Virus record (IMG/VR): IMGVR_UViG_3300047509_000221
Coordinates: 1-64,000 of that record
Length of the DNA stretch: 64,000 bases
Origin: a virus
Strand: one strand, 5' to 3'
Below the pieces are notes generated by a model. That model had not been told where the DNA came from, ran no database searches, and worked only from the letters and a program-made list of their open reading frames with translations. Positions within the stretch are counted from its first letter, which is position 1; each line of letters starts with the position of its first letter. Both the position numbers and the translations under genes were made by a program. Of the stretch, positions 1-64,000 are shown piece by piece.

Positions 1-217
1 AGCCAGTCACGAAGGAGACGAAGTCCTCGTACGACGAGGTGCCCGGCTCACACGTGACGTGTGCCTCGAAGTAGCGCGGATCGATGCGGTCGGGCAGCAC
101 CGTCTCGGCGATGGCGTCGAGCGCGGCGTCGAGCTGAAGCTCTCCGATCTCGGCTGAGGCTATCTCCTCGATCATGCGGGCTAGCTCGTCGCGCTGGCCC
201 TCGGTCATGCGGATCAT
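1..217 (-). CDS. Hypothetical protein, 3' part cut by window edge
   Basis: Seventy-two codons are visible and the frame is still open at the left edge, so the C-terminus is missing. The ATG at 217 shares ATGA with the stop of the gene upstream, the usual coupling in this block. The visible part is acidic and helical (MIRMTEGQRDEL, then many Glu, Ala and Leu) and turns into a more mixed segment with HVTCEPGTSS. I do not recognise the family. Its coding reality rests on the overlap and on the unbroken frame. Confidence 0.6.
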   Translation of the reverse strand, partial: MIRMTEGQRDELARMIEEIASAEIGELQLDAALDAIAETVLPDRIDPRYFEAHVTCEPGTSSYEDFVSFVTG

Positions 218-507
218 GGGTACGGTCCTGTCTTGTAGGGGTCAGTGGGAATGAACTCCATGCTGACCATGTCGTTTAGGCTGGCCAGCCAGCGGGTGAG
301 CTCACCGAGAGTCAGCGGCCTACCACCCTGGAACGTGTGGCTGTGGCCATCGCGCGTGGCCCGAAGGCCGTAGCGCATGGGAGGCAGCTTGTTCGGCACC
401 ATGCGTCCAGGCCTGACACTCAGCGGTGGTCGGCCCCTCAGCACCTCAAACTGGGTGCCGGTCTTCCGGCTCAGCTGCTCGGCCAGGTGGTCAGCCGTGG
501 CGGTCAT
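214..507 (-). CDS. Hypothetical protein (97 aa)
   Basis: The start is taken at the ATG overlapping the upstream stop (ATGA); a GTG four codons further up is possible but has no such coupling. The product is basic in the middle (LRGRPPLSVRPGRMVPNKL) and ends in a helical segment (LGELTRWLASLNDMV) followed by a proline-rich tail. There is no transmembrane segment and no cysteine cluster. The family is unknown. It lies in an overlapping chain of small genes, as is common for accessory or early phage genes. Confidence 0.65.
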   Translation of the reverse strand: MTATADHLAEQLSRKTGTQFEVLRGRPPLSVRPGRMVPNKLPPMRYGLRATRDGHSHTFQGGRPLTLGELTRWLASLNDMVSMEFIPTDPYKTGPYP

Positions 508-689
508 GGCGACACCCACTCAAGGCTCTGGGTCGGGGTCAGCTCACCGCCCGGCCCGCGAAAGCGAACGAAGACGGTGTGGGGAATGGTGGACAGGCTG
601 GTGATCTCGCCCTCCTCCGGGACGTCCAGATGGATGGGTCTGTAGACGACCCGCCTCCCAATGTCGGCCTCAGTGGGCTCAATGCTCAT
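504..689 (-). CDS. Small conserved-type phage protein (61 aa)
   Basis: The protein begins MSIEPTEADIGRRVVYRP and continues with GEITSL, then VFVRF and a C-terminal LEWV. This layout (IGRRVVYRP, a short GxITS turn, a VFVRF strand and a terminal LEW) is one I associate with a small SH3-like phage protein found in many proteobacterial phages, whose function is unknown. ATGA couples it to the gene upstream and another ATGA couples it downstream, so translation is probably linked. The family resemblance is from memory. Confidence 0.75.
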   Translation of the reverse strand: MSIEPTEADIGRRVVYRPIHLDVPEEGEITSLSTIPHTVFVRFRGPGGELTPTQSLEWVSP

Positions 690-832
690 GACTTCCTTCC
701 CTCCTCGGCTCGTCGCCTCTCTATACTATCCACGACGCGCTGCCAGTACTCCCGGAGCGTCGGGCTCACGGCCTTGTCGCGCAGGCGACGAGCCACGACG
801 AGGCTGTCCTCGATGCCGCTAGGCTGGCTCAA
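686..832 (-). CDS. Hypothetical small helical protein (48 aa), TTG start
   Basis: I place the start at a TTG with the purine-rich sequence GAGAGGGAG just upstream, because the longer reading from 952 runs through arginine/serine-rich sequence typical of an out-of-frame reading of the gene at 819-1106. The product is a charged amphipathic helix (ARRLRDKAVSPTLREYWQRV) with an Arg/Glu-rich end. Its stop overlaps the next ATG as ATGA. Function unknown; the start is uncertain. Confidence 0.5.
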   Translation of the reverse strand: MSQPSGIEDSLVVARRLRDKAVSPTLREYWQRVVDSIERRRAEEGRKS

Positions 833-1106
833 GCTCCCTCTCCCTTGCTCTCTCGTCCGTGCCCTCATCGTAGTCGAGGTGGCGGAACCACTCCTGCGGC
901 CACGCCAGCGGCATCGGCAGTCCGTGCCCGGCCGGACGCATGCCCGGAGCACGGACCCCGCAGCCGCTGCAGTGCGCGCTCGCCGCCATCCCGACGACGT
1001 AGTGCCTGCCGACCTCCGGCATGGGATACTCCGGGCTGGGCTCGATCAGGCAGTGCCGGCACATCGGGGCATCGGCCACGCAGACAACCTCGTCGCCAGG
1101 ACTCAC
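819..1106 (-). CDS. Hypothetical cysteine-containing protein (95 aa)
   Basis: The GTG start overlaps the stop of the gene upstream as GTGA, giving VSPGDEVVCV at the N-terminus. Two Cys pairs, MCRHC and CSGCG, about 30 residues apart suggest a zinc ribbon. The middle reads EYPMPEVGRHYVVGMAAS and the end is an acidic-basic helix (DERARERELEPA). It is probably a small metal-binding protein of a leftward operon. I do not know its partner or function. Confidence 0.6.
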   Translation of the reverse strand: MSPGDEVVCVADAPMCRHCLIEPSPEYPMPEVGRHYVVGMAASAHCSGCGVRAPGMRPAGHGLPMPLAWPQEWFRHLDYDEGTDERARERELEPA

Positions 1107-1363
1107 TGGCCCAGGTCCACGTGGCACAGTCCGGGGTAGAACTGAAGACGCCGGCAGTCGACGTGAACCTCGCACTCCAGGTCTATCTCCCGCACCCCGC
1201 AGGGCGCCATCACCGAGACCTCCACGTGGTGGAGAGTGTCGGAGGAGAAGACGAACCCAATCCGGAGTGGGTGGGGGGAGCCGCGCACGAAGACCTCCCT
1301 CAGGCGCTGCCAGAATGGCGGCCGCACGTCAATGCGGACGTGCTCAGAGATGGGATCAACCAT
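1103..1363 (-). CDS. Hypothetical protein (86 aa)
   Basis: The start ATG at 1363 has AGGAGA seven bases upstream. The product begins MVDPISEHVRIDVRPPFWQ and contains beta-strand-like stretches (RIGFVFSSD, HHVEVSVMAP, EIDLECEVHVDC). This is consistent with a small beta-rich fold. There is no recognisable domain. It overlaps the next gene by GTGA. Confidence 0.65.
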   Translation of the reverse strand: MVDPISEHVRIDVRPPFWQRLREVFVRGSPHPLRIGFVFSSDTLHHVEVSVMAPCGVREIDLECEVHVDCRRLQFYPGLCHVDLGQ

Positions 1364-1766
1364 GTCGCGGTCTCCTGCCCAGCATCCGCTCGAGGCTGGG
1401 GCTGTGGGTCTTCTGTCCCCGGATGCGGCCGCCACGGTACTCGGCGGGCTGCTCGGGGTCCGGGCCGCGACCGTAGAGGCGATCGTCGATCTTGGTCCGT
1501 GCCTTCTCGATCTCGCGAAGGGTCATCATCTCGCGGGTCTCGAACTGTGGGTGACCGCACTCGGGCAGCCACTGCAGGTCCCAGCCTCGCTTATTGACAG
1601 GGTCGAACTCAATGTCGCGACGGCACTCGTCGCAGTACCAGGCATATGAGCCATGGTTGTACCAGAGGGCTGGCTCCCGCTGGCAGGAGCGCCGGTTGCA
1701 GGCACCGCCCTCGAGGCCCTTGTTGGGCTTCTCGGGCGCGTCGAGCGGCAGGTCTCCGAAGGCCAT
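1356..1766 (-). CDS. Hypothetical protein with a four-cysteine cluster (136 aa)
   Basis: The ATG at 1766 follows GGGAGG and shares TGATG with the preceding stop; the longer in-frame extension is arginine-rich shadow sequence and was discarded. Cysteines at CNRRSC and YCDEC, separated by WYNHGSYAWY, look like a treble-clef or zinc-ribbon site. The C-terminal half is helical and basic (REMMTLREIEKARTKID). It is probably a small metal-binding phage protein of unknown role. Confidence 0.65.
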   Translation of the reverse strand: MAFGDLPLDAPEKPNKGLEGGACNRRSCQREPALWYNHGSYAWYCDECRRDIEFDPVNKRGWDLQWLPECGHPQFETREMMTLREIEKARTKIDDRLYGRGPDPEQPAEYRGGRIRGQKTHSPSLERMLGRRPRHG

Positions 1767-2146
1767 CAGTCCCTCCCGAAGCCCATGGGCAGGTCGGCAC
1801 TCTCGGCGTCCTGCACGGTCTCGAGGGCGCTGTCGATGTCGAGATCGCAGACGGTGTCCAGCTTGTCGCCGAGGGCGCTGCTCTGCAGGTTCTCGGGCAG
1901 GTTGTCCCGCCACTCGGAGAACTCCTGCTGGATGCTCTGGAGCTCCTCGAGCGCGGAGAGCGCCGCGCCGGCAGCGTCGGTCCAGCGGGCGGACCGGCTC
2001 TTGGGGCGCTGCCGCTTCGGCCGGGTCTTCGGGGCCTCGGGGCCCTGCAGGTGGGCGGTGATCTCGGCGAGGGTGCCGGTCATCACCTTCTTGCCCCTGT
2101 GGTACAGGGTCAGCGAGCCGTTGGTGTTGAGAGAGATGTCGGTCAC
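1766..2146 (-). CDS. Hypothetical protein (126 aa)
   Basis: The GTG start overlaps the upstream stop as GTGA. The N-terminal third reads like two short strands (SLTLYHRGKKVMTG). It is followed by a Lys/Arg/Pro linker and then a long acidic helix (GAALSALEELQSIQQEF, LDIDSALETVQDAE). It could be an adaptor or DNA-associated protein, but no family is recognised. Confidence 0.65.
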   Translation of the reverse strand: MTDISLNTNGSLTLYHRGKKVMTGTLAEITAHLQGPEAPKTRPKRQRPKSRSARWTDAAGAALSALEELQSIQQEFSEWRDNLPENLQSSALGDKLDTVCDLDIDSALETVQDAESADLPMGFGRD

Positions 2147-2376
2147 AGCTTGGTCACTCCTCCCTCGCGGGTGATGCGGAAGAGCTCGGTGCGGTAGTCG
2201 AGCCGGGGGTTGCCGGTGCGTCCGGTGAGGACTGTGCGATGGGCAACAATACTGTCGCCGTCGCGGCTCCACTGGAAACTGGCGACGTTCACGCAGCGTC
2301 CCAGCTGCGACTCCAGGACAGGGAGGCCGTCCTCGATGCGCTCGAGAACCTCGGCCTGCAGGGTGGTTGGCTTCAT
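2143..2376 (-). CDS. Hypothetical protein (77 aa), first gene after an internal promoter
   Basis: AAGGAGAT lies seven bases before the ATG and a good promoter lies about 25 bases further up, so this gene likely heads its own transcript. The protein has a helical N-terminus (LQAEVLERIEDGLPVLE) and alternating strand-like segments (VASFQWSRDGDSIVAHR). No family is recognised. Its stop overlaps the next start as GTGA. Confidence 0.7.
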   Translation of the reverse strand: MKPTTLQAEVLERIEDGLPVLESQLGRCVNVASFQWSRDGDSIVAHRTVLTGRTGNPRLDYRTELFRITREGGVTKL

Positions 2377-2400
2377 GTCGATCTCCTTGGCGGGAGCCGA

Positions 2401-2832
2401 CTAGATACGCCCAGTCGGAGAAGATGTAAAGGGGCCCATCAATTCTGCGTATCCCTTCTCTGCCCACGGCGGCAGATCCCCGATGCCGCGCCGGGTGACG
2501 GTGAATCCCTCGGGCTCTGGCCTGTTCTCACACCACTCGACAATCTCGACCTCGTGCTCCTCCTCGGAGGCTCGGCGATTGGCACTCTTCATCTCTGCCA
2601 GTATCGCGCGGCCATGAGCCACGAGCAGGCCCTGTGCATATCCCAGCCAGCGCTGCGCCTTGTTGCCAGTCACGCGCCCAGAAATGATCTCCTCCAGCAT
2701 CCACATGGCATGCTCCGACGTCCGGCCCTCGGCCACGTCTCGCACGACTTCCGGAGGACTGCAGTGGCTCCATCCGGCAATGCGCCGGACACACTCCACC
2801 GTGAGCTCGGCGGCTCTGGCACTCTCGTTCAT
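2401..2832 (-). CDS. Hypothetical protein (143 aa)
   Basis: Two ATGs are possible; the one at 2832 overlaps the preceding stop (ATGA) and is preferred. The product is largely helical, with the repeated idea of a charged helix and a Trp (AMWMLEEIISGRVTGN, RWLGYAQGLLVAHGR) and a Pro-rich end. It carries one Cys pair too far apart to be a metal site. Function unknown. Confidence 0.65.
   Translation of the reverse strand: MNESARAAELTVECVRRIAGWSHCSPPEVVRDVAEGRTSEHAMWMLEEIISGRVTGNKAQRWLGYAQGLLVAHGRAILAEMKSANRRASEEEHEVEIVEWCENRPEPEGFTVTRRGIGDLPPWAEKGYAELMGPFTSSPTGRI
2402..2430 (-). promoter_or_regulatory. Leftward sigma70-like promoter TTTACA-17-TATCTA
   Basis: On the minus strand a TTTACA hexamer is separated by 17 bases from TATCTA. 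It sits inside the 3' end of the gene at 2401-2832 and about 25 bases ahead of the ATG at 2376. The same -35 word recurs in front of many other leftward genes in this window. Confidence 0.6.
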
Positions 2833-2993
2833 GTCACTGAATCCTTGCAATCTGCGCAGTGGGCGCGACCCGGCAGGTGGACCCGCGAGCTGTGCAGCTT
2901 GGTGTGGCCGCAGCTGAGCGTCAGGATGATCCTGCGTCCCTGGTTCTGGACCTCGACGATCTCCCGCAGGCAGGTGGGGCCTCTATTCGGCAC
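2829..2993 (-). CDS. Small zinc-ribbon-like protein (54 aa), paralogue of the gene at 5420
   Basis: The GTG start overlaps the end of the gene upstream; the frame above it is arginine-rich shadow. The core reads LTLSCGHTK followed about 18 residues later by HCADC, a Cys-x-His plus Cys-x2-Cys arrangement that would bind one zinc ion. A gene of the same length at 5420-5584 has LTLDCNHTM and two later cysteines. Such proteins are common in phages, with unknown partners. Confidence 0.65.
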   Translation of the reverse strand: MPNRGPTCLREIVEVQNQGRRIILTLSCGHTKLHSSRVHLPGRAHCADCKDSVT

Positions 2994-3204
2994 GACGCTT
3001 CTTCCTCGGCACAGGCACACGGCGAGCGGCGAGCCAGGCACGGCGCTGCACCCAGTCCTCGGCGGCGCTGGGGTACGCCTGCCGGAGCATGGCGACGGTC
3101 CGGTCGAACGCGGCCCGGCGCTCCCGGCTGCGGAACGGATTGCTGCGGGCCAGTGGCGTGGTGCGGGGCTTGCTCTTGTGGACGCACTTCCTGGGGTTGA
3201 CCAT
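2983..3204 (-). CDS. Hypothetical basic protein (73 aa)
   Basis: The ATG shares TGATG with the stop of the exonuclease gene, so the two are translationally coupled. The sequence is very basic (MVNPRKCVHKSKPRTTPLAR, ending PVPRKKRRAE) with a central helix (AAFDRTVAMLRQAYPSAAE). It may bind nucleic acid, by charge alone. No family is recognised. Confidence 0.6.
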   Translation of the reverse strand: MVNPRKCVHKSKPRTTPLARSNPFRSRERRAAFDRTVAMLRQAYPSAAEDWVQRRAWLAARRVPVPRKKRRAE

Positions 3205-3887
3205 CAGTCTCTCCTCCTGCGGTCGATCTCACGGCGCGCATTCCACTTCAGGTCAGCCTCCATGTCGGCCTGCCGCAGCATCCAGTCCAGGAAGCCCCGG
3301 TCGACCTCAGACCATGGCTTGTTGCGGAACTTGCCAATCGGGCAGCGGGGCAGGAGGCGGGGCTCGGTGCTCCACTGGACCATTTGGTCGAGGGTGGTCT
3401 CGCACAGGAGCCTGCGGAGGATGGCGGCGGTCACGTATGCGTCTGGTAGGGCGCGGTGCGGCGGGTGACGCTGTCCCTCGTCGAGCTCGGTGTCCAGTCC
3501 CAGCCAGTACATCAGGGACTGGTTGCCGTGGTGCGGAGCCTCGGGCCAGACGCGCAGCGCGCACTTGTAGGTGCAGAGCCAAGGCGTCTCGAAGTAGTCG
3601 CCGAGGAACCGCTGCTCGTACTCGGCATTGTGAGCCGCCAGATAGCGGATACTGTCGCGACAGATCTCGGCCATGAACAGGTCTCGCGAGAACGGTGGCA
3701 TCCCCTCATACTCGCTGGGATGGATGTGGTGCACGGCCCGAACCTCTGGCGGGCACGGACGCTGCGTGCCGTGGAAGCGGACGCCGAACCGGCGCTCGGG
3801 GCCAACGTCGTACCACCCGAGCTCTATGACCTCGGCCCCCTCGCCCGGCTCCATGCCGGTGGTCTCGATGTCGACGACGCGGATCAT
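3204..3887 (-). CDS. DnaQ-like (DEDD) 3'-5' exonuclease
   Basis: The protein (227 aa) opens MIRVVDIETTG, the ExoI motif of DEDD exonucleases (Asp-x-Glu), followed by an ExoII-type segment (AAHNAEYEQRFL, residues about 88-99). An ExoIII-type segment comes next (HRALPDAYVTAAIL, with His and Asp spaced as in the DEDDh class). These carry the metal-binding acids and the catalytic histidine. The length and the AHNAEYE/LCT pattern recall exodeoxyribonuclease X-type enzymes. The ATG shares TAATG with the lipoprotein gene's stop. Probable roles are nucleotide scavenging, end trimming or proofreading. Confidence 0.85.
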   Translation of the reverse strand: MIRVVDIETTGMEPGEGAEVIELGWYDVGPERRFGVRFHGTQRPCPPEVRAVHHIHPSEYEGMPPFSRDLFMAEICRDSIRYLAAHNAEYEQRFLGDYFETPWLCTYKCALRVWPEAPHHGNQSLMYWLGLDTELDEGQRHPPHRALPDAYVTAAILRRLLCETTLDQMVQWSTEPRLLPRCPIGKFRNKPWSEVDRGFLDWMLRQADMEADLKWNARREIDRRRRD

Positions 3888-4468
3888 TACTTCAGCTGCG
3901 TCGCGACAGAGGTCTCCTTGGCATCGACCACCTTGGTGGGGTCGACGTCGCTCGGACACGGCGACGTGACCGTCGACGCCGGCAGCTTGAAGGGGACCGT
4001 GACAACGTTCGGCTCGATGACGGCAGTGTGCGCCTCACCGTTGGCCGGATTGATGAGATCGACGATCGTCGCCGCACCGCTGCTCGGCATGTAGAGCATG
4101 TTGGGGTCTGCCTGGTCCAGCAGGATGTTCCCACCGCCACTGTCGCTGTGATACTCGACCTTGTGCGGCGAGGTAAACTCGGTGCCCAGCGAGACACCGT
4201 ATCCGAGCGCCTGCCCGAGGCAGACGAACTTGCCGTCCAGTCCCTGCGAGTAGACATAGGTCAGGGTCGTCTGGTCCATGTCCTCGTAGGCGTTCTTGAG
4301 CAGCTTGCGCTGGGCAAAGTTCACAATGCGCGGCATCCCGGTCTCTCGGTCTGCGGCGTTCATGGCCTGTGCGGTGGCCTGTGCCTGCCTGTCCTCGGCG
4401 TCCCCGCCCTGCGGAACATTGCAAGCGGACAGTGCGGCGAGCGCCGCGAGTACAATGATGTTGCGCAT
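3887..4468 (-). CDS. Predicted lipoprotein (193 aa)
   Basis: The N-terminus MRNIIVLAALAALSAC is a short signal peptide ending in a lipobox (LSAC), so the mature protein should start at Cys16 and be lipid-anchored. GGAGCTAAGAGA precedes the ATG. The mature part has a helical stretch (QAQATAQAMNAAD), a central region with GQALGYGVSLGTEF, and an end rich in Thr and Pro. No family is recognised. A phage-encoded lipoprotein outside the lysis cassette could act in superinfection exclusion; that is only a guess. Confidence 0.75.
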   Translation of the reverse strand: MRNIIVLAALAALSACNVPQGGDAEDRQAQATAQAMNAADRETGMPRIVNFAQRKLLKNAYEDMDQTTLTYVYSQGLDGKFVCLGQALGYGVSLGTEFTSPHKVEYHSDSGGGNILLDQADPNMLYMPSSGAATIVDLINPANGEAHTAVIEPNVVTVPFKLPASTVTSPCPSDVDPTKVVDAKETSVATQLK

Positions 4469-4472
4469 TCTC

Positions 4473-4823
4473 TTAGCTCCTGTTGGCCTCGGCGAGGCAG
4501 TCCTGGTTGTCGGGAGACAGCGGCCCATCGTACGTGGAGGCTGTCGAGCGAATCAGTGCCGCGACTGCCCGCTTGGCGGCCACGGTGTCGGCGCTCCTCA
4601 TCTGCTCGCAGTAGCGGGCGAGGTCCCTGTTGATGCCCTGCTGATACTGGCGACTGGTGTCGTACACCTCCCTGCGGGTCTCCTCCTGGTACCGCGCCAT
4701 CGGCCTCCCAGTCACGAGGCCAAACCAGCTGGTGGCTACCCCGAGTATCAGCAACCCACCCAGCAGCAGGGCGCCACCGAGAGCCACCATAATGCAACCC
4801 TTAGACTGATCACTCACGGCCAT
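4473..4823 (-). CDS. Single-pass membrane protein with a charged helical domain (116 aa)
   Basis: GGAGG lies five bases before the ATG at 4823; a GTG two codons in would give GTGA coupling. A hydrophobic segment spans about residues 15-36 (ALGGALLLGGLLILGVA). It is followed by a conserved-looking juxtamembrane helix (ARYQEETRREVYDTSRQY) and a helical domain with two cysteines. I have seen this architecture in other phage and proteobacterial membrane proteins but know no function. The lipoprotein gene lies directly downstream, so the pair could act together at the envelope. Confidence 0.7.
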   Translation of the reverse strand: MAVSDQSKGCIMVALGGALLLGGLLILGVATSWFGLVTGRPMARYQEETRREVYDTSRQYQQGINRDLARYCEQMRSADTVAAKRAVAALIRSTASTYDGPLSPDNQDCLAEANRS

Positions 4824-5011
4824 GTCCTCCAGAAGTCCCACGTCTCCACACCGGTCCTGGCGTGGCGTCCGTGGAGATATATAGCGCTCGTCCCTCCCCG
4901 CTCAGCGGCAGCCTCGAGGGCATCCTGCTCTCGCAGGCAGTAGAGCGGGGGGAGGCCCGGCGTGTCCACCCTGTGGGTGGCGCGGTAGGGGCGCGGTGGG
5001 TCAGAGGGCAC
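4814..5011 (-). CDS. Hypothetical protein (65 aa)
   Basis: The GTG at 5011 is chosen because it overlaps the stop of the membrane gene upstream by 11 bases; ATGs at 5050 and 5080 would overlap much more. The product is Pro/Arg-rich at first (VPSDPPRPYRATHRVDTPG), then has a helix (LREQDALEAAAERGG) and ends in an aromatic motif (ETWDFWRTWP). No family is recognised. Confidence 0.5.
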   Translation of the reverse strand: MPSDPPRPYRATHRVDTPGLPPLYCLREQDALEAAAERGGTSAIYLHGRHARTGVETWDFWRTWP

Positions 5012-5423
5012 GGATATTCTCGTATGCTCTCTGGAATGTGTCTGCGAGATCATCGTGTCCAGCCTCCCTGAGAGCAGCAATGCTCATCTGGGTCCATCCA
5101 ATGTCGTGCACTGGTTGCGAGAGAACACGCGGCTGTCCCCAGATGATCTCGTAGGGGTCTCCGCTCTTCTGAGTGCGGAAGCGCAGCATGAGGGCTAGGT
5201 AGGCGACGTTCACGATCACCAGGAGCGCTGCACCGACCGTGGAGACGGGCTGCCGCAGGTGGGGGTAGTAGGCGAGGTTCCATGCTCCCCACGCCGTGAA
5301 GAAGACGGTCGGACCCCAGTGCGCGCCGCGCAGCTGGCGGTCGCGGAGCAGCTGTCTCACGCTGAGGAGCGTGATGAGCGCGCCGCCCGTCTCGAAGAGG
5401 CCGTTGAGGAGGTCCATGGTCAT
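5001..5423 (-). CDS. Integral membrane protein of a phage-common small family (140 aa)
   Basis: The ATG overlaps the previous stop as ATGA. The N-terminal part has three hydrophobic segments: LFETGGALITLLSV, VFFTAWGAWNLAYYP and LLVIVNVAYLALML. The pattern of a short helix, an Arg-rich loop, a Trp-rich segment with NLAYYP and a final helix matches a small membrane protein I know from many phages. A soluble tail of about 50 residues ending in a helix (LREAGHDDLADTFQRAYENI) is added. Function unknown. Confidence 0.7.
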   Translation of the reverse strand: MTMDLLNGLFETGGALITLLSVRQLLRDRQLRGAHWGPTVFFTAWGAWNLAYYPHLRQPVSTVGAALLVIVNVAYLALMLRFRTQKSGDPYEIIWGQPRVLSQPVHDIGWTQMSIAALREAGHDDLADTFQRAYENIRAL

Positions 5424-5584
5424 ATGCCCATGTACCTGCTGCCGCGATAGCACGGGAATGCCAGGCACGGGAAGGTGGCTGGTGGCCGGTGCTGGGGTGG
5501 GCCGGCAAGCCACATCGTGTGGTTGCAGTCCAAGGTGAGGAACACACCGTCGGGGCGCTGGTTCACGCTGCGGACCTTCCTCAT
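5420..5584 (-). CDS. Small zinc-ribbon-like protein (54 aa), paralogue of the gene at 2829
   Basis: The start MRKVRSVNQ has CCAGGA upstream; an upstream GTG would couple to the previous gene instead. The core LTLDCNHTM with later PCLAFPC mirrors LTLSCGHTK...HCADC of the gene at 2829-2993, and the products have the same length, so the two are probably diverged duplicates. The second metal-ligand pair is less regular here (C-x4-C), so metal binding is less certain. Confidence 0.6.
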   Translation of the reverse strand: MRKVRSVNQRPDGVFLTLDCNHTMWLAGPPQHRPPATFPCLAFPCYRGSRYMGI

Positions 5585-5607
5585 CACGCATCCTGGCGGG
5601 ACTGTCC

Positions 5608-5739
5608 TCACGTCTCGCTCTCCATCCACTCGATGGTCTGGGTCATGCGACGAAGGGCAACGGTGCTGAAGCCGAGGCGGGCCATCAGTAGCAGGAGGCG
5701 CTCGGCCTGCCGAATGGCTCGCTGGCGTGGCTCACTCAT
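5608..5739 (-). CDS. Hypothetical small helical protein (43 aa)
   Basis: The ATG overlaps the previous gene by eight bases. The product is one basic amphipathic helix (QRAIRQAERLLLLMARLG) followed by a second (VALRRMTQTIEWMES). There is no family match. Its reality rests on tight packing between two genes and a good overlap. Confidence 0.5.
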   Translation of the reverse strand: MSEPRQRAIRQAERLLLLMARLGFSTVALRRMTQTIEWMESET

Positions 5740-5977
5740 CGGGCACCGGGTCGAAGAGGGAGAGGAAGCGGTCACGCTGCATGACGTAGGTGTGCGGCTC
5801 GCCCGGCTCGGGCTCCTGTGGCGAGAAGGCGACGGGGACGTCCCAGTCTCCGTCGGGCAGCCGGAGCGCCCAGCCATGGGTGGTCGCGACCACGTAGCGG
5901 CGTCCGTCGCGCTGGTACAGTCCGCCATCGAAGCCCTCGACGGGATCACTGGCGAAGTCCTCGGGTGTCAGCTGCAT
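5732..5977 (-). CDS. Hypothetical protein (81 aa)
   Basis: MQLTPEDFAS is preferred over an ATG eight codons upstream because GGAGA sits at the right distance. Strand-like segments (RRYVVATTHGWALRLPDGDW) and the end MQRDRFLSLFDPVPDE suggest a small beta-containing fold. No family is recognised. It overlaps the gene upstream by ten bases. Confidence 0.65.
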   Translation of the reverse strand: MQLTPEDFASDPVEGFDGGLYQRDGRRYVVATTHGWALRLPDGDWDVPVAFSPQEPEPGEPHTYVMQRDRFLSLFDPVPDE

Positions 5978-6237
5978 GGTGTCTCCGTCCAGAGTGGGCA
6001 TGGGGTGGGCTCGAAGCGCCGCAGGAACTCGTCCACTGGGCGGCAGAATTCGAAACCGCGCTTGCCGTGGGGGAAGTAGCGCACGAGGGGCTGCAAGTCA
6101 GCCTCTCGTAATGTAATTCCCACCGTGACGTACACGCCCCCGGTGCCGATGTGACGCCAGTACGACTCTGCGCCGAAGCGCGTGCGGGCCTCCTGGACAA
6201 TGCGGACGAGCTGGGCGTCGGTCAGTCTGTCAGGCAC
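5968..6237 (-). CDS. DUF1653-like protein (89 aa)
   Basis: The protein has YWRHIGTGGVYVTVGITLRE, then ADLQPLVRYFPHGKRGFEF and CRPVDEFLRRFEP. A YxHxxxGxYxV strand, a PLVxY segment and an F-R-P-x-x-EF end are the landmarks of DUF1653, a small beta domain often found in phages and bacteria whose function is unknown. The GTG start overlaps the preceding cupin gene by 16 bases. Assignment is by motif only. Confidence 0.65.
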   Translation of the reverse strand: MPDRLTDAQLVRIVQEARTRFGAESYWRHIGTGGVYVTVGITLREADLQPLVRYFPHGKRGFEFCRPVDEFLRRFEPTPCPLWTETPCS

Positions 6238-6815
6238 TGCTCAATCTCTCTCCTCGCGTCTGCGGACATCTGGCCAATGGCCAGGTCGATCACCTGCCAC
6301 ATCGCGTCCTCGCGGGGCTGGTGGTGTGGGTCGAAGGCGTCGGTGGGCGGCTGGCCAGAGGGGCATAGAACCAGTGGTCGCCGCCCGCGCCAGTCGTCGC
6401 TGGGCCTCTTCTCAATGATGGTGGCCGTGACTTCACTGGACTCGCTCTCGTGGTACTCGCCGGCAGGGAAGATGTACACGCTGCCAGGCTGCATCTGGTA
6501 CTCGCCAGTGACCCGAATGTCGCAGTGGTGGAGCAGCCTGTCCGGGCCATCCTCCCCGGCCTCGTAGGCAGCATAGATGTTGCGCCACTCGGTGATCTCG
6601 TGCAACATGTAGGTGCGGTGGGTCAGGCATCCCACGAGCACCCGCGACTGCATGTCCCACACGTGACAGTGTATGGTGGCGTTGTGGCCCTCGATGGGGG
6701 GCAGGGAGGGGTGCCAGATGTGGAGTCGCCTCTGCGCAGACAGAGGCAACTGCACAAATCCGTTGCCATGGAAGCGGGGTCGTGGCTCTCTGGCCATGAG
6801 GCGGATTGTGGTCAC
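6222..6815 (-). CDS. Cupin-fold protein (cysteine dioxygenase-like group)
   Basis: The GTG at 6815 is chosen because AGGAG lies nine bases upstream; an ATG six codons later lacks one. The product (197 aa) has IHCHVWDMQSRVLVGCLTH, the first cupin motif with metal-ligand histidines. Later comes QMQPGSVYIFPAGEYHES, the second motif (PGSxYxFPxGxYH), followed by TATIIEK. Phage cupins of this type resemble cysteine dioxygenases, but the substrate is unknown. A second cupin-type gene lies at 9771. Confidence 0.7.
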   Translation of the reverse strand: MTTIRLMAREPRPRFHGNGFVQLPLSAQRRLHIWHPSLPPIEGHNATIHCHVWDMQSRVLVGCLTHRTYMLHEITEWRNIYAAYEAGEDGPDRLLHHCDIRVTGEYQMQPGSVYIFPAGEYHESESSEVTATIIEKRPSDDWRGRRPLVLCPSGQPPTDAFDPHHQPREDAMWQVIDLAIGQMSADARREIEQCLTD

Positions 6816-6861
6816 TGGCGGCGGCTCCTGGACCCTGGATAGCGTGTGTGTCTGGGAGGCG

Positions 6862-7410
6862 CTAGGCTGCCTGCTGGTCTGGCACCTGCAGGACCTCGTC
6901 CGCAGGCGCGAGACGGATGAAACACCGCTCCTGGTCCCACTGGAGGTCGCCGCGCGTTCCGCCCGCACGGAGGAACTCGGCAACTGTCATGCCGTCCACG
7001 TACAAGGCGAAGCGGTCATGGGCAGCGGTGCCCGGTCTCTTCGGGTTCCGGTCCGCGAGGACCCTGATGAGTCTCGTGTCAGTCGTTGCCTCTCGCGCGC
7101 TCACGGGGGCAGCTATCGCTCTCGGCGTCAGCAGCTGTCTCTCACGCTCGACCTCGGTCGCGGTGCGACGGTCGATCGGCTTCATGATGAGGTGCTCGGT
7201 GGCGGAGACGGCGGCGACGGTGTGCTGGTGTGCCAGGCTCATGACTATCTCGGCCTGAGAGATGTGCTCTGAGATGCAGTATCCGAGGAACTCCTCGGGG
7301 TCAGTGATCTCCGGAATGGTGTTTCTGGCTGTCCGCAGTCCTGCGAGACAGCAAGAAAGCTGCTCAGCGTTGAGGGTGCAGAATGCCTCGTGGTAGCGCG
7401 GATGAATCAT
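6862..7410 (-). CDS. Protein carrying the NPKR/GMT C-terminal module (182 aa)
   Basis: ATGs at 7425 and 7410 are both possible; the latter has GGGGA upstream. The N-terminal half has AFCTLNAEQLSCCLAGLR and a helix with HISQAEIVMSLAHQH. The last 65 residues form a module with NPKRPGTAAHDRFALYVDGM, TVAEFL, GGTRGDLQWD and CFIRLA. The same module ends the proteins at 45326-46021 and 54676-55110. Its function is unknown; its reuse in three contexts suggests a binding domain. This is the first gene of the leftward block and lies just downstream of a strong promoter. Confidence 0.75.
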   Translation of the reverse strand: MIHPRYHEAFCTLNAEQLSCCLAGLRTARNTIPEITDPEEFLGYCISEHISQAEIVMSLAHQHTVAAVSATEHLIMKPIDRRTATEVERERQLLTPRAIAAPVSAREATTDTRLIRVLADRNPKRPGTAAHDRFALYVDGMTVAEFLRAGGTRGDLQWDQERCFIRLAPADEVLQVPDQQAA

Positions 7411-7472
7411 CGGCGGTGTCCCCATCTAGTGCGTGGTCCCATCGGCGGACGGGTGTGGCCCCACGTGACACC

Positions 7473-7500
7473 ACTATACGCGCACGGCGGCCTGTGTAAA
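7473..7500 (-). promoter_or_regulatory. Leftward promoter TTTACA-16-TATAGT
   Basis: The minus strand shows TTTACA, a 16-base spacer and TATAGT, the closest match to a consensus -10 in this arm. It lies about 50-65 bases before the first leftward gene and probably drives the whole 1-7.4 kb block. Confidence 0.7.
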
Positions 7501-7636
7501 GGGGCTATTAACGGGCTGGGGCTTTACTGCAGGGACGGGTCAGGTGTATGCCTACCCCGACTCAGTGTCGAGCCAGTCTCCGCTGAATGCAGCCGGGGTG
7601 CGTCTCCTCGGCGGGTCTCGCGCCCCGGCTGCTATT

Positions 7637-7665
7637 GGTGCTATTGAGCGCTATTACTTTTTTCA
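7637..7665 (+). repeat. Switch element copy A
   Basis: Plus-strand copy: GGTGCTATTGA, then GCGC, then TATTACTTTTTTCA. An extra CTATTGG half-unit nine bases upstream makes three CTATT units spaced 9-10 bases, close to one helical turn. Nearly identical to copy G at 39981-40014. Confidence 0.7.
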
Positions 7666-7759
7666 CGCTGTTTCAATAGGGTCTCCACCGAGGGGTGGAC
7701 AATCTGTGCTATGGGTTTTTCCTACGCGCGGGCGCGGGTAGCAGCAGAAATTTGCTGGC

Positions 7760-7791
7760 AAATCCTGGAAAAAGTAATAAAGTAATAGCAC
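7760..7791 (-). repeat. Switch element copy B (inverted)
   Basis: Read on the minus strand this is GTGCTATTAC, TTTATTACTTTTTCC, AGGATT. Its ends match copy G (GTGCTATT at one side, CAGGATT at the other) across about 32 bases, in the opposite orientation to copy A. Confidence 0.7.
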
Positions 7792-7824
7792 GGCGGTGTT
7801 TGCTGTGTGATAACAGTGACTTAC

Positions 7825-7845
7825 TGCTATTGAAGTCTCTGTGGA
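7825..7845 (+). repeat. Switch element, partial copy C
   Basis: Only the first half is preserved: TGCTATTGAAG followed by unrelated sequence. The eleven bases are identical to the start of copy G. Confidence 0.4.
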
Positions 7846-7860
7846 AAACCAATAACCGGG

Positions 7861-7888
7861 GCCGGAAAGTAATATCGTCAATATCGGG
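7861..7888 (-). repeat. Switch element copy D (inverted)
   Basis: The minus strand reads CCCGATATTGACG then ATATTACTTTCCGGC, keeping both half-units (ATATTGA and TATTACTTT) at the same spacing as copies A and G but with a diverged flank. Confidence 0.55.
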
Positions 7889-7933
7889 GATTAATCAACC
7901 TTTACAGTCGCATGTGGGGATGGTGCCTTTGCC

Positions 7934-7963
7934 TTTACCATGGTCCTCTGGGCGCGCTATGAG
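7934..7963 (+). promoter_or_regulatory. Candidate rightward promoter TTTACC-18-TATGAG
   Basis: A TTTACC hexamer with an 18-base spacer precedes TATGAG, about 115 bases before the first rightward gene. The match is weaker than the leftward promoters; the real late promoter could instead be one of the nearby repeated elements. Confidence 0.35.
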
Positions 7964-8080
7964 GGCATCCTGGCCTGGTCGCTGGAAAACGATTGGGTCG
8001 GTAAGGGTCATCCGGTTGTCTGCTCGGGGGGCGAGTGACAGGGTTGACGCCTCACCAGACGTCGGGGAGGGGTCTGGGAC

Positions 8081-8506
8081 ATGGACGAGGGCGCGCAGCG
8101 CGGGAAGCCCGGCCGACCGGCTGGCATACCGAACCGAGACAAGGCAGAGCTGCGCGCCCTGATTCAGGAGCGCGTCCACGAGTTCACGGAGCTCCGAGCG
8201 CGGCAGGAGGAGTCCGAGGGCGTCCCCCCGGACCAGCGTCAGCAGATCATCGAGGACTATGACCCGGTCGTGGCCATGGCGATCCTCGCCGTCGACAGAC
8301 GAACCCGGCAGGACACCGCGATCAAGTGCCACTCGGAGGTGGCCCAGTACGTGCGGCCCAAGCTCAAGAGTGTCGAGTTCACCGCAGACCCGGACGCCAT
8401 CGAGACGCTCGAGGAGCGCCGACGACTGAGCGAGAGACTGGTCGGTCTTCTGGAGGCAGCCGCCACTGCCAAGAAGCCACCGAGGCAGGTGCCCAGTGGC
8501 TCATGA
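8081..8506 (+). CDS. First gene of packaging block; possible small terminase-like protein (141 aa)
   Basis: The protein starts MDEGAQRGKPGRPAGIPNRD. This Lys/Gly/Arg/Pro-rich entry (GRPxGxPNR) often precedes a helical DNA-binding region in phage terminase-associated proteins. It continues with helices (KAELRALIQERVHEFTELR) and a segment YDPVVAMAILAVDR ... EVAQYVRPKLKSVEF that I know from phage proteins encoded near terminases. GGGGAGGGG lies about 12 bases before the ATG. A small terminase role is an inference from position and basic N-terminus; no small terminase is otherwise evident. Confidence 0.6.
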   Translation: MDEGAQRGKPGRPAGIPNRDKAELRALIQERVHEFTELRARQEESEGVPPDQRQQIIEDYDPVVAMAILAVDRRTRQDTAIKCHSEVAQYVRPKLKSVEFTADPDAIETLEERRRLSERLVGLLEAAATAKKPPRQVPSGS

Positions 8507-8744
8507 CAGACTCCGCCGCTGCGTGCTCGAGCGCCAGACGCGCGCCGAGCACCTGATTCGTCTCGCGATGGTCGAGGTGGAGAAGATCGGTGCCCACCCC
8601 GATCTCACCAGTGTCGTCCTGACGCTGCAGACTGCGCAGCAGGAGATGGGTGACTTCGTGGACGACATGATCCAGGATCGCGCCGGAGTGATGCTGGCGC
8701 CGCTGTTCGTCCAGGAGATCGAGCGCGTCGGGAGGCGGCCGTGA
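8496..8744 (+). CDS. Hypothetical helical protein (82 aa)
   Basis: The GTG start overlaps the preceding gene by 11 bases. The product is almost entirely helical: basic first (RLRRCVLERQTRAEHLIRL), then acidic (QTAQQEMGDFVDDMIQDR). No family is recognised. Its place between the putative small terminase and the micro-gene row suggests a packaging-associated or regulatory role, without direct support. Confidence 0.65.
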   Translation: MAHDRLRRCVLERQTRAEHLIRLAMVEVEKIGAHPDLTSVVLTLQTAQQEMGDFVDDMIQDRAGVMLAPLFVQEIERVGRRP

Positions 8745-8875
8745 GCGTGGTGCTGATCGTGTGCGGAATTCTGTGGGCCAATCCTGACCACGGCACGGTG
8801 GTGAGGGTCTGCTATGCGCAGAGCCTGCTGCATCACAGGCGAGTTCGTGGTATGAGTGCGGTGGACATCGCGTGA
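8741..8875 (+). CDS. Micro-protein with hydrophobic N-terminus (44 aa)
   Basis: The GTG overlaps the upstream stop as GTGA. The product VSVVLIVCGILWANPDHGTV has one short hydrophobic segment and then a basic tail (SLLHHRRVRG). It may be a small membrane or exported peptide. Evidence is limited to frame, coupling and composition. Confidence 0.45.
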   Translation: MSVVLIVCGILWANPDHGTVVRVCYAQSLLHHRRVRGMSAVDIA

Positions 8876-8884
8876 GTCGTGGAC

Positions 8885-9046
8885 ATGCTAGACCACTTCG
8901 CCGAGCTCTTGTCCCAGCACAGCGTGAGCCGAGGAGACCCAGGCGGGGATGTCAGGAGGACGGCGGCGCGGCTCGGACAAACCGAGGCGTGGGGACGAAT
9001 GATGCTCCGCCGTTTGACGGTGGCGATGGGAGATCAGGCGAGATGA
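8885..9046 (+). CDS. Micro-protein, possible helix-turn-helix (53 aa)
   Basis: The frame reads MLDHFAELLSQHSVSRGDPG, then VRRTAARLGQTEAWGRMMLR and RLTVAMGDQAR. The stretch ARLGQTEAWGRMMLRRL resembles the second helix, turn and recognition helix of small phage DNA-binding proteins. The stop overlaps the next ATG (ATGA). The alternative frame across this stretch is Arg/Pro-rich and looks like shadow. Confidence 0.5.
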   Translation: MLDHFAELLSQHSVSRGDPGGDVRRTAARLGQTEAWGRMMLRRLTVAMGDQAR

Positions 9047-9231
9047 ACAAGCTGATGCGAGAGCAGGACGACGATGGCATCGGCAGATGTCGCCAGAGAT
9101 TTGAGAATGGTGACCTCAAGGGTCGCGTCGAGGCATTGGGTCGTGGCATTCGGAAGGCCGTTCCCGTGGGGAATGCCGATCGTGACTCGCAGATGGACGA
9201 CGTCATGCGTCGTCTCGGGGAGATCGAGTGA
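9043..9231 (+). CDS. Hypothetical micro-protein (62 aa)
   Basis: It starts at the ATG overlapping the preceding TGA and ends where the next ATG begins (TGATG). The product is charged and helical (MNKLMREQDDDGIGRCRQRF, ending DDVMRRLGEIE). No family is recognised. Confidence 0.55.
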   Translation: MNKLMREQDDDGIGRCRQRFENGDLKGRVEALGRGIRKAVPVGNADRDSQMDDVMRRLGEIE

Positions 9232-9371
9232 TGATGAGCATTCTGGCGGCTGTTGCCCACTATCTGCTGATTCTTGCGATCATTCTCGGCGGCCTCGTTG
9301 CCGCGCTGATCGTGGTCCTGATCATTATCGCGGTGGTCATTCTGACGAGCTCGGAGAACCCATTCCAGTGA
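9231..9371 (+). CDS. Small single-pass membrane protein (46 aa)
   Basis: The product is a hydrophobic stretch of about 30 residues (HYLLILAIILGGLVAALIVV and on to IIIAVVIL) with very short ends. It lies directly before a second membrane gene that it overlaps as GTGA. Two adjacent tiny membrane proteins can form a holin/antiholin pair, but they are 25 kb from the lysozyme, so that is only a possibility. Confidence 0.6.
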   Translation: MMSILAAVAHYLLILAIILGGLVAALIVVLIIIAVVILTSSENPFQ

Positions 9372-9568
9372 TCCACTACCTGCGCGAGACATGGGACCTG
9401 CACGCCGGGGCGATGGTCGCCTTCGCGCTGATCGCGATCATCATGCTGTGGCTCGGCGTCTTCTCCTGGGTGTGGTGGGTCCCCGTGATCGCCGTGGGCG
9501 GTGCCACACTGTTTGTGCTCGGTCTTCTCTGGGTCCTCGCGCTGTTCGGAGTTTCACTGCCGTGGTGA
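9368..9568 (+). CDS. Small membrane protein, two segments (66 aa)
   Basis: Two hydrophobic helices are visible: MVAFALIAIIMLWLGVFSW and VIAVGGATLFVLGLLWVLAL, with a short N-terminal head (VIHYLRETWDLHAG). The GTG start overlaps the preceding stop. Trp-rich boundaries fit a bilayer protein. Function unknown. Confidence 0.6.
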   Translation: MIHYLRETWDLHAGAMVAFALIAIIMLWLGVFSWVWWVPVIAVGGATLFVLGLLWVLALFGVSLPW

Positions 9569-9771
9569 GCGTGGCCAGACAGATTGTCGACGACGTCGTC
9601 GAGCAGGTCAGGGAGGTTGGCGTGACAGAGGTCGCCCGGCGCTCTGGCTACGACCGTGGGCAGATCTACAGGCTCTTCAACACCAGGAGGGCAAGCCTGG
9701 AGATGATCTGCGACATCGCCGAGGCGGTCGGCATGAGGCTCCACGTGGGCGTGGTGAGGAGAGATGGCTGA
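9565..9771 (+). CDS. Small helix-turn-helix protein, XRE/HigA-like (68 aa)
   Basis: The sequence TEVARRSGYDRGQIYRLFN has the pattern of a helix-turn-helix (VARRSG, then DRGQIYRLF as recognition helix). It is followed by ASLEMICDIAEAVGMRL, the fourth and fifth helices of XRE-type domains such as HigA antitoxins. No partner toxin is adjacent, so a regulatory role within the phage is more likely. It sits directly before the cupin and terminase genes. Confidence 0.7.
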   Translation: MSVARQIVDDVVEQVREVGVTEVARRSGYDRGQIYRLFNTRRASLEMICDIAEAVGMRLHVGVVRRDG

Positions 9772-10295
9772 TGCTCGCCCGCGCCCTCATCATGTGGATG
9801 GTGCGCCGCACTGACTGGTGTCGCAGGCACGACATGACTCAGTGGCTGGACGGTGTCCGGAACACCGGCAGCATGCACAACAGGACAGAGAACGAGCGCG
9901 TGGGCCTGCGGAAGCGAGTGGCCATTCGTCGTCTGCCGTTTCTCCAGGACGAGATTCAGCGTGGCGACGACACCATCCACCGGGCGCTGCCATGGTGGGC
10001 ACCCCTCAACATCATCCTTCACCAGTGGGCGCAGCACGACGACATCCTGATGCACGACCATCCGAGGCGAACGGCCACGATCGTGCTGCGCGGCGAGATC
10101 ATCGAGAGAACTCCGTGGGGTGAGCGTCGTCTACGCGCCGGCAGCGTCGTTGTTCGTGGCCACAGGTACATCCACGGCTTCCGCGTGGAGCGCGAGCACA
10201 GCTGCCGGACCTGGACGCTGTTCATCGTGGGACGCCGTCGCCACCTGCAGAACACCTACCACGTTCTCCGCAGGACGGGGACGCCGCAGCGATGA
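9771..10295 (+). CDS. Cupin-fold protein (174 aa) next to large terminase
   Basis: ATG shares TGATG with the preceding stop. The core reads LMHDHPRRTATIVLRGEIIE, then RRLRAGSVVVRGHRYIHGFR and RTWTLFIVGRRR. An HDH pair, a GxIxE strand, the RAGSVVVRG turn and a final IHGF are the two conserved cupin motifs with likely metal-binding histidines. The N-terminal 60 residues are basic. Related cupins occur in many phage genomes without known substrates. Confidence 0.65.
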   Translation: MLARALIMWMVRRTDWCRRHDMTQWLDGVRNTGSMHNRTENERVGLRKRVAIRRLPFLQDEIQRGDDTIHRALPWWAPLNIILHQWAQHDDILMHDHPRRTATIVLRGEIIERTPWGERRLRAGSVVVRGHRYIHGFRVEREHSCRTWTLFIVGRRRHLQNTYHVLRRTGTPQR

Positions 10296-11953
10296 GCATC
10301 GTCCACTCCGCAGGCGTCATTCAGACGCTGCAGCTCCAGAGTGAGATCGCGCAGCTTCCGCTCCAGCAGCAGCAGGCCATGGTCCACAGGATGGAGTGGC
10401 TGGAGGACGGCCGCAAGGACCAGATGTCGCCGCCCGAGGAGGACGAGTCGTGGTTCCTCTGGCTGATGATGGCCGGGCGCGGTGCCGGCAAGACACGAGC
10501 CGGGGCCGAGGATGCGTGGTGGTACGGGTACGAGAACCCAGGATGCCGATACGCCATCGTGGCCCCCACCAGCGACGACTGCCGCAAGACTTGCTTCGAG
10601 GGCGAGAGCGGACTGCTGGCGCGCTGCCCCCCGCACCTCGTCGCCAACTGGAACCGAGGCGAGAAGGTCCTGACCCTGACGAACGGCACCATCTACCAGG
10701 GATACAGCGCCGAGGAGCCTGACCGCCTGCGCGGACCGCAGCACCATAGGGCATGGTGCGACGAGCTCGCCGCGTGGCGCTACCTGGACGAGACGCTGGA
10801 CATGCTGCTCATGGGTCTTCGTCTGGGCCAGATGCCGCGCATCGTGGCGACCACGACGCCGCGACCCATCAAGCGTCTCAAGGAGATACTCGCCGACGAG
10901 ACGACGTGGCTGGACACTGTCTCGACGTACGAGAACATCGCCAACCTGCCGAAGATCTTCGTGGAGAAGATCCTCAAGCGGTACGAGGGCACGCGACTGG
11001 GTCGCCAGGAGCTCTACGCCAAGATACTCGACGACAATCCCGGCGCTCTCTGGCAGCGGACCGAGCTCGACGAGCACAGGATCACGCTGCCGTACAGGCG
11101 GCAGACCGTCACGCTGGAGAATGGTCGGACCGTCCATCTGGAGCGCATCGTGGTGGGTGTCGACCCTGCCAGCGGCGGACTGGGCGAGGACGACAAGAAC
11201 AAGAGCCCGACGCGAGAGAGCGACGGGGACGAGGTCGGCATCGTCGTCGTGGGGCTGGGCGATGACGGGCGGGCCTACGTCCTGGCGGACTGCACCGTCG
11301 CCGGGGTGTCGCCGGGCGAGTGGGGCGTGGCCGTGGTGCGAGCGTACGACGACTGGGCCGCTGATCGCGTGATCTACGAGGCCAACCAGGGCGGCGAGAT
11401 GGTGCGCCACACGGTCGTGACCTCTGCCAAGGCGATGCGCGACAGGGGAGAGCGTCGCAGTGACTTCGTGCCAACCGAGGCCGTGTGGGCCAGCCGGGGC
11501 AAGGTGACGCGGGCCGAGCCGGTCTCTGCCCTGTACGAGCAGGGACGAGTCAGCCACGTCGGCTGCCACGCCGGGCTCGAGGACCAGATGTGCGAGTTCA
11601 CCTCTGGCTTCGACCGCAGGCGCATGGGCTACAGCCCCGATCGCGTCGACGCCCTCGTCTGGGCCGTGACCCACCTCAAGCTCAACGACGACGCAGGCAT
11701 GAATGTCCAGGACTTCTACCGCCAGGAGCACAGCAGGCACCAGGAGGCCATGGCCAGGCGCGGAGAGACGGCGACGCCGGACGAGCTCATCACGCTCCTT
11801 CCGCCGCCCGGCTCGACCAGCAACACTGTCTTCGGCATCATGGGCAACATGTACAGCCAGCAGCCAGACGGCACCTTCCTCGTCCACCTCGCGGACGTTG
11901 AGCCATTAACCAGGGCAGGCTACACCCACCCAGTCACCGAGGAGGCGAATTAG
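10292..11953 (+). CDS. terL: Terminase large subunit (DNA packaging ATPase-nuclease)
   Basis: The 553-residue protein has a Walker A motif AGRGAGKT at about residues 61-68, a Walker B-type WCDELAAW near 155-162 and a coupling motif IVATTTPRP near 184-192. A C-terminal RNase H-like nuclease follows, with VVGVDPASGG (Asp291), a middle acid near DRVIYEAN and the final SPDRVDALVWA. Length and motif order match phage/GTA-type large terminases. It drives DNA into the prohead through the portal encoded next and cuts the concatemer. Coupled to the cupin gene by ATGA and to the portal by TAGTG. Confidence 0.97.
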   Translation: MSIVHSAGVIQTLQLQSEIAQLPLQQQQAMVHRMEWLEDGRKDQMSPPEEDESWFLWLMMAGRGAGKTRAGAEDAWWYGYENPGCRYAIVAPTSDDCRKTCFEGESGLLARCPPHLVANWNRGEKVLTLTNGTIYQGYSAEEPDRLRGPQHHRAWCDELAAWRYLDETLDMLLMGLRLGQMPRIVATTTPRPIKRLKEILADETTWLDTVSTYENIANLPKIFVEKILKRYEGTRLGRQELYAKILDDNPGALWQRTELDEHRITLPYRRQTVTLENGRTVHLERIVVGVDPASGGLGEDDKNKSPTRESDGDEVGIVVVGLGDDGRAYVLADCTVAGVSPGEWGVAVVRAYDDWAADRVIYEANQGGEMVRHTVVTSAKAMRDRGERRSDFVPTEAVWASRGKVTRAEPVSALYEQGRVSHVGCHAGLEDQMCEFTSGFDRRRMGYSPDRVDALVWAVTHLKLNDDAGMNVQDFYRQEHSRHQEAMARRGETATPDELITLLPPPGSTSNTVFGIMGNMYSQQPDGTFLVHLADVEPLTRAGYTHPVTEEAN

Positions 11954-14370
11954 TGGGTCTGTTCCAGCGAGTCTCCGCAGCCGTCCGCGAACGTATTGGA
12001 GCACGTCCCGAGAACCAGGGTGCGCGACAGGTGCCGCTGGAGACACCGACTCAGGCACCTCCGCCTCCCGGCGCTGACACGCACGGCTGGTTCGGTGCCG
12101 GCGATCCGCCGTCGCCCGGTGCTCCGGCAGATGTCGCGGGCCGACGTCTCGACTACGTCCCCGGCGTCAACATGCTCCAGCAGCCTCGGCAGTACGAGGC
12201 AATTGGGTTCAATGAGCTGCGGGCACTGGCCGATGGGTACGACATCATGCGGCTCATCATTGAGACGCGCAAGGACCAGATCTGTCGCCTGACGTGGACC
12301 ATTGGTCCGATCAACGACGACAAGGAGATGACCGCCGAGCAGCAGGCCAGGGCGGAGAAGTACACGCAGCTGTTTCGCCGCCCAGATCGCAAGGAGTTCT
12401 GGGGCGACTGGATCAGGAACATTCTCGAGGACCTGATCGTCATCGACGCTCCCGCCATCCACGTGCGGCGCACGCTGGGCGGAGACGTCTACTCCCTCGA
12501 CCAGATCGACGGGGCCACGATCAAGCGCGTCATCGACGACACCGGACGCTCGCCCGAGCCGCCGTTCGCGGCCTACCAGCAGATCCTCAAGGGCCTGCCG
12601 GCAGTGAACTACAGCACCCTCGACCTCATCTACCGCCCGCGCAACATGCGGGTGCACAAGCTGTACGGGTACTCGCCGGTCGAGCAGGTCATAATGACCG
12701 TGAACATTGCGCTGCGCCGTCAGATGTGGCAGCTGGCCTACTTCACGGACGGCAACCTGCCGGACAGCCTCATCGGTGTTCCGAGCACCTGGACGCCCGA
12801 CCAGATCAAGCAGTTCCAGGACTGGTTCGACAGTCTCCTGCAGGGCAACCTCCAGGGTCGTCGCTCCGCCAAGTTCGTTCCCGGGGAGGTGGCCAAGAGC
12901 TACGTCCCCACCAAGGAGGCCGAGATGTTCGGCGCTGCCGAGGAGTGGATGGCTCGCGTCGTCTGCTTCTGCTTCGGCATCTCGCACCAGCCGTTCGTGA
13001 AGGAGGTCAACCGGGCGACGGCCCACGCAGCCATGGACCAGGCCAAGGAAGACGGCATGGCCCCGATCATGAACTGGATCAAGGGGCTGCACGACTCCAT
13101 CCTGATTGACTACTTCGGCGAGACAGAGCTGGAGTTCAACTGGAACGACGACAAGGAGATGGACCCCAAGGTCCAGGCCGACATCCACAAGGAGCAGGTC
13201 GGCATCATCAAGACAATCAACGAGATACGCGACGATCTCGGACTGGAGCCGGACCCGAGCCCAATGGCCAGTGTTCTCGGCATGTTCGGCGTCGACGGCA
13301 CGTTCACTCCTCTCGACCCAGACATCGCGATCGAGATGAAGCAGAAGATGGTCACGGCATTCACCGGAATGGGTCTCGGGCCCACCGGCCAGGCACTTCC
13401 TGCTCCCCCGCCCACACCGGGTGCGGAGAACGACAACAACTCCGCCCAGAGTGGCGGCTCGGCGGCGGGGGGAGAGGGCGGCGGGTCCAGCAAGGAGCCG
13501 TCGTCCGCCCCGGCACCCAAGAAGATGGCCAAGGCGCTGCCGCTGACCTCGCCGCTGAGACCGAAGGCTGTCCGGCTGCGCAAGTCCATGCAGCACAAGG
13601 TCGCCGCTGTCCTGAAGACTGTCGGTGAGCAGGTCGCCCAGCACGTGCGGGTCGAGCTCGCTCGGCAGGGCATTGCGAAGGCCGATGACGGCGACAGCGC
13701 AATCCTGGACGCTGTCCTGTCGGGCATTAGCCTCGAGGGACTGGAGGCGCTGATTGACGCCACCTTCGGCGATCTTGAGCAGATGGGCAAGACCACCGGC
13801 AGCGAGGTCCTGGCACAGGTCGGCGTGGACGACCAGAGGGCGCTCGTGGACAGAGTGAGTCAGCGCGCGGTCGACTACGCCCGCGAGCGTTCGGCAGAGC
13901 TGGTCGGCAAGCGCGTCCTGGAGGATGGCACGATCATCGACAATCCGGACGCCAAGTGGGCCATCACCGACACCACTCGCGGGATGATTCGCGACACCAT
14001 TGCCGGCGCACTGGCAGACAACCTCGGGTCCGACGCCATCGTCGACGCGCTCGAGAACAGCTACGCCTTCTCGCCCGAGCGCGCGGAGATGGTGGGTCGC
14101 ACCGAGATCGCCGCAGCCAACTCCGACGCCAACATGACCGCTCTCCAGGAGGCCTCCGACGCGGGCGTAAACCTCCAGAAGGCGTGGATCACGGGTCCCG
14201 ACCCGTGCGAGGACTGCGTCGCCAACGAGGCAGACGGCAACATCGACATAGACGACTCATTCTCCAGCGGTGACGACACCGCCCCGGCGCACCCCAACTG
14301 CGAGTGTGCCGTGGTGGGCATTGTCGTGAATGACGACACCGGCGAGGAGGAGGACGACAGCGAGGAGTGA
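11953..14370 (+). CDS. Portal protein fused to a MuF-like minor head domain
   Basis: At 805 residues this is well above the usual 450-550 of a portal. Residues about 1-480 have portal features (DIMRLIIETRKDQI, VEQVIMTVNIALRR, a tunnel-lining helix region and FCFGISHQPFVKE). After a Gly/Ser/Pro-rich linker the C-terminus from about 640 looks like phage Mu protein F: FSPERAEMVGRTEIAAAN, then GPDPCEDCVANE and AHPNCECAVVGI, the latter with the usual Cys-x2-Cys and HPxCxC pattern. The fused protein should form the dodecameric vertex and carry its minor head protein in cis. It ends in an acidic tail. Confidence 0.9.
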   Translation: MGLFQRVSAAVRERIGARPENQGARQVPLETPTQAPPPPGADTHGWFGAGDPPSPGAPADVAGRRLDYVPGVNMLQQPRQYEAIGFNELRALADGYDIMRLIIETRKDQICRLTWTIGPINDDKEMTAEQQARAEKYTQLFRRPDRKEFWGDWIRNILEDLIVIDAPAIHVRRTLGGDVYSLDQIDGATIKRVIDDTGRSPEPPFAAYQQILKGLPAVNYSTLDLIYRPRNMRVHKLYGYSPVEQVIMTVNIALRRQMWQLAYFTDGNLPDSLIGVPSTWTPDQIKQFQDWFDSLLQGNLQGRRSAKFVPGEVAKSYVPTKEAEMFGAAEEWMARVVCFCFGISHQPFVKEVNRATAHAAMDQAKEDGMAPIMNWIKGLHDSILIDYFGETELEFNWNDDKEMDPKVQADIHKEQVGIIKTINEIRDDLGLEPDPSPMASVLGMFGVDGTFTPLDPDIAIEMKQKMVTAFTGMGLGPTGQALPAPPPTPGAENDNNSAQSGGSAAGGEGGGSSKEPSSAPAPKKMAKALPLTSPLRPKAVRLRKSMQHKVAAVLKTVGEQVAQHVRVELARQGIAKADDGDSAILDAVLSGISLEGLEALIDATFGDLEQMGKTTGSEVLAQVGVDDQRALVDRVSQRAVDYARERSAELVGKRVLEDGTIIDNPDAKWAITDTTRGMIRDTIAGALADNLGSDAIVDALENSYAFSPERAEMVGRTEIAAANSDANMTALQEASDAGVNLQKAWITGPDPCEDCVANEADGNIDIDDSFSSGDDTAPAHPNCECAVVGIVVNDDTGEEEDDSEE

Positions 14371-14409
14371 CCCTTCTCGTTAACCGACCCAGGGGTATGA
14401 GCTGAGCCC

Positions 14410-16224
14410 ATGACCACAGAGACACTGTCGCGCATCTTCATTCCGATCTGCAAGGTCGACGAGGAGAAGCGTCTCGTCTACGGAAAGATGACCTTCGAGG
14501 CCGAGGACGCGGCCGGAGAGATCTGGGACTACGATGGCTCGAAACCCTACTTCGAGAAATGGTCCGAGAACGCGGAGAAGACTAGCGGCGGGAAGTCGCT
14601 CGGAAACCTCCGCGCCATGCACCAGCCCATCGCGGCCGGCAAGCTCACCCAGTTCATCCTCAGCGACGAGGACAAGTCAGTCGAGATCGCCGCCAAGGTC
14701 GTCGACGACGCCGAGTGGAACAAGGTTCTCGAGGGCGTCTACACTGGCTTCTCGCAGGGCGGGCGCTACGTCAAGCGCTGGAAGGACCCCAACGACCCAA
14801 CCAAGACCCGGTACATCTCAGACCCGGTGGAGTGCTCCATCGTCGATCTGCCGTGCCTGCCGGGGGCAACATTCGAGCACGTGAAGGCGGATGGCTCTGT
14901 GGAGATCCGCAAATTCATCACCAGGGAGACGGTCATGGACCCGACTAACGAGCAGATTGAGGTGCGGGCCAAGGAGCTCGCCAAGGCAGCAGGCGACGAG
15001 GCCAAGTGGGCCGATCACGTTGAGGCAGCGCGCGACGATCTTGTTGCCAAGGCTGCGCCCGTGGTCGAGGAGCCAGTGGTTGAGGTGGCCCCTGTGGATG
15101 GCGAGCCGCGTGAGGCAGCAATCGAGGTCGAGAAGGTCGAGCAGCCCGAGGGCGGCGAGCCCACCGGCGAGGAAGAGGAGGCCCCGATCGAGGACTCCGC
15201 GACCGAGATCTCCGCCGAGGAGACCGAGAAGGCCCGCAAGGCTGCTCGTGATCGTCTCGCGCAGGTCTGGAAGACCAGCGACGGCAAGACGTTCGGCAAG
15301 TGTGATGAGGCCGTCACGCACGAGGCCACCCTGAGCGTCTCCCCGCCCAGCGCGGTCGAGGCTGCCCTCAAGGCTGCCAGGGGCGAGGAGCCCGCTGAGG
15401 AGGTCGCTGTCGAGAAGACCCGGTTCGAGCCGACCGAGGGCCTTGATGTCGCCAAGACTGTCATCGAGACATTCGTCGAGAAGGGTCTCTATGGCGCCAG
15501 CCGGGCGCTCCAGGTTCTCGACTCCGTGATCGACCTGCAGCACTGCAGCGCGTGGGAGGAGGAGTACGAGGGAGATGGCTCGGGTGTCCCGGCCGCTCTT
15601 GCCGACGCCGCTCGCTCGCTCGGTGCGGCCGCACTGGCCATGTGCCAGGAGGAGATCGCCGAGGCGCTGTCCGACCTTGGCGGGGACGAGGTCGAGATTG
15701 ACGTCTACCTTTCCGAGAACGAGATCCTTGTCGAGAATGCCGCCGCGACCGAGTTCGTCAAGGCCGTCTATGCCGACGAGGAGCTCATGAAGGCTGGGGC
15801 GCGCAACAGCAAGAAGGATGCCGACACCATCCAGAAGATGCACGATGGCGCGGTCGATCTCGGTGCCAAGTGTGCCATGGGCGATGAGGAGAAGGCCCTC
15901 GAGCCCGACGAGCTCCAGAAGCGGGCCGAGAGGGACCCCGTGGTCAAGCACCTGCTCGATCGGAACGTCGAGCTGTCGGCCGAGGTCGAGAAGGCGCTCG
16001 CCGGTATTGGTGAGCTCGGGGAGCAGATCAAGGTCCTCAAGGCGACGCCAGCGCCCATGGCTCCGCGCACCCATGTCATTGGGAAGAACGACAGTCCGGA
16101 CGAGATGGACATCGCCAAGGCGGAAAACATCGTGGCAGAGCTCAGCAAGACCCAGGATGGTCGGCGAGTTCTGACCGAGGCGGCCATTCGTGCCTCGCAG
16201 GCAGCTGGGGGGCATGCAGCATAG
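14410..16224 (+). CDS. Prohead protease (XkdF-like) with long scaffold-like C-terminus
   Basis: The first 170 residues match the XkdF-type head maturation protease family: IFIPICKVDEEKRLVYGKMT, GNLRAMHQPIAAGKL, VYTGFSQGGRYVKRW and VECSIVDLPCLPGATFE. The remaining 430 residues are Glu/Ala/Val-rich and low in complexity, as expected of an internal scaffold. Protease-scaffold fusions of this kind are common, so no separate scaffold gene is needed. It sits between portal and major capsid protein, the canonical place. The exact catalytic residues cannot be fixed by eye. Confidence 0.85.
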   Translation: MTTETLSRIFIPICKVDEEKRLVYGKMTFEAEDAAGEIWDYDGSKPYFEKWSENAEKTSGGKSLGNLRAMHQPIAAGKLTQFILSDEDKSVEIAAKVVDDAEWNKVLEGVYTGFSQGGRYVKRWKDPNDPTKTRYISDPVECSIVDLPCLPGATFEHVKADGSVEIRKFITRETVMDPTNEQIEVRAKELAKAAGDEAKWADHVEAARDDLVAKAAPVVEEPVVEVAPVDGEPREAAIEVEKVEQPEGGEPTGEEEEAPIEDSATEISAEETEKARKAARDRLAQVWKTSDGKTFGKCDEAVTHEATLSVSPPSAVEAALKAARGEEPAEEVAVEKTRFEPTEGLDVAKTVIETFVEKGLYGASRALQVLDSVIDLQHCSAWEEEYEGDGSGVPAALADAARSLGAAALAMCQEEIAEALSDLGGDEVEIDVYLSENEILVENAAATEFVKAVYADEELMKAGARNSKKDADTIQKMHDGAVDLGAKCAMGDEEKALEPDELQKRAERDPVVKHLLDRNVELSAEVEKALAGIGELGEQIKVLKATPAPMAPRTHVIGKNDSPDEMDIAKAENIVAELSKTQDGRRVLTEAAIRASQAAGGHAA

Positions 16225-16311
16225 ACCCACCGGCGACGGGCGGTCATTAAGGAAGTGAGTGTATCAACCAAGAAGCCGGGCCAAGATGGCCCTGATGGGG
16301 GTAATTGAGTC

Positions 16312-17787
16312 ATGGAAACCAATATTCAGGAGCTGATGGAAGCAATGCGCAAGGCGCAGCGCATTCCTGATCCGCTCGGCGGAGAGGTCGCGAAGTCGAC
16401 GTTCTCCCAGTCGGGCTCGCCAACCACTGGCCTGACGTTCTACGACCTCGAACCGGGAGCGAAGTTTCTCTACCCGGTCCTGACGCCGCTGCGCAACAGC
16501 ATCCCGCGCGTCAGTGGTCGCGGAGGCACGCAGGCGAACTGGAAGGCAGTCACCGGCGTCAACACGCAGAACATGGAGATCGGCGTCTCCGGCGGAAACC
16601 GTGGCGGTGTGCAGGCAGTCAGCACGGCTGACTACAACGCAGCCTACAAGGGCATCGGCCTGGAGACCAGCGTCGACTTCGAGGCCCAGTACGCGGCCCA
16701 GAACCTCGTCGACGTGCGCGCCATCGCTGGCCGTACCGGCCTCGAGGCGACCATGCTCCGCGAGGAACTCCTCATCTTTGCCGGCAACGGCTCGCTCCAG
16801 CTCGGCATTCCGGCGACCCCGGCGCTGACTGGCTCGACCACGGGCGGAACGCTCGCGGCGCAGACCTGGTCGGTCATCGTCGTGGCTCTCACGCTCGCTG
16901 GCTACCTAAACGCCACGATCGCTGGCGGTGCTCCGGTGACGGTGACTCGCACGAACGCGGACAGCTCGAGCGACACCTTTGGCGGTGGCTCCTCGCAGAA
17001 GTCTGCGGCCCAGACGGTCGTCACGACCGGCGCGACGAGCTCGATCGTTGCGACTGTCGCCGCCAAGCGCGGCGCGGTGGCCTATGCCTGGTACTACGGC
17101 ACGGCGGGCAACGAGGTCCTCGGCGCCATCACCACTGCCCCGACAGCGACGCTGACGGCGGCGGCGGCAGGCACCCAGAATGCCTCGACATTCGCGGCCG
17201 ACAACAGCACGAACAGCCTCATCTTCGACGGCCTGTTCACGCAGGCAGCCAAGTCGGGCAGCAATGCCTACTGGGCCGATCTCGCGGGCGGAACTCTGAC
17301 TGCCGACGGCGACGCCGGCATCGTGCAGATCGACGCGGCGCTGAAGTACATGTGGGACAATTTCCGGCTCACCCCGGACACCATGTGGGTCAACAGCCAG
17401 CAGGCGGGCGACATTGCCAAGAAGATCCTGGCGGGCAACGCCAACGGAGCCTTCCGCATCAACGTCGACCAGTCGCAGGGCATGCTCGTCGGTGGTGTCA
17501 TGGCCACTGCGTACCTCAACAAGTACGTGATGGGCGGTGCCTCGAAGATCGACATTAAGATTCATCCGAACTGCCCTCCGGGCCTGATTCTGATGACCTC
17601 GAAGTCGCTTCCGTACCCGGTCAACAACGTCGGCAACATCATGCAGGTCCTCTGCCGACAGGACTACTACCAGATCGAGTGGCCGCTTCGCAGCCGCCGC
17701 TACGAGTATGGCGTCTACGCGGATGAGGTGCTCCAGCACTACGCTCCGTTCTCGATGGCCATCATCACGGGCATCGGCGCAGGCTGA
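16312..17787 (+). CDS. Major capsid protein (HK97 fold) with an inserted surface domain
   Basis: Gene order (portal, protease, then this) and size (491 aa) identify the capsid subunit. The N-terminal arm (METNIQELMEAMRKAQRIPD) is followed by FLYPVLTPLRNSIPRVSG and a GLETSVDFEAQYAAQN segment. A Thr/Ala/Gly-rich insertion occupies about residues 165-290 (TVTRTNADSSSDTFGGGSSQ and on), and the rest returns to the capsid core (DAALKYMWDNFRLTPDTMWV, QIEWPLRSRRYEYG). The insertion is probably a beta-sandwich on the capsid surface. A tandem hairpin lies just after the stop. Confidence 0.9.
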   Translation: METNIQELMEAMRKAQRIPDPLGGEVAKSTFSQSGSPTTGLTFYDLEPGAKFLYPVLTPLRNSIPRVSGRGGTQANWKAVTGVNTQNMEIGVSGGNRGGVQAVSTADYNAAYKGIGLETSVDFEAQYAAQNLVDVRAIAGRTGLEATMLREELLIFAGNGSLQLGIPATPALTGSTTGGTLAAQTWSVIVVALTLAGYLNATIAGGAPVTVTRTNADSSSDTFGGGSSQKSAAQTVVTTGATSSIVATVAAKRGAVAYAWYYGTAGNEVLGAITTAPTATLTAAAAGTQNASTFAADNSTNSLIFDGLFTQAAKSGSNAYWADLAGGTLTADGDAGIVQIDAALKYMWDNFRLTPDTMWVNSQQAGDIAKKILAGNANGAFRINVDQSQGMLVGGVMATAYLNKYVMGGASKIDIKIHPNCPPGLILMTSKSLPYPVNNVGNIMQVLCRQDYYQIEWPLRSRRYEYGVYADEVLQHYAPFSMAIITGIGAG

Positions 17788-17803
17788 TAACCCCATGGGA
17801 CTG

Positions 17804-17829
17804 GAGGCCCGGCTGCAAGGTCGGGCCTC
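17804..17829 (+). terminator. Hairpin after major capsid gene (first of two)
   Basis: GAGGCCCG pairs with CGGGCCTC across a 10-base loop. There is no clear T-run, so it may attenuate transcription or protect the 3' end of the capsid message rather than stop it. Confidence 0.5.
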
Positions 17830-17840
17830 TGGCCTCTGGT

Positions 17841-17878
17841 GAGGGCTGGCAAAGGTCCACTTCGCTCCGCCAGCCCTC
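17841..17878 (+). terminator. Hairpin after major capsid gene (second of two)
   Basis: GAGGGCTGGC pairs perfectly with GCCAGCCCTC over an 18-base loop, ahead of the next gene's ribosome binding site. With the preceding hairpin it forms a double structure that could set capsid versus downstream expression. Confidence 0.55.
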
Positions 17879-17911
17879 TCCTGAGTCCAGACCGCCAAGG
17901 GAGACGACGAC

Positions 17912-18388
17912 ATGAAGATGCAGGCACCAGAGGGCGTCACCAACGCTGCTGTCGAGAACGACAAGTACGAGGTCGACGAGAATGGCCACATCGAGATCAA
18001 CAACGGGGAGCACATTCCCGTGCTCGAGATGCACGGCTTCACCCAGGTGGCCGACGAGGCTGGCGCAACGCAGAGTGAGCCCGAGCCTGCGGACCCGGTC
18101 GGTCCCAAGCCGGACTTCACCCGGTTCCAGAACAAGCAGTCGCTGCTCGACTGGCTCCTGCACTTCGGCCACCACAGTGCCGACATCAACTCCTCGCGTG
18201 CCGAGCTCGAGGCCACCTGCGACGCCCACCACGCCGCTCTCGCCAGCGGCGAGGCCGAGCTCCCCGAGCCTCCGGCACCGGTCGAGCCTGCCCCCGAGGA
18301 GATCGCTCCTGTGGACCCCGCTCCTGTGGACCCCGCTTCGGAGGTTGTTACCAATGAGGACCCCGAGGCTGCGCCCAGCGCAGAGTGA
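17912..18388 (+). CDS. Hypothetical protein with Pro/Asp repeat tail (158 aa)
   Basis: The start MKMQAPEGVTNAAVENDKYE follows GGGAGACGACGAC. A globular part has EIPVLEMHGFTQV-type strands (HIPVLEMHGFTQVADE) and a helix (KQSLLDWLLHFGHHSADI). The C-terminus is low complexity with a duplicated APVDP unit that is also a direct DNA repeat. Position after the capsid gene suggests a head decoration or head-associated protein, but sequence alone does not show it. Confidence 0.65.
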   Translation: MKMQAPEGVTNAAVENDKYEVDENGHIEINNGEHIPVLEMHGFTQVADEAGATQSEPEPADPVGPKPDFTRFQNKQSLLDWLLHFGHHSADINSSRAELEATCDAHHAALASGEAELPEPPAPVEPAPEEIAPVDPAPVDPASEVVTNEDPEAAPSAE

Positions 18389-18396
18389 GGGCTTGA

Positions 18397-19185
18397 GTGA
18401 GGGGTGACCTGACCAGACTGGCAAGTGTGCAGGGATGGCTCTCGGGCCAGACCACGATTTCCAGCGACAATGACTCACTCCTCCAGCGTCTCATCACCTC
18501 GGCCTCGATGTTCACGCGCAATCACATCGCGCGCGAGATCGCGGTCATGCCGTACGACGAGTGGTACGACTGCGGAGGGCAGAACTTCATCTCTCTGCGC
18601 CAGTTTCCCGTTCGGGGGGTCACCTCCGTGCAGTTCTGCGGCAACGAGGTCCTGACCGAGGCCACTGGCAATCCTCCGATCGGGGGCTGGCTCCTGAGCC
18701 CGCCCACGCGGCTGGAGATGCGCGGATGGCGCTTCCCGAGCGGGCGCAGCGTGATCCGCGTCCAGTACTCCGCCGGATACGCCACAGACGCCGAGGCACA
18801 GGTCGTGCCGTCCATGGCTCCCTACACGGTGCAGACCAGTCTCGTCTGGCTGGGTGACATCGCCGTCACCCTCGCCAACGGGACGCCCCTGACCGCCGTG
18901 CCGTCCTCGCCCGGCGCGCTCCAGTACTCCGTCGACAGCAGCGGGAACTACACCTTCAACGTGGCCCAGCAGGGTGCCTCCGTGCTCATCTCCTACTCGA
19001 GCGTCCCCCCGGACCTGGAGCAGGCGGTCATCGAGCTTGTCGGAGAGCGCTTCCGGCAGCTGGGGCGCATCGGGCTCAACTCCCAGTCGCTGGCGCAGGG
19101 CGAGACCGTCAACTATCTCGTCAAGGACATGAGCGACAACATTCGCACCACCCTGGAGCGATACAAGAACCAGGGGGCGTGGTAG
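18397..19185 (+). CDS. Head-tail connector protein with inserted beta domain (262 aa)
   Basis: N-terminal SVQGWLSGQTTISSDNDSLL and ASMFTRNHIAREI, and C-terminal LEQAVIELVGERFRQLGRIG, are typical of the gp6/YqbG type of connector that binds under the portal. Between them about 70 residues form an extra beta-rich domain (PYTVQTS, GDIAVTLANGTPL, GALQYSVDSSGNYTF, GASVLISYSS). The same domain type recurs in the tail tube and distal tail proteins here. GTG start; a second GTG lies nine codons in. Confidence 0.8.
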   Translation: MRGDLTRLASVQGWLSGQTTISSDNDSLLQRLITSASMFTRNHIAREIAVMPYDEWYDCGGQNFISLRQFPVRGVTSVQFCGNEVLTEATGNPPIGGWLLSPPTRLEMRGWRFPSGRSVIRVQYSAGYATDAEAQVVPSMAPYTVQTSLVWLGDIAVTLANGTPLTAVPSSPGALQYSVDSSGNYTFNVAQQGASVLISYSSVPPDLEQAVIELVGERFRQLGRIGLNSQSLAQGETVNYLVKDMSDNIRTTLERYKNQGAW

Positions 19186-19186
19186 G

Positions 19187-19678
19187 ATGCTGCGGATCAC
19201 CCTCGTCGGTACTCAGGAGCTCATGGCTCGCCTGGACCGAATGCCCGCCGCCGTGAGGTCCATCCTCGAGACAAAGATGCGCGAGATTGCCATCCAGCTG
19301 CAGACGCACGTGCAGCGGGACAAGCTGTCCGGGCAGGTACTGAACGTCGTCACCGGAGCTCTCCGCAGGTCCATCACCCAGACGGTCTCTTCCTTCGGCG
19401 ACACCGTCGTGGCCGAGGTCTTCTCTGCCGGCGACGTCAAGTATGCTGGCATCCACGAGTACGGCGGCCAGACCCAACCTCACGACATCTACCCTAAGAG
19501 CGCCGACGCGCTCCACTTCATGATTGGCGGGCAGGAGATCTTCGCCAAGGTCGTCCACCATCCCGGCTCGCGCATGCCCGAGCGCTCGTTCCTGCGCTCT
19601 GCCCTCGGCGACATGGCTCCGACCATTGCCGAGGAGATTCAGCAGGCGGTCGTGCAGGGGATGGATGAGGCCACATGA
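19187..19678 (+). CDS. HK97 gp10-like tail completion protein
   Basis: The 163-residue protein begins MLRITLVGTQELMARLDRMP, has QLQTHVQRDKLSGQVLNVVT followed by GALRRSI, and later YAGIHEYGGQTQPHDIYPKS and RMPERSFLRSALG. The GxLRRS, IHEYGG and PERSFLRSAL landmarks are those of the HK97 gp10 family, which joins head and tail. It lies between connector and tail terminator as expected. Confidence 0.9.
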   Translation: MLRITLVGTQELMARLDRMPAAVRSILETKMREIAIQLQTHVQRDKLSGQVLNVVTGALRRSITQTVSSFGDTVVAEVFSAGDVKYAGIHEYGGQTQPHDIYPKSADALHFMIGGQEIFAKVVHHPGSRMPERSFLRSALGDMAPTIAEEIQQAVVQGMDEAT

Positions 19679-20127
19679 ACCGCGAGGCAATCTTTGCTGC
19701 TCTGTACGCCCTCGGCTCGGTGGTCGAGTGGGACAGTCCGCCTCGCACCTTCAAGACGATCTCGCGCCGGGTGCAGCACTTCTCCAAGTGCGCTGACCAG
19801 CCAGCCTTCTTCCAGGTGGAGCGGGACGAGAAGATCGAGCAGATCACCGGCATGCCGTACAAGACACGCCTCGAGGCCGTCTGGATGGTGTACCAGAACA
19901 CCGGCAAGGACCCGAAGGCGGTGCCGGCGACAGAGAACAACCTGATCCTGGACGCGCTGCAGGCGGTCGTCAGCCCCAAGTTCGTGGCCGGAGAGCAGTA
20001 CGTCGACCGATGCACGCTGGGCGGCCTCGTCTACGACTGCAAGATCAGCGGCACGATCACCAAGTACGACGGGGCACTCGAGAATCAGGGCATCGTTGTG
20101 GTGCCGCTCGAGATACTGGTTCCGTAG
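19675..20127 (+). CDS. Probable tail terminator / tail completion protein (150 aa)
   Basis: Starts MNREAIFAALYALGSVVEWD, then FKTISRRVQHFSKCADQPAF, with strands (EAVWMVYQNTGK) and an end LENQGIVVVPLEILVP. Size, the N-terminal helix and two-strand pattern, and position right after a gp10-like gene fit the minor tail protein that caps the tube. ATGA couples it to the gene upstream. Family assignment is by context. Confidence 0.7.
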   Translation: MNREAIFAALYALGSVVEWDSPPRTFKTISRRVQHFSKCADQPAFFQVERDEKIEQITGMPYKTRLEAVWMVYQNTGKDPKAVPATENNLILDALQAVVSPKFVAGEQYVDRCTLGGLVYDCKISGTITKYDGALENQGIVVVPLEILVP

Positions 20128-20144
20128 ATTAAGGAGCAGAGACT

Positions 20145-20462
20145 ATGGGTAACGACAAGGTAAAGAGCCCTGTGGAGGACGCCACAGCGTCGGCAGCCGC
20201 CGCCGCTACCCCCGTCGACTCGGAGCTCTTGCTGACGCCTGGAGACGACTCCAGCGCGTCTGGTGTTATCTCGGGGGCGGAGCACGCCGTCGAGGAAACT
20301 CTTGCGGAGGTCCACACGGAACTCAGCAGGGCGGAGCAGGTCGTGGTGTCGTGGTGCAATGAGCACTTCTTCAACTCGCCCATCTCCCGTGCAACCGAGG
20401 CCCTGAACTATCTGCGATTGCATGCAGTTCCGGACCTCATCGAAAGAGTGAAGGAGCTCTAG
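20145..20462 (+). CDS. Hypothetical protein (105 aa) before tail tube gene
   Basis: AAGGAG precedes the ATG. The first half is Ala/Ser/Asp-rich and probably disordered; the second half is helical (AVEETLAEVHTELSRAEQVV, then SPISRATEALNYLRLHAVPD). It may be a structural accessory or tail-associated protein. No family is recognised. Confidence 0.6.
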   Translation: MGNDKVKSPVEDATASAAAAATPVDSELLLTPGDDSSASGVISGAEHAVEETLAEVHTELSRAEQVVVSWCNEHFFNSPISRATEALNYLRLHAVPDLIERVKEL

Positions 20463-20464
20463 CA

Positions 20465-21193
20465 ATGCAGTATAACTTCGGTACGGGGCAGCTCTTTGCG
20501 ATGCCCGTGGGCGGTGGTGCCCCGCTCGGTATTGGTGCTCTACAGGACGTCAACGTCGACTTCCAGGGTGACGTCAAGGAGCTGTACGGACAGTTCCAGT
20601 TCCCGCTGGACGTCGCTCGCGGCAAGACCAAGATCACCGGCAAGGCCAGCACTGGTCAGATTGACGTCGACCTGTACAACCAGATCTTCTTTGGCGGGAC
20701 GACCACGACTGGCCAGACGAAGACCGCGTACAATGAGGCGGGCACTGTTCCGGCAATGACGACCTACACCATCACGGTGACCAACTCGGCACACTTTGTG
20801 ATGGACCTCAGAGTCGTGTACGCACTGACTGGTGCGCCACTCAAGCAGGTGCCGTCAGGCCCGACGATTGGGCAGTACTCAGTCGCGGCGGGTGTGTACA
20901 CCTTCGCAGCAGCAGATGCCAGTGCGGCGGTCCTGTTCACGTACCTGTACACGGACGCGACCAGTGGCAAGACGCTGCAGCTGACGAACAATCTGATGGG
21001 CAACACGCCCAAGTTCCAGGCTGTCCTGTCTGACATCTACGAGGGCAAGTACATCACCCTCGTTCTCTACAGCTGCACGAGCTCCAAGCTCACCCTGCCG
21101 CTGAAGCAGGACAACTACACGATGCCCGAGTTCGACTTCTCGGCCCAGGACAACGGGTCGGGGTCTGTTGGATACCTCAGCACCAGCGGCTGA
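20465..21193 (+). CDS. Major tail tube protein with C-terminal beta domain (242 aa)
   Basis: MQYNFGTGQLFAMPVGG, GALQDVNVDFQGDVKELYGQ and FPLDVARGKTKITGKA are typical of siphovirus tube proteins, and the end DNYTMPEFDFSAQDN likewise. About residues 95-165 form an added domain (TTYTITVTNSAHF, GQYSVAAGVYTFAAAD, AVLFTYLYT) like the one in the connector and in the distal tail gene at 25807. Position before the two tail chaperone frames and the tape measure supports the call. Confidence 0.9.
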   Translation: MQYNFGTGQLFAMPVGGGAPLGIGALQDVNVDFQGDVKELYGQFQFPLDVARGKTKITGKASTGQIDVDLYNQIFFGGTTTTGQTKTAYNEAGTVPAMTTYTITVTNSAHFVMDLRVVYALTGAPLKQVPSGPTIGQYSVAAGVYTFAAADASAAVLFTYLYTDATSGKTLQLTNNLMGNTPKFQAVLSDIYEGKYITLVLYSCTSSKLTLPLKQDNYTMPEFDFSAQDNGSGSVGYLSTSG

Positions 21194-21203
21194 GTCACCG
21201 CGC

Positions 21204-21227
21204 GCCTCCCCCGCATGCGGGGGAGGC
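21204..21227 (+). terminator. Perfect 24-base inverted repeat after tail tube gene
   Basis: GCCTCCCCCGCA is followed directly by its reverse complement, so the structure is self-complementary with effectively a tetraloop. No T-run follows. It probably limits readthrough from the highly expressed tube gene or stabilises its mRNA. Confidence 0.55.
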
Positions 21228-21260
21228 GTACTCCTGCCAACCGCCATTGGGAGAAGAGAC

Positions 21261-21650
21261 ATGGCGAAAGTTACCATTGGGGGCGAGGAGTTCGTCCTGT
21301 CCCCCCTCAAGTTCAAGCAACTCAAGAAGGCATACCCGCTCATTCTGCGGAACCAGGAGCTCGACCGAGAGGCCGAGGCACTGGCCAAGGAGACTGGCAA
21401 GCCAAAGCAGGTCGACCCCATCGGGGCCATGGACAATGCCATTGCCATCCTCGCCATCGCGCTCGAGCGCGACCACCCAGAGATGAACGCCGACAAGATC
21501 GAGGACGAGATCACGCTGGCGGAGTGCGCCAGTCTGAACGAGGCCATTGTCGATCTCATCACTGAGTCGGGCTTCGAGGTCGCTCGGCCGGGGGAAGGCG
21601 AGGCGGCGGAGGGCGAGGCGAGCCTTTCGACGGAGACTTTGACCGACTAA
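21261..21650 (+). CDS. Tail assembly chaperone, short form (lambda gpG-like)
   Basis: The 129-residue protein (MAKVTIGGEEFVLSPLKFKQ, then a charged helical body ending STETLTD) lies between tube and tape measure genes, the place of lambda G. A second open frame in -1 register starts before its stop and has no start codon of its own, so it is probably read as a G-T fusion. The chaperones coat the tape measure protein during tail assembly. Confidence 0.8.
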   Translation: MAKVTIGGEEFVLSPLKFKQLKKAYPLILRNQELDREAEALAKETGKPKQVDPIGAMDNAIAILAIALERDHPEMNADKIEDEITLAECASLNEAIVDLITESGFEVARPGEGEAAEGEASLSTETLTD

Positions 21651-21880
21651 TCGCCGAGCTCGTCGCTCGCCTCTGTCTGGACTGGACACTGATAGAGGAG
21701 GAGTGGGACCTCCTGCGCTACGACAAGATGCAGGACTACTGGGCACATGTCGCGCCTCCGCTGGACGTGATGTATGCGGCCAAGATGGGGTGGAAGCCTG
21801 AGCCTCGCGTTAAGCCCGGCAGCCGTAGGGGTAGTCTCGGTGACCTGATAGCGATGGTCGAGGGGGGCGTCTCGCACTGA
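21566..21880 (+). CDS. Tail chaperone extension, -1 frame (lambda gpT-like)
   Basis: This frame is open from just after a TGA at 21563-21565 to the TGA at 21878-21880 and codes for EPFDGDFDRLIAELVARLC, LDWTLIEEEWDLLRYDKMQD and a C-terminal GDLIAMVEGGVSH. It lacks ATG, GTG or TTG in its first half, so expression by -1 slippage from the gene at 21261 is most likely. Candidate slip points are the CCG GGG GAA run and the ACT TTG ACC codons. The TGA shares bases with the tape measure ATG. The junction is not fixed. Confidence 0.65.
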   Translation, partial: VGLRGRSAGGRRGGGGRGEPFDGDFDRLIAELVARLCLDWTLIEEEWDLLRYDKMQDYWAHVAPPLDVMYAAKMGWKPEPRVKPGSRRGSLGDLIAMVEGGVSH

Positions 21881-24732
21881 TGGACAACATTGGCGTCAAG
21901 ATCACTGCGGACGCCTCTGGCGTTGCTCCTGGTGTCAACACCACCAAGTCTGAGATCGGTGGCCTCGAGGCCGTGGTCTCTGGCCTGAACGCGACCTTCC
22001 AGGCGCTCGGCGCCAAGATACAGTCTGCGTTCACCGGGGGTGCCGCTGCCGCCAAGGGCATGTCCGAGGCCGTGGCCTCTGTGGGCGTGGCGGCCGAGGC
22101 CAAGATCATGGCCAGCATGGAGGCTGTGGCCGCCCTACGGGCCGCGATGGCTGGCTTCGCAGAGGTCGCGATTGCTGCCTTTGCCGTGCACGAGGTCGTC
22201 AGCTTCATCAACAATATGGGCGAGGCCTCCCAGAAGATCGTCCACCTCTCTGAGCAGTTCGGCATGTCCGTGACGCAGGTGCAGCAGCTGCAGGGCGTGG
22301 CCACTGCGACTGGCATCTCGATCGACTCACTGACCCGTGGCATGGCCTTCATGGACCGCAACATGGCCAATGCTGCGGCCGGGTCCAAGCGCATGCAGCA
22401 GGCATTCAATGCCGTGGGCGTGTCGCTCAACGACGGACGTGACCAGTTCCAGAAGCTGGAGGCGGTGGCCGACAAGTTCAAGAACATGGACGACGGGCCC
22501 AAGAAGGTCGCCCTTGCCATGCAGCTGTTCGGGCGCTCGGGCAAGGAGCTCATCCCTGTCCTCAATCTGGGCTCCGCCGGTATTGAGCTGCTCAACCAGA
22601 AGCTGGATGAGTACGGTGTCAAGAACGCTGATGCCGTGGCCAAGGGCGAAGTCCTGGCCCAGAACCTCAACGAGTCGAAGCTGGGCTTCCTCGGCCTCGG
22701 CAACGTCATGACTGAGGCGCTGGCCCCGGCCTTCACGGAGCTGGTCGCGGGATTCAACGATCTCGTCAAGGCGTTCATTCAGTCGTACCAGCAGGGCGGA
22801 CTCGTCTACGTCATCATGCAGACGATCGCGGCCGTCATCAAGGTCGTGGTCGACGTGGTGGAGCTCCTGGGCACAATCTTCAAGGCCGTCTGGGACGTGA
22901 TTGTCGAGGTCATCACGGACATCGGGCACGACTTCGCCGACATCTTCGGCATGTCCGTGCCCAAGAACGTCAACGTGACCGACCAGGTGCTCAATGTGTT
23001 CAAGGACACCTGCATCATCGTCGGGGACGCTATCAAGATCTTCGTCGAGACGGTCAGTCTTGGCTTCCGGGTGCTGGCGCAAATCATCATAACATTCGGG
23101 AAGATCGCCTACGATGCCCTCACTCTGAACTGGGGCGCAATAGCGGGCGACTGGCAGACCGGAATGAATCGCGTCGTGAACATTGTCCACGAGGCGACCA
23201 AGAAGATCGTCGACGACGCCGGAGAGATGGCCAAGGCCATCCAGGCAGCCGCGCAGGGCAAGGCTCTCGGCGGGACGTCGGGCGGCGTGGACTTCGGCAA
23301 GGGCTCGGGGGACTTTGATTTTACTCCGTCCGCCAACAAGAAGACCAAGAAGCCCAAGCAGCAGAACGACCAGATGCAGCTCTGGCGGGACGACCTCGAC
23401 ACCCAGCTGCTGGACGAGAAGAACTGGGGCGTTGACGAGGCCCAGTTCACCGAGCAGTTCTGGGCGCAGAAGCTGGCAACCCTGAAGGTCAACTCCAAGC
23501 TCTGGCTCCAGGTCCACAAGGAGATGCTCACGGCCAAGAAGGCCCTCTTCAAGGAGGACCAGGCCGAGGAGATTGCCGACATCAAGATGCACGAGCAGAT
23601 CGCGCTCGACGATGTCAAGACCCAGACCTCCATCGCCAAGGAGGGCCTCAACCAGCAGCTCGAGCTGATCAACGAGAAGGAGAAGCTCGGCCAAATCAGC
23701 AGCACCAAGGCTGTTGCCCAGCGCAACGCAGTCAACAAGCAGCTACTGCAGCTCGACATGCAGGAGGCCGACGCCGAGTACAACATCAAGCTCCAGGCCC
23801 TGCAGCAGGAGCTCGCTCTCGAGAAGCTGAAGCCGACCGAGCGCGCAGCCATCAACCGACAGATCGAGGTCCTCGAGCGGCAGCACGAGAACCAGATGCT
23901 GCAGATGCAGGCGCAGTACAACGCTAAGGTCAAGGCCCAGAACGACGCGCTCGTCAATGCCTACGTCGAGAAGTGGAAGAGCGCTATCCAGCCGATCAGC
24001 TCGGCCATGGGCAACATGTTCAACCAGCTGATCACTCGGCAGGCAACCTTCCGGCAGGCCGCAATTCAGGCCATGGACAGCATCGTCTCCAGCTGGATCA
24101 GCAAGGGCGCGGAGTGGCTCGGGAACTACATCGCCACGCAGCTCGGGATGCGAGCAGCCAACACCGCGACCAAGGCCGAGGATCAGGCTACCCAGACGAC
24201 CACGGACGCCACCAAGCTGCTGAGCGCGCAGATGTCCAACGCCGGACAGATCGCCTCGGACGCGGCGGTCGCAGCGGCGGCGGCCTTCGCCTCCACAGCA
24301 GCCATCCCGGTCGTCGGACCCGCGCTCGCGCCAGAGGCTGCTGCGGGCGCATCGGCGGCGGTCATGGCCATGGTGCCGCTCGCCTTCGCCGAGGGTGGCT
24401 TCGACATTCCGTGGGGCAGCAACCCACTCACCCAGCTCCACCAGGAGGAGATGGTCCTGCCGGCGCACATCGCCAATCCACTGCGCGACCTGCTTGCCTC
24501 CCCGTTCATGCTGCGCGGCGGCACGGACCTCGGGGGCGCTGCCGGACGTCAGGCGGGGGCGACTGGACTGCAGACGCAGATTGACAACAGTCGGGGGGAC
24601 GTTCGCCTGTACCACCAGCCTCACTACCCGACGCCGGGACCGGGTGTCGACATGGAGCACCTGCTCAGAACAGAGGGCGACCGCCTGATTCGCTATGTCA
24701 AGAAGGCCCACCGCGACGGAAAGTTCAACTGA
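21880..24732 (+). CDS. Tail tape measure protein (950 aa)
   Basis: Longest gene in the block and directly after the chaperones. It opens MDNIGVKITADASGVAPGVN, typical of tape measures, and continues with Ala-rich helices, FGMSVTQVQQLQGVATATGI and LAMQLFGRSGKELIPVLN. A hydrophobic stretch follows (VIMQTIAAVIKVVVDVVELL), then a long coiled-coil region with Gln/Lys-rich heptads, and a C-terminus with EGGFDIPWG. By the usual rule of about 0.15 nm per residue the tail would be roughly 140 nm. It sets tail length and is ejected ahead of the DNA. Confidence 0.95.
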   Translation: MDNIGVKITADASGVAPGVNTTKSEIGGLEAVVSGLNATFQALGAKIQSAFTGGAAAAKGMSEAVASVGVAAEAKIMASMEAVAALRAAMAGFAEVAIAAFAVHEVVSFINNMGEASQKIVHLSEQFGMSVTQVQQLQGVATATGISIDSLTRGMAFMDRNMANAAAGSKRMQQAFNAVGVSLNDGRDQFQKLEAVADKFKNMDDGPKKVALAMQLFGRSGKELIPVLNLGSAGIELLNQKLDEYGVKNADAVAKGEVLAQNLNESKLGFLGLGNVMTEALAPAFTELVAGFNDLVKAFIQSYQQGGLVYVIMQTIAAVIKVVVDVVELLGTIFKAVWDVIVEVITDIGHDFADIFGMSVPKNVNVTDQVLNVFKDTCIIVGDAIKIFVETVSLGFRVLAQIIITFGKIAYDALTLNWGAIAGDWQTGMNRVVNIVHEATKKIVDDAGEMAKAIQAAAQGKALGGTSGGVDFGKGSGDFDFTPSANKKTKKPKQQNDQMQLWRDDLDTQLLDEKNWGVDEAQFTEQFWAQKLATLKVNSKLWLQVHKEMLTAKKALFKEDQAEEIADIKMHEQIALDDVKTQTSIAKEGLNQQLELINEKEKLGQISSTKAVAQRNAVNKQLLQLDMQEADAEYNIKLQALQQELALEKLKPTERAAINRQIEVLERQHENQMLQMQAQYNAKVKAQNDALVNAYVEKWKSAIQPISSAMGNMFNQLITRQATFRQAAIQAMDSIVSSWISKGAEWLGNYIATQLGMRAANTATKAEDQATQTTTDATKLLSAQMSNAGQIASDAAVAAAAAFASTAAIPVVGPALAPEAAAGASAAVMAMVPLAFAEGGFDIPWGSNPLTQLHQEEMVLPAHIANPLRDLLASPFMLRGGTDLGGAAGRQAGATGLQTQIDNSRGDVRLYHQPHYPTPGPGVDMEHLLRTEGDRLIRYVKKAHRDGKFN

Positions 24733-25805
24733 TGCTGCGCTACCTCAACGGCTTCGACTACTGGCCGAATGGAGGAGCCACAGCCAACGCGATAGCTGAC
24801 GGCTGGTTCGGCAACACCACCACGCTGAGTGGGTCCTCTCCCGGGCGCTTTGGCAAGGGGCTGTGCGGCCAGATCTCGGTTGGCGGAGTCACCTCTGTCA
24901 ACGTCTACCAGGCACTGGGACAGAGGTTCACCACCGAGACCTGCGTCATCGGTCAGGCTCTGTTCATTCCTACTGCCTCCCTGCTGCCGGGTGGCTCCTA
25001 CTTCTTCTATGCCTACGACGCCGAGGGCAATGTCGGGGACCAGATAGCGATTGAGTTCACCGAGGACGGTGTCATTCGCGCCTATCGCGGCGGCACCCTG
25101 ATCGCGACGACGGGCAACAATGTATTTCACCTCAACGAGTGGTTCTGGTTCGAGCTCAAGCTCAAGGTCCACAACACCTCGGGCATTATCGAGGTGCGCA
25201 TCAACACAGTGACCGTCATCTCGTTCACGGGGGACACGCACTCGGGAACTCCGGTCCTCAGCCTGCCCTACGGGTGGGACACCATTCACTATCTTGTCCC
25301 GCCCAGCGGCAGCACCACCATTCTGTACATGGACGACATCTACATTCTCGACAATACTGGGTCGCACAATACTGACTACCTCGGCAACACCAGGGTTAAT
25401 ACACAGCTGACCATCTCTGCCGGCGACTTGACGCAGTTCAGCCTTGTCGGTGCGGCGGCCAACTGGGATGCGGTCAATGACACCGCCCTCAACGACAGTG
25501 AGTACGTGTACTCTGGCACCGTGGGCCAGGAAGACCTCTACACGATGAACCCGAACGTGGCGGCCCAGAACATCTTCGGTGTCCAGGTGCGGGGTGCCTA
25601 CAGGCAGGATGACTCGACCCAGATTGTTGCGCACAATATCCTCAAGACCGGTGGCACCATCTACGAGGGCGGTGACCAGTACCTCTCGGGCAGCTATCGC
25701 TACTATCGCGACATCTGGGAACTCAACCCACACAGTGGTGTGGGCTGGGTGTCGGCAGACCTCAACGCAATTCAGGCAGGTACGAAGGTGCAATCGATAG
25801 GATGA
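24732..25805 (+). CDS. Tail protein with jelly-roll (ConA/LamG-like) fold, 357 aa
   Basis: MLRYLNGFDYWPNGG, ALFIPTASLLPGGSYFFYAY, WFWFELKLKVHNTSG and ILYMDDIYILDNTG follow the strand pattern of concanavalin/laminin G-like lectin domains. The C-terminal third has SEYVYSGTVGQEDLYTMNPN. The protein at 30915-31949 shares the same plan (LTEGFDMYNGTG, YFDDVFLTDTA, SNVGDKDLYTLS), so the two are diverged duplicates. Both probably bind host surface glycans near the tail tip. Confidence 0.75.
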   Translation: MLRYLNGFDYWPNGGATANAIADGWFGNTTTLSGSSPGRFGKGLCGQISVGGVTSVNVYQALGQRFTTETCVIGQALFIPTASLLPGGSYFFYAYDAEGNVGDQIAIEFTEDGVIRAYRGGTLIATTGNNVFHLNEWFWFELKLKVHNTSGIIEVRINTVTVISFTGDTHSGTPVLSLPYGWDTIHYLVPPSGSTTILYMDDIYILDNTGSHNTDYLGNTRVNTQLTISAGDLTQFSLVGAAANWDAVNDTALNDSEYVYSGTVGQEDLYTMNPNVAAQNIFGVQVRGAYRQDDSTQIVAHNILKTGGTIYEGGDQYLSGSYRYYRDIWELNPHSGVGWVSADLNAIQAGTKVQSIG

Positions 25806-25806
25806 C

Positions 25807-26892
25807 ATGGCCAATATCCACTCCCAGTTTCTCGCCGACGAGTCCCTCATCGACGGCCAGCCGCTGCTGCGATCGATGCTCGTTGCGAGCGAGGTGTCGT
25901 ACGGTGGCAACCCTGATCTTCGGTCGATGCTCGTCGTCATTGAGTCGGCCTATGACGGCAATCCTCGGCTGCGCTCGGAGTTTCTGGACGTCGAGACAGC
26001 CTACGGCGCGAGCCCAAATCTCCGCTCCCGGCTCATCATCATCGAGGCACTCCAAGAGATACTGGAGCCATTCATGAGCAACGTGTTCTTTCCGGCAATG
26101 CAGGGCCTGGCCTTCGACGTCAGCAAGAAGCCGGTCTTCAGCACCAAGATCGCCGAGCACACCAGCGGAGGCGAGACGGCGACGTCCTACTTCCAGTATC
26201 CGAAGTGGGAGTTCAAGCTCACCTACGACTATCTCCCTGATCTGCCGAAGTCAGTTGGTGACACGGACCTGCACAATCTCATGGGCTTCTTCCTGGCGCG
26301 ACAGGGCCGCTGGGACACGTTCCTGTTCCAGGACCCCGATGGCTACTCGGTGACGGACGGCTTCCAGGCAACCATGGACGGGGTCACGGCGCAGATAAAG
26401 CTGGTGCGTGGCATCGGGGGCTACTACGAGACCATCGGGCAGCTCGACCAGAGCATCGTCACTCTGGCCGTGTACCTCGCCGTGGACGAGACCTTCAACG
26501 TGCCGGCGACTGGTCCGTACACGCACACGGTGACCCACGCGGCGGCCTACCACCTGACCGACAGCGTCACCATCGGCGGCGTCGCGGCGACGGTCGGCAC
26601 CGGACCCGGACAGTACACCGTTGCGGCGGGCGTGTACACCTTCAACTCGGCCGACCACGGCAAGGCCGTGGATGTCCGCTATCGCTACCTGCTGACCCTG
26701 ACGACCGACTACACGATCACGATGCCGAACGTCATCATCTTCACCTCCGCCCCGGCCTCGGGAGTCGGGGTCTATGCGACATTCAACTACTGCTACGTCT
26801 GCCGCTTCCTGGAGGACTTTTCGGAGTACACCAAGTTCATGGACAAGTTGTGGAACCTCAGTGAGCTGGGCTTCCGGAGTATCCCACAGTGA
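25807..26892 (+). CDS. Distal tail protein (DUF2460) with N-terminal tandem repeats and an added beta domain
   Basis: Residues about 15-85 hold four imperfect repeats of about 20 residues (GNPDLRSMLVVIESAYD, GNPRLRSEFLDVETAYG, ASPNLRSRLIII). DUF2460 follows, as in GTA gp12: NVFFPAMQGLAFDVSKKPVF, YPKWEFKLTYDYL, LMGFFLARQGRWDTFLFQDP. It is interrupted by a beta domain (GQYTVAAGVYTFNSADHGKA, VDVRYRY) and ends FMDKLWNLSELGFRSI. DUF2460 proteins form the ring that joins tube to baseplate in GTAs. Confidence 0.85.
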   Translation: MANIHSQFLADESLIDGQPLLRSMLVASEVSYGGNPDLRSMLVVIESAYDGNPRLRSEFLDVETAYGASPNLRSRLIIIEALQEILEPFMSNVFFPAMQGLAFDVSKKPVFSTKIAEHTSGGETATSYFQYPKWEFKLTYDYLPDLPKSVGDTDLHNLMGFFLARQGRWDTFLFQDPDGYSVTDGFQATMDGVTAQIKLVRGIGGYYETIGQLDQSIVTLAVYLAVDETFNVPATGPYTHTVTHAAAYHLTDSVTIGGVAATVGTGPGQYTVAAGVYTFNSADHGKAVDVRYRYLLTLTTDYTITMPNVIIFTSAPASGVGVYATFNYCYVCRFLEDFSEYTKFMDKLWNLSELGFRSIPQ

Positions 26893-27791
26893 GAGTCGTC
26901 CAGCCAGAGACCGGCTACGTTGCCGGCGATGTCACAGCGCTGCTCGCGACCCGGCAGTTCATCTTCGCCGAGTGCTACACACTCGTTGCGCCCAACGGAG
27001 ACACGCTCTACCTCAGCTCGGCCAAGGAGGACGTCATCGTCACGCCCATTGGCGGCGGGGTAAAGGTCGCCTTCACGTCGAAGGGCGGCAAGATCGACGG
27101 CATTCGCATGAAGCAGGGCGTCGGGGTCGACGTGGACGAGCAGACCGCCCAGCTCGACTTCGAGCCCTCGCTGATGTTCCAGGGGCTGCCCATCAGCAAG
27201 GCACTCCTGTGGGGTCGCTTCGACAGTGGCAAGCTGTTCCGCGACAGGTACTTCGCCGCAGCCTGGGGCGGTGGCAATGCGCCCACTCTCTGGATGGGTG
27301 GCACACGCCTGTTCTCCGGCCGCATTGGCGAGCTCTCCGAGATCGGGCGCTCCTACTGCAAGTCCAAGGTGCGCTCCAACCTCATGTATCTGGACCGGGA
27401 CATGCCGATGATTCTGGCGCAGCCCGGATGCAAGAACGCGATATTCGACGTCGGGTGTGGTCTGGACCGCAGTCTGTTCGCCACGACCGGTCTGATCGGC
27501 GCAGGCTCCACCACTGAGGTCATCAACTTCAGCGGCGCGATCGCCGAGCATCTGCTCGGGACCGTGTACATCGTCTCGGGCGCGGGCGTGACCCTGGTCC
27601 GGACAATCCGCGCCGTCGTGCCCGGCGTCTCCATCAGCCTCAGCCATCCGCTGGAGGATGCCCCACTGATCGGCGGCACCCTGACGGCCTACGAGGGATG
27701 CGACCGCAGCCTGACCCGGTGCAATGTGCTCGGCAACGCGGCAAACTTCCGTGGCTATCCCTTTGTCCCGACAGAGGAGACGGCATTCTGA
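26889..27791 (+). CDS. Tail tip protein, DUF2163 / BR0599 family (300 aa)
   Basis: N-terminal FAECYTLVAPNGDTLYLSS and the C-terminal signature CNVLGNAANFRGYPFVP with preceding GCDRSLTRC are typical of DUF2163 with the BR0599 C-terminal domain (GTA gp13). LMYLDRDMPMILAQPGCKNA supplies another conserved cysteine segment. Order after DUF2460 and before the NlpC/P60 peptidase is as in GTAs. GTG start overlaps the preceding stop (GTGA). Confidence 0.92.
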   Translation: MRVVQPETGYVAGDVTALLATRQFIFAECYTLVAPNGDTLYLSSAKEDVIVTPIGGGVKVAFTSKGGKIDGIRMKQGVGVDVDEQTAQLDFEPSLMFQGLPISKALLWGRFDSGKLFRDRYFAAAWGGGNAPTLWMGGTRLFSGRIGELSEIGRSYCKSKVRSNLMYLDRDMPMILAQPGCKNAIFDVGCGLDRSLFATTGLIGAGSTTEVINFSGAIAEHLLGTVYIVSGAGVTLVRTIRAVVPGVSISLSHPLEDAPLIGGTLTAYEGCDRSLTRCNVLGNAANFRGYPFVPTEETAF

Positions 27792-28267
27792 CGACGAGGC
27801 AGCAGGTCATCGACGCCGCTCGCTCGTGGGAGCGGACGCCCTACCACCACCGCGCCCGCGTCAAGGGGCTCGAGGGATCGGTGGACTGCGGACAATTCAT
27901 CATCAAGGCATTCGCCGAGGCCGGGGCCATCGAGGACTTCGACCCCGGCTACTACAGCATGGACTGGCACCAGCACCAGACTGAGGAGCGCTACCTCGCC
28001 ATCGTCGAGCGCTTCCTGACCCGCTGGGACAACGGAGAGATGCCCCTGCGCCAGCGCCTTCGCGCAGACCCCAGCTGGTGTCCGCCCCCCGCCTCAGTCA
28101 TCATGCTGCGCATCGGGAACACCTTCAGCCACGGGATGATCGTGACTGAGTGGCCCCGAATCATCCACGCCAACGTGCTCGATGGCTGTGTCGCGGAGAC
28201 GGAGGCGCGACAGCTGGTCGTGACCGAGAACCCAATCCGGGTCTATGACTGGGAGGGCTTCGAGTGA
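27788..28267 (+). CDS. NlpC/P60 cell-wall peptidase of the tail tip, probable CTG start
   Basis: The catalytic cysteine lies in SVDCGQFIIKAFAEAG and the histidine in NTFSHGMIVTEW, with a third polar residue near IIHANVLDG, as in GTA gp14 and phage P60 peptidases. The frame has no ATG, GTG or TTG near its beginning. A CTG overlapping the previous TGA as CTGA sits eight bases after AGGAG, copying the NTGA coupling used elsewhere, so it is the best start. The enzyme would cut peptidoglycan during entry. Confidence 0.85.
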   Translation: MTTRQQVIDAARSWERTPYHHRARVKGLEGSVDCGQFIIKAFAEAGAIEDFDPGYYSMDWHQHQTEERYLAIVERFLTRWDNGEMPLRQRLRADPSWCPPPASVIMLRIGNTFSHGMIVTEWPRIIHANVLDGCVAETEARQLVVTENPIRVYDWEGFE

Positions 28268-30918
28268 GTCTTCTCTTCGGCAGCGGAAAGCGGACCAAGC
28301 CGCAGTACACCTCTCTGCAGGTGCAGACGAGCTCGAGTAACATGCCAATCACGCTGGCCTGGGGCCTGTGCCGCCTGTCGCCGAACTTGATCTGGTACGG
28401 GGACTTCGCCTCGCAACAGCAGAGTGCGCAGGGCGGCAAGGGCGGGGGAGGCGGCAAGGGGAGTGGTCAGTACGACTACACCGCCGCTGTTATCATGGCC
28501 CTGTGCCAGGGCGTGGCTCCGGCCATCCAGCGCATCTGGGTGGACAGCGACAAGACGTCGACGCTCACCAAGCTCAACCTGACCCTCTTCACCGGGACAC
28601 ACGGACAGGCTCCGTGGGACTACCTGGTCACCAATCACCCGACCGAGGCGCTGGCCTATCCGGACCTCGCCTATCTGGCGTCAACCAAGTACGATCTGGG
28701 CTCGAGCGCGGCCCTGCCGCAGCACAGCTTCGAGACTGAGTGCCGCCTGTACAATACCGCGCCGGGCGGACTCGGGGACGCCGACGTGGCGCTCGTTATC
28801 CAGGACTACATGACCGTTCCCATCTGGGGAGCGGGCTTCCCCTCGGCCGAATTGGACACCGTGTCTCTGCTGTCCTCGGGAAGTGCCGGCACGACCGGCG
28901 ATGCGGCGACCGAGACATACTGCACGGCGATGGGCTTCGGGATGAGTCCGAACCTGTCCAGCCAGGAGAACGGCCTCAGCATCCTGAAGCGCTGGTGCGA
29001 CATCTTCAACATTGCGCCAGTGTGGAATGGCGAGATGATGAAGTTCATTCCGTACTCCCTGGAGGGGGTCAGCGGGAATGGTGTCATCTTCGTCCCGAAC
29101 ACGACCTCCGCCTTCTCCCTGACCGATGCGGACTACGTCGGCAATCCCCAGAGCCCCGACGACCCGGTGCTGGTCAAGCGACAGGACTGGACACAGGTCA
29201 AGAACCGCCTGCAGATGGAGATCTCCGACAGGCAGGACAAGGAGTACAACGCGGTCCCGATCGAGTATGTCGAGCAGGGGCTCGTCGATCTCTACGGCGA
29301 CCTCCAGGACAGTGTGTTCACGGCCCACGAGGTCTGCGAGAAGTCGGTCGCGACCAAGTGCGTCCAGATCATGGTGCAGCGCAATGCCTATCGCGGCGCC
29401 AACACGTACACCTTCAAGCTCGGCCCGGCGCACTGCCTACTTGAGCCGATGGACCTCCTCGATGTCATGGACCCGCAGCTGGGTCTCGTGCAGGTGCAGA
29501 TCGACAACTTGGACGAGGACTCAGACTTCAACGTCACGTACACCTGCAGCCAGATCTCGGTCGCAGCCTCCAACGCAGGTGGCTTCAGCAATCCGGACCA
29601 GACGCCGGGCGGAAACGACACCGGTGTTGATCCCGGCAGCGTCAACACCCCGATCATCTTCGAGCCGCCGTCGTCACTGGCGGGGCCGACCGCGCAGGTC
29701 TGGGCCGCCATCTCCGGTGCGAGCCCGAACTGGGGTGGCTGCAACGTCTTGATCTCGACAGACGGCACGTCCTATGTCGAGATCGGGACACAGAACTCCA
29801 AGGCTCGCATGGGCCTCACGACCACAGCACTGGCGGCCTACGGGGGCACCAACCCCGACACGACGCACAGCGTCGGCGTGGACCTGACCCAGAGCTCGGG
29901 AACACTGGTCGGCGTAACGGCGGCCGACGCCGCGACCTACGCCTCACTCTCCTACCTCGGCGGAGAATTCATCTCGTACGAGGACGCCCTCTTCACGAGC
30001 ACGTACCACTACACGCTCCAGACGCAGCTGTACAGAGGTCTCTACGGCTCCTCCCCCGCATCACACCTCTCCGGGGTGCCGTTTGCCAGACTGGACGACA
30101 ACATCTTCAAGTACAATCTGCCGTCACAGTACATCGGCAAGACGCTCTACTTCAAGTTCCAGTCGTTCAACATATTCGGGCAGGCCTTCCAGGACCTGTC
30201 GACGTGCACAGCCTACACCCTCACCGTGGCCGGCACCGGCTTTGGGACGGGCTCTGGTGGTCTTCCAGCGACTCCCACGGGCCTTGCAGGGTCGGCGGGC
30301 GCGGGCTTTGCCAAGCTGACGTGGAACGCCAACTCCGCCAACGACAACGTCAAGAATTACGAGGTCTGGCGCGCGGCCGGACCGTCGGGCTCGTTCGGCT
30401 CCGCCACGCGCATTGGCACTCCGGCCGGGACGACCTTCACGGACACTTCGGGGGCGTATGGTGTAGTCTACACCTACTTCGTCGTTGCCGTCAACGCAGT
30501 TGGCTCGAGCGGGGCCACCTCGGGGGTCGACCTGACCGCCACACAGCCGAGCACGACGCAGCCTTTCGGCTTCGCCTTTGGGCCGAAGGTGCCGACCGCC
30601 AGTAAGATCGTCGGGGCCTTCGACTCTCCGATCGCCTGGACGATGCCGGCGAGCCTCACGAATTCCGAGGGTCGCATCATCGACAGTGACTCGGTTACGG
30701 CAGTGGCTCCCACGTCGCAGACTGACTTCGACATTCAGTCCCCGGTCGGGACCTCAATCGCCACAATGCGCTTTGCCGCCAGCTCCCTGACGGCGACCTT
30801 CATCAACACGGTCGGTGACAGCGTCGCCATTGGCTCGACTGTGTACATCGTGGCCCCGTCAAACCTGAATGGTCTGGCCGGGGCAATCATTGGCTCCATC
30901 CTGGGGACACGGCCGTGA
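28264..30918 (+). CDS. Tail tip / host-specificity protein with fibronectin III domain (884 aa)
   Basis: This matches the GTA gp15 / phage tip protein type: MSLLFGSGKRTKPQYTSLQV, ITLAWGLCRLSPNLIW, then a long beta-rich body with EMMKFIPYS, VKRQDWTQVKNRLQMEISDR and HCLLEPMDLLDVMDPQLGLV. A fibronectin type III domain lies at about 665-755 (PTGLAGSAGAGFAKLTWNAN, NYEVWRAAG, YTYFVVAVNAVG). The C-terminus is beta-structured. It probably forms the trimeric tip that anchors fibres and contacts the receptor. Confidence 0.88.
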   Translation: MSLLFGSGKRTKPQYTSLQVQTSSSNMPITLAWGLCRLSPNLIWYGDFASQQQSAQGGKGGGGGKGSGQYDYTAAVIMALCQGVAPAIQRIWVDSDKTSTLTKLNLTLFTGTHGQAPWDYLVTNHPTEALAYPDLAYLASTKYDLGSSAALPQHSFETECRLYNTAPGGLGDADVALVIQDYMTVPIWGAGFPSAELDTVSLLSSGSAGTTGDAATETYCTAMGFGMSPNLSSQENGLSILKRWCDIFNIAPVWNGEMMKFIPYSLEGVSGNGVIFVPNTTSAFSLTDADYVGNPQSPDDPVLVKRQDWTQVKNRLQMEISDRQDKEYNAVPIEYVEQGLVDLYGDLQDSVFTAHEVCEKSVATKCVQIMVQRNAYRGANTYTFKLGPAHCLLEPMDLLDVMDPQLGLVQVQIDNLDEDSDFNVTYTCSQISVAASNAGGFSNPDQTPGGNDTGVDPGSVNTPIIFEPPSSLAGPTAQVWAAISGASPNWGGCNVLISTDGTSYVEIGTQNSKARMGLTTTALAAYGGTNPDTTHSVGVDLTQSSGTLVGVTAADAATYASLSYLGGEFISYEDALFTSTYHYTLQTQLYRGLYGSSPASHLSGVPFARLDDNIFKYNLPSQYIGKTLYFKFQSFNIFGQAFQDLSTCTAYTLTVAGTGFGTGSGGLPATPTGLAGSAGAGFAKLTWNANSANDNVKNYEVWRAAGPSGSFGSATRIGTPAGTTFTDTSGAYGVVYTYFVVAVNAVGSSGATSGVDLTATQPSTTQPFGFAFGPKVPTASKIVGAFDSPIAWTMPASLTNSEGRIIDSDSVTAVAPTSQTDFDIQSPVGTSIATMRFAASSLTATFINTVGDSVAIGSTVYIVAPSNLNGLAGAIIGSILGTRP

Positions 30919-31949
30919 ACGTACTGCTGACCGAGGGCTTCGACATGTACAATGGGACCGGTGCCAACACCGGTCTCCAGTCCAGATGGACAGTTGCGAG
31001 CGCAGGTGGATCAATGTCCATGACCACGGGGCGCTTTGGCGGCCAGTGTCTCGCACTGGCAGACAGCACTGGCAGCACCGAGGCGGTGCGGAAGCAGCTC
31101 ACCTCGTCAATGGTCAATTTCTCTTGGGGGTTTGCCTACAAGCAGGACTCTCTCTCAGCTATCGGCAACCAGCCATTTGCGTACGTGTTGGACAGCGCAA
31201 ACGGCGTGCAGCTCTCTCTTTACATTGCCTCCACTGGCGTGGTCACACTCTACAGGGGCAACGGTGCCACGGCCATTATTACATCGGCTGTTGGTGTAAT
31301 CGCTCTCTCCACGTGGGCCTACATTGAGTTGTTTGGTAAGATCGACGGGACCACGGGCACTGCTGAATTGTGGATAAATGGTGTCCAAATCGGCACCTTC
31401 AGCGGTAACACGCTGGCCACGGCCAACGTCAATATGCAGGGCATCGAATTCGCTGCGCCGGATGCCTCAGGCAGCGGCAACAATGCCTACTTTGATGATG
31501 TATTCCTGACCGACACGGCGGCTCGCGTCGGGGAGCGCCGCATCGAGACCCTGCGTCCGGCTGCCGACAACACGGCGATCTGGGTCCCGAACAGCGGTGT
31601 CACCAATTTCAGCAGAGTCAACGAGACGACCGTGGACGGCGACACCAGCTACGTCTCCTCGTCGAACGTGGGCGACAAGGATCTCTACACGCTGAGTGCA
31701 CTGAGCAGCACCCCGGCGTCGATCGATGCCGTGAATGTTGTGTCGTTTGCCGAGAAGACGGACGCCACCACGCGCACACTCTTCAACTCAGTGCAGAGCG
31801 CCGGCACCAACAGTGACGGCTCTGCCTTCGCCCTGGCAGCCAGCTACGGGCGCTTTGACAGGCTAATCCAGACTGACCCGAATGGAGGCGGTGCCTGGAC
31901 GGCCAGTCGAGTCAACGGTCTATTCATTGGTCCGAAGGTGGCTTCGTAG
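30915..31949 (+). CDS. Tail fibre-like jelly-roll protein, paralogue of the 24732 gene (344 aa)
   Basis: LTEGFDMYNGTGANTG, YIELFGKIDGTTGTAELWIN and NNAYFDDVFLTDTAARVG show the lectin-like strand order. The C-terminal half has GDTSYVSSSNVGDKDLYTLS and PNGGGAWTASRVNGLFIGPK, which parallels the protein at 24732-25805 (EDLYTMNPN, HSGVGWVSADLNAIQAG). The two flank the tip-complex genes. GTGA overlap with the tip gene. Confidence 0.75.
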   Translation: MNVLLTEGFDMYNGTGANTGLQSRWTVASAGGSMSMTTGRFGGQCLALADSTGSTEAVRKQLTSSMVNFSWGFAYKQDSLSAIGNQPFAYVLDSANGVQLSLYIASTGVVTLYRGNGATAIITSAVGVIALSTWAYIELFGKIDGTTGTAELWINGVQIGTFSGNTLATANVNMQGIEFAAPDASGSGNNAYFDDVFLTDTAARVGERRIETLRPAADNTAIWVPNSGVTNFSRVNETTVDGDTSYVSSSNVGDKDLYTLSALSSTPASIDAVNVVSFAEKTDATTRTLFNSVQSAGTNSDGSAFALAASYGRFDRLIQTDPNGGGAWTASRVNGLFIGPKVAS

Positions 31950-32411
31950 ATGCCGACACTCGGAAACTTCACACTGTTCGACGCGGCGCTCGCCAAGATC
32001 ATGAACGCGGCTGGGCCGATCAATCTGACAAGCGGCACGATCAAGGCCGTGTTGACGACGAACTCACAGGCGCTCTCCCACAGTTTCGTGGGCGCGAGCG
32101 GGAACGCACGCTACGCCGACCTCACCGCCGAACTCGCAACTGCGAGTGGCTACACTAACGGGGGCGTTGCACTCAGTGGTCTATCAATAGCTGGCGCCAG
32201 CAATCTCTGGTACTGGACCGCCGCCCCATGGAGCTGGACACTGAGCGGCTCCATTGTCTTCAAGTACTGTGTCTTGTTCGACTTTGCCGCCACGAACAAG
32301 GACCTGCTTGCCTTCGTGGACATGGACACTGGCGGAACAAACATAACGGCAGTTGCCGGGGCTCTCCAGTACACGCCGGGCGCCAGCGGCATCTTTGATT
32401 GGATACAGTAG
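31950..32411 (+). CDS. Tail fibre-associated protein (153 aa)
   Basis: MPTLGNFTLFDAALAKIMNA and GTIKAVLTTNSQALSHSFVG, then RYADLTAELATASGY and YCVLFDFAATNKDLLAFVDM, match a small beta-rich protein common next to phage tail fibre genes, probably part of the distal fibre or a tip decoration. The ATG directly follows the previous TAG. No enzymatic motif. Confidence 0.7.
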   Translation: MPTLGNFTLFDAALAKIMNAAGPINLTSGTIKAVLTTNSQALSHSFVGASGNARYADLTAELATASGYTNGGVALSGLSIAGASNLWYWTAAPWSWTLSGSIVFKYCVLFDFAATNKDLLAFVDMDTGGTNITAVAGALQYTPGASGIFDWIQ

Positions 32412-32412
32412 G

Positions 32413-33399
32413 ATGGCAGGTCCCTTCTTCAACAACGTGAAGTCAGTCGCCTCCGGGACGCCAGGGACCGGAGCATTCGTCGTGGGCGCGACCGTTCTGG
32501 GTGCCCAGGGGTGGGCCATTGTGGCTCCCGGCTGGATTGGGCTCGTTCGCTATGACGACGGCTCCGCTGCCGAGGAGTCCTACGGCTACTGGAACGGCAC
32601 CCAGATCACGAGACCTGCCAACGGCTTCGTCTGGAGCACGACCAGCTCACAGCTCAGCCTGTCCTCATCGGCCACTGCGACACTCGTCACGGACGGGGCA
32701 GAGGCACAACCGCACGTCGGGACAGTGCCGTGGCGTGGTGGCTCCACGATGTATGGCTCCGCGAGCAGCATCATCGGCGGTCTCGCGATCACCGTCGCCG
32801 GCACAGGGGCCGCTGTCTCTCTGGCCACCACCAACTTCCTGACGCAGCAACCGCGCATCCAGTACACGTCGCTGACAACTGCTAACGCGCAGGGAGGATG
32901 GTCAGCCACCACTGCGCAGCTTCTCTACTCTACCACTGCCGGTGCGGGCGGCGGCGAGTATGTCATGCGCTTCGGTGCGTCACAGCTGCCAACAGGGCCA
33001 CGCCTATTCATGGGTCTGACGACGGTCACTTTCGTCGGCAGCACTGGCGAGCCCTCAGCTCTCGCTGCCAGCATCATCGGATTCACTAAGGACAGCACCG
33101 ACACCAATATCCAATTCCTCACGAAGGACGGAACCACCGCTCACAAGATCGACACTGGCATTCCTCTCGCGGCAAATGGTTGGTACGAGGCTAGTGTCTG
33201 GTTCGATCCTGGCGGAGGCAAGGCTTACGGCCTGCTCGTCAGACTCGACACCGGCGACATCTGGTACGGAACCACCACTTCCAATCTCCCCGCCAACGGG
33301 TCTCTCTTCTTCCCGATGATGATTGGTGGCCTCAGCAGCACGACTGGCACCGCCATGATTATTCACATGGGGAGTCTGTGGCTGCGCAACGGGACCTAG
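32413..33399 (+). CDS. Putative tail fibre / receptor-binding protein (328 aa)
   Basis: MAGPFFNNVKSVASGTPGTG, RYDDGSAAEESYGYW and ITRPANGFVWSTTSSQLSLS form a small N-terminal domain I know from the start of phage tail proteins. The C-terminal 230 residues read as a jelly-roll (YVMRFGASQLPTGPRLFMGL, NGWYEASVWFDPGG, YGLLVRLDTGDIWYG). Position at the end of the tail block fits a receptor-binding protein. Confidence 0.7.
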   Translation: MAGPFFNNVKSVASGTPGTGAFVVGATVLGAQGWAIVAPGWIGLVRYDDGSAAEESYGYWNGTQITRPANGFVWSTTSSQLSLSSSATATLVTDGAEAQPHVGTVPWRGGSTMYGSASSIIGGLAITVAGTGAAVSLATTNFLTQQPRIQYTSLTTANAQGGWSATTAQLLYSTTAGAGGGEYVMRFGASQLPTGPRLFMGLTTVTFVGSTGEPSALAASIIGFTKDSTDTNIQFLTKDGTTAHKIDTGIPLAANGWYEASVWFDPGGGKAYGLLVRLDTGDIWYGTTTSNLPANGSLFFPMMIGGLSSTTGTAMIIHMGSLWLRNGT

Positions 33400-33402
33400 T
33401 AC

Positions 33403-33795
33403 ATGAGCTGGGGCTACGCAGGATGGGGCGCGGTCAGATGGGCCGCTGGCAATGGCGCAAATGCCGGCGTCAGCTACACCCCTGGGCAGGCAATTGTCAC
33501 CTTCACCGGACAGGCACCCGGCAGCGTCAGCTACCAGTTCCCGGCTGACCGCGTCTCGTGGATTGGTCTCGAGGCGATGCACGCCGGAGTCGCCAAGGCA
33601 AAGGCATCGTGGATTGGTCTCGAGGTGATGCGCACCACCGCCACGGTGCCGACCGGGGCAGTGGTCTCGTGGATTGGTGTGGAGGCAATGCACAGGGGCG
33701 TGGCGGCGGCACTCGTGACGTGGATTGGCGTGGAGGTCCTCCGCAGCATCCTCTCAGTCTCCAATGACTCGAACTACACCTCGATCATCTGGTAA
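33403..33795 (+). CDS. Small tail protein with tandem WIGxE repeats (130 aa)
   Basis: The N-terminus is Gly/Ala/Trp-rich (MSWGYAGWGAVRWAAGNG). The C-terminal half contains four repeats built on SWIGLEAM, SWIGLEVM, SWIGVEAM and TWIGVEVL, spaced 19-22 residues. Each looks like a strand. The layout recalls the N-terminal repeats of the DUF2460 protein at 25807, with different wording. It is the last structural gene before the lysis region. Confidence 0.65.
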   Translation: MSWGYAGWGAVRWAAGNGANAGVSYTPGQAIVTFTGQAPGSVSYQFPADRVSWIGLEAMHAGVAKAKASWIGLEVMRTTATVPTGAVVSWIGVEAMHRGVAAALVTWIGVEVLRSILSVSNDSNYTSIIW

Positions 33796-33864
33796 TAGGT
33801 AATTTAACGTATTGAGGGCTACGCTCTCCATGGGCCGCTGCCGCGTGATTTTAGGGAGTGACTT

Positions 33865-34275
33865 GTGGGGACTGTGCCGGCATGGATAGCCATTGCACTG
33901 ACGTCGCTGACAATGCTGGGGGCCTGCGTGGCCTACATTCACATGCTCGTGGCTGGTGTGGAGAGTAGAATCAGCACCCAGCGAGAGTGGACTGACCAGA
34001 AAGTCAGCGAGGTCAGGAGCGAACTCAAGAAGGGCATCGAGGACGAGGCCAGCGAGCGCAGGCGAGAGCACGAGAGGTTCGAGGACTTGCTCGAGAGCTT
34101 TCGGGCCGTGGGAACTGCAGTCACCAGCGTCTCCGACGGAGTAAAGCACCTGGGAGAGCGCTTCGACGACAACCGCCGCAGCACCGACCGGGCACTGGAC
34201 GAGATCAAGCACGGCATGCGTCAGATGGACGCCAAGATAAGCAGCAGGGGAGACAGTGGTGCAGCTAGTAGCTAG
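33865..34275 (+). CDS. Membrane-anchored coiled-coil protein (136 aa)
   Basis: A hydrophobic N-terminus (WIAIALTSLTMLGACVAYIH) is followed by a highly charged coiled coil (REWTDQKVSEVRSELKKGIE and on to the end). The GTG start has AGGGAG upstream. It overlaps the holin candidate and lies in the lysis region, so it may be a holin partner or antiholin. Confidence 0.65.
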   Translation: MGTVPAWIAIALTSLTMLGACVAYIHMLVAGVESRISTQREWTDQKVSEVRSELKKGIEDEASERRREHERFEDLLESFRAVGTAVTSVSDGVKHLGERFDDNRRSTDRALDEIKHGMRQMDAKISSRGDSGAASS

Positions 34276-34510
34276 ACTTCGGGCCCACCTCGTCGACGAC
34301 TGGCATGAGGCTCTCAAGTGGTCCAGCGTGCGCCTGCACCTGGCAGTAATCGCCCTCAACACTCTCTTCGCCGCCATGCCGGTACTGGACCCCTCCATTG
34401 CCGCTGTCCTGCCCAAGTGGCTCCAGAGCCCGATGATCGGCATCTACGCCTCGATCGCGCTTGCCCTGCGCATGACCAAGCTCAAGTCTTCCACACCGCC
34501 CAGTGCCTGA
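34256..34510 (+). CDS. Putative holin (84 aa)
   Basis: DWHEALKWSSVRLHLAVIAL then NTLFAAMPVLDPSIAAVLP, WLQSPMIGIYASIALALRM give two hydrophobic segments around an amphipathic turn. I know this layout from small proteins next to phage lysozymes. It overlaps the lysozyme gene by eight bases. The call is context plus topology; no functional motif exists for holins. Confidence 0.65.
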   Translation: MVQLVARLRAHLVDDWHEALKWSSVRLHLAVIALNTLFAAMPVLDPSIAAVLPKWLQSPMIGIYASIALALRMTKLKSSTPPSA

Positions 34511-35054
34511 CGAGAAGCAGGGCACTCCGGCTCCCCCGGACCCGTCGCTCCGGAAGCGGGGGGCCATCGCGATTGCCGTTGTCGCCATGTGCGGCCTGAC
34601 CAGCGCATGGGAGGGCGAGCGCCTTCACCCGTACCGAGACAAGATCGGCACTGGGCACCCAATGACCGTCTGCCGGGGTGACACCAATGTCCCCATGCAC
34701 GTGTACACACACGAGGAGTGCGGACTGGTGCTTGCCGGCGAGGCACGCACAAAGTGGCTTCCGGCCGTGCAGAAACTCATGCCCCACATCGACCAGGACC
34801 CCTACATGTGGGCGGCCTACGGAGACTTCGCCTACAATGCCGGCATCGGCTCGAGCCGAAGGCACACCGGTCTGGCAGGAAGCAGGATACCAGCACTCTA
34901 CAACTCTGGGCACAAGGTCGAGGCCTGTCACGAGATGGAGCGGTACAAATTCGGCGACCACAAATTTCTGCCCGGACTGTACCACCGTCGAGTCGGCGAC
35001 CAGTGGCGCATCGGCGAGGTCGAGCTCTGCCTGATGCCATTCCCCAAGAATTAG
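34503..35054 (+). CDS. Endolysin: GH24 (T4-type) lysozyme with N-terminal membrane segment
   Basis: A hydrophobic stretch AIAIAVVAMCGLTSAW (about residues 21-36) precedes the catalytic Glu of SAWEGERLHPYRDKIG. The usual Glu, Asp and Thr can be placed at about 37, 46 and 55, with a three-residue insertion before the Thr. FAYNAGIGSSRR and EMERYKFGDHKFLPGLYHRR fit the phage lysozyme family. The N-terminal segment with Gly/Ala suggests a signal-arrest-release endolysin that reaches the periplasm by the Sec system. It cleaves peptidoglycan at lysis. Confidence 0.88.
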   Translation: MPDEKQGTPAPPDPSLRKRGAIAIAVVAMCGLTSAWEGERLHPYRDKIGTGHPMTVCRGDTNVPMHVYTHEECGLVLAGEARTKWLPAVQKLMPHIDQDPYMWAAYGDFAYNAGIGSSRRHTGLAGSRIPALYNSGHKVEACHEMERYKFGDHKFLPGLYHRRVGDQWRIGEVELCLMPFPKN

Positions 35055-35082
35055 GGGCCAGCGTCGCCACGACACTGGCCCC
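35054..35082 (+). terminator. Hairpin at lysozyme stop
   Basis: GGGGCCAG begins with the last base of the lysozyme stop codon and pairs with CTGGCCCC over a 13-base loop. It marks the end of the 27-kb rightward structural and lysis transcript. Confidence 0.65.
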
Positions 35083-35091
35083 TGCTCTGGA

Positions 35092-35129
35092 GAGCGGGCG
35101 CGATGGGGGTGGGGAGTGAACGCCCGCTC
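35092..35129. terminator. Second hairpin between convergent lysis genes
   Basis: GAGCGGGCG pairs with CGCCCGCTC over a 20-base loop, in the gap between the rightward lysozyme and the leftward spanin genes. It could serve either direction. Confidence 0.5.
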
Positions 35130-35173
35130 GCCGGGCTAAACTACTGGCAGCGCGGTGAGTTTCTCCTCAGCGC

Positions 35174-35530
35174 CTATTTATTTTTCGGGGTAGTGTCCGT
35201 CTCTCGCTGGAGGAGCACGCCGCGCATCTCCTGCACCCTGCGCCAGCCCTCGCGGCCCCACTCTGGCTCGTCCACCGTGATCCACTTGAAGAGGGCGTCC
35301 GCCGTCGAGGCGTCTAGGAAGCTCTGCAGAGCGGTGCGGAGCGCGGCGGCCCCTACCCCCGTGGGCGGTAGTGGCTCGTCCTGGAGAGCCTCTCGAGCGA
35401 CCGCTGGAGCGGTCTCAGTGCGTGGGGGCGCGGTAGGCAGCCCCGGCGAGGGTGTCCCTGAGGTCGACGTCGTCGTTCCGCAGGCCGACAGCAGTAGTGC
35501 CGCCCCGCTGACCAGTACGAGTGCTCGCAT
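35174..35530 (-). CDS. Putative outer-membrane spanin lipoprotein (o-spanin)
   Basis: MRALVLVSGAALLLSAC is a lipoprotein signal with lipobox LSAC. The mature part is Pro/Thr-rich (TPSPGLPTAPPRTE) and then helical. GAGGAGG precedes the ATG. It starts inside the gene at 35415-35918 in another frame, the nested arrangement of Rz/Rz1. At 118 residues it is longer than Rz1 (about 60). Both spanin genes run opposite to the lysozyme. Confidence 0.7.
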   Translation of the reverse strand: MRALVLVSGAALLLSACGTTTSTSGTPSPGLPTAPPRTETAPAVAREALQDEPLPPTGVGAAALRTALQSFLDASTADALFKWITVDEPEWGREGWRRVQEMRGVLLQRETDTTPKNK

Positions 35531-35918
35531 TCTTGCCTCCTCTGCATGAGGCCGCGCCGAGCCGGTAGGCCGCGTCACGGCTGGCGGACCCTGCCGCCCT
35601 GATCTCGTCGAGATACCCAGCCTCGTCCTGGCTGGTCGCCAGTTTCTCGGACTGGCACTGTGCCAGCGCCGGGCGCCAGCTGGTGTTCACGATGTTGACG
35701 TCGTAGGCCAGCTGCTCGGTGTGGCCCTGTCGCTGCGCGGCAGTCACCTGCGCGGCGACGCTGTTCTGGAGTTTCTCGAGCCGGTGCCCGAGGCCCCAGG
35801 GCATCTTCCGCTCGTTGAGCTCTGCCGTTGTCACGCCGGCACCGAAGACGACGATGGCGGCGATGATTCCGATGGTGCTCTTGAGGGCTCCCAGCGGCCC
35901 GAGTGGAATTCCGAACAT
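35415..35918 (-). CDS. Putative inner-membrane spanin (i-spanin)
   Basis: MFGIPLGPLGALKSTIGIIA with IAAIVVFGAGVTTAEL gives one N-terminal membrane helix. The rest is a periplasmic helical domain (RLEKLQNSVAAQVTAAQRQG, QCQSEKLATSQDEAGYLDEI) with two cysteines. AGGAGA lies eight bases before the ATG. Its 3' part overlaps the o-spanin frame by 116 bases. Together they would fuse inner and outer membranes in the last step of lysis. Confidence 0.72.
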   Translation of the reverse strand: MFGIPLGPLGALKSTIGIIAAIVVFGAGVTTAELNERKMPWGLGHRLEKLQNSVAAQVTAAQRQGHTEQLAYDVNIVNTSWRPALAQCQSEKLATSQDEAGYLDEIRAAGSASRDAAYRLGAASCRGGKNASTRTGQRGGTTAVGLRNDDVDLRDTLAGAAYRAPTH

Positions 35919-35974
35919 CAGTGGTCTCCTGTCCGCCGCCACCCTACCCTCCACCGCGCGCGAGACCAAGGGGC

Positions 35975-36003
35975 TTTACTCTTGGGTCAATGGGGCGTAT
36001 TGG
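35975..36003 (+). promoter_or_regulatory. Rightward promoter TTTACT-17-TATTGG
   Basis: TTTACT, a 17-base spacer and TATTGG lie about 23 bases before the small gene at 36026. The same -35 word appears in leftward promoters at 2.4, 7.5, 55.2 and 57.0 kb. Confidence 0.55.
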
Positions 36004-36025
36004 AGGAGGGCCGAGGAGATTTGCA

Positions 36026-36190
36026 TTGACGACCAAGACCTACAGTCCCGAGTTTCTGGCCAAGATCGACGAGTACGTCCGCGTCGAGACTGCCAAGGAT
36101 GCGCGACTGGGCCGTTTCATCAACGGCGAGGCCAACAAGGCCCACGATGAGGGCCGCCTCGAGGAGTGGTACGAGGAAGTCACCCGCTAA
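36026..36190 (+). CDS. Hypothetical small helical protein (54 aa), TTG start
   Basis: A TTG after GAGGAG gives LTTKTYSPEFLAKIDEYVRV, then DARLGRFINGEANKAHDEGR and EEWYEEVTR. An upstream ATG would start before the likely transcription start. No family is recognised. It sits between a promoter and the helicase gene and is probably co-transcribed with it. Confidence 0.6.
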   Translation: MTTKTYSPEFLAKIDEYVRVETAKDARLGRFINGEANKAHDEGRLEEWYEEVTR

Positions 36191-36222
36191 ATCAAGCATC
36201 AATCCGAGACAGGAGAGAGCAA

Positions 36223-37815
36223 GTGAACACCGCCGAGATCACCGCCCCCTGCACCTTCGTCCCGTCGCCGCAGCAGGCAGCCTACTTCGACTGGCTGCAG
36301 AACGGTCGCGGCTCCGCCATCATGGAGGCCGTCGCCGGGGCGGGGAAGACCACCACTCTCATCGAGGGTGCCGAGCGGATGGTCGGCTCGGTCACGTTCG
36401 TGGCCTTCAACAACAAGATCGCCAGGGAGATCGGCGAGAAGCTGGTCGCCCGTGGTCACCAGACATACGGGCGCAGCGGCAAGGCCGCCCGGACCTTCCA
36501 CTCCGTCGGTTTCAAGATGCTCCGTGAGACCTTCCCGCAGGCCCCGTGGGCACGTGACCCGAAGGATGCCCAGTACCTCACCGACAAGAAGGTCATCCGC
36601 ATCTGCGAGAAGCTGATCTTCGAGAAGCAGCGCCGCGATCTCGAGGGCCTCGAGGCCGCCGTTGCCAGCATGGTCGGCATGGCCAAGAACCGGGGCATCG
36701 GCGTGTTCTGCGCGATCGACGACGAGCACGAGTGGCGCCAGATGGTCGACCACTTCGCCCTCGACGAGGCACTCCCGGAGGGCAAGGAGGACATGGTCCC
36801 GCAGCTGATCAAGATGGCGCAGATCTGCCTGAAGAGGTCGACGGAACAGTTCATGGACTGCATCGACTACGACGACATGATCTATCTGCCGCTGGTCCGG
36901 AACCTCCGCGTGAAGTGGCAGAGCGACTGGGTTCTCATCGACGAGGCCCAGGACACCAACCCAACCCGCCGCGCGATCGCGAAGAAGATGCTGCGGCCCG
37001 GCGGACGCCTCGTCGCGGTGGGCGACCCCCATCAGGCGATCTACGGCTTCACCGGAACCGACAACAACTCGCTCGAGCAGATCGCCGAGGAGTTCGGCTG
37101 CCGCCGACTGCCCCTGACCGTCACGTACCGCTGCCCGAAGGCGGTGGTCCGCGTCGCCCACAACTACGTCGACCACATCCAGGCGCACGAGTCCGCGCCG
37201 GAGGGCACCGTCGAGCACTACCAGTACGCCGATGTCCTGGACCACGTGCAGCTGGGCGACGCCGTCCTCTGCCGGTTCAACAAGTACCTCGTCTCGCTGG
37301 TATTCCGCCTCATCCGGGGCGGAGTCGCCGCCAAGATCGAGGGTCGGGCCATCGGCAGCGGCCTCGTCAAGCTGGCAACCCGCTGGAAGTCCATCAAGAC
37401 GCTCAACGCTCTCGAGGCCAAGCTGACGGAGCACAACGAGCGGGAGATCGCGAAGGCCAAGGTCCGCGACGACGACCGCAAGATCGACGAGCTCAACGAT
37501 CGCCACGAGACCATGCAGGTCCTCATCGAGCGGGCGCGGGAGCAGGGTCTGTCGACGGTGGCCGAGCTCTCCACGATGATCATGAGCATCTTCGAGGACG
37601 CCGAGCGGCTGGGGGACACCAGCAAGATCGTGACCCTGTGCTCCGTCCACCGGTCGAAGGGCCTGGAGTGGGAGCGGGTCCACGTCCTCGGCCTCAACGA
37701 GGTGATGCCCGCCCGCTGCAGCCGCGCGTGGCAGGAGGCCCAGGAGCTCAACCTGCAGTACGTTGCGGTGACCCGCGCGAAGTCCGAGCTCCACATAGTT
37801 GGGGGCCTCGCCTAG
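36223..37815 (+). CDS. UvrD/Rep-type superfamily 1 DNA helicase (530 aa)
   Basis: Walker A is EAVAGAGKTTT (about 35-45); motif Ia has VTFVAFNNKIA; motif II is WVLIDEAQDTNP; motif III has RLVAVGDPHQAIYGFTG; motif IV-V has LTVTYRCPKAV and VTLCSVHRSKGLEWERV; motif VI is NLQYVAVTRAKSELHIV. All helicase motifs are present, so it should be active. The GTG start follows AGGAGAG. A second SF1 helicase is encoded at 43744. Likely used in replication, recombination or repair of phage DNA. Confidence 0.93.
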   Translation: MNTAEITAPCTFVPSPQQAAYFDWLQNGRGSAIMEAVAGAGKTTTLIEGAERMVGSVTFVAFNNKIAREIGEKLVARGHQTYGRSGKAARTFHSVGFKMLRETFPQAPWARDPKDAQYLTDKKVIRICEKLIFEKQRRDLEGLEAAVASMVGMAKNRGIGVFCAIDDEHEWRQMVDHFALDEALPEGKEDMVPQLIKMAQICLKRSTEQFMDCIDYDDMIYLPLVRNLRVKWQSDWVLIDEAQDTNPTRRAIAKKMLRPGGRLVAVGDPHQAIYGFTGTDNNSLEQIAEEFGCRRLPLTVTYRCPKAVVRVAHNYVDHIQAHESAPEGTVEHYQYADVLDHVQLGDAVLCRFNKYLVSLVFRLIRGGVAAKIEGRAIGSGLVKLATRWKSIKTLNALEAKLTEHNEREIAKAKVRDDDRKIDELNDRHETMQVLIERAREQGLSTVAELSTMIMSIFEDAERLGDTSKIVTLCSVHRSKGLEWERVHVLGLNEVMPARCSRAWQEAQELNLQYVAVTRAKSELHIVGGLA

Positions 37816-37823
37816 TGGCCGCA

Positions 37824-37849
37824 CCGCGCTCAGGCTACTCTGAGCGCGG
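37824..37849 (+). terminator. Strong hairpin after helicase gene
   Basis: CCGCGCTCAG pairs perfectly with CTGAGCGCGG over a six-base loop. There is no T-run, and the last bases abut the tRNA-like element, so it could also separate that RNA from the helicase message. Confidence 0.6.
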
Positions 37850-37948
37850 ACACTGGGTGCCAGAGAGGCCTAATGGTGAGAGACGTCAAGACACTCGGGC
37901 ATGCCTTGAACCGGGTGCCGTGGGTTCGAACCCCACTCCAGATGTCCA
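37848..37948 (+). ncRNA. tRNA-like element with canonical T-arm and long acceptor-like stem
   Basis: A textbook T-arm is present (GTGGG, loop TTCGAAC, CCCAC). Just outside it, GGACA and CTGGG on the 5' side pair with CCAG and TGTCC on the 3' side around one bulged A, giving a stem of about ten pairs; a CCA follows TGTC. D-arm-like AGAGAGGCCTAATGG and a GTCAAGA loop (would-be CAA anticodon, Leu) are visible, but the anticodon stem pairs only three bases. A long variable arm GGCA/TGCC is possible. It may be a degenerate class II tRNA, a tRNA-like RNA, or an attP-like tRNA remnant. No integrase is seen nearby. Confidence 0.45.
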
Positions 37949-38041
37949 CTTACTCGAGGATGGGGAGAACGCCGTGACATACCACGAGGCCACCCGCTAG
38001 GAGCGGATGATCATATCTCTACGCTAAGAGACGTTTCTTGA

Positions 38042-38074
38042 GAGACCCCGGCGCTGCTCCAGTTCCGGGGTCTC
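38042..38074. terminator. Bidirectional terminator between convergent helicase genes
   Basis: GAGACCCCGG and CCGGGGTCTC form a perfect ten-pair stem with a 13-base loop. It lies two bases from the stop of the leftward SNF2-type gene and downstream of the rightward helicase unit, so it can serve both. Confidence 0.75.
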
Positions 38075-38075
38075 G

Positions 38076-39536
38076 TTACACCAGCCAGCGACGGGTCGGG
38101 TCGCTCATGACCACCGTTGCGAGGTCGATCTTCTTCCGCAGGGAGGGGATCACCATGGTCTCCTCAATGGTGCCTGGTACCACGAGATCGGAATAGGTGC
38201 AGGGCCAGTGCTGTCCGTCGCGGTGAGTGCGGCTCTCGCTCTGGTCGCGATGGTCCAGGTTCTGGGTGTTGGAGTAGTACAGGGTGTCAGAGGCACGGAC
38301 AAGAGTGAGGCCGCGAGCTCCCTTCTGAAGAGAGCCAAGAAACCAGTCCGCACTTCCATCCTGGAAACGTCTCTTATTAACATCGCACTCCTCCTGGGAG
38401 ATGCCGCCGTGGTAGGGGGCAACCCGGCCCGGATATGCTCTCTCGAGCCTCTCCTGGACTCGCTGGACGTCATTCTGGAAGGCGCACCACACGACGCCCC
38501 CGCTGCGGCACTCCTCCGTCCAGTCGAGCGCGGCCTGCGGACGGTTGCTCGGGAGTTCGTGGACCCCGTGCACCTCGTCCACCACGTGGCCACACAGTAT
38601 CTGCTGGAGGCGCAGCAGCTGCGTCAGGACCAGCGTCGCCGTGACGTGGTCCCCCGCATCGTTGATGCGTGCCGTGGCGTTGTCCCGCACCTCATTGTAG
38701 ATGCGCCGCTGCTCTGGCGTCAGCTCGACATGGCGGAAGGGAGTGTATATCTGCTCCGGGAGATCGAGACACTCCTCCTTGCGCTTGCGGAATGAGTGGG
38801 GCCGGATGCGCTGGGCCAGCTCGGGCAGGTCCCTGTAGCCGACGATCATCTGCACGGCCTTCTTCGAGTTGCCGAAGAACTGCTTCTGCAGTATCGCGTA
38901 GCGCGCCCGGTAGGAGTAGAACGAGCCGCCGAGGCAGCCCGGCACGGCCCAGTCCATCTGTGAGAACAGGTCCATCGGCCCATTCGGCACTGGCTGGCCA
39001 GTCAGGATGCGCCGGACGGCGGCCATCTCCCGCAGGCGGCCGACCGACCGAGTCCTCTGTGCCTGGTGGTTCTTGATGACGGTGCTCTCGTCGATGCTGA
39101 TCTTGACGCGGCCCTGATGTCTCTTGACGAACTCGTACGCAACGTCGAACGCCCGGTCCGACTGGCTCAGCGCCTCGATGTTCATGCAGAAGAACTTCAG
39201 CGTCGCCGGGTCCGGCGAGAACAGCCGGTTCACCTCTTCCTTGTTGGCGCGCGTCCCCCCGCCTCTCCAGGCCCCTGTAATGACGAGTTCGCGGAACTCA
39301 TCAGTCCAGTGCTTCGGCACCTCGTCGGTCAGCCAGTTGGTGTACACCCCCTTGGGAGCGAGAATCAGGCAGGCGGAGATGTCTCCACTGCAGAAGAGCT
39401 CGCCGGTCTCGTCCAGATCGGTCTTTGTCTTCCCGGTCCCCATCTCCATGAGCCAGCCGAAGCCCTCTCGGCCTCTCGCCTTCTCCAGGCCCTCGGTCTG
39501 GTGCGCTCGCGGGGGGAGGGCTGGGGTGTACTTCAT
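38076..39536 (-). CDS. SNF2-type superfamily 2 helicase (486 aa)
   Basis: The N-terminus PALPPRAHQTEGLEKARGR is the Q-like motif; Walker A is WLMEMGTGKTKTD; motif II is VKISIDESTVIKN; motif III is RRILTGQPVPNGPMDLFSQM. Motifs V-VI are GARGLTLVRASDTLYYSN and HRDQSESRTHRDGQ with arginine fingers. DES instead of DEAH and the SRxHRxGQ end are typical of SNF2/RapA-like phage helicases. It may remodel DNA-protein complexes or help replication restart. ATGA coupling to the small gene upstream. Confidence 0.92.
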   Translation of the reverse strand: MKYTPALPPRAHQTEGLEKARGREGFGWLMEMGTGKTKTDLDETGELFCSGDISACLILAPKGVYTNWLTDEVPKHWTDEFRELVITGAWRGGGTRANKEEVNRLFSPDPATLKFFCMNIEALSQSDRAFDVAYEFVKRHQGRVKISIDESTVIKNHQAQRTRSVGRLREMAAVRRILTGQPVPNGPMDLFSQMDWAVPGCLGGSFYSYRARYAILQKQFFGNSKKAVQMIVGYRDLPELAQRIRPHSFRKRKEECLDLPEQIYTPFRHVELTPEQRRIYNEVRDNATARINDAGDHVTATLVLTQLLRLQQILCGHVVDEVHGVHELPSNRPQAALDWTEECRSGGVVWCAFQNDVQRVQERLERAYPGRVAPYHGGISQEECDVNKRRFQDGSADWFLGSLQKGARGLTLVRASDTLYYSNTQNLDHRDQSESRTHRDGQHWPCTYSDLVVPGTIEETMVIPSLRKKIDLATVVMSDPTRRWLV

Positions 39537-39763
39537 GGGCGCGACAACTCATGTGGGCCGAGTTCTCTAAGCAGGCTCACGCCCATCGCCGTCAGGGCCA
39601 CCCGGTTGTAGTTGATGTCGTGATCGTCGACGTGCACTGTCCTGGCCAGACCTGCGTCGAGGAGTCTGTCGAGAGCCCTGCCCCTGCACTCTCCGTATGC
39701 GGAGTGGTCTTCCTTCGCGAGCCAGTCAAGAAGAAAGTGCTCGTCGCTTGTCAACTCTGTCAT
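39533..39763 (-). CDS. Small protein, possible winged helix (76 aa)
   Basis: The start MTELTSDEHFLLDWLAKEDH follows CGAGGAGACATC. Sequence then reads GECRGRALDRLLDAGLARTV and NRVALTAMGVSLLRELGP. A helix, helix, then a strand and ALTAMGxSLLREL resemble a compact winged-helix domain. Its own promoter lies 25 bases upstream. It may regulate or help the helicase. Confidence 0.6.
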   Translation of the reverse strand: MTELTSDEHFLLDWLAKEDHSAYGECRGRALDRLLDAGLARTVHVDDHDINYNRVALTAMGVSLLRELGPHELSRP

Positions 39764-39785
39764 GATGTCTCCTCGGTCGGGGACC

Positions 39786-39814
39786 CTGATAGCGTGTCGC
39801 GGCGCAGAGAAAAA
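39786..39814 (-). promoter_or_regulatory. Leftward promoter TTTTTC-17-TATCAG
   Basis: On the minus strand TTTTTC and TATCAG are 17 bases apart, 23 bases ahead of the ATG at 39763. The match is fair; spacing is the same as in the other leftward promoters. Confidence 0.45.
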
Positions 39815-39887
39815 GGCCCAGGTGCGAGGCCCAATGGTTGAGAGTTTACTTGTGCGTCGGCCTCCTATACGCGCTCGCGCGCGAGCT

Positions 39888-39913
39888 GCTATTGAGGATA
39901 TTGGTTTTTGCGA
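39888..39913 (+). repeat. Switch element copy E
   Basis: TGCTATTGA, GGA, then TATTGGTTTTTGC: same half-unit order and spacing as copy A, with AC changed to GG in the second half. Confidence 0.55.
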
Positions 39914-39924
39914 CTGTAAAGCGG

Positions 39925-39951
39925 AAATCAATAGCGATTTCAATAGCAGCA
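39925..39951 (-). repeat. Switch element copy F (inverted)
   Basis: The minus strand reads GCTGCTATTGAAA, TCGC, TATTGATTT, again two CTATTG half-units about 11 bases apart, facing copies E and G. Confidence 0.55.
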
Positions 39952-39980
39952 AACCCCCGGAATACCTCGCTTTTTCGCTG

Positions 39981-40014
39981 GTGCTATTGAAGGTATTACT
40001 TTTTTCAGGATTTA
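39981..40014 (+). repeat. Switch element copy G (best conserved)
   Basis: GGTGCTATTGAAGG followed by TATTACTTTTTTCAGGATTT. It agrees with copy A over the whole 29-base core except a few bases, and with inverted copy B at both ends including CAGGATTT. Confidence 0.7.
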
Positions 40015-40138
40015 TCGCAGCGTGTCACACGCCGCGTCCACACGGGCGTAATAAAGGCATAGCACCGCACGAGGGCCACGGGGCTTTCCCATCCGCCCCT
40101 GAGAGGGGTATGTGGGGTTCCCCAAGGGAGACCGCCGA

Positions 40139-40786
40139 GTGACCGACATATTCGCAGAGATGGAGCGCGACGCCGTCGCCTTCCAGAAGGCCCCGACCAC
40201 CGAGGAGAGTCAGGACCTGACCCGGCTGGCGCTGGAGCTGGTCGAAATCGACAAGCGCCTCGCTCGCTATGCCGAAGTCGCCAAGCAGCTGGCGGAGCGC
40301 CGGACAGATCTCCAGATGCGCGTCCTCGTGGACGCCATGGACGCCGTCGGGCAGGACCGCATCGGGCTCGGCGGCGAGCAGGGCGTCGACCTCGTCCTCA
40401 GCGACTACTACAAGGCAGGCCTCCCCAATCCGGACAACGCGAAGACGGACGAGGAGCGGGCCGAGATGGCCTCGCTGCGACAGGAGGGCGTCGACTGGCT
40501 CACCGCCGACGAGGACGGCGTCAACATTCTCACCACCACCATCACCGTGACTCTCCCCAAGGGCTCGCTCGAGCGGGCGCAGGAGATCGTGGGCTACCTG
40601 ACAAGCGAGCAGGGTGCCGGCATCGAGGAGGCGCGGGTCGCGCTGGAGGAGGGGGCTCACTGGGCGACCCTCACGTCATTCGTCAAGGAGCAGGTCAGGG
40701 AGAAGGGGCGGTCCGACCTTCCTCTCAAGGCCCTTGGTGCCACCATCGGACGCATTGTCAAGATCGTGCCAAGAAAGAAGAGGTAG
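40139..40786 (+). CDS. Conserved-type phage protein at head of replication block (215 aa)
   Basis: The GTG start (VTDIFAEMERDAVAFQKAPT) follows AAGGGAGA. A coiled coil (LVEIDKRLARYAEVAKQLAE) leads into RIGLGGEQGVDLVLSDYY, then LRQEGVDWLTADEDGVNILT and TTTITVTLPKGSLERAQEIV. This layout of an N-terminal heptad helix and a small beta domain occurs in uncharacterised proteins beside phage recombination and replication genes. The C-terminus is basic (GRIVKIVPRKKR). Possibly a DNA-binding accessory factor; role not shown. Confidence 0.65.
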   Translation: MTDIFAEMERDAVAFQKAPTTEESQDLTRLALELVEIDKRLARYAEVAKQLAERRTDLQMRVLVDAMDAVGQDRIGLGGEQGVDLVLSDYYKAGLPNPDNAKTDEERAEMASLRQEGVDWLTADEDGVNILTTTITVTLPKGSLERAQEIVGYLTSEQGAGIEEARVALEEGAHWATLTSFVKEQVREKGRSDLPLKALGATIGRIVKIVPRKKR

Positions 40787-40787
40787 C

Positions 40788-41621
40788 ATGAACAAGAAGT
40801 CAGACACCGCCGAGCTCGACCGCAACCTTCCCGCCGTCCAGCAGGGAGCCGCCAATCTACCGGCGGAGCTCCTGAGCTCGATGGGAGAGGATGCCGGTCT
40901 GGGCGTCAGCACCGACCCGAGCGAGGTCGGCATTCCGTTTCTCTACATCCTCCAGGACCTGTCGCCACAGGTCAAGAAGCGCGACGAGGCCTACATCGAC
41001 GGGGCCGAGGTCGGGGACGTCTTCAACAACGTCACCCGAGAGGTCATTCCGGCCGCCGTGGGCTTCGACTGGATTGAGGTCGGCTTCGAGGCCGCGCAGG
41101 TGGAGTGGCGACCCGATCGCGGAGGCTTCGTCGCCAAGCATCCCCACAATACGCCGCTGCTGGGTGACGTGAAGATTGTCGAGGACGCCACCGGCAAGCG
41201 CATCCCGACGCTGCCCAACAACAACATTCTGACCGAGACCAAGTACCACTATGGCCTGTACAGGCGGAGCGCCACCGAGGGCGGCACTCCGGGCAACTGG
41301 GAGCCGGCAGTCATCGGCATGGCCTCGTCGATGATCAAGTGCAGCCGCGAGCTGGAGGGTCTCAAGAAGCGCCTCCGCCTGCCCAACAACGCGGTCGCCC
41401 CGGCGTTCGCCGTCTACTACCACTTCGGCACCAAGCTGGTGTCCAAGAACAACAACGACTGGTTCGTCTGGGACATCACGCAGGGTCCCTGGGTCACCAG
41501 CGACGAGTACTACGTGGCGCGCGATCTCGCCCAGCAGGTCGCGGCCGGTACTGTCAAGACCTCGCAGCCCGACGACTCCGGCGGAGGAGCGGGCAGCGCG
41601 ATCGACGAGGAGGTTCTCTAG
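40788..41621 (+). CDS. Hypothetical replication-block protein, possible ssDNA-binding role (277 aa)
   Basis: The protein has VGIPFLYILQDLSPQVKKRD, AAVGFDWIEVGFEAAQVEW, TETKYHYGLYRRSATEGG and AVYYHFGTKLVSKNNNDWFV, then a helix and an acidic tail ending SAIDEEVL. A beta-rich core with aromatic residues and a flexible acidic tip is also seen in single-strand binding proteins, and no other such protein is evident next to the primase. This is inference; I do not recognise the family with certainty. Confidence 0.6.
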   Translation: MNKKSDTAELDRNLPAVQQGAANLPAELLSSMGEDAGLGVSTDPSEVGIPFLYILQDLSPQVKKRDEAYIDGAEVGDVFNNVTREVIPAAVGFDWIEVGFEAAQVEWRPDRGGFVAKHPHNTPLLGDVKIVEDATGKRIPTLPNNNILTETKYHYGLYRRSATEGGTPGNWEPAVIGMASSMIKCSRELEGLKKRLRLPNNAVAPAFAVYYHFGTKLVSKNNNDWFVWDITQGPWVTSDEYYVARDLAQQVAAGTVKTSQPDDSGGGAGSAIDEEVL

Positions 41622-41704
41622 CAGAACTCCTCCGGGAGGCCGGGGCCGCCGCCAGCAGGGGTCCCGGTCTCCATCTTAGTCGGCGCGCGTGATGGGGATG
41701 ACAG

Positions 41705-43234
41705 GTGCAGGACGAGGCCAGAAGAATGATGGCCCTCTTCGAGGGCTACGACGATGCTCACGGCACCCACGGGGACACCGTCCGCAATCCAGACAAGCAC
41801 GACAAGCTGGAGATCAAGGGGACGGCGCGCACCATTCGCGAGCCGGTCACCGAGGACCTCTGGGAGCAGCACCTCAGCGGCGAGCGGCCCATAGGCATAA
41901 TCCCCATCCGTCGCGACAACACATGCCGCTGGGGCTGCATCGACGTGGATCGCTACGACATCGACCACGGCGCAGTGGTCAAGAAACTCAATGAGGAGAG
42001 GCTGCCGCTCATGCTCTGCCGCACCAAGTCTGGCGGCGCGCACTTGTTTCTCTTCGTCACGTCCCCAGTGCCGGCAGCGGAGATCCAGGCCAAGCTGCGA
42101 GACCTCGCGGCGCACCTCGGCTTCGGCGGCTCGGAGATCTTCCCCAAGCAGACCCGCGTGCTCGTGGAGAGCGGAGACCTCGGCAACTGGCTCAACATGC
42201 CGTACTACCGAGGCGACGAGACCGACCGCTACTGCGTCAACGAGCAGGGCAGAGGCCTGACGCTGCGCCAGTTCCTGGCAAGGTCCGAGGCCGCCGCCGT
42301 CACGCCGGACGAGATGATCTCCCTGAGGGCCTCCTCGGGCGGTGGCGGAGAGTTCCGCGACGGGCCGCCCTGTCTTCAGCACCTCACGACCACGGGCTTC
42401 CCCGAGGGGACGCGCAACAACGGGCTGTTCGCCCTCGGCACGTTCCTCAAGAAGAAGCACCCAGACCGCTGGGAGCAGATGATCGAGGAGATGAACCAGA
42501 AGCACTTCTCCCCCCCGCTCCCGGCGACCGAGGTGCTGGGGATCGTGAAGAACCTCCGCACCAAGGACTACAAGTACAAGTGCTCCGACATGCCCCTCGC
42601 CAATCACTGCAACGCCGGTCTCTGCCGGACCCGAAAATTCGGTGTCGGGATGCGGGGGACGCTGCCGGTGATGGGTTCGCTGTCGGTTGTCCAGACGGAC
42701 GAGCCGACGTGGTTCCTTGACGTGGGCGGCGAGCGGATAGAGCTGAGCACCGACGAGCTCCAGCAGCCGAGCCGGTTCCAGCGCAAGTGCATGGAGGCCA
42801 TCCACGTGGTGGTCCCGATCATGAAGAAGGAGACCTGGGACCAGACCATCCAGGGGCTCATGGAGAACCTCACTGTGATCGAGGCACCCCCGGAGGTCTC
42901 GCTGCGGGGCCAGCTGTTCGAGCACATCGAGACGTTCTGCACCGACAGGCAGCAGGCCCAGACCAAGGAGGAGCTCATTCTCGGCAAGGCCTGGCACGAC
43001 GAGACCGGGCGTGTCTACTTTCGCATCCGCGATATCCAGGAGTACCTGGAGAAGGTGAAGTTCCGGGGAATGACGCGCACCCAGATCACGAACCGCATCC
43101 GGGAGTGGAAGGGTGGGCAGCACTTCTTCAATATCAAGGGGCGCGGCACCAACGTGTTCTGGCTGCCTGGCGAGCTGTTCGAGACCCAGGAGGAGGAGCA
43201 CGAGCTGCCCCAGCTGGGCGAGGAGGTGATATAG
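41705..43234 (+). CDS. Primase-polymerase of the archaeo-eukaryotic (TOTE-type) primase group
   Basis: The catalytic landmarks of AEP primases are present: CRWGCIDVDRYDID (metal-binding Asp-x-Asp at about 80-82), CRTKSGGAHLFLFV (SGGxH at 109-113) and GSEIFPKQTRV. The sequence is closest to the primase of TOTE conflict systems. A C-terminal part has a PriCT-like segment (GTRNNGLFALGTFLKKKHPD), a Cys/His cluster (CSDMPLANHCNAGLCRTRKF) and a winged-helix-like end. It would make primers for the family A polymerase encoded at 52604. GTG start; an ATG seven codons later is possible. Confidence 0.85.
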   Translation: MQDEARRMMALFEGYDDAHGTHGDTVRNPDKHDKLEIKGTARTIREPVTEDLWEQHLSGERPIGIIPIRRDNTCRWGCIDVDRYDIDHGAVVKKLNEERLPLMLCRTKSGGAHLFLFVTSPVPAAEIQAKLRDLAAHLGFGGSEIFPKQTRVLVESGDLGNWLNMPYYRGDETDRYCVNEQGRGLTLRQFLARSEAAAVTPDEMISLRASSGGGGEFRDGPPCLQHLTTTGFPEGTRNNGLFALGTFLKKKHPDRWEQMIEEMNQKHFSPPLPATEVLGIVKNLRTKDYKYKCSDMPLANHCNAGLCRTRKFGVGMRGTLPVMGSLSVVQTDEPTWFLDVGGERIELSTDELQQPSRFQRKCMEAIHVVVPIMKKETWDQTIQGLMENLTVIEAPPEVSLRGQLFEHIETFCTDRQQAQTKEELILGKAWHDETGRVYFRIRDIQEYLEKVKFRGMTRTQITNRIREWKGGQHFFNIKGRGTNVFWLPGELFETQEEEHELPQLGEEVI

Positions 43235-43413
43235 TGTCACTGGCCAGAGACTGCGGGAACATCGTCTTCGAGTGTGACGACTGCAACGATGTTCTGGACA
43301 CCGGGACAGAGAGCTTCCGAGAGGCCATCGAGAACATGCACGCCGAGGGCTGGACGGCCCACCGCATTGACGATGGTGTCTGGGAGCACAAGTGCAGGAG
43401 TTGCTCGTCGTGA
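43234..43413 (+). CDS. Small zinc-ribbon protein (59 aa)
   Basis: VSLARDCGNIVFECDDCNDV and the C-terminal WEHKCRSCSS give two CxxC knuckles about 38 residues apart, with a helix (SFREAIENMHAEGW) between them: a one-zinc ribbon. The GTG start overlaps the primase stop (TAGTG). Function unknown; translational coupling suggests it works with the primase or the next gene. Confidence 0.65.
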   Translation: MSLARDCGNIVFECDDCNDVLDTGTESFREAIENMHAEGWTAHRIDDGVWEHKCRSCSS

Positions 43414-43754
43414 GTCTCTGCGACACATGCCGACAGCCCGGTGCATGCTGCAGGGGTTTCTCCCTCAATAGGATCAGTGATGGTGATCACCTAACTCTCT
43501 GGGACGACGAGGACCCTCTCAAGGCGGTCCACCCGCACATAGAGAGCGAGGCCCCTTTCCACCCTGTGGAGAGGCTCGGGCAGTGGACGGACGCGGAGAG
43601 TGGCAGGACGTACAGTTCCTGGAAGTGGTCGTGCTCTGCACTGGGCGAGGACGGGCGCTGCACGATGTACGACAACCGACCCGACCTCTGCCGGAGGTAC
43701 GAGGCAGGGAGCTCTCCGCTCTGCGTGATGTACGTGCCGCCAGATGAATCCTGA
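43410..43754 (+). CDS. YkgJ-like cysteine cluster protein (114 aa)
   Basis: Cysteines fall as CDTCRQPGACCRGF, then WSCSALGEDGRCTMYDNRPD, LCRRYEAGSSPLC. CxxC...CC at the start and C-x8-C-x-x-Y-x-x-RPxxCR later are the signature of the YkgJ (UPF0153) family, thought to chelate iron or zinc. The GTG overlaps the preceding stop as GTGA, and the gene overlaps the helicase downstream by 11 bases. Its biochemical role is unknown. Confidence 0.75.
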   Translation: MSLCDTCRQPGACCRGFSLNRISDGDHLTLWDDEDPLKAVHPHIESEAPFHPVERLGQWTDAESGRTYSSWKWSCSALGEDGRCTMYDNRPDLCRRYEAGSSPLCVMYVPPDES

Positions 43755-45267
43755 GATAGTCCTCGGCCCACCGGGGACGGGCAAGACGACGACGCTCCTC
43801 GGCATAGTGGAGGAGGAGCTGGCCCGAGGCACCGCGCCGGAGCACATCGGCTTCGTCAGCTTCACGCGCCGGGCGGCGCACGAGGCGCGCGACCGCGCCC
43901 GCGAGAAGTTCGGTCTGGACAAGGACCGCTTCACTTGGTTCCGGACACTCCACTCCCTCTGCTTTCGGGCGCTGGGAATGACCTCTGGCGACGTGTTCGA
44001 GGGCGAGGCCGTGGTCGAGTTCGCGGACTGGATTGGCGTCAAGGTCACGTCCAAGCGCAGCCGCAGGAGCGGCGAGTTCGGCGAGGAGGGCATGCTCTTC
44101 GGCAACGAGCGCGGCGACCGCATCCTCCAGATGGAGAACAAGGCCAGAATACGCTCGATGGAGCTGCGCGCCCTCTACGACGAGGACGACGACGATCTCT
44201 CCTGGTGGGAGGTCGAGAGGGTGGCGAGAGGTCTGGCTGAGTTCAAGGCAGCCAGATCTCTCCACGACTACACCGACATGCTCCAGATATACGTGGACAC
44301 CGGCTGGCGGCCCCCGCTCGAACTCCTGCTGGTCGACGAGGCCCAGGACCTCTCCATGCTGCAGTGGCGCGTGGTCGAGAAGCTGGCCCAGGGATGCCGG
44401 CGAGTCGTCGTCGCGGGAGACGACGATCAGGCAATCTACAACTGGGCCGGGGCCGCCGTGGACTACTTCGTCGACCTGCCGGGACAGGTCCGCGTCCTGC
44501 ACCAGAGCTGGCGTGTGCCCGGCAGCGTCCAGAGGATCGCCAACAACGTCATTGGGCAGGTACGCCACCGCCGCCCCAAGGAGTGGGCGGCACGGGCAGA
44601 GGACGGCACCGTCCGGCAGGTCGGCATGCGGGACATCGACTGGTCCCAGCCGGACATCCTAGTCCTGGGCCGCAACTCGCTGTTTCTGGAGGACGTGCGC
44701 CGAAACATCCACGCATCGGGCTACATGTATCAGCGCGGCGACCATCGCTCAATCAGCGACAAGACTCGGCGCATCCTCCTGGCCTGGGAGGGCCTGCGCA
44801 AGGGCAGGCCCCAGCTGGTGGAGGACATCGTCCGCGTCTACGAACTGATGTCCTCGGGCGTGGGCGTGGCGCGCGGGTACAAGGAGCTCCGCACCTTCCA
44901 GCGTGACCAGCTGGTCACCATGCAGGACCTCGTCTCCCAGGGCGGCCTGCTGCGGACCGACGTCTGGCACGACGCTCTCGACAAGATGGCCGTCAGGGAC
45001 CGCGAGTACATCCGCGCCTGCCTGCGACGGGGCGAGAAGATGTCTGAGCCCCCCCGCATACGGCTCAGCACCATACATGGTTCGAAGGGCGGGGAGGCCC
45101 GCGAGGTGGTCGTCCTGCCGGACATGGCACCGAGGACCCACAGGGAGGCTGACAGAGACCCGGACAGCGAGGCCCGTGTCTGGTACGTGGCGGCCACGCG
45201 AGCCATGGAAACGCTCACGGTGGTCCGGCCCATGACTGAGCGTCACTTTACATTTCGGCGATGGTAG
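43744..45267 (+). CDS. Second UvrD-type superfamily 1 helicase (507 aa)
   Basis: Walker A is LGPPGTGKTTT (about 7-17); motif Ia has IGFVSFTRRAAHEARD; motif II is LLVDEAQDLSMLQW; motif III is RVVVAGDDDQAIYNWAG; later LHQSWRVPGSVQRIA, STIHGSKGGEAREVVVL and ARVWYVAATRAMETL. It has the same architecture as the helicase at 36223, but the sequences differ strongly, so this is not a recent duplication. Placed within the replication block between primase and polymerase. Confidence 0.93.
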   Translation: MNPEIVLGPPGTGKTTTLLGIVEEELARGTAPEHIGFVSFTRRAAHEARDRAREKFGLDKDRFTWFRTLHSLCFRALGMTSGDVFEGEAVVEFADWIGVKVTSKRSRRSGEFGEEGMLFGNERGDRILQMENKARIRSMELRALYDEDDDDLSWWEVERVARGLAEFKAARSLHDYTDMLQIYVDTGWRPPLELLLVDEAQDLSMLQWRVVEKLAQGCRRVVVAGDDDQAIYNWAGAAVDYFVDLPGQVRVLHQSWRVPGSVQRIANNVIGQVRHRRPKEWAARAEDGTVRQVGMRDIDWSQPDILVLGRNSLFLEDVRRNIHASGYMYQRGDHRSISDKTRRILLAWEGLRKGRPQLVEDIVRVYELMSSGVGVARGYKELRTFQRDQLVTMQDLVSQGGLLRTDVWHDALDKMAVRDREYIRACLRRGEKMSEPPRIRLSTIHGSKGGEAREVVVLPDMAPRTHREADRDPDSEARVWYVAATRAMETLTVVRPMTERHFTFRRW

Positions 45268-45275
45268 GGTACAAT
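45247..45275 (+). promoter_or_regulatory. Strong rightward promoter TTTACA-17-TACAAT
   Basis: TTTACA is followed after exactly 17 bases by TACAAT. It overlaps the end of the helicase gene and lies about 50 bases before the ATG at 45326. A short GC hairpin (CCCGG/CCGGG) sits in the leader. It is the best promoter match on the plus strand and probably drives the modification genes. Confidence 0.75.
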
Positions 45276-45325
45276 AGGGGCGCGTCCCGGATGGTCCGGG
45301 CGCATCGCCAGGAGTGCATCCGCCA

Positions 45326-46021
45326 ATGCCAACCTGCGTGGCAGTGACCTGTTGGGGATGGGGCGACGTCTGGGGTTTCGACTCCCCAGAGCAGGCCCGT
45401 CTCCACCCGCTGATTGACACGTGCGACGTCGTCCTGTCCTCTGCCGAGGAAGTCTATCCCGGGAACTGGAACTATCTGTTCCTGCCCAGGATGTGTGCCG
45501 AGGTGCTGGGCGACAGGGAGGCCTGCGAGCGACTCAAGGAGACAATCAGGGAGGCACCGGACGCCCGGACCCGCGACTCGCGTGTCCAGCTCGCCTGCGT
45601 GCAGATCTGGAACCGTCTCTGCGACGTCGCCAAGCAGCCTCCCTCGGACCCCCGGAAGATCTGCGACATGATCGTCAGGGACAGACGGCGGACGGACGAG
45701 TGGCACAAGCGAGAAGAGAATAGGAGAAGTTCTGTCATGAATGCACAGACCCAGACCGCCGACGCCGGCACCACCACCAAGGCCCCTCCCGCGCCGAAGA
45801 ATATTGCCGGTCGCGCTCCGACGCAGAAGATCGCGTTCGGGAAGGACAAGGACGGCAAGCACTACGGGAAGGACAACAACCCGAAGCGCGCCAACTCCAA
45901 GTCGGCCGATCGCTTCAACCTCTACACTGCGGGAATGACCCTGCAGCAGGCGGTCGACAAGGGCTGCTCGGCGGCCGACATCAAGTGGGACCTCGAGCAC
46001 GGCTACATCACTGCCAGCTGA
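45326..46021 (+). CDS. Protein ending in the NPKR/GMT module (231 aa), with internal start
   Basis: AGGAG lies 11 bases before the ATG. The N-terminal part has TCWGWGDVWGFDSPEQARLH, FLPRMCAEVLGDREACERL and VQIWNRLCDVAKQ. The C-terminal module NNPKRANSKSADRFNLYTAG, MTLQQAV, DIKWDLEHGYITAS is the one found at 6862 and 54676. A second ATG at 45737, ten bases after AGGAGA, could start a 94-residue protein made of the module alone. First gene after the strong promoter. Confidence 0.7.
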   Translation: MPTCVAVTCWGWGDVWGFDSPEQARLHPLIDTCDVVLSSAEEVYPGNWNYLFLPRMCAEVLGDREACERLKETIREAPDARTRDSRVQLACVQIWNRLCDVAKQPPSDPRKICDMIVRDRRRTDEWHKREENRRSSVMNAQTQTADAGTTTKAPPAPKNIAGRAPTQKIAFGKDKDGKHYGKDNNPKRANSKSADRFNLYTAGMTLQQAVDKGCSAADIKWDLEHGYITAS

Positions 46022-46036
46022 GTGAGCACACAACGA

Positions 46037-46072
46037 GGGGGCGCCGCGGACCGCGAGGCCCGCCGCCCTTTT
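46037..46072 (+). terminator. Candidate terminator before modification genes
   Basis: GGGGGCG pairs with CGCC and CCC around one bulged G, followed by TTTTCTT. The stem is GC-rich and the T-run is short; it would partly separate the gene at 45326 from those downstream. Confidence 0.45.
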
Positions 46073-46125
46073 CTTCGCAGTCCCGGCACCCTATGAGGGC
46101 GAGAGCCCGAGGAGACCGCCAACCC

Positions 46126-47016
46126 GTGCGCACCGCCGACTTCTTCAACTTCGCGAGAGCGAGGCACCAGATTTATCTGGACCGGCAGGCCGGGCGGCCG
46201 GAGCCGTGGACGCTAGACCCCGTCCTGGCAACCTATCGCTTCACCAATGTCTTCCGCGAGCTGGACCGCACGACCATCTGGTTCCGGGCCAATGTCAGGC
46301 AGTACCTGACGCACGCCCCCGGCTGGGGCCAACTACTGGGCACCATTCTCTTCCGGACATTCAACCGCATCGAGACAGCCGAGGTGATCTTTAACCAGGA
46401 GCGCCTCGGAGAGTACCGGCCCACAGGATGGGCCTATCTCGAGGAGGACATCACAGCCCCCGAGCTCGAGGCATACATGCGTGCTCACTGTCCGGCACCG
46501 TGGGTGACCGGCTCCTACATCGTCAAGACCCCCGACGGCATGGACAAGCTGTGCGGAGCCCTCTGGATTGTCGAGGAGGCGAGGAAAAGAATTCCCGACA
46601 CCTTGGCCAAGGCCCCGGCGCAGATGTCCCTGGAGTGGCTCCACAGAGCCCTGCAATCGTATCCCTTCATCGGGGGCTTCACGGGATACGAGATCGTCTC
46701 CGACCTGCGACACCTGCCTCTGCTGCTGCGGGCACCGGACACCATGACATGGGCCCACGCCGGGCCGGGCGCGGTCCGGGGCCTCAACCGGCTGCTCGGG
46801 GTGCCGGTCGGGGACAGCAGGCCGCAGGCCAGCTCCCTGCACCACATGCGAGCGCTCCTCGCCGCGTCGCGAGGCGACGGCCCTGACCACATTCGATACT
46901 GGCCCTTCGAGTGGCCAGCCTGGGAGATGCGCGAGGTCGAGCACACGCTGTGCGAGTTTGACAAGTATGAGCGCGCCCGGCTCGGCGAGGGCAGGCCACG
47001 CGGGAGGTTCAGGTGA
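46126..47016 (+). CDS. HMUDK-helical / thymine pyrophosphorylase-type DNA modification protein (296 aa)
   Basis: VLATYRFTNVFRELDRTTIW, ILFRTFNRIETAEVIF, HAGPGAVRGLNRLLG and EVEHTLCEFDKYERARLGEG are the conserved blocks of the helical domain described for phage 5-hydroxymethyl-dU DNA kinases and alpha-glutamyl/putrescinyl thymine pyrophosphorylases. These proteins act on 5-hydroxymethyluracil in DNA on the way to hypermodified thymines. The GTG with GAGGAG upstream is preferred over an ATG 11 codons earlier. No kinase P-loop is in this protein; a tiny P-loop gene follows directly. The family assignment is from remembered motifs. Confidence 0.8.
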   Translation: MRTADFFNFARARHQIYLDRQAGRPEPWTLDPVLATYRFTNVFRELDRTTIWFRANVRQYLTHAPGWGQLLGTILFRTFNRIETAEVIFNQERLGEYRPTGWAYLEEDITAPELEAYMRAHCPAPWVTGSYIVKTPDGMDKLCGALWIVEEARKRIPDTLAKAPAQMSLEWLHRALQSYPFIGGFTGYEIVSDLRHLPLLLRAPDTMTWAHAGPGAVRGLNRLLGVPVGDSRPQASSLHHMRALLAASRGDGPDHIRYWPFEWPAWEMREVEHTLCEFDKYERARLGEGRPRGRFR

Positions 47017-47207
47017 CAGTTCGCATCATTCTCGAGGGACCGCGCGCCTGTGGCAAGAGTTTCTTGGCAAGAGTCATCGCCAATTTTCTAAGGCGCAAGG
47101 GATACGATGTGAGTGTCCTGAGCAGTGTCACAGAGTATGACGTGCCCGAGGACGTCAAGGGTGTTGGAAAAGTGATCATCCAGGAGAGATGGGGGCCCTC
47201 GGAATGA
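47013..47207 (+). CDS. Miniature P-loop NTPase-like protein (64 aa)
   Basis: MTVRIILEGPRACGKSFLAR contains a Walker A motif (GPRACGKS) after a first strand, followed by a helix (VIANFLRRKGYDVSVLSS) and a third strand (GKVIIQE). The protein then stops, so most of a nucleotide kinase fold is absent. It may be a stand-alone half-domain or a decayed kinase. GTGA coupling to the preceding gene suggests the two products act together, in the place where a 5-hydroxymethyl-dU DNA kinase would be expected. Confidence 0.65.
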   Translation: MTVRIILEGPRACGKSFLARVIANFLRRKGYDVSVLSSVTEYDVPEDVKGVGKVIIQERWGPSE

Positions 47208-47671
47208 GACCCGTCCTCCTCGGAATGAACAACCCCGTGTCGCGAGACCCGGCGCACGCACTGTACCCGTACCCGTCGACATGCACGGGTGCCAGGCTGC
47301 TGCGCTTCTCGGGCCTGGACAAGAGGACGTACCTGTCTGTCTTCGAGCGCCGCAACGTGCTCGACGGGCAGCAGTGGAGCACTCGCGCGGCGAGGGAGCG
47401 CGCCCCATCCCTGCGCGAGGAGCTCCGAGGCCGGACGGTTGTGATGCTCGGGGCACCGGTCAACTCCGTAATGAGGAGTGGGACGGAGCACGAGCTGGCT
47501 GGTCCGTTCGTCTGGACCCCAGACGGGCACAACGGATGGCTGGCTAAGGTGCCGCATCCGTCCGGCCTCAACCAGTTCTTCAACGACCCGCTGCACAGGG
47601 AGCTCCTAGCCATCTTCATGGCGGAGCTCGTGCACTGGTCACAGCAGCAGGAGATGCAGAATGCCGCCTGA
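47204..47671 (+). CDS. Uracil-DNA glycosylase superfamily protein (155 aa)
   Basis: MRPVLLGMNNPVSRDP holds a GMNNP loop equivalent to the first catalytic motif of TDG/UDG-type enzymes (GxNPG). LRGRTVVMLGAPVNSVM is the central strand, and KVPHPSGLNQFFND the second motif (HPSGxN). The usual catalytic Asp is not obvious, so base excision activity is doubtful; binding to modified bases is possible. ATGA couples it to the P-loop gene, inside the modification cluster. Confidence 0.7.
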   Translation: MRPVLLGMNNPVSRDPAHALYPYPSTCTGARLLRFSGLDKRTYLSVFERRNVLDGQQWSTRAARERAPSLREELRGRTVVMLGAPVNSVMRSGTEHELAGPFVWTPDGHNGWLAKVPHPSGLNQFFNDPLHRELLAIFMAELVHWSQQQEMQNAA

Positions 47672-48386
47672 GAGCACGTCGGACGAGCGAACAGTCAACA
47701 ACGTCATGCGCCACGAGTACCGAGTCCTGAGCGACGACGAGAAGCTGGCAATGCAGCGCGTCAAGGACGTGGGAATACTGTTTCATGAACTCATCGACAG
47801 TCTCGGCAGCTCGAGAGAGGTCTCGATTGCCAAGACCAAGACCGAGGAGGCCGTGATGTGGGCAGTGAAGCACATCACGTCAGACAACCCCCCTTCACTG
47901 AGGAGAACACTCGTGGACCTTTTTGACCGCATCGCCGCCGCCATCGCCGCCAAGAACAGCGGGGACAGCCCCGCGCTCGACGAGCATCTTGCAGCAATCG
48001 ACGCACACCTCCAGAGCCTCGACAGCGACGACACCGCAGCCAAGGCCGCCGTCCTGACGCTGCAGGGAGACGACACCTCGTCCCAGGGACGCCTGACCGC
48101 AATTGAGGCAGGCCTCCAGAAGGTGGCCGACGCCGTCAACCCGCCGCCCCCACCTGCCGTGTCCGTCTCTCCGGCGGCCATCAGCAGTGCCGTCGGCGCT
48201 GGCATCACCGTCTCGCTCAGCGTCACTGGCGGCACGTCACCGTACAGCTTCAGCAGCTCGCTGGGCGACGTCTCGGTGGACTCCTCGGGCAACGTGAGCG
48301 GCACCCCTACCGCCGCCGAGACCGGACTGATCACCGTGACCGACTCCGGCGGTCTCACGGCCACTGTTCCCGTCACGATCTCGTAA
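47661..48386 (+). CDS. Acb2-like (anti-CBASS sponge) domain fused to coiled coil and Ig-like domain (241 aa)
   Basis: The first 75 residues resemble the Acb2/DUF7681 family, which sequesters cyclic nucleotides of CBASS immunity: HEYRVLSDDEKLAMQRVKDV, GILFHELIDSLG, SIAKTKTEEAVMWAVKHITS. A helical linker follows (VDLFDRIAAAIAAKNSGD, EHLAAIDAHLQSLDSDD), then PPPPPA and a C-terminal Ig/cadherin-like domain (VSLSVTGGTSPYSFSSS, GNVSGTPTAAETGLITVTD). Typical Acb2 proteins stop after the first part. A GTG at 47913, eight bases after GAGGAG, could start the rest as a separate product. Assignment by motif memory. Confidence 0.7.
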   Translation: MPPESTSDERTVNNVMRHEYRVLSDDEKLAMQRVKDVGILFHELIDSLGSSREVSIAKTKTEEAVMWAVKHITSDNPPSLRRTLVDLFDRIAAAIAAKNSGDSPALDEHLAAIDAHLQSLDSDDTAAKAAVLTLQGDDTSSQGRLTAIEAGLQKVADAVNPPPPPAVSVSPAAISSAVGAGITVSLSVTGGTSPYSFSSSLGDVSVDSSGNVSGTPTAAETGLITVTDSGGLTATVPVTIS

Positions 48387-48399
48387 GTCAAGGAGTAGG

Positions 48400-48430
48400 C
48401 CCGCGCGTCCGGTTGCCCCCGGCGCGCGGG
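48400..48430 (+). terminator. GC-rich hairpin after Acb2-like gene
   Basis: CCCGCGCG pairs with CGCGCGGG over a 15-base loop, immediately upstream of the next gene's start. No T-run. Possibly attenuates or protects mRNA. Confidence 0.45.
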
Positions 48431-48438
48431 TCTGACAC

Positions 48439-48864
48439 ATGCAGACCTTCCTCCCATACCCCAACTTCGCCAACTCGGCCATGGTGCTGGACAGGCAGCG
48501 CCTGAACCAGCAGGTCAACGAGGCCCGCCAGATACTCTCCGCGATGCAGAACGGGGGTGGCTGGCGCAACCATCCGGCCGTCCGGATGTGGCAGGGACAC
48601 GAGGTGGCTCTCCGCTTCTACCACGACGTGATGCTCCGAGAGTGGTACAGGCGAGGCTACGCCGGGGAACGGAGGCAGTTCTCCCCCGACCCCGCCAGTA
48701 TTGTCATGCCGTCCTGGCTCGGGGACGAGCGGCTTCACGCCTCACACCGGGCCGCCCTTCTGGCCAAGGACCCGCTCCACTACAGAATGTTTGGCTGGGA
48801 GGAGGAGCCCGCCGTGGCCTACTACTGGCCCCAGCCCACGGGGCTAGTGCCCGCCGACGCCTGA
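48439..48864 (+). CDS. Pyrimidine-dimer glycosylase-like protein, MSMEG_6728 type (141 aa)
   Basis: MQTFLPYPNFANSAMVLDRQ, RLNQQVNEARQILSAM, GWRNHPAVRMWQGHEVALRF, YHDVMLREWYRRGY and WLGDERLHASHRAALLAKDP align well with the small family annotated as MSMEG_6728/pyrimidine dimer DNA glycosylase (related to DenV). In this setting it may recognise or process unusual pyrimidines rather than UV damage. No overlap with its neighbours. Confidence 0.78.
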   Translation: MQTFLPYPNFANSAMVLDRQRLNQQVNEARQILSAMQNGGGWRNHPAVRMWQGHEVALRFYHDVMLREWYRRGYAGERRQFSPDPASIVMPSWLGDERLHASHRAALLAKDPLHYRMFGWEEEPAVAYYWPQPTGLVPADA

Positions 48865-48902
48865 GGATAGGGTGGTGACCGCCACCGAGGAGACATGCTG
48901 CC

Positions 48903-49724
48903 GTGCTACTGTACATCCCGTCCCACGCTCGCGCAACCCGAGACAACATCAACATGGGTCCGTTTCCTCGCATCCCTAGGGTGCTCTGGCCACAGACCCA
49001 CTTTGTGGTGCCGCACGGCCAGATGGAGGAGTACGACGCCGTCCTCAGGGGAATGGGATGGCCGACGTTCTCTGTGATCGAGACACCGCCCCACGTCCGG
49101 GGCATCGGGCCGACGCGGCACTGGATTGGTCTGGACGCCCTCTCGCGCGGTGAGGCTAAGTTCGTCATGATGGACGACGACATCGACTTCCTGGTGCGGC
49201 GGTCGCCGGAGGACTGGCGACTGACGGCCCAGAACCAGGGCGACGCCTGGCACATGTTCGAGGAGATTGAGCACTGGCTTGATCGGTATGCATCAGTTGG
49301 CATATCGTCACGCGAGGGCAACAACCGTGCCGGCGTCGGAGGCCCCCGCGACGAGAACATGGTGGCGGTCGCGACGCGCGTAATGCGCATGTTCGGCTGC
49401 CGGACGCTAGAGTGGCTCCAGATGGAGCATGGACGCGTCGAGGTGATGGAGGACTTCGACCTCCAGCTGCAACTCCTCCGCGCCGGTCACGGCAACTGCT
49501 GCCTCTTCTACTACGCCAATGGCCAGCGCATGACCAGCATGGCGGGGGGCTGCTCGACCTACCGGACCCACGATCTCCACGAGGCCAGCGCGCGGCGGCT
49601 GCAGGAGCTCCACGGCGAGCGTCTCGTCCGCCTGCGCGACAAGGTCAACAAGACCGACCGCGAGGGCTTCGGCACCCGCAAGGAAGTCACCATCTACTGG
49701 AAGCGGGCGGCGGGGATGCGCTGA
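48903..49724 (+). CDS. GT-A glycosyltransferase, TET-associated (TAGT) type
   Basis: The protein (273 aa) has LLYIPSHARATRDNINMGPF, RGIGPTRHWIGLDAL and KFVMMDDDIDFLVRR with a DxD-type metal site. It continues with RYASVGISSREGNNRAGVGG, VEVMEDFDLQLQLLRAGHGN and MTSMAGGCSTYRTHDLHEAS. These are the blocks I associate with TAGT glycosyltransferases, which add sugars to hydroxymethylated bases in phage DNA. No TET/JBP dioxygenase is seen in the window, so the acceptor hydroxymethyl group would come from the synthase homologue at 50112. GTG start after GAGGAG. Confidence 0.75.
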   Translation: MLLYIPSHARATRDNINMGPFPRIPRVLWPQTHFVVPHGQMEEYDAVLRGMGWPTFSVIETPPHVRGIGPTRHWIGLDALSRGEAKFVMMDDDIDFLVRRSPEDWRLTAQNQGDAWHMFEEIEHWLDRYASVGISSREGNNRAGVGGPRDENMVAVATRVMRMFGCRTLEWLQMEHGRVEVMEDFDLQLQLLRAGHGNCCLFYYANGQRMTSMAGGCSTYRTHDLHEASARRLQELHGERLVRLRDKVNKTDREGFGTRKEVTIYWKRAAGMR

Positions 49725-50122
49725 TGGACGAGGACCAGATCAGGGAGCACATCGGAGAGCAGGAGTGGCCGGACTGCCAGTGCTTTCGGCATCGTGGTGG
49801 GGACGTCTGCACCCGGCTCTACACCATGGCGACGGAGTACTCAATGTCCATGGCCCACGACGCGACTGAGGAGGGCTTCTGTCCCACGGCCATGCCACTG
49901 GTGGCGGCGCTGACTGTCGACATGCTCCTGACCCGCGTGGCCGCAGCAATGACCCTCATCAGCAGGCCCGGAATAACCGAGGTGACGCCCGCGACCTCTG
50001 TAGAACTGTCGGCCCACAAGCGTGAGCTGCACCGCATGGTCGCTGAGCGACTGGCCTCGCTGGAGCGGCGCAGCGAGAGGGAGTGTATGCTCAATGCAGG
50101 AGGAAGCGCCAGTGTTCAGTAG
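49724..50122 (+). CDS. Hypothetical protein (132 aa) between glycosyltransferase and synthase
   Basis: ATG shares TGATG with the glycosyltransferase stop. MDEDQIREHIGEQEWPDCQC, CFRHRGGDVCTRLYTMATEY and helical remainder (LTVDMLLTRVAAAMTLIS). Three cysteines and several histidines in the first 50 residues could form a metal site. No family is recognised. Position implies a role with the modification enzymes. Confidence 0.6.
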   Translation: MDEDQIREHIGEQEWPDCQCFRHRGGDVCTRLYTMATEYSMSMAHDATEEGFCPTAMPLVAALTVDMLLTRVAAAMTLISRPGITEVTPATSVELSAHKRELHRMVAERLASLERRSERECMLNAGGSASVQ

Positions 50123-51263
50123 TCTGCAGGTCCGCAATGTCCAGGAGGCCTACGTTCGGGGTCTCCAGCTGGTCCGCCGCGAGGGGCAGCTGGAGGAGAC
50201 GCGCAACGGCCCGGCCCTGGTCATCCCGTGGCCAGTCGTCACGATCTACGAGCGCCCGTACGAGCGCGTCCTACTGGACCCGGTCCGCGACGCCAACCCA
50301 TTTTTCCACCTCATGGAGAGCATCTGGATGCTGGCCGGACGCGGTGACGTGGCCAGTCTCGAGCCGTTCAACGCCGGGCTCAAGCGGTACTCCGACGACG
50401 GCCGAACATACCATGGAGCCTACGGCTGGCGCTGGCGCAACTGGTTTGAGGACATGAGCGAACACAGCTGCATGCATCAGGAGGACGGTCCCAACATAGA
50501 CCAGCTGGCCGAGGTCATCGAGCTCCTGAGGGCCAATCCCGGCGACCGGCGCGTGGTCCTGCAGATGTGGGACCCGGTCAGCGACCTCGGGAAGCAGGGC
50601 CTGGACTTCCCGTGCAATACCCAGTGTCTCTTTCGCGTTCGGCGGAGACCGGGCGGTGGGTGGAACATGGGAGTGAACGACCTGGACATGACGATCTTCA
50701 ATCGCTCCAATGACGCCATCTGGGGAGCCTACGGCGCCAACGCCGTGCACTTCAGCGTGCTGCAGGAGTTCGTGGCGGCGGCGATAGGCTGCTCCGTCGG
50801 CCACATGTACCAGTGGAGTAACAATCTGCACGCCTACTGCGAGACCCTGGACAAGGTCGGAGAGCCCCGGTTGTACACCCGTCGGGGACTGGGCCCAATG
50901 CCGCAGGACGCCTCAGGGCCTACCGTAGGTCTCACGATGTACGAGGACCCCAGCTTCCGGGCCGACCCGCTCTTCAATCCCCACGAGGCGAAGAAGGTGC
51001 CAGCGGAAGAGCTCTTCCGACAGGTCGAGGCGTTCTGGGACGGCTCGGACGAGGTGGGGCGGCCGGACGACCGACGCGACGTATTCTCCTCGCGCGGCAT
51101 CAGCACACTGATCATGATGCGGCAGGCATACCGCAGCTTCAAGAGCAAGGACTACGCGAATGCGGACAGCTGTGCAGGAGAAGTCCTCCTCCTCGACTGG
51201 AGACGAGCCTGCGTCGAGTGGCTCGAGCGTCGCGCCACGGCAAGGGCGGCCCGTGACGCTTGA
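50112..51263 (+). CDS. Thymidylate synthase superfamily enzyme, probable dUMP 5-hydroxymethylase
   Basis: The core is that of ThyA-type enzymes: VVLQMWDPVSDLG, LDFPCNTQCLFRVR with the catalytic cysteine in PCN (thymidylate synthases have PCH), IFNRSNDAIWGAYGANAVHF and GHMYQ. The Asn of GANAVH is at the place that selects uracil over cytosine, so dUMP is the likely substrate. The PCN motif and the neighbouring modification genes favour 5-hydroxymethyl-dUMP as product rather than dTMP. A GTG eight bases after AGGAGG is chosen over an ATG six codons upstream. Confidence 0.85.
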   Translation: MFSSLQVRNVQEAYVRGLQLVRREGQLEETRNGPALVIPWPVVTIYERPYERVLLDPVRDANPFFHLMESIWMLAGRGDVASLEPFNAGLKRYSDDGRTYHGAYGWRWRNWFEDMSEHSCMHQEDGPNIDQLAEVIELLRANPGDRRVVLQMWDPVSDLGKQGLDFPCNTQCLFRVRRRPGGGWNMGVNDLDMTIFNRSNDAIWGAYGANAVHFSVLQEFVAAAIGCSVGHMYQWSNNLHAYCETLDKVGEPRLYTRRGLGPMPQDASGPTVGLTMYEDPSFRADPLFNPHEAKKVPAEELFRQVEAFWDGSDEVGRPDDRRDVFSSRGISTLIMMRQAYRSFKSKDYANADSCAGEVLLLDWRRACVEWLERRATARAARDA

Positions 51264-51774
51264 CCCTGTCCGCTCGGACCCGCGCCGGGGCGGAGCGGTC
51301 AAGAGATACCACACGTGGCCCATCATCCAGTCGCAGACCGTGGCCGAGCACAGCTGGAATGTCGTCCGCATTCTCGTGTCCATCTGGCCAATGGCCCCCG
51401 TGACGGCCATCCTATTCGCCCAGTTCCACGACACGCCCGAGGTCGCGACCGGCGACCCCCCGTACCCGATCAAGGCGGAGAACCCACTGCTCAAGTCGGA
51501 GCACGACAGGCTGGAGGTCGAGGCCGCCACGGCCATGGGCATTGCCGATCACCTGCGCGTCGACGAGCACTGGCGCAGGCGCGTCAAACTGTGCGACGTC
51601 ATCGAGATGTGGGAGTTCGGTCTCGACGAGATGATGCTCGGCAGCCACTTTGCCGAGCCAATCGTAGGCAGAATGTGGGACCTGCACGCCGCACTCATGG
51701 AGCAGGCCCACTTCAGTGCATCGGAGCGCCAGAGGGTCGCCCGGTATCTCTGCACCCGCAGGAGGACACCATGA
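51253..51774 (+). CDS. HD-domain nucleotidase (YfbR-like, 173 aa)
   Basis: QTVAEHSWNVVRILVSIW holds the first His, AQFHDTPEVATGDPPYPIKA the HD pair with following Glu, and KLCDVIEMWEFGLDEM the last Asp. This matches 5'-deoxynucleotidases and dNTP hydrolases of the HD superfamily. It could remove dTMP or dTTP to keep normal thymidine out of phage DNA, or supply dUMP precursors. The GTG start overlaps the synthase gene by 11 bases. Confidence 0.85.
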   Translation: MTLDPVRSDPRRGGAVKRYHTWPIIQSQTVAEHSWNVVRILVSIWPMAPVTAILFAQFHDTPEVATGDPPYPIKAENPLLKSEHDRLEVEAATAMGIADHLRVDEHWRRRVKLCDVIEMWEFGLDEMMLGSHFAEPIVGRMWDLHAALMEQAHFSASERQRVARYLCTRRRTP

Positions 51775-52604
51775 CTGACATGCGCTACATGGCCCGGCTC
51801 CGCGACGTCGTGGACGACGCTGTCGGACTGATCGAGGACAAGAGCCAGACATACAAGGATAGCTGGAAGCGCCGGGGCGGCGCTGGTGCCTGGTTCACTG
51901 TCGTCCGTCCCTGGGACCGGCTGGAGACAATCGTCGCCCGGCACGGCGGAGACATCTTCGCTGCGATAGCAGCCGACCCGTTCGGCGCAGACGGCTCGGC
52001 CCTGGCCTGCGTCCGCGACGTCATGAACTACATGATTCTGACCGAGGCCGAATGCCGCACCAGCCACGGCGTCGGGCCGCACGGGCCCGAGAGACCCATG
52101 CCAATCAAGACCATCGAAGAGGTCAGAGTCGAGCTGGGCCTCCTCTACTGCGACCACTGCGGCGAGCCCAGGGACCACATCTGCGTCAGCACCATGGGAC
52201 ACTTCTTCTGCGGCCGTGTCTGCGCCGAGCAGTACGTGGACGAGCAGAACAAGAAGTGTCTCCAGGTCTTTCCCACCTTCGTCCCCGGCACCCCGGAGGA
52301 CGGCGGACACCACGCCGCGCACTGCGAAGAGTGTGACTGCGCTCCCGGCCACCCGCACGAGCGGTTCTGCTCTAAGGCCCCCCCAGCCTGGACACACACC
52401 AGAGTCGCTGGAGAGGTCACACAGGACAGCGACGAGACGGCGAGTACCGGCCCCTCGCCGCGTCGTGCCACTATTCCAGTGACCCTCGGAGGCTTCGGAG
52501 ACGACAGACGCGACGAGTTCGCCAGAGTAGTCAGGGAGACGGCGGCTCTCCTCGGCCTCGAGATGACTGTCTCGTGGGACAAGACTGAGTTCACACTGAG
52601 CTGA
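51771..52604 (+). CDS. Nmad1 (DUF1599) protein with a C-terminal cysteine cluster (277 aa)
   Basis: The first 93 residues (VVDDAVGLIEDKSQTYKDSW, WFTVVRPWDRLETIV, ALACVRDVMNYMILTEAE) fit DUF1599, also called nucleotide modification associated domain 1, which co-occurs with phage DNA modification genes. A second part has YCDHCGEPRDHICVST, FFCGRVCAEQYVDEQ and HCEECDCAPGH, a likely zinc domain. The last 50 residues form a separate alpha/beta piece. ATGA links it to the nucleotidase gene. Confidence 0.75.
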   Translation: MTDMRYMARLRDVVDDAVGLIEDKSQTYKDSWKRRGGAGAWFTVVRPWDRLETIVARHGGDIFAAIAADPFGADGSALACVRDVMNYMILTEAECRTSHGVGPHGPERPMPIKTIEEVRVELGLLYCDHCGEPRDHICVSTMGHFFCGRVCAEQYVDEQNKKCLQVFPTFVPGTPEDGGHHAAHCEECDCAPGHPHERFCSKAPPAWTHTRVAGEVTQDSDETASTGPSPRRATIPVTLGGFGDDRRDEFARVVRETAALLGLEMTVSWDKTEFTLS

Positions 52605-54643
52605 TGTCACGCACCCAGCCAAGTTTCGACCAGACGGACATGTTCCCTCCGGTCTCTGACTGGGTGGCACCGACGAGCCTGCCAGTGGTACCTGACGGCA
52701 CACTCGTGGCGATCGACACCGAGACCTGCGACCGGGGCCTCCAGCGCGGTCAGGCCCCCAGCTGGGTGAACCAGGACGGCTGGCTCTGCGGTGTCAGCTG
52801 GGCATGGGCGGGGGGAGACGGCTATGCCCCAATCAGGCATCCGGACACGCCGGGCTGCTTCGACCCAGACGTCGTCGGAGCGTGGCTCACTGACCTCTCC
52901 CGGCGCTGCCGAGTGGTCTTCCAGAACGGCCCGTACGACATGGGATGGACCGGTGTGCGGCCCGACCAGCCCGACGACGTCCACACGATGGCCGTCCTGC
53001 TCGACGAGAACCGGACCTACTACAACCTGGACGCCCTCTGCGAGTGGCAGGGCATCCCGGGCAAGGACGAGACCCTGCTGCGAGAGGCCGTGATCGCCTG
53101 CGGGGGCAATCCGAAGCGCGTCAAGGAGCACATACATCAGCTGGCCGGGCGGTACGTCGGTCCCTATGCCACGCAGGACGCCGTGTCGACTCTTATGCTG
53201 GCCGAGAGATTTCTGCCGCAGCTCGAGGCCAATGGCCTCGTTGAGGCATACGAGCTAGAGTGTGCGCTGACCCCGCACGTACTCGAGATGCGGCGGCGCG
53301 GCATACCGATCAACGTCGACCGGGCCGAGCAGAATCAGCAGCGGCTGAGGCAGCTTGCTGTGCAGGAACTTGCGGCCCTGACAGACATCCTCGGCCTGCG
53401 CCGAGGCGTCACCATCGAGAATGTCCGATCGCCCATCTGGCTCGAGCACACGTTCACCGAGCTCGGCGTTCCCTTCCCCCGTACAGCCAAGACGCGGCAG
53501 GGCAGCTTTGAGAAGGAGTGGTTGGAGAGATGTGCCCACCCTGCGGCCAGGCACATAGCCCAGGCACGGGCGCTGCACGACGGGGCCGAGAAGTTCATCG
53601 GCACCTACATCATGGAGCACCTGGACCGGGGTCGCATCCACGCGGAGATTCACCAGCTGCGCTCGGAGGAGGGCGGGACGCGGACGTTCCGGTTCTCGTA
53701 CAGCAATCCCCCTCTCCAGCAGATGAACAGGGCGGAGCCGGACCGCACCAATCCCGACCACCGCGACTACACGCCAGGCTTCATCGACATCGGGACGATG
53801 ATCAGGGAGTGCTTCGTGCCGGAGGACGGCTGCGTCTGGTCAGCACCAGACTACAGCCAGCAGGAGTATCGGCTCATCGTCCACTACTCGGCTCGGCTGG
53901 GACTGAAGAAGGCCGACGAGGCCGTGACCTACTACCAGGAGCACGAGGACGCGGACTTCCACAATCTCGTCGTTGAGATGACTGGCCTGCGCCGCAAGCG
54001 CGCCAAGGACTGCAACTTCGCCAAGGCGTTCGGCGCGGGCATCCCCAAGTTCGCCCTGATGACCGGCATGTCCCTGGAAGAGGCCGCTGAGACCATGGGC
54101 ACGTACGACGAGAAGCTGCCCTTCGTCGCCCAGCTGGGCGACCGCTGCAAGGTGATGGCTGACCGCAAGGGATACGTCCGCCTCCTGGACGGCAGGAGAA
54201 GGCGCTTCGACCAGTGGGAGGCGTCCTGGATACCGAAGGAGGAGTGGGAGGAGGGCCGCCTCGCCGGGCACATGATGACGCCCTGCAGTCTCGAGGAGGC
54301 CCACAAGCGACAGGCCATCCAGGATCACCCGTGGCGGGGCAAGCGCCTGCGCCGGGCGGACACCCGCAAGGCGGGCAACTCAATAATCCAGGGCGGTGCA
54401 GCTGTCCAGACAAAGAAGGCGCTTCTGCAGTGTGCCCGGGAGGGACTGCTCCCCATTCTGCAGATGCACGACGAGCTGTGCTTCTCGTCCTCCTCGCAGA
54501 GGGAGGCTGACAGGCCGGCAGAGATCATGAGGGACGTGGTGCCGCTCCTGGTTCCCGTCCGCGTGGACAACGTGCACGGCCCAGACTGGGGCCGAGCCAA
54601 GTACATGTACGAGGAGGCACAAAAAATGAGGGCCGCCCGCTAG
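52604..54643 (+). CDS. polA-like: Family A DNA polymerase with 3'-5' exonuclease domain (679 aa)
   Basis: The exonuclease domain starts with LVAIDTETCDRG (Asp-x-Glu) and continues through VVFQNGPYDMGWTG and RYVGPYATQDAVSTLMLAE. Polymerase motif A is APDYSQQEYRLIVHYS (about 410), motif B is RKRAKDCNFAKAFGAG (about 463) and motif C is LQMHDELCFSS (about 619). There is no 5' nuclease domain, as usual for phage enzymes. It is the replicase and must accept the modified pyrimidine if modification occurs at the nucleotide stage. TGATG coupling to the Nmad1 gene. Confidence 0.95.
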   Translation: MSRTQPSFDQTDMFPPVSDWVAPTSLPVVPDGTLVAIDTETCDRGLQRGQAPSWVNQDGWLCGVSWAWAGGDGYAPIRHPDTPGCFDPDVVGAWLTDLSRRCRVVFQNGPYDMGWTGVRPDQPDDVHTMAVLLDENRTYYNLDALCEWQGIPGKDETLLREAVIACGGNPKRVKEHIHQLAGRYVGPYATQDAVSTLMLAERFLPQLEANGLVEAYELECALTPHVLEMRRRGIPINVDRAEQNQQRLRQLAVQELAALTDILGLRRGVTIENVRSPIWLEHTFTELGVPFPRTAKTRQGSFEKEWLERCAHPAARHIAQARALHDGAEKFIGTYIMEHLDRGRIHAEIHQLRSEEGGTRTFRFSYSNPPLQQMNRAEPDRTNPDHRDYTPGFIDIGTMIRECFVPEDGCVWSAPDYSQQEYRLIVHYSARLGLKKADEAVTYYQEHEDADFHNLVVEMTGLRRKRAKDCNFAKAFGAGIPKFALMTGMSLEEAAETMGTYDEKLPFVAQLGDRCKVMADRKGYVRLLDGRRRRFDQWEASWIPKEEWEEGRLAGHMMTPCSLEEAHKRQAIQDHPWRGKRLRRADTRKAGNSIIQGGAAVQTKKALLQCAREGLLPILQMHDELCFSSSSQREADRPAEIMRDVVPLLVPVRVDNVHGPDWGRAKYMYEEAQKMRAAR

Positions 54644-54653
54644 GGCGACCCTC
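54628..54653. terminator. Terminator between polymerase and leftward gene
   Basis: GAGGG and GCCC pair with GGGC and CCCTC around a two-base internal mismatch. In the leftward direction the stem is followed after two bases by TTTTTT, so it is a good intrinsic terminator for the gene at 54676; it also overlaps the end of the polymerase gene. Confidence 0.7.
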
Positions 54654-54675
54654 GCGTAGGAGTGGTGGTGTGTGG

Positions 54676-55110
54676 TCAGGCCAGCTTGATGAAGCCGTGG
54701 GCGGTGTCCCACGTGATGTCGCGGATGGCCTTGCGCCGCCCGCCGCCGATCTTGCTGGCGGCCTCGACGTACTGGCCGACAGTCATCCCGGTCTTGTAGA
54801 GCCCGAACCGCCGTGCGGACTTGGAGCCCTTGGCCTTTGGGTTGCTGTCGGCGACCACGGTGATCGTGCGGTCGTCGCCCTCGCGGGCGCGGCGCACCGG
54901 GGCGAGGGTCCCGACCGGGCCGACGGTCACGGTCGCGCCGTCATCGTCGACGGTGAAGTCGTACCCCTTCGCCTCGAGCGCCGTCAGTGTGCGCTTGACG
55001 GCGGTGGAGTGGTCACTGAACTTGCTGACCTGACGGTCGGCGACGTTATTGTACACAGCCGCCAGCTGAACATTGGTGAGTGCGTTGAGGCGGGTCTCGA
55101 TCTTCGGCAT
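54676..55110 (-). CDS. Protein with NPK/GMT module (144 aa)
   Basis: The N-terminal half has ETRLNALTNVQLAAVYNNVA and KFSDHSTAVKRTLTALEAKG, a short helical domain I have seen paired with this module in other phage proteins. The C-terminus carries NPKAKGSKSARRFGLYKTG, MTVGQYV and DITWDTAHGFIKLA. AAGGAGA precedes the ATG, a promoter lies 30 bases further up and a terminator lies just past the stop, so it is an independent unit. Confidence 0.75.
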   Translation of the reverse strand: MPKIETRLNALTNVQLAAVYNNVADRQVSKFSDHSTAVKRTLTALEAKGYDFTVDDDGATVTVGPVGTLAPVRRAREGDDRTITVVADSNPKAKGSKSARRFGLYKTGMTVGQYVEAASKIGGGRRKAIRDITWDTAHGFIKLA

Positions 55111-55141
55111 ATCGGCTCTCCTTGGCAGTATGCTGTACCGG

Positions 55142-55170
55142 CTCATACACCTCATGAGCCAGAATGTAAA
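55142..55170 (-). promoter_or_regulatory. Leftward promoter TTTACA-17-TATGAG
   Basis: TTTACA and TATGAG on the minus strand with a 17-base spacer, 32 bases before the ATG at 55110. Confidence 0.65.
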
Positions 55171-55382
55171 GCACCATGAGCGACGGCGTCACCGAGAGAG
55201 TCCTTCGCATCGGCGGAGAGAGGCGCTGGCGCGGGAGAGAGGCGGAGCCCGGCGCTCGCTCCTGCTCAAGTGGGTTGTCCAGCTCAGGGAAGCGGCAGAC
55301 TCTCTGGAGAGGAGCGCACGTGGTCACTAGCCCATCGGTCGCTCTGCACGGTACAGTGGCCCGGACCACCGGGGGCGGGGCC

Positions 55383-56087
55383 ATGAGAATACTGCACGTC
55401 GACCACTGCGATGATCGATATCTGGAGATGGTACTCACGTGCCGGAACCACGAGCTCGTCGTCCACTACGCCGAGGACGGGGACGAGGCCATCAGCATTC
55501 TGGTCCGCGACCCCTACGAGGTGGCCATTGTCGCGCCGGGTCTCCAAGACTTCGAGGGCTGCGAACTCATCCGCCGTCTGCGGGCCTGCCGGGTCCACAT
55601 CCCAATCATCCTCCTCGGCGACAGGACGACGCCCGAGTACCGAGCGCGGGCGCTCTGGGACGGGGCCGACGATGTGCTGGACCTGCCGTGGGCGCGAGAC
55701 GAGATGGTCGCCCGCATCAAGAGCCTGGCCCGACGCTCCCACGGACACAGCAGCGGCATCCTCAAGGTCGGCCCGCTGATCGTCGACCAGGAGCGCATGC
55801 GAGTACTCCGGGTCGGGGTCGGCGGCGGCATGCCCATCGCCATGACCGAGAAGGAGTACCTCCTCCTCGAGCTGCTGGCCATGCGGGCCGGGCGCGTCTG
55901 CACCAAGCAGCAGATCATGGACCACCTGTACGGTGGCCGCGACGAGCCCGAGGAGAAGATCATCGACGTCTTCGTCTGCAAGATCCGCCGCAAACTCGGG
56001 GAGCTGTCCTGGGTGATCGGCACAGTCTGGGGCAGAGGCTATCTCCTCCGCACCGACCAGCCCTCCCCCGCCTATGTCGCGGCCTGA
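55383..56087 (+). CDS. CtrA-like response regulator without phosphorylation site (234 aa)
   Basis: It aligns end to end with Caulobacter CtrA (231 aa). The DNA-binding half is almost unchanged: MTEKEYLLLELLAMR, HLYGGRDEPEEKIIDVFVCK and GTVWGRGYLLRT. The receiver half keeps its fold but not its chemistry. Asp51 is Ala (IVAPGLQD for LLDLNLPD), the conserved Lys is Leu (DLPWARDEM for TKPFHKDEM), the Ser/Thr switch is Gly and the acidic pocket reads VDHCDD. The last two residues are Ala-Ala, as in CtrA, where they mark it for ClpXP. Start ATG follows a GGGG-rich leader; an open extension upstream is rejected. Confidence 0.93.
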   Translation: MRILHVDHCDDRYLEMVLTCRNHELVVHYAEDGDEAISILVRDPYEVAIVAPGLQDFEGCELIRRLRACRVHIPIILLGDRTTPEYRARALWDGADDVLDLPWARDEMVARIKSLARRSHGHSSGILKVGPLIVDQERMRVLRVGVGGGMPIAMTEKEYLLLELLAMRAGRVCTKQQIMDHLYGGRDEPEEKIIDVFVCKIRRKLGELSWVIGTVWGRGYLLRTDQPSPAYVAA

Positions 56088-56535
56088 CGACGGCCTCCGA
56101 CCGCTCTTCCACGGTCGGCTTCCTGACCTGCACTGGCAGGCCATCGAGCTCGGAGTGGTTGGGCGGGGGGTGCCCGACAGCAACTACTGCGGAGACGGGG
56201 CCGAGGGCTGGCTCGAGTTCAAGAGTACTGAGTCCCACAGTGTGGGGCTCAGGCCTGAGCAGGTGGGGTGGATACTGAGACGATGTCGCTCGGGCGGCAG
56301 GGTCTTCGTCGTGACCCGACGCCGGCACGACGGCGGACCCCTGCTGGGGCCTCCGTCGGACGAGCTGTGGATTCATGAGGGCTGGGATGCGGCAGTGCTG
56401 AAGGCGGAGGGTCTGAACGCGGCACCACCGGTCCTCCACCAGGAAGGAGGCCCCAGTCGCTGGGACTGGGGCCTCGTCAGGTCGGTACTTGTGGAGTGGG
56501 TACTCAGTCGGCGTGGTGGGCCTTCAGTGACCTGA
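56074..56535 (+). CDS. PD-(D/E)XK nuclease, Holliday junction resolvase-like (153 aa)
   Basis: GRGVPDSNYCGDGAEGWLEF then FKSTESHSVGLRPEQVGWIL and RVFVVTRRR give the Asp, the Glu-x-Lys pair (LEFK) and the QVGW helix typical of small VRR-NUC/resolvase-type nucleases. It overlaps the CtrA-like gene by 14 bases and so is translated with it. The ORF runs through a strong hairpin and overlaps the convergent gene at 56504, so the last 30 codons are uncertain. Confidence 0.78.
   Translation: MSRPDDGLRPLFHGRLPDLHWQAIELGVVGRGVPDSNYCGDGAEGWLEFKSTESHSVGLRPEQVGWILRRCRSGGRVFVVTRRRHDGGPLLGPPSDELWIHEGWDAAVLKAEGLNAAPPVLHQEGGPSRWDWGLVRSVLVEWVLSRRGGPSVT
56447..56475 (+). terminator. Perfect 12-bp hairpin inside 3' end of nuclease gene
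   Basis: GAGGCCCCAGTC pairs without mismatch with GACTGGGGCCTC over a five-base loop. It is placed where a terminator between the convergent genes would be expected, yet the nuclease frame continues 60 bases beyond it. Confidence 0.7.
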
Positions 56536-56884
56536 CCGTGTCGCGGTCGAGGGCGTACTCCTCAGGCTCGATGCGGCCCCTCCTAACATCCTCGGCCAGT
56601 CCGGCGAGGCTGTCGGCGAGGTGAATGCCGCCTGCGGTGTAGATGCCGTCAAGCGTCGGCTTGTCGTCGGGGAGCTCGGGGTCGATGTCCCACAGGAGAT
56701 CACCGCGAACCGGACAGCAGGTCATGCTCTCCGGACCCTCGTACACCACGAAGATGCCGAACCGACTGGCGCCACTGTCGCAGCACTGTGCGATGGCGTG
56801 GTGAACACCATCCTTGTGCTTGCCCCAGTACCCGAAGGCACTCGGGGTCTTCGCCAGATACACGCGCGTCTTCTCGCTAGTCAT
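56504..56884 (-). CDS. Hypothetical protein (126 aa)
   Basis: MTSEKTRVYLAKTPSAFGYW, GIFVVYEGPESMTCCPVRGD and DGIYTAGGIHLADSLAGLAE; mixed alpha/beta with a Cys pair in the middle and an acidic-basic helical end (VRRGRIEPEEYALDRDTVRS). GAGGAGA precedes the ATG, with its own promoter 65 bases upstream. No family is recognised. Confidence 0.65.
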   Translation of the reverse strand: MTSEKTRVYLAKTPSAFGYWGKHKDGVHHAIAQCCDSGASRFGIFVVYEGPESMTCCPVRGDLLWDIDPELPDDKPTLDGIYTAGGIHLADSLAGLAEDVRRGRIEPEEYALDRDTVRSLKAHHAD

Positions 56885-56949
56885 ACCAGTCTCCTCACGT
56901 TGTCAAAGAGCCGGTCACTCAGGTGACCGACGCCCTCGGCGGGCGTCCA

Positions 56950-56978
56950 ATTGTACACCGGATGGGTCAAAAAGTAAA
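56950..56978 (-). promoter_or_regulatory. Leftward promoter TTTACT-17-TACAAT
   Basis: Minus-strand TTTACT, 17-base spacer and TACAAT, one of the best -10 boxes in the window. It drives the gene at 56504 with a leader of about 60 bases. Confidence 0.75.
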
Positions 56979-57005
56979 GTCACTTGATCCACGGCCGACG
57001 CAAAA

Positions 57006-57033
57006 CGAGGCCCCGGTGGGAGCCGGGGCCTCG
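57006..57033 (-). terminator. Leftward intrinsic terminator
   Basis: CGAGGCCCCGG and CCGGGGCCTCG form an 11-pair stem with a six-base loop; in the leftward direction TTTTG follows. It closes the operon 57057-57524. Confidence 0.75.
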
Positions 57034-57056
57034 GTCTGGCGCGCGAATGGGGCGGA

Positions 57057-57185
57057 CTAGCGCGTCTGGAGAGTGGCCTCCGACCGGGCGAAAGCAGCGT
57101 TGATCGAGTGGGCGATGGCCGACATGGCGGCGAGGGCGATGAGGACCCCGACAAGGGTCACGAGACAGTACTCGGCAGTGCGCAT
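57057..57185 (-). CDS. Small membrane protein (42 aa)
   Basis: MRTAEYCLVTLVGVLIALAA has one hydrophobic segment; the rest is a short polar tail (HSINAAFARSEATLQTR). GGAGG precedes the ATG. It is the last gene of a three-gene cassette ending at a terminator. Confidence 0.6.
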   Translation of the reverse strand: MRTAEYCLVTLVGVLIALAAMSAIAHSINAAFARSEATLQTR

Positions 57186-57196
57186 GATGTGGCCTC

Positions 57197-57286
57197 CTAG
57201 CTGGCGACGGCGGTGAAGAGGAAGATGAAGACGTAGAAGCCAGCCATGCCGGCGAGTACGATGAGGGCGGCGCGGGTCCGTGTCAC
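57197..57286 (-). CDS. Membrane micro-protein (29 aa)
   Basis: VTRTRAALIVLAGMAGFYVF, then IFLFTAVAS: a single membrane helix with a basic start. TAGGAGG lies six bases before the GTG, a strong ribosome binding site that makes this tiny gene credible. Confidence 0.55.
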   Translation of the reverse strand: MTRTRAALIVLAGMAGFYVFIFLFTAVAS

Positions 57287-57296
57287 GTGATACCTC

Positions 57297-57524
57297 CTAC
57301 CTTGTGCGTGCCTGGCGCACAAGGCGCTGGGCCATCTTGACGTTGTTCAGGAGCGAGCGGTGGTCGCTCGCGGAGCCGGGGACGGTGATGATGCCCCGGC
57401 GCTGGCCGCCCGCCTCGCTCCAGAGAACGCGCGGGTGGCGGCGGCTGCGGTCTATGCTGACGTCGCGGACGCCCATCTCACGGATGGCACTGGCGACTGC
57501 CTCGGCGATGTCTTGCTTGGCCAT
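57297..57524 (-). CDS. Small dsRBD/HicA-like protein (75 aa)
   Basis: MAKQDIAEAVASAIREMGVR, DRSRRHPRVLWSEAGGQRRG, IITVPGSASDHRSLLNNVKM. A helix, a strand with HPRV, a second strand with IITVPGS and a final helix are the order of HicA-like folds, but the catalytic His of HicA toxins (GSHH) is not obvious. First gene of a cassette with promoter and leader CCGAGGAGACCCAGTC. Confidence 0.6.
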   Translation of the reverse strand: MAKQDIAEAVASAIREMGVRDVSIDRSRRHPRVLWSEAGGQRRGIITVPGSASDHRSLLNNVKMAQRLVRQARTR

Positions 57525-57554
57525 GACTGGGTCTCCTCGGCTGGTGACCCAAGT

Positions 57555-57583
57555 CTTGTACGCCCATTGGCCCATGGTGTAAA
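57555..57583 (-). promoter_or_regulatory. Leftward promoter TTTACA-17-TACAAG
   Basis: Minus-strand TTTACA and TACAAG 17 bases apart, about 31 bases ahead of the ATG at 57524. Confidence 0.7.
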
Positions 57584-57597
57584 GCGAATTGTTCAGT

Positions 57598-57623
57598 GGA
57601 CCCCCGGCCCCGATCGGGGGTCC
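57598..57623 (-). terminator. Hairpin terminator of the 57632 gene
   Basis: GGACCCCCG pairs with CGGGGGTCC over an eight-base loop, between the stop at 57632 and the next promoter. No long T-run. Confidence 0.6.
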
Positions 57624-57631
57624 GGGTACGA

Positions 57632-57859
57632 CTACACGGTCTCGGTCTGGAGAACCTCCAGGCTGCGGCGAATGGGCACCTGCTCGATGTTCTGCTGGCC
57701 CTGCGCCTTGGACATCGCGTCCGTGCTGGTCTCGTAGAACAGCGTCTGGGCGCTCAGCGGCCCGAACACCACCTTGCCGGCGCTGCTCAGGTACGCCCAG
57801 TTGTCCGTGCCCTTCTGGCGCAGACCAATGACCGTGTCGCTGTGGTTCTTCTGCTGCAT
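57632..57859 (-). CDS. Hypothetical protein (75 aa)
   Basis: MQQKNHSDTVIGLRQKGTDN, WAYLSSAGKVVFGPLSAQTL, YETSTDAMSKAQGQQNIEQV. Strand, turn and strand first, helix later. AGAGGAGAC precedes the ATG. Independent unit with its own promoter and hairpin. No family is recognised. Confidence 0.6.
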   Translation of the reverse strand: MQQKNHSDTVIGLRQKGTDNWAYLSSAGKVVFGPLSAQTLFYETSTDAMSKAQGQQNIEQVPIRRSLEVLQTETV

Positions 57860-57893
57860 AGGTAGTCTCCTCTGAGGTCCCACCCCGACGGGC

Positions 57894-57923
57894 ACCCTAC
57901 GCCCGCGCGCCGTGGTCCGTAAA
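57894..57923 (-). promoter_or_regulatory. Leftward promoter TTTACG-18-TAGGGT
   Basis: Minus-strand TTTACG and TAGGGT 18 bases apart, 35 bases before the ATG at 57859. The -10 is weak. Confidence 0.5.
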
Positions 57924-57927
57924 GGGC

Positions 57928-58143
57928 CTAGACGACGATGTCGACGACCCTGGAGACGCGGACCACCTCTGCCTCGGGGTGGCTCCTGAGAATGATGGCG
58001 AGCTCCTCGTCGTCCTCCTCGAAGAACGTGGTGACGGGGGACATGGGACCCCACTCGCAGAATTCGTCGTCGTGCGTCAGACGCATGAACATGTCGCTGT
58101 CGCGGCGACGGACGGCGGCTGCCGTGTCGACGTGTGTTCTCAT
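57928..58143 (-). CDS. Hypothetical protein (71 aa)
   Basis: MRTHVDTAAAVRRRDSDMFM, RLTHDDEFCEWGPMSPVTTF, FEEDDEELAIILRSHPEAEV. Acidic middle, a beta-like end (VVRVSRVVDIVV). The ribosome binding site is poor and a hairpin lies just upstream, so expression may depend on readthrough. Confidence 0.5.
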   Translation of the reverse strand: MRTHVDTAAAVRRRDSDMFMRLTHDDEFCEWGPMSPVTTFFEEDDEELAIILRSHPEAEVVRVSRVVDIVV

Positions 58144-58151
58144 CACGCGGT

Positions 58152-58181
58152 GGGGACCCCAGTGGCCAGACCGGGGTCCCC
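58152..58181 (-). terminator. Hairpin downstream of the 58232 gene
   Basis: GGGGACCCC pairs with GGGGTCCCC over a 12-base loop. A second, shorter hairpin (CTCCCC/GGGGAG) lies a few bases to its right. Confidence 0.55.
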
Positions 58182-58231
58182 CTCCGAGCGCTCCCCGATG
58201 GGGAGGGGGTGGGTTGTGGCGCCCGGAGTTC

Positions 58232-58495
58232 TCATCGCGCCCTCTCCCTCATCGGCGTCAGCGGAACCCAGCCGTCTCTCCAGCGGTAGTCCAGCCTGCC
58301 CTCGTACACGTCCCGCTGCTGCTCCTCGCTCATGTGGTCGCCGGGGCAGTCGTGCGGAAGAGTCCCCTCCGCGCCACCACAGCGCTCGCAGGCGTACAGG
58401 GTGCAGAGGTGACAGATGCCTGCAGCGCAGGACTCAGTGTCACCTGGACACCGGACACGCTTGTGTCCGTGAAAGTGAAGGATGATGGCGGTCAT
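58232..58495 (-). CDS. Small cysteine-rich phage protein (87 aa)
   Basis: MTAIILHFHGHKRVRCPGDT, GICHLCTLYACERCGGAEGT, LPHDCPGDHMSEEQQRDVYE, GRLDYRWRDGW. The block CxxCxxxxCxxCGGxEGxLPxxCPG is typical of a small zinc-binding protein found in many phages, function unknown. Own promoter with a very short leader. Confidence 0.7.
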   Translation of the reverse strand: MTAIILHFHGHKRVRCPGDTESCAAGICHLCTLYACERCGGAEGTLPHDCPGDHMSEEQQRDVYEGRLDYRWRDGWVPLTPMRERAR

Positions 58496-58511
58496 CTCGA
58501 TCTCCGACCCT

Positions 58512-58540
58512 AGCATACCCGATGAAGACCCGGTGCGAAA
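58512..58540 (-). promoter_or_regulatory. Leftward promoter TTTCGC-17-TATGCT
   Basis: Minus-strand TTTCGC and TATGCT with a 17-base spacer. The predicted transcript start lies only about ten bases before the ATG at 58495, so the ribosome site would be at the 5' end of the message. Confidence 0.5.
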
Positions 58541-58550
58541 GGGGGCCGTC

Positions 58551-59027
58551 TTAGGAGCCCTTGCGCAGGACGCGCTCAGCCACGGTCGGGGCCGTCTGGG
58601 GCGGGGCCTCCACGCGCTCTCTGGGCGTCGAGGCGAGGGTGGATATCGCCCCGAGAAGAGAGCGCTCGGCGTCCACCTGCCTCGTCGTCGACCCGCCGAG
58701 ATTGTAGGACAGGTGCGTGAGCCTGCGACCCTGTCGCCTCGCCTTGCGGCCGATGCTGCGGCGGGCCTGCTCGCCTATTCTGGGCACTTCGGTAGACGTC
58801 ATCTTGCGAATACCGAGGCCACGCACAGTCTCGAACCGCATCCCAGTCCGACGCTCAACGTGCCTCCGGGCCTGGATGAGGGAGTAGCTGCTGGCGTCTA
58901 TGGGACACTTCGCGACGTCGGCCAGTAGGACGTAATCCGCGATGGCGTCCATTGACAACTCAGACAGCACCTGAGACAGGGCTGCTATCTCTCGCTGTCT
59001 GGTGGGGTTCTTCCTGAACTGGATCAT
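58551..59027 (-). CDS. Hypothetical basic protein (158 aa)
   Basis: MIQFRKNPTRQREIAALSQV, helix, then QARRHVERRTGMRFETVRGL and GEQARRSIGRKARRQGRRL. It matches my memory of an uncharacterised phage family with a helical N-terminus, a FETVRGxGI turn and a very basic helix, suggesting nucleic acid binding. Its leader carries the CGCA-type short repeats described under 59040-59095. Confidence 0.65.
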   Translation of the reverse strand: MIQFRKNPTRQREIAALSQVLSELSMDAIADYVLLADVAKCPIDASSYSLIQARRHVERRTGMRFETVRGLGIRKMTSTEVPRIGEQARRSIGRKARRQGRRLTHLSYNLGGSTTRQVDAERSLLGAISTLASTPRERVEAPPQTAPTVAERVLRKGS

Positions 59028-59039
59028 GATGGTCTCTCC

Positions 59040-59095
59040 TGATGTGCGTTGCGGTGTGGTGCGCGGTGCGGTACGGTGACGTGTGGCGCCGCGTC
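59040..59095 (-). repeat. Short block of degenerate CACCGCA-type repeats
   Basis: On the minus strand words such as CACCGCAACGCAC, CACCGCGCACC and GTACCGCACC follow each other without fixed spacing, between the hairpin at 59096 and the ribosome site of the 58551 gene. The same vocabulary fills 59669-60128. Confidence 0.5.
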
Positions 59096-59112
59096 GCTAC
59101 GCGAAGCGTAGC
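59096..59112 (-). terminator. Hairpin just after the 59117 gene
   Basis: GCTACGC, loop of three, GCGTAGC: seven perfect pairs starting five bases past the stop codon. Short, no T-run. Confidence 0.45.
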
Positions 59113-59116
59113 TTGC

Positions 59117-59668
59117 TCAATCCCACTTGAAATTGCTGACCTCGTATCTTCCGAAGTATCCCCCCCGCTCGGGACGGAAGCGTCCGACCCCGACGGCGAG
59201 CCCGGCATAGCGAACTGCCTCCTCGAACACGTCAGGAGTGATCTCGTCGGCCAGGACGTGGAACTGGACCACTCCGTCCCAGTCGTCGATGCGGGGGAAG
59301 GTGCGCCACACGCGCTTGCCGGAGCCGCGAACACCGTCGGCGTTGGCATGAATGCGCTCGGGCTGAATTTCGTCCTCACTGGCAATTGGCACGTTCTTCG
59401 TGACAATGACGCCGCTCTCGAAGAACTTGGTGTAGGTGGACTTGCCCTTGCCGGGTATCTGACGCCCCAGCATCTTGGCGGCTCGGTCGACGCCCATCTT
59501 GAAGGCCATCGCAGGAACGACGACCATGCCATTCTCGATGTGGGCCTTCTGCCTCCAGGTGCGCTTCTCGTAGTCGTCGGGCGTCTCTCTGTTCAGCTTC
59601 TCGGCGCAGTGTGCGCGACTGGCACTGTACGGTGCCTGTCCGACAAAGGTAACGGTGCAAGTTCTCAT
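59117..59668 (-). CDS. Conserved-type protein of unknown function (183 aa)
   Basis: MRTCTVTFVGQAPYSASRAH, RTWRQKAHIENGMVVVPAMA, KMGVDRAAKMLGRQIPGKGK, FFESGVIVTKNVPI, and a C-terminal WDGVVQFHVLADEITPDVFE, AVGVGRFRPERGGYFGRYEV. The VVQFHVLADEIT...GVGRFRPxxxGxxGRF block recurs in phage proteins I have seen, without known function; the strand order with FRP and Gly-rich end resembles RNA/ssDNA-binding RRM-type folds. Its transcript would have a leader of about 450 bases full of short repeats. Confidence 0.65.
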   Translation of the reverse strand: MRTCTVTFVGQAPYSASRAHCAEKLNRETPDDYEKRTWRQKAHIENGMVVVPAMAFKMGVDRAAKMLGRQIPGKGKSTYTKFFESGVIVTKNVPIASEDEIQPERIHANADGVRGSGKRVWRTFPRIDDWDGVVQFHVLADEITPDVFEEAVRYAGLAVGVGRFRPERGGYFGRYEVSNFKWD

Positions 59669-60128
59669 GGCGGGTCTCCGGTTGGTTTATTGGCGTTGCA
59701 TGGTAATGCCGAGTGTGGAGCAGCGAAGCCCTGCGTTGCGTGGAGGAGCGTAGCCTCTTGGTGCATGACAACGCGACACGTGGTGGGGCGCTGTGTTGCA
59801 TCGCGCCGTGGTGCTCAGCGTTGCGATGTGGGGCAGATGGTGCGTCGCGGTGAGAGGCGCTGCGGGGCGAGGCCCTGCGTAGTGCGGCGTCGCGCAGCGC
59901 AGTGGAGTGTTGCGATGCTCTGCGATGCGCAGCAAAAAGTAGGAGGGGACGAGGCTCTGCGTTGCGATGCCATGCGGGACACTGCGGGGCGGGGCTACGC
60001 GGGACGTCGCGCAGCGGTGCGGTGAGCAGGGCAGAATTGCGTTGCGGTGCTGCGTGCAGCGGTGCGCAGAGACGCGCAGCGCCGCTGGGCCAAGAGGCGA
60101 GTAGCGCAGCGAGGACTCCATCTCATTA
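59669..60128 (-). repeat. 460-base non-coding leader of degenerate CGCAACGC-type repeats
   Basis: No gene is credible here. On the minus strand words such as CGCAACGC, ATCGCAACG, CGCAGCGC, ATCGCAGAG and CGCAACACT recur dozens of times with variable 1-6 base gaps. Frame and spacing are irregular, so this is neither a CRISPR array nor a coding repeat. It lies between a promoter (60129) and the gene at 59117, so it should be transcribed as a long 5' leader or a separate RNA. Confidence 0.6.
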
Positions 60129-60158
60129 CATCTAGGCTGAGTATGCATGGTTCGTAAA
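60129..60158 (-). promoter_or_regulatory. Leftward promoter TTTACG-18-TAGATG
   Basis: Minus-strand TTTACG and TAGATG 18 bases apart, immediately after the stop of the gene at 60163. It would transcribe the repeat leader and the gene at 59117. Confidence 0.5.
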
Positions 60159-60162
60159 GTCT

Positions 60163-61056
60163 TCATCCCATGCTCTCGATCATCTCGGCCAGCAGCCGCT
60201 TGTCCTCTACCTCCTGCTCGACCATCACGTCCCAGGCCTCCTCGTCGCGGATGCGCATGACCGCGTCCCGAATGAGGTCCTGGATGACCTGTGGGTCCAG
60301 AGCGTCGAGCTCCCACGACTCCTCCCCGTACAGGTCCCTGTAGGACGCGAACCGGGAGTCATTCTCCTTGGCTGGGTTGGGCGGGGGAGAGTACTGCTCG
60401 ATCTGGTCCATGTTGAGCGCTAGGCGGCTGACCATGACGGGGACGCCCGCGTACAGGCTCAGCTTCTCCGCGTTGCTCTCGGTCATGTGGATTCCGCTCG
60501 GGTCGTGGTCGCCGAGGTGGAAGACGATCGGGCGCTGGCCCCGCTGGATGTAGTCCGCGAAGCGTCGCCCGGCGCGCCAGTGCTCGCTCGTGGAGTTGTA
60601 GCCCTTCTGGGCGTAGAAGTCCACCTCGAGCCGGTTGCATATCTGGCCGACCACGCCCTCGAGCGCCTGCTTCTCGACCCAGACCTCCGGCCGGAACGGC
60701 TGGTTGGCCCACTTGTCGATGCTGTACCCGGCGAGCGCGTCCCGGAGCACCTGCGCCGGGCTCGTCTGGTGGTTCAGTCCCATCAGGTTGCGGCCCCGGT
60801 CCTCGATCGCCGTCCACGAGATCAGGCCGACGTTCCGGCCGGTGTTGATCGCGCCCTGGATGCGGTCGTAGGTGGCCCCGGTGTTGGGCATCCACCCGCG
60901 CTGGACGAACTGGTAGTGAATCTGGCGAACGGTCAGGGTGAAGCCCTTCTGCTCGTACTCGCCGACGACGTGGTTGATGCGCCCGATGAGGTCGACGGTG
61001 ACTGACCGGAGGTTCCGCTCCTCGTACGCGATGTAGAGGCCGGTGTCCTCAGTCAC
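60163..61056 (-). CDS. TOPRIM-like (Spo11/TopoVI-A-type) phage protein (297 aa)
   Basis: TLTVRQIHYQFVQRGWMPNT is a winged-helix-like entry; FRPEVWVEKQALEGVVGQIC and PIVFHLGDHDPSGIHMTES supply the acidic residues of a TOPRIM-type metal site (Glu in VEK, DxD in GDHDPSG). LALNMDQIEQYSPPPNPAKE and ESWELDALDPQVIQDLIRDA complete a family common in phages. The place of the transesterifying Tyr cannot be confirmed. The GTG nine bases after AGGAGG is chosen. It may nick or process DNA. Confidence 0.72.
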   Translation of the reverse strand: MTEDTGLYIAYEERNLRSVTVDLIGRINHVVGEYEQKGFTLTVRQIHYQFVQRGWMPNTGATYDRIQGAINTGRNVGLISWTAIEDRGRNLMGLNHQTSPAQVLRDALAGYSIDKWANQPFRPEVWVEKQALEGVVGQICNRLEVDFYAQKGYNSTSEHWRAGRRFADYIQRGQRPIVFHLGDHDPSGIHMTESNAEKLSLYAGVPVMVSRLALNMDQIEQYSPPPNPAKENDSRFASYRDLYGEESWELDALDPQVIQDLIRDAVMRIRDEEAWDVMVEQEVEDKRLLAEMIESMG

Positions 61057-61288
61057 GACTCTCGGCCTCCTGCTTGCGGACAATCTGCCGGGCTCTCCGG
61101 CCCTTGACGTCCAGAAAGCGCTCGCGGCCCATCCGGGCCACGGTCAGCGGAAACTTTGTCTGCCCCAGCAGTCTCTCGGTGTGATCCTTCGGGCGCAGGG
61201 CCACCAGGATGACGCGGTCGCGGTGTCGGCAGACGCGGTACGTGCGTCCACGATCACGAACATAGGTGTTGGTGATTGGGCTAGTCAT
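61049..61288 (-). CDS. Hypothetical basic protein (79 aa)
   Basis: MTSPITNTYVRDRGRTYRVC, RHRDRVILVALRPKDHTERL, TVARMGRERFLDVKGRRARQ. Beta-rich and basic, could bind nucleic acid. Leader GAGGAGACCCGAGG; own promoter 28 bases upstream; overlaps the TOPRIM gene by eight bases. Confidence 0.6.
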   Translation of the reverse strand: MTSPITNTYVRDRGRTYRVCRHRDRVILVALRPKDHTERLLGQTKFPLTVARMGRERFLDVKGRRARQIVRKQEAESRD

Positions 61289-61493
61289 CCTCGGGTCTCC
61301 TCGGCAGAGGATCACCATGTACCTCGGTCAGGCCATCATGTAAAGCCCTCCTGAGCTCCGCGATCAGCTCGGGGACGTCCACGTGGCAGTCCCAGTGCTC
61401 CGCCCAGCGTCCGTCGGAGGACGACGCCGGGCCGTAGCGCGGCTGCGTCGATCGGACCGGCTCTCCACAGATCCTGCAGACGGGGTCAGGCAA
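61281..61493 (-). CDS. Hypothetical protein with CxxC motif (70 aa), TTG start
   Basis: A TTG overlaps the stop of the Arc-like gene by eight bases and gives LPDPVCRICGEPVRSTQPRY, then RWAEHWDCHVDVPELIAELR. CxxC plus HWDCH suggests a zinc site. The promoter of the next gene lies inside its 3' part. Confidence 0.55.
   Translation of the reverse strand: MPDPVCRICGEPVRSTQPRYGPASSSDGRWAEHWDCHVDVPELIAELRRALHDGLTEVHGDPLPRRPEDD
61316..61344 (-). promoter_or_regulatory. Leftward promoter TTTACA-17-TACATG
   Basis: Minus-strand TTTACA and TACATG 17 bases apart, inside the gene at 61281 and 28 bases before the ATG at 61288. Confidence 0.6.
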
Positions 61494-61662
61494 TGTATAT
61501 GTCCTCGATGGCGTACTGAATCGCCTGCCGGCAGAACTCCTTCATGGAAACACCATTCCGCGCAGCGTGGGACTGAATCTCCTGATAGAGTTCTCGCGAC
61601 ATTGGCAGAGTTATCTGAGTCATGTCGACATCCTTGGCAGGCTTCTTTGGGCGGAAGGTCAT
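61486..61662 (-). CDS. Arc/CopG-like ribbon-helix-helix regulator (58 aa)
   Basis: MTFRPKKPAKDVDMTQITLP, then MSRELYQEIQSHAARNGVSM and KEFCRQAIQYAIEDIYI. A short strand (MTQITLP), a helix with ELYQEIQSHAARNG, the turn VSMKEF and a second helix give the ribbon-helix-helix fold; strand residues would contact DNA. ATG overlaps the upstream stop (ATGA). A candidate regulator of the early leftward genes. Confidence 0.75.
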   Translation of the reverse strand: MTFRPKKPAKDVDMTQITLPMSRELYQEIQSHAARNGVSMKEFCRQAIQYAIEDIYIA

Positions 61663-62672
61663 CCGATCACTCCCGCCACCTTGCGCTCTCCGGCCTGCTG
61701 GTCGATGCCGACGGAGTCGCCAGCTTCGTAGCCCGCGCGGTAGGCTCCCCAGTCGCGCTGCTTCTCCGAGCCCGTGCCGGCGTTCGAGGACCGCTTGCGC
61801 TCGGCCTTGCGGCGCTCCTCCTCCTGCGCGGCGGCCTCCTCGGGGTGGGCGGCTGCCCAGCGGGTGTACTCCTCCTGAGCCTCTCGCTTGCGACGGGCGC
61901 GCTCGGCCCTCTCATATCTCTGCTGCGCCGACCAGCCCTCTCCCATGACGAAGTCCATGTTGGCGTCTTCCTCCGTCTTGCGGAGGTCGGCCAGAGTCAT
62001 GGCGGTCGCAGTGCTGACTCCCGCCATCCCTGCCTCGCGGACGCGGCGCTCCTCGTCCAGGGCGCGCTGGCGCTCCTCGGATATCTGGGTCTGGCGGCGG
62101 TCCCACAGCTTCTCGGCAATCCTCTCGGCGATGCCCTCGCGGAAGGAGACGGCCCAGCGGCTGCGCAGCTGGGTATTGACGGATTCAGTCACGCCTTCTT
62201 CATGAAGACGTGACCGAGTCAGTCTCTCGATCGTGCCGAGCAGGTACTGGGCCATCGTCCGCGTCGCCTGGATATTGTGCAGACGCCCGATGATCTTGAA
62301 CTCGCCCCGGAGAATGTGCGTCCGGCGGAACGGGTCCAGAATTCGGAGCGCCTTCGCATCAAGGCGCTCCCTCTTCACCCAGTGCTTCTGGTGCCAGCAG
62401 AGGCAGAAGTTGAGCTCGGCGATGCGACTCCAGAGATCGCGCTCGTACTCGTAGAAGCCCCCGACCAGCCGCTCCTCGGCCCGGCGTCCGCCGCCCTCGC
62501 CCGTCTCGTCCACGGACGCGAGGGTGAGGTTAAGGTCGGCCAGCATGGCCATGGCCTTGGCCGTCGCGGCGGCGGCCTCGTGCTCGTTGGGGTTCCGTCC
62601 GGCGAGGCGCAGCAGCTTCTCGACAGTGTCGAGTCCGGCGCGCTGCTCCTCAGTGAGCTGGTCGGTGGTCAA
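61659..62672 (-). CDS. DUF2786-type protein (337 aa)
   Basis: TVEKLLRLAGRNPNEHEAAA, ATAKAMAMLADLNLTLASVD is the DUF2786 helical pair (KLLxLAxxxPxEHEAxxAxxKAxxLM). A second domain follows with EFKIIGRLHNIQATRTMAQY, RSRWAVSFREGIAERIAEKL. The rest is a long charged helix and a basic tail with DWGAYRAGYEAGDSVGI. Function unknown but common in phages. A TTG eight bases after GAGGAG and overlapping the upstream TGA (TTGA) is preferred; a GTG three codons up is possible. Confidence 0.75.
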   Translation of the reverse strand: MTTDQLTEEQRAGLDTVEKLLRLAGRNPNEHEAAAATAKAMAMLADLNLTLASVDETGEGGGRRAEERLVGGFYEYERDLWSRIAELNFCLCWHQKHWVKRERLDAKALRILDPFRRTHILRGEFKIIGRLHNIQATRTMAQYLLGTIERLTRSRLHEEGVTESVNTQLRSRWAVSFREGIAERIAEKLWDRRQTQISEERQRALDEERRVREAGMAGVSTATAMTLADLRKTEEDANMDFVMGEGWSAQQRYERAERARRKREAQEEYTRWAAAHPEEAAAQEEERRKAERKRSSNAGTGSEKQRDWGAYRAGYEAGDSVGIDQQAGERKVAGVIG

Positions 62673-62917
62673 GCGTCGCACTCCTCATCCTCGTCCGCAT
62701 CGCAGACAGTGGCAATCGACGACGGAAACATCTCCACTGTCAAGCGTAGCGGGGTCCCGCACTCGCAGCGCATGAAGACAGGGGTCTCGCTCCCGTCATC
62801 TGCAGGCTTTGTGGGTGGCTCCAGATCTGAGTAGCAACCGGGACAGGTGAAGCGATCACTGAAATGATCGTTTGAGCAGTAGACACCGCGCTCAACGTCG
62901 AAACGTCCGAATGGCAT
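62669..62917 (-). CDS. Small zinc-ribbon protein (82 aa)
   Basis: FTCPGCYSDLEPP and MRCECGTPLRLTVE give two Cys pairs (CPGC and CEC) about 25 residues apart. The end is strongly acidic (DADEDEECDA). Leader GCCGAGGAGACTCAGTC before ATG, nearly the same as at 57524; own promoter upstream. Confidence 0.65.
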   Translation of the reverse strand: MPFGRFDVERGVYCSNDHFSDRFTCPGCYSDLEPPTKPADDGSETPVFMRCECGTPLRLTVEMFPSSIATVCDADEDEECDA

Positions 62918-62943
62918 GACTGAGTCTCCTCGGCAGAGACCTC

Positions 62944-62972
62944 ATCATAGCGTCAGGACGGACTTCGCGAAA
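62944..62972 (-). promoter_or_regulatory. Leftward promoter TTTCGC-17-TATGAT
   Basis: Minus-strand TTTCGC and TATGAT 17 bases apart, 27 bases ahead of the ATG at 62917 and overlapping the 3' end of the nucleotidyltransferase gene. Confidence 0.55.
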
Positions 62973-63414
62973 GTCCCCCTCTCGCCCTCTCAATCAGGGC
63001 CGACGACGACTGCGTCTTGCCGCCGCCCACGCCAAAGGCAAGGTCGACCGCGCCCTCGTACCGGCACCACGACTCCTCGGGGGTCGTGCCGGTGCCCCGG
63101 TCGCCGCCATTGCAGAACGTGATGCGGGAGCGGGGGTGCAGGGCTCGGAGCTCGATGAGAGAGCGGACGACTGTGCCATCCTCGTCCAGCGCATGGTGCA
63201 CGCAGACCACGCCCCGAATGGCCCTGACGATCTCGGCCCTCTCGTCCCAGGACATGAAGGGCTGCCCCTTCTTGCGGACCAGCCATGCGTCGGAGTTGAG
63301 GATGACGTGCACCGGGCCGTGCTCGAGCGCGCCCAGGAGCAGGCGCGCGTGTCCGGAGTGCAGCGGGTCGAAGCCTCCGCTCACGACGGAGATGCGACGC
63401 TCGAACCAGTTCAT
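62953..63414 (-). CDS. HIGH-motif nucleotidyltransferase (153 aa)
   Basis: ISVVSGGFDPLHSGHARLLL carries the nucleotide-binding HxGH motif, HVILNSDAWLVRKKGQPFM a second conserved strand-turn, and KTQSSSALIERA the C-terminal Ser motif. This is the cytidylyltransferase-like fold (glycerol-3-phosphate cytidylyltransferase, RfaE C-terminal, NMN adenylyltransferase). The substrate cannot be told; it could activate a sugar for DNA or surface modification. TGATG overlap with the gene upstream. Confidence 0.85.
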   Translation of the reverse strand: MNWFERRISVVSGGFDPLHSGHARLLLGALEHGPVHVILNSDAWLVRKKGQPFMSWDERAEIVRAIRGVVCVHHALDEDGTVVRSLIELRALHPRSRITFCNGGDRGTGTTPEESWCRYEGAVDLAFGVGGGKTQSSSALIERARGGLSRSPS

Positions 63415-63710
63415 CACAGGTCGCCCTCCCTCAGCTGCTGGTTGCGCCCGGCATCGTCCTCCGGCACGAACCTCTCAGTGTCGATGGTCCGGGCTGGCTG
63501 CGTGCGGTTGGGGCGCGGGTACTGCGTGCCCAGCGGCATCGACGGAATGTCCCCGAAGAAGGCGTGGCCGTCCTGGTACTTGCCGGCGATCTCGGCAGCC
63601 GTGACCCAGCGGTCAAAGACCGGGGCGAGCTCCAGGTTGTCATCTGGCATCTCCACGAACCAGCGCTGGCAGGCAGGCCGCCAGGCGACCACGCAGCGCC
63701 GCGCCCTCAC
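63414..63710 (-). CDS. Hypothetical protein (98 aa)
   Basis: The GTG overlaps the preceding stop as GTGA: VRARRCVVAWRPACQRWFVE, MPDDNLELAPVFDRWVTAAE, IAGKYQDGHAFFGDIPSMPL. Probably small alpha/beta with a proline-rich end. Coupled to the nucleotidyltransferase downstream, so a related role is possible. An internal ATG (MPDDNLEL) could also start it. Confidence 0.55.
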   Translation of the reverse strand: MRARRCVVAWRPACQRWFVEMPDDNLELAPVFDRWVTAAEIAGKYQDGHAFFGDIPSMPLGTQYPRPNRTQPARTIDTERFVPEDDAGRNQQLREGDL

Positions 63711-63943
63711 GCAGCCCTCTCGTCCCACTGGGCGAGGTCCTCGTCCACCAGATGGTGGGCGTCGCTCTCCATCCAGTCGTAGTCGTCGTGCCCGAACTCG
63801 GTCTCGACCACGCCGAGGTACAGCCGGAGGTAGTCCTCGGCAGCCCGCGCGGCCTCCCCCCGCCCCATGTCGGGGCAGCGGGCCTCGTATCTGTCGGCCA
63901 TCCAGCCGACGAACTGGGCGCGGCTCTGCCGCCTGCCCATCAT
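63707..63943 (-). CDS. Small helical phage protein (78 aa or more)
   Basis: MMGRRQSRAQFVGWMADRYE, ARCPDMGRGEAARAAEDYLR, DYDWMESDAHHLVDEDLAQW: helical and acidic, like a short protein seen in many phages. The frame stays open to the right window edge without another start codon, so the gene may begin outside the window. If so, this entry is the C-terminal part of a larger protein. Confidence 0.55.
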   Translation of the reverse strand: MMGRRQSRAQFVGWMADRYEARCPDMGRGEAARAAEDYLRLYLGVVETEFGHDDYDWMESDAHHLVDEDLAQWDERAA

Positions 63944-64000
63944 CTGCTCGAACGAGGTCCAGACCTGCGGCCAGGAGCCGCGCGTGGCGGCCTTGCTGTA

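Follow-up and report, generated by a model that had tools for sequence, protein, structure and literature searches.

In many Alphaproteobacteria, CtrA controls the timing of replication, division, motility and pilus formation. Alphaproteobacterial phages that engage the host cell-cycle circuit are already known: some read host CtrA through clustered CtrA boxes, as in lytic deferment, and others, such as phiCbK, carry a GcrA homologue (PMC9437464). A phage CtrA without a receiver domain, that of RDJL Phi 1, has been noted in passing (PMC6363796). Atypical response regulators are also known as a class. Many pseudo-receiver regulators appear to owe their activity to phosphorylation-free dimerisation through α4-β5-α5, and in aspartate-less receivers the place of the Asp is most often taken by Glu (PMC12632262). 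ChxR and HP1043 are worked examples of phosphorylation-independent dimers formed through the same face (PMC3960148). A literature search, which largely covered work outside subscription journals, found no paper on a full-length phage CtrA with an erased phosphorylation site or on the recurrence of such proteins.

We compared these systems with a CtrA-like protein encoded in the window, a 64,000-nt stretch of a virus record of 65,948 bases in all (Table 1). Similar to RDJL Phi 1 gp37 and its relatives (Rhodobacter Rc gp59, Paracoccus R3, RDJL3), the protein would be a phage CtrA DNA-binding domain freed from the phosphorelay. However, the RDJL Phi 1-type proteins have no receiver (151 aa, or another N-terminal part), whereas the window protein keeps the receiver fold and the dimer face around a dead site. 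It shares the OmpR/PhoB architecture, the missing active-site residues and the kept dimer face with HP1043, ChxR, CosR and GlnR, but those regulators are bacterial and not CtrA-derived, and the phosphorylation-independence that is reported for them we infer for the phage protein. Like the GcrA-carrying and lytic-deferment phages, the window phage would engage the host cell-cycle circuit; unlike the latter, whose CtrA-box clusters are read by host CtrA, it lacks any exact box and encodes a CtrA-like protein itself.

Table 1. Features of the CtrA-like gene and its surroundings in the window
Feature	Coordinates	Strand	Evidence or remark
CtrA-like atypical response regulator, 234 aa	55383..56087	+	profile searches, BLASTP, host-CtrA alignment, AlphaFold2
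Pseudo-receiver domain, residues 1-118, predicted to fold as a complete (βα)5 domain, phosphorylation site lost	55383..55736	+	
Codon 51, Ala replaces phosphoacceptor Asp51	55533..55535	+	
α4-β5-α5 dimer face, residues 84-118	55632..55736	+	D96, D97, E107, R111, R118 kept; K87 to Arg
Winged-helix DNA-binding domain, residues 128-225	55764..56057	+	45/65 host-conserved positions kept
C-terminal Val-Ala-Ala, candidate ClpXP-type degron	56076..56084	+	overlaps start of next ORF
Variable locus	55133..56081	.	950 bp in window vs 300 bp in G002, same two neighbours
Upstream neighbour, 159 aa	54676..55155	-	conserved in G002
Downstream neighbour, 153 aa, phrog_2165 (annotated DNA helicase)	56074..56535	+	conserved in G002
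Family A DNA polymerase of the phage	52604..54643	+	

The CtrA-like gene is phage-encoded, as the initial annotation had stated, and lies in a true tailed-phage genome. In the window are genes for the large terminase, portal, head protease and tape measure, and also for a helicase and a family A DNA polymerase. Wrongly binned host DNA was ruled out, because terminase, portal, tape measure and polymerase are on the same genome and a relative shares both neighbours of the gene. Among isolated phages, the portal was closest to those of the Brevundimonas pondensis phages Polewnik and Strzyga (43% identity), and these portal relatives agree with an alphaproteobacterial host, perhaps of the Caulobacterales. 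The ORF is intact, and its codon-position GC (0.70/0.41/0.89) resembles that of the phage terminase and DNA polymerase (0.66/0.45/0.85 for the latter). An alternative in-frame start is found at 55176, upstream of Met 55383; the latter was taken as the start because the CtrA alignment begins there and the stretch 55176-55383 has no coding signature. An ORF with a thymidylate synthase domain and, after it, a YfbR-like HD nucleotidase domain (50022-51774) make up a nucleotide-metabolism module upstream of the DNA polymerase.

The relative that shares both neighbours, G002 (63.6 kb), is colinear with the window phage at ~78% nucleotide identity, and the CtrA-like gene is absent from the 300 bp between the same neighbours. 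The gene is thus an accessory insertion adjoining replication genes; the downstream neighbour was judged by eye to be PD-(D/E)xK-nuclease-like. Moreover, the window-type portal was identified in only 2 of 26 CtrA-carrying viral contigs searched, indicating that the CtrA gene moves between unrelated phages.

Pfam identified Response_reg (44 bits) and Trans_reg_C (71 bits) in the protein, that is, a receiver and an OmpR-type winged helix colinear with CtrA. The top NCBIfam model was CtrA (NF045991) at 187 bits, with the next regulator at 119 bits. BLASTP against Caulobacter CtrA gave a full-length match of 35% identity (2e-51); this reference sequence was backed by 80 host CtrA loci from genomes. 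When 77 of these loci and the Caulobacter sequence were aligned (78 in total), the closest host CtrA was 46% identical to the phage protein. The linker RRS-GH and the HLYGG-DEPE, KIIDVF-CK and TVWGRGY motifs were all retained. The colinear match to Caulobacter CtrA that had been described at first reading was recovered, together with the Ala-Ala end and the kept motifs (including TVWGRGY-LR). An ordinary OmpR regulator was ruled out by the NCBIfam ranking and the CtrA-only motifs. By these comparisons the phage protein is CtrA-derived, with homology far beyond chance. It has the domain order, colinearity, linker, DNA-binding signature, recognition helix and terminal Ala-Ala of canonical CtrA, but differs from it in that all phosphorylation-site residues are replaced, identity is 35-46%, the gene is a phage accessory gene and the score falls below the 350-bit NCBIfam cut-off for CtrA orthologues. 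Single-sequence searches for relatives in the viral and genome collections gave no match, and relatives were reached only through alignment and DNA-pattern searches. The branch of the protein in the tree is very long (3.3 changes per site) and without a close relative, and owing to this long branch the tree gives no firm placement among hosts or viruses.

At the active site, E7, D8, D9, D51, S79, Y98 and K101 (Caulobacter numbering) correspond to D, H, C, A, G, V and L in the phage protein, a match to the host consensus of 0/7 in which the change of E7 to Asp is conservative. The initial annotation had listed D51A, K101L and S79G, and these hold in the host-CtrA alignment; the replacement of the acidic pair D8/D9 by His/Cys and of the switch residue Tyr98 by Val adds to that list. 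A substitute acidic residue was sought at the end of strand 3 and none was found; D56, the acidic residue that follows, is an Asp in CtrA as well. Helix 1 of the receiver is the docking helix for the phosphotransfer partner, and its docking face retains 1 of 13 host-consensus residues. The alignment therefore shows a receiver without phosphorylation chemistry and with most of the kinase/ChpT docking helix gone, and the proposed uncoupling from the host phosphorelay is upheld at the sequence level.

In contrast to the active site (0/7), the dimer face keeps 5 of 6 residues and the sixth is a Lys-to-Arg change (Fisher p = 0.005, with positions picked from knowledge of the family before counting). 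The phage protein has both residue pairs, D97-R111 and D96-R118, that in KdpE form conserved salt bridges between the subunits (PMC4773095). The DNA-binding half had been described as kept, which agrees with the count of conserved positions (Table 1) and with a recognition helix that retains 12 of 16 residues. Judged from the alignment, the recognition helix is nearly unchanged and the DNA-binding domain is of the CtrA type. L187E, a non-conservative change, lies directly before the recognition helix, and DNA specificity may have shifted as a result. AlphaFold2, for which the input alignment consisted of the window and locus sequences only, gave a mean pLDDT of 86.8 and a complete receiver and winged helix. 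The best small-rmsd full-length superpositions, with both domains in register, were with the DNA-bound regulators PmrA (4s04, TM 0.82) and CosR (8uvk/8uvx, TM 0.79-0.81), and the predicted receiver matched the Brucella CtrA receiver 4qpj with a TM of 0.94 by target length. The receiver fold is thus predicted to be retained despite the dead site, and the kept dimer face favours an active dimer rather than a simple competitor.

A lost switch with a kept face and a kept DNA-binding domain fits the phosphorylation-independent pseudo-receiver class. With a probability of roughly 0.55, we propose that the protein is a CtrA-derived atypical regulator, phosphorylation-independent, constitutive and controlled by its amount, which acts on host CtrA sites. 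It would dimerise via the α4-β5-α5 face without phosphorylation, as ChxR and HP1043 do, and the dimer would bind CtrA boxes in the host chromosome during infection, so that part of the host CtrA programme would be imposed or blocked whatever the state of CckA-ChpT. Its amount would be set by synthesis from the phage and by removal by ClpXP via the Ala-Ala tail. The most attractive outcome would be a host held in a replication-silent, CtrA-on state. Overexpression of CtrA D51A in Rhodobacter capsulatus increased gene-transfer-agent activity 2-fold (PMC6363796), indicating that an Ala51 CtrA is not automatically inert.

An IMG/VR alignment and pattern scans identified 24 distinct full-length viral homologues besides the window protein (n = 25). 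Residue 51 was Asp in nine of them, Glu in five, Asn in three, Ala in two and other or lost in six. Asp51 was therefore absent in 16/25 viral homologues versus 1/78 host CtrAs (p = 1e-11), where the residue-51 state is alignment-dependent in the very divergent L139 and L207 and some viral sequences are mutually related. The scans demanded recognition-helix or HLYGG motifs or similar, so that conservation of the DNA-binding part is partly selected, while residue 51 is not. On the tree, which is poorly resolved, seven changes in total account for the loss of Asp51, counting one host sequence, and at least 4-5 for viral ownership. Phage structural or replication genes were found on all eight homologue contigs that were sampled for large ORFs. 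The combination of a lost site and a kept dimer face recurs in other viral lineages (L233, L154, L164 and the L168 group). In the L168 group (L168, L180, L186 and L203) the active site is wholly gone, and dN/dS was ~0.18 for the pseudo-receiver and 0.05-0.10 for the DNA-binding part (pairs with L186); this constraint on the pseudo-receiver indicates that a dead receiver can be a working part. Taken together, these results suggest that disarming of Asp51 recurred across viral relatives and that phages use phosphorylation-independent versions of CtrA.

Glu at position 51 is a known, activating phosphomimic in the laboratory. The full-length viral homologues with Glu51 (L014, L017, L116, L199 and L235) have most receiver residues otherwise intact. 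A host CtrA-like protein from a Geminicoccaceae MAG (L081) also carries Glu51, with an intact DDD/Ser/Lys pocket, and may represent a naturally phosphomimetic paralogue.

At least 51 non-redundant viral proteins carry the CtrA DNA-binding domain without a receiver, many of them behind a coiled-coil-like stretch. Named phages with such proteins include RDJL Phi 1/2/6, Rhodobacter Rc phages, Paracoccus R3, RDJL3 and Rhizobium X2_30. That receiver-less CtrA is common among viruses points to the DNA-binding half as what they keep. An Ala-Ala end was found in 22 of the 51 receiver-less proteins versus 37 of 367 (10%) other ORFs of the same loci (p = 4e-8), an enrichment that supports a conserved degron in the viral CtrA family. 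The case is weaker for the window protein, because the next gene starts (ATG at 56074) within its terminal codons (YVAA-stop) and a second reading frame thus also constrains the tail. We tentatively suggest, with less confidence than we hold for the window protein as a constitutive regulator, that viruses of Alphaproteobacteria may repeatedly have captured CtrA and made it into phosphorylation-independent controllers of the host regulon that are limited by protease turnover, with Asp51 erased, Asp51 mimicked or the receiver dropped as the routes of conversion. In Brevundimonas phage Polewnik, POLEWNIK_00670 (L305:47312-47767, minus strand), annotated only as a helix-like DNA-binding protein, consists of a coiled-coil-like stretch and a strongly diverged CtrA-type winged helix and adjoins a helicase; a second, receiver-less CtrA gene of this kind was sought in the window and none was found.

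The retained DNA-binding domain and dimer face, with the switch gone, would also suit a dominant-negative competitor. Such a protein would sit on CtrA boxes or draw host CtrA into dead heterodimers via the dimer face, whereby CtrA-dependent transcription would be shut down or the origin freed for replication. Given that phosphorylation stimulates binding by Caulobacter CtrA about 100-fold (PMC4241560), ordinary CtrA with Ala51 would activate weakly there. However, we consider such a competitor unlikely, since five viral homologues carry the activating mimic Glu51, several aspartate-less regulators with the same interface are active without phosphorylation (PMC12632262, PMC3960148), and the stretch around the transactivation loop (HLYGG-DEPE) is retained.

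The distribution of CtrA boxes bears on whether the captured CtrA was instead rewired to phage operators, as a lysis-timing or repressor protein for phage promoters. The exact box TTAA-N7-TTAA occurs 0 times in the 64 kb of the window phage, and TTAA was counted 13 times versus 17 expected. The only two one-mismatch boxes (7497-7511 and 7891-7905) lie 380 bp apart in one repeat-rich intergenic region, against about 0.3-0.4 (0.39) expected, and two or more appeared in 6 of 100 shuffles. This pair speaks for phage promoters as targets, as does RDJL Phi 1, in which the receiver-less CtrA adjoins a homologue of GafA, a gene transfer agent regulator (PMC6363796). Clustering of CtrA boxes was sought on the window phage and not found, and general box enrichment was not found across nine further viral contigs with CtrA homologues, which makes host promoters or the host chromosome the likelier target. 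G002 has neither an exact nor a one-mismatch box and also lacks the gene, so such a circuit would not be a core function. Given also the lack of an exact box and the TTAA count below expectation, we regard rewiring to phage promoters as doubtful, and as less probable than a competitor. Least probable of all is a degenerating cargo gene without current function: the gene is accessory and absent from G002, and its branch is very long with a highly diverged receiver, but the ORF is intact with typical codon-position GC, the dimer face and DNA-binding domain are selectively retained, the predicted fold is confident, and the same architecture is under purifying selection in the L168 phage group.

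The full-length phage CtrA without Asp51, together with 15 more viral ones (five with Glu51), would serve as natural experiments that reveal what CtrA still requires in the absence of phosphorylation control, and phage takeover of the bacterial cell cycle becomes a directly testable question. They would also form a pseudo-receiver clade whose canonical ancestors are recent, which would help to address the still open question of what turns such proteins on and off (PMC12632262).

Several further observations were made on the viral contigs. In two viral homologues (L012 and L016) the C-terminus carries a long extension (GDM(S)FR...VNVGG), similar to an additional winged-helix or DNA-binding module. 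In other viral contigs, several of them apparently proviruses (L019-L026, also L134, L146 and L166), an ordinary host ctrA is represented by its 3′ end alone, mostly near a contig end, as if these phages integrate into the 3′ part of ctrA and restore the gene. In the window, positions 7400-7950 form an AT-richer intergenic region in which CTATTG/AAAGTAATA units recur and which also holds several inverted repeats (14-nt arms, GTAAAG/CTTTAC pair). A similar CAATAG/CTATTG-rich layout is also present in G002, and the region is a candidate replication origin or control region.
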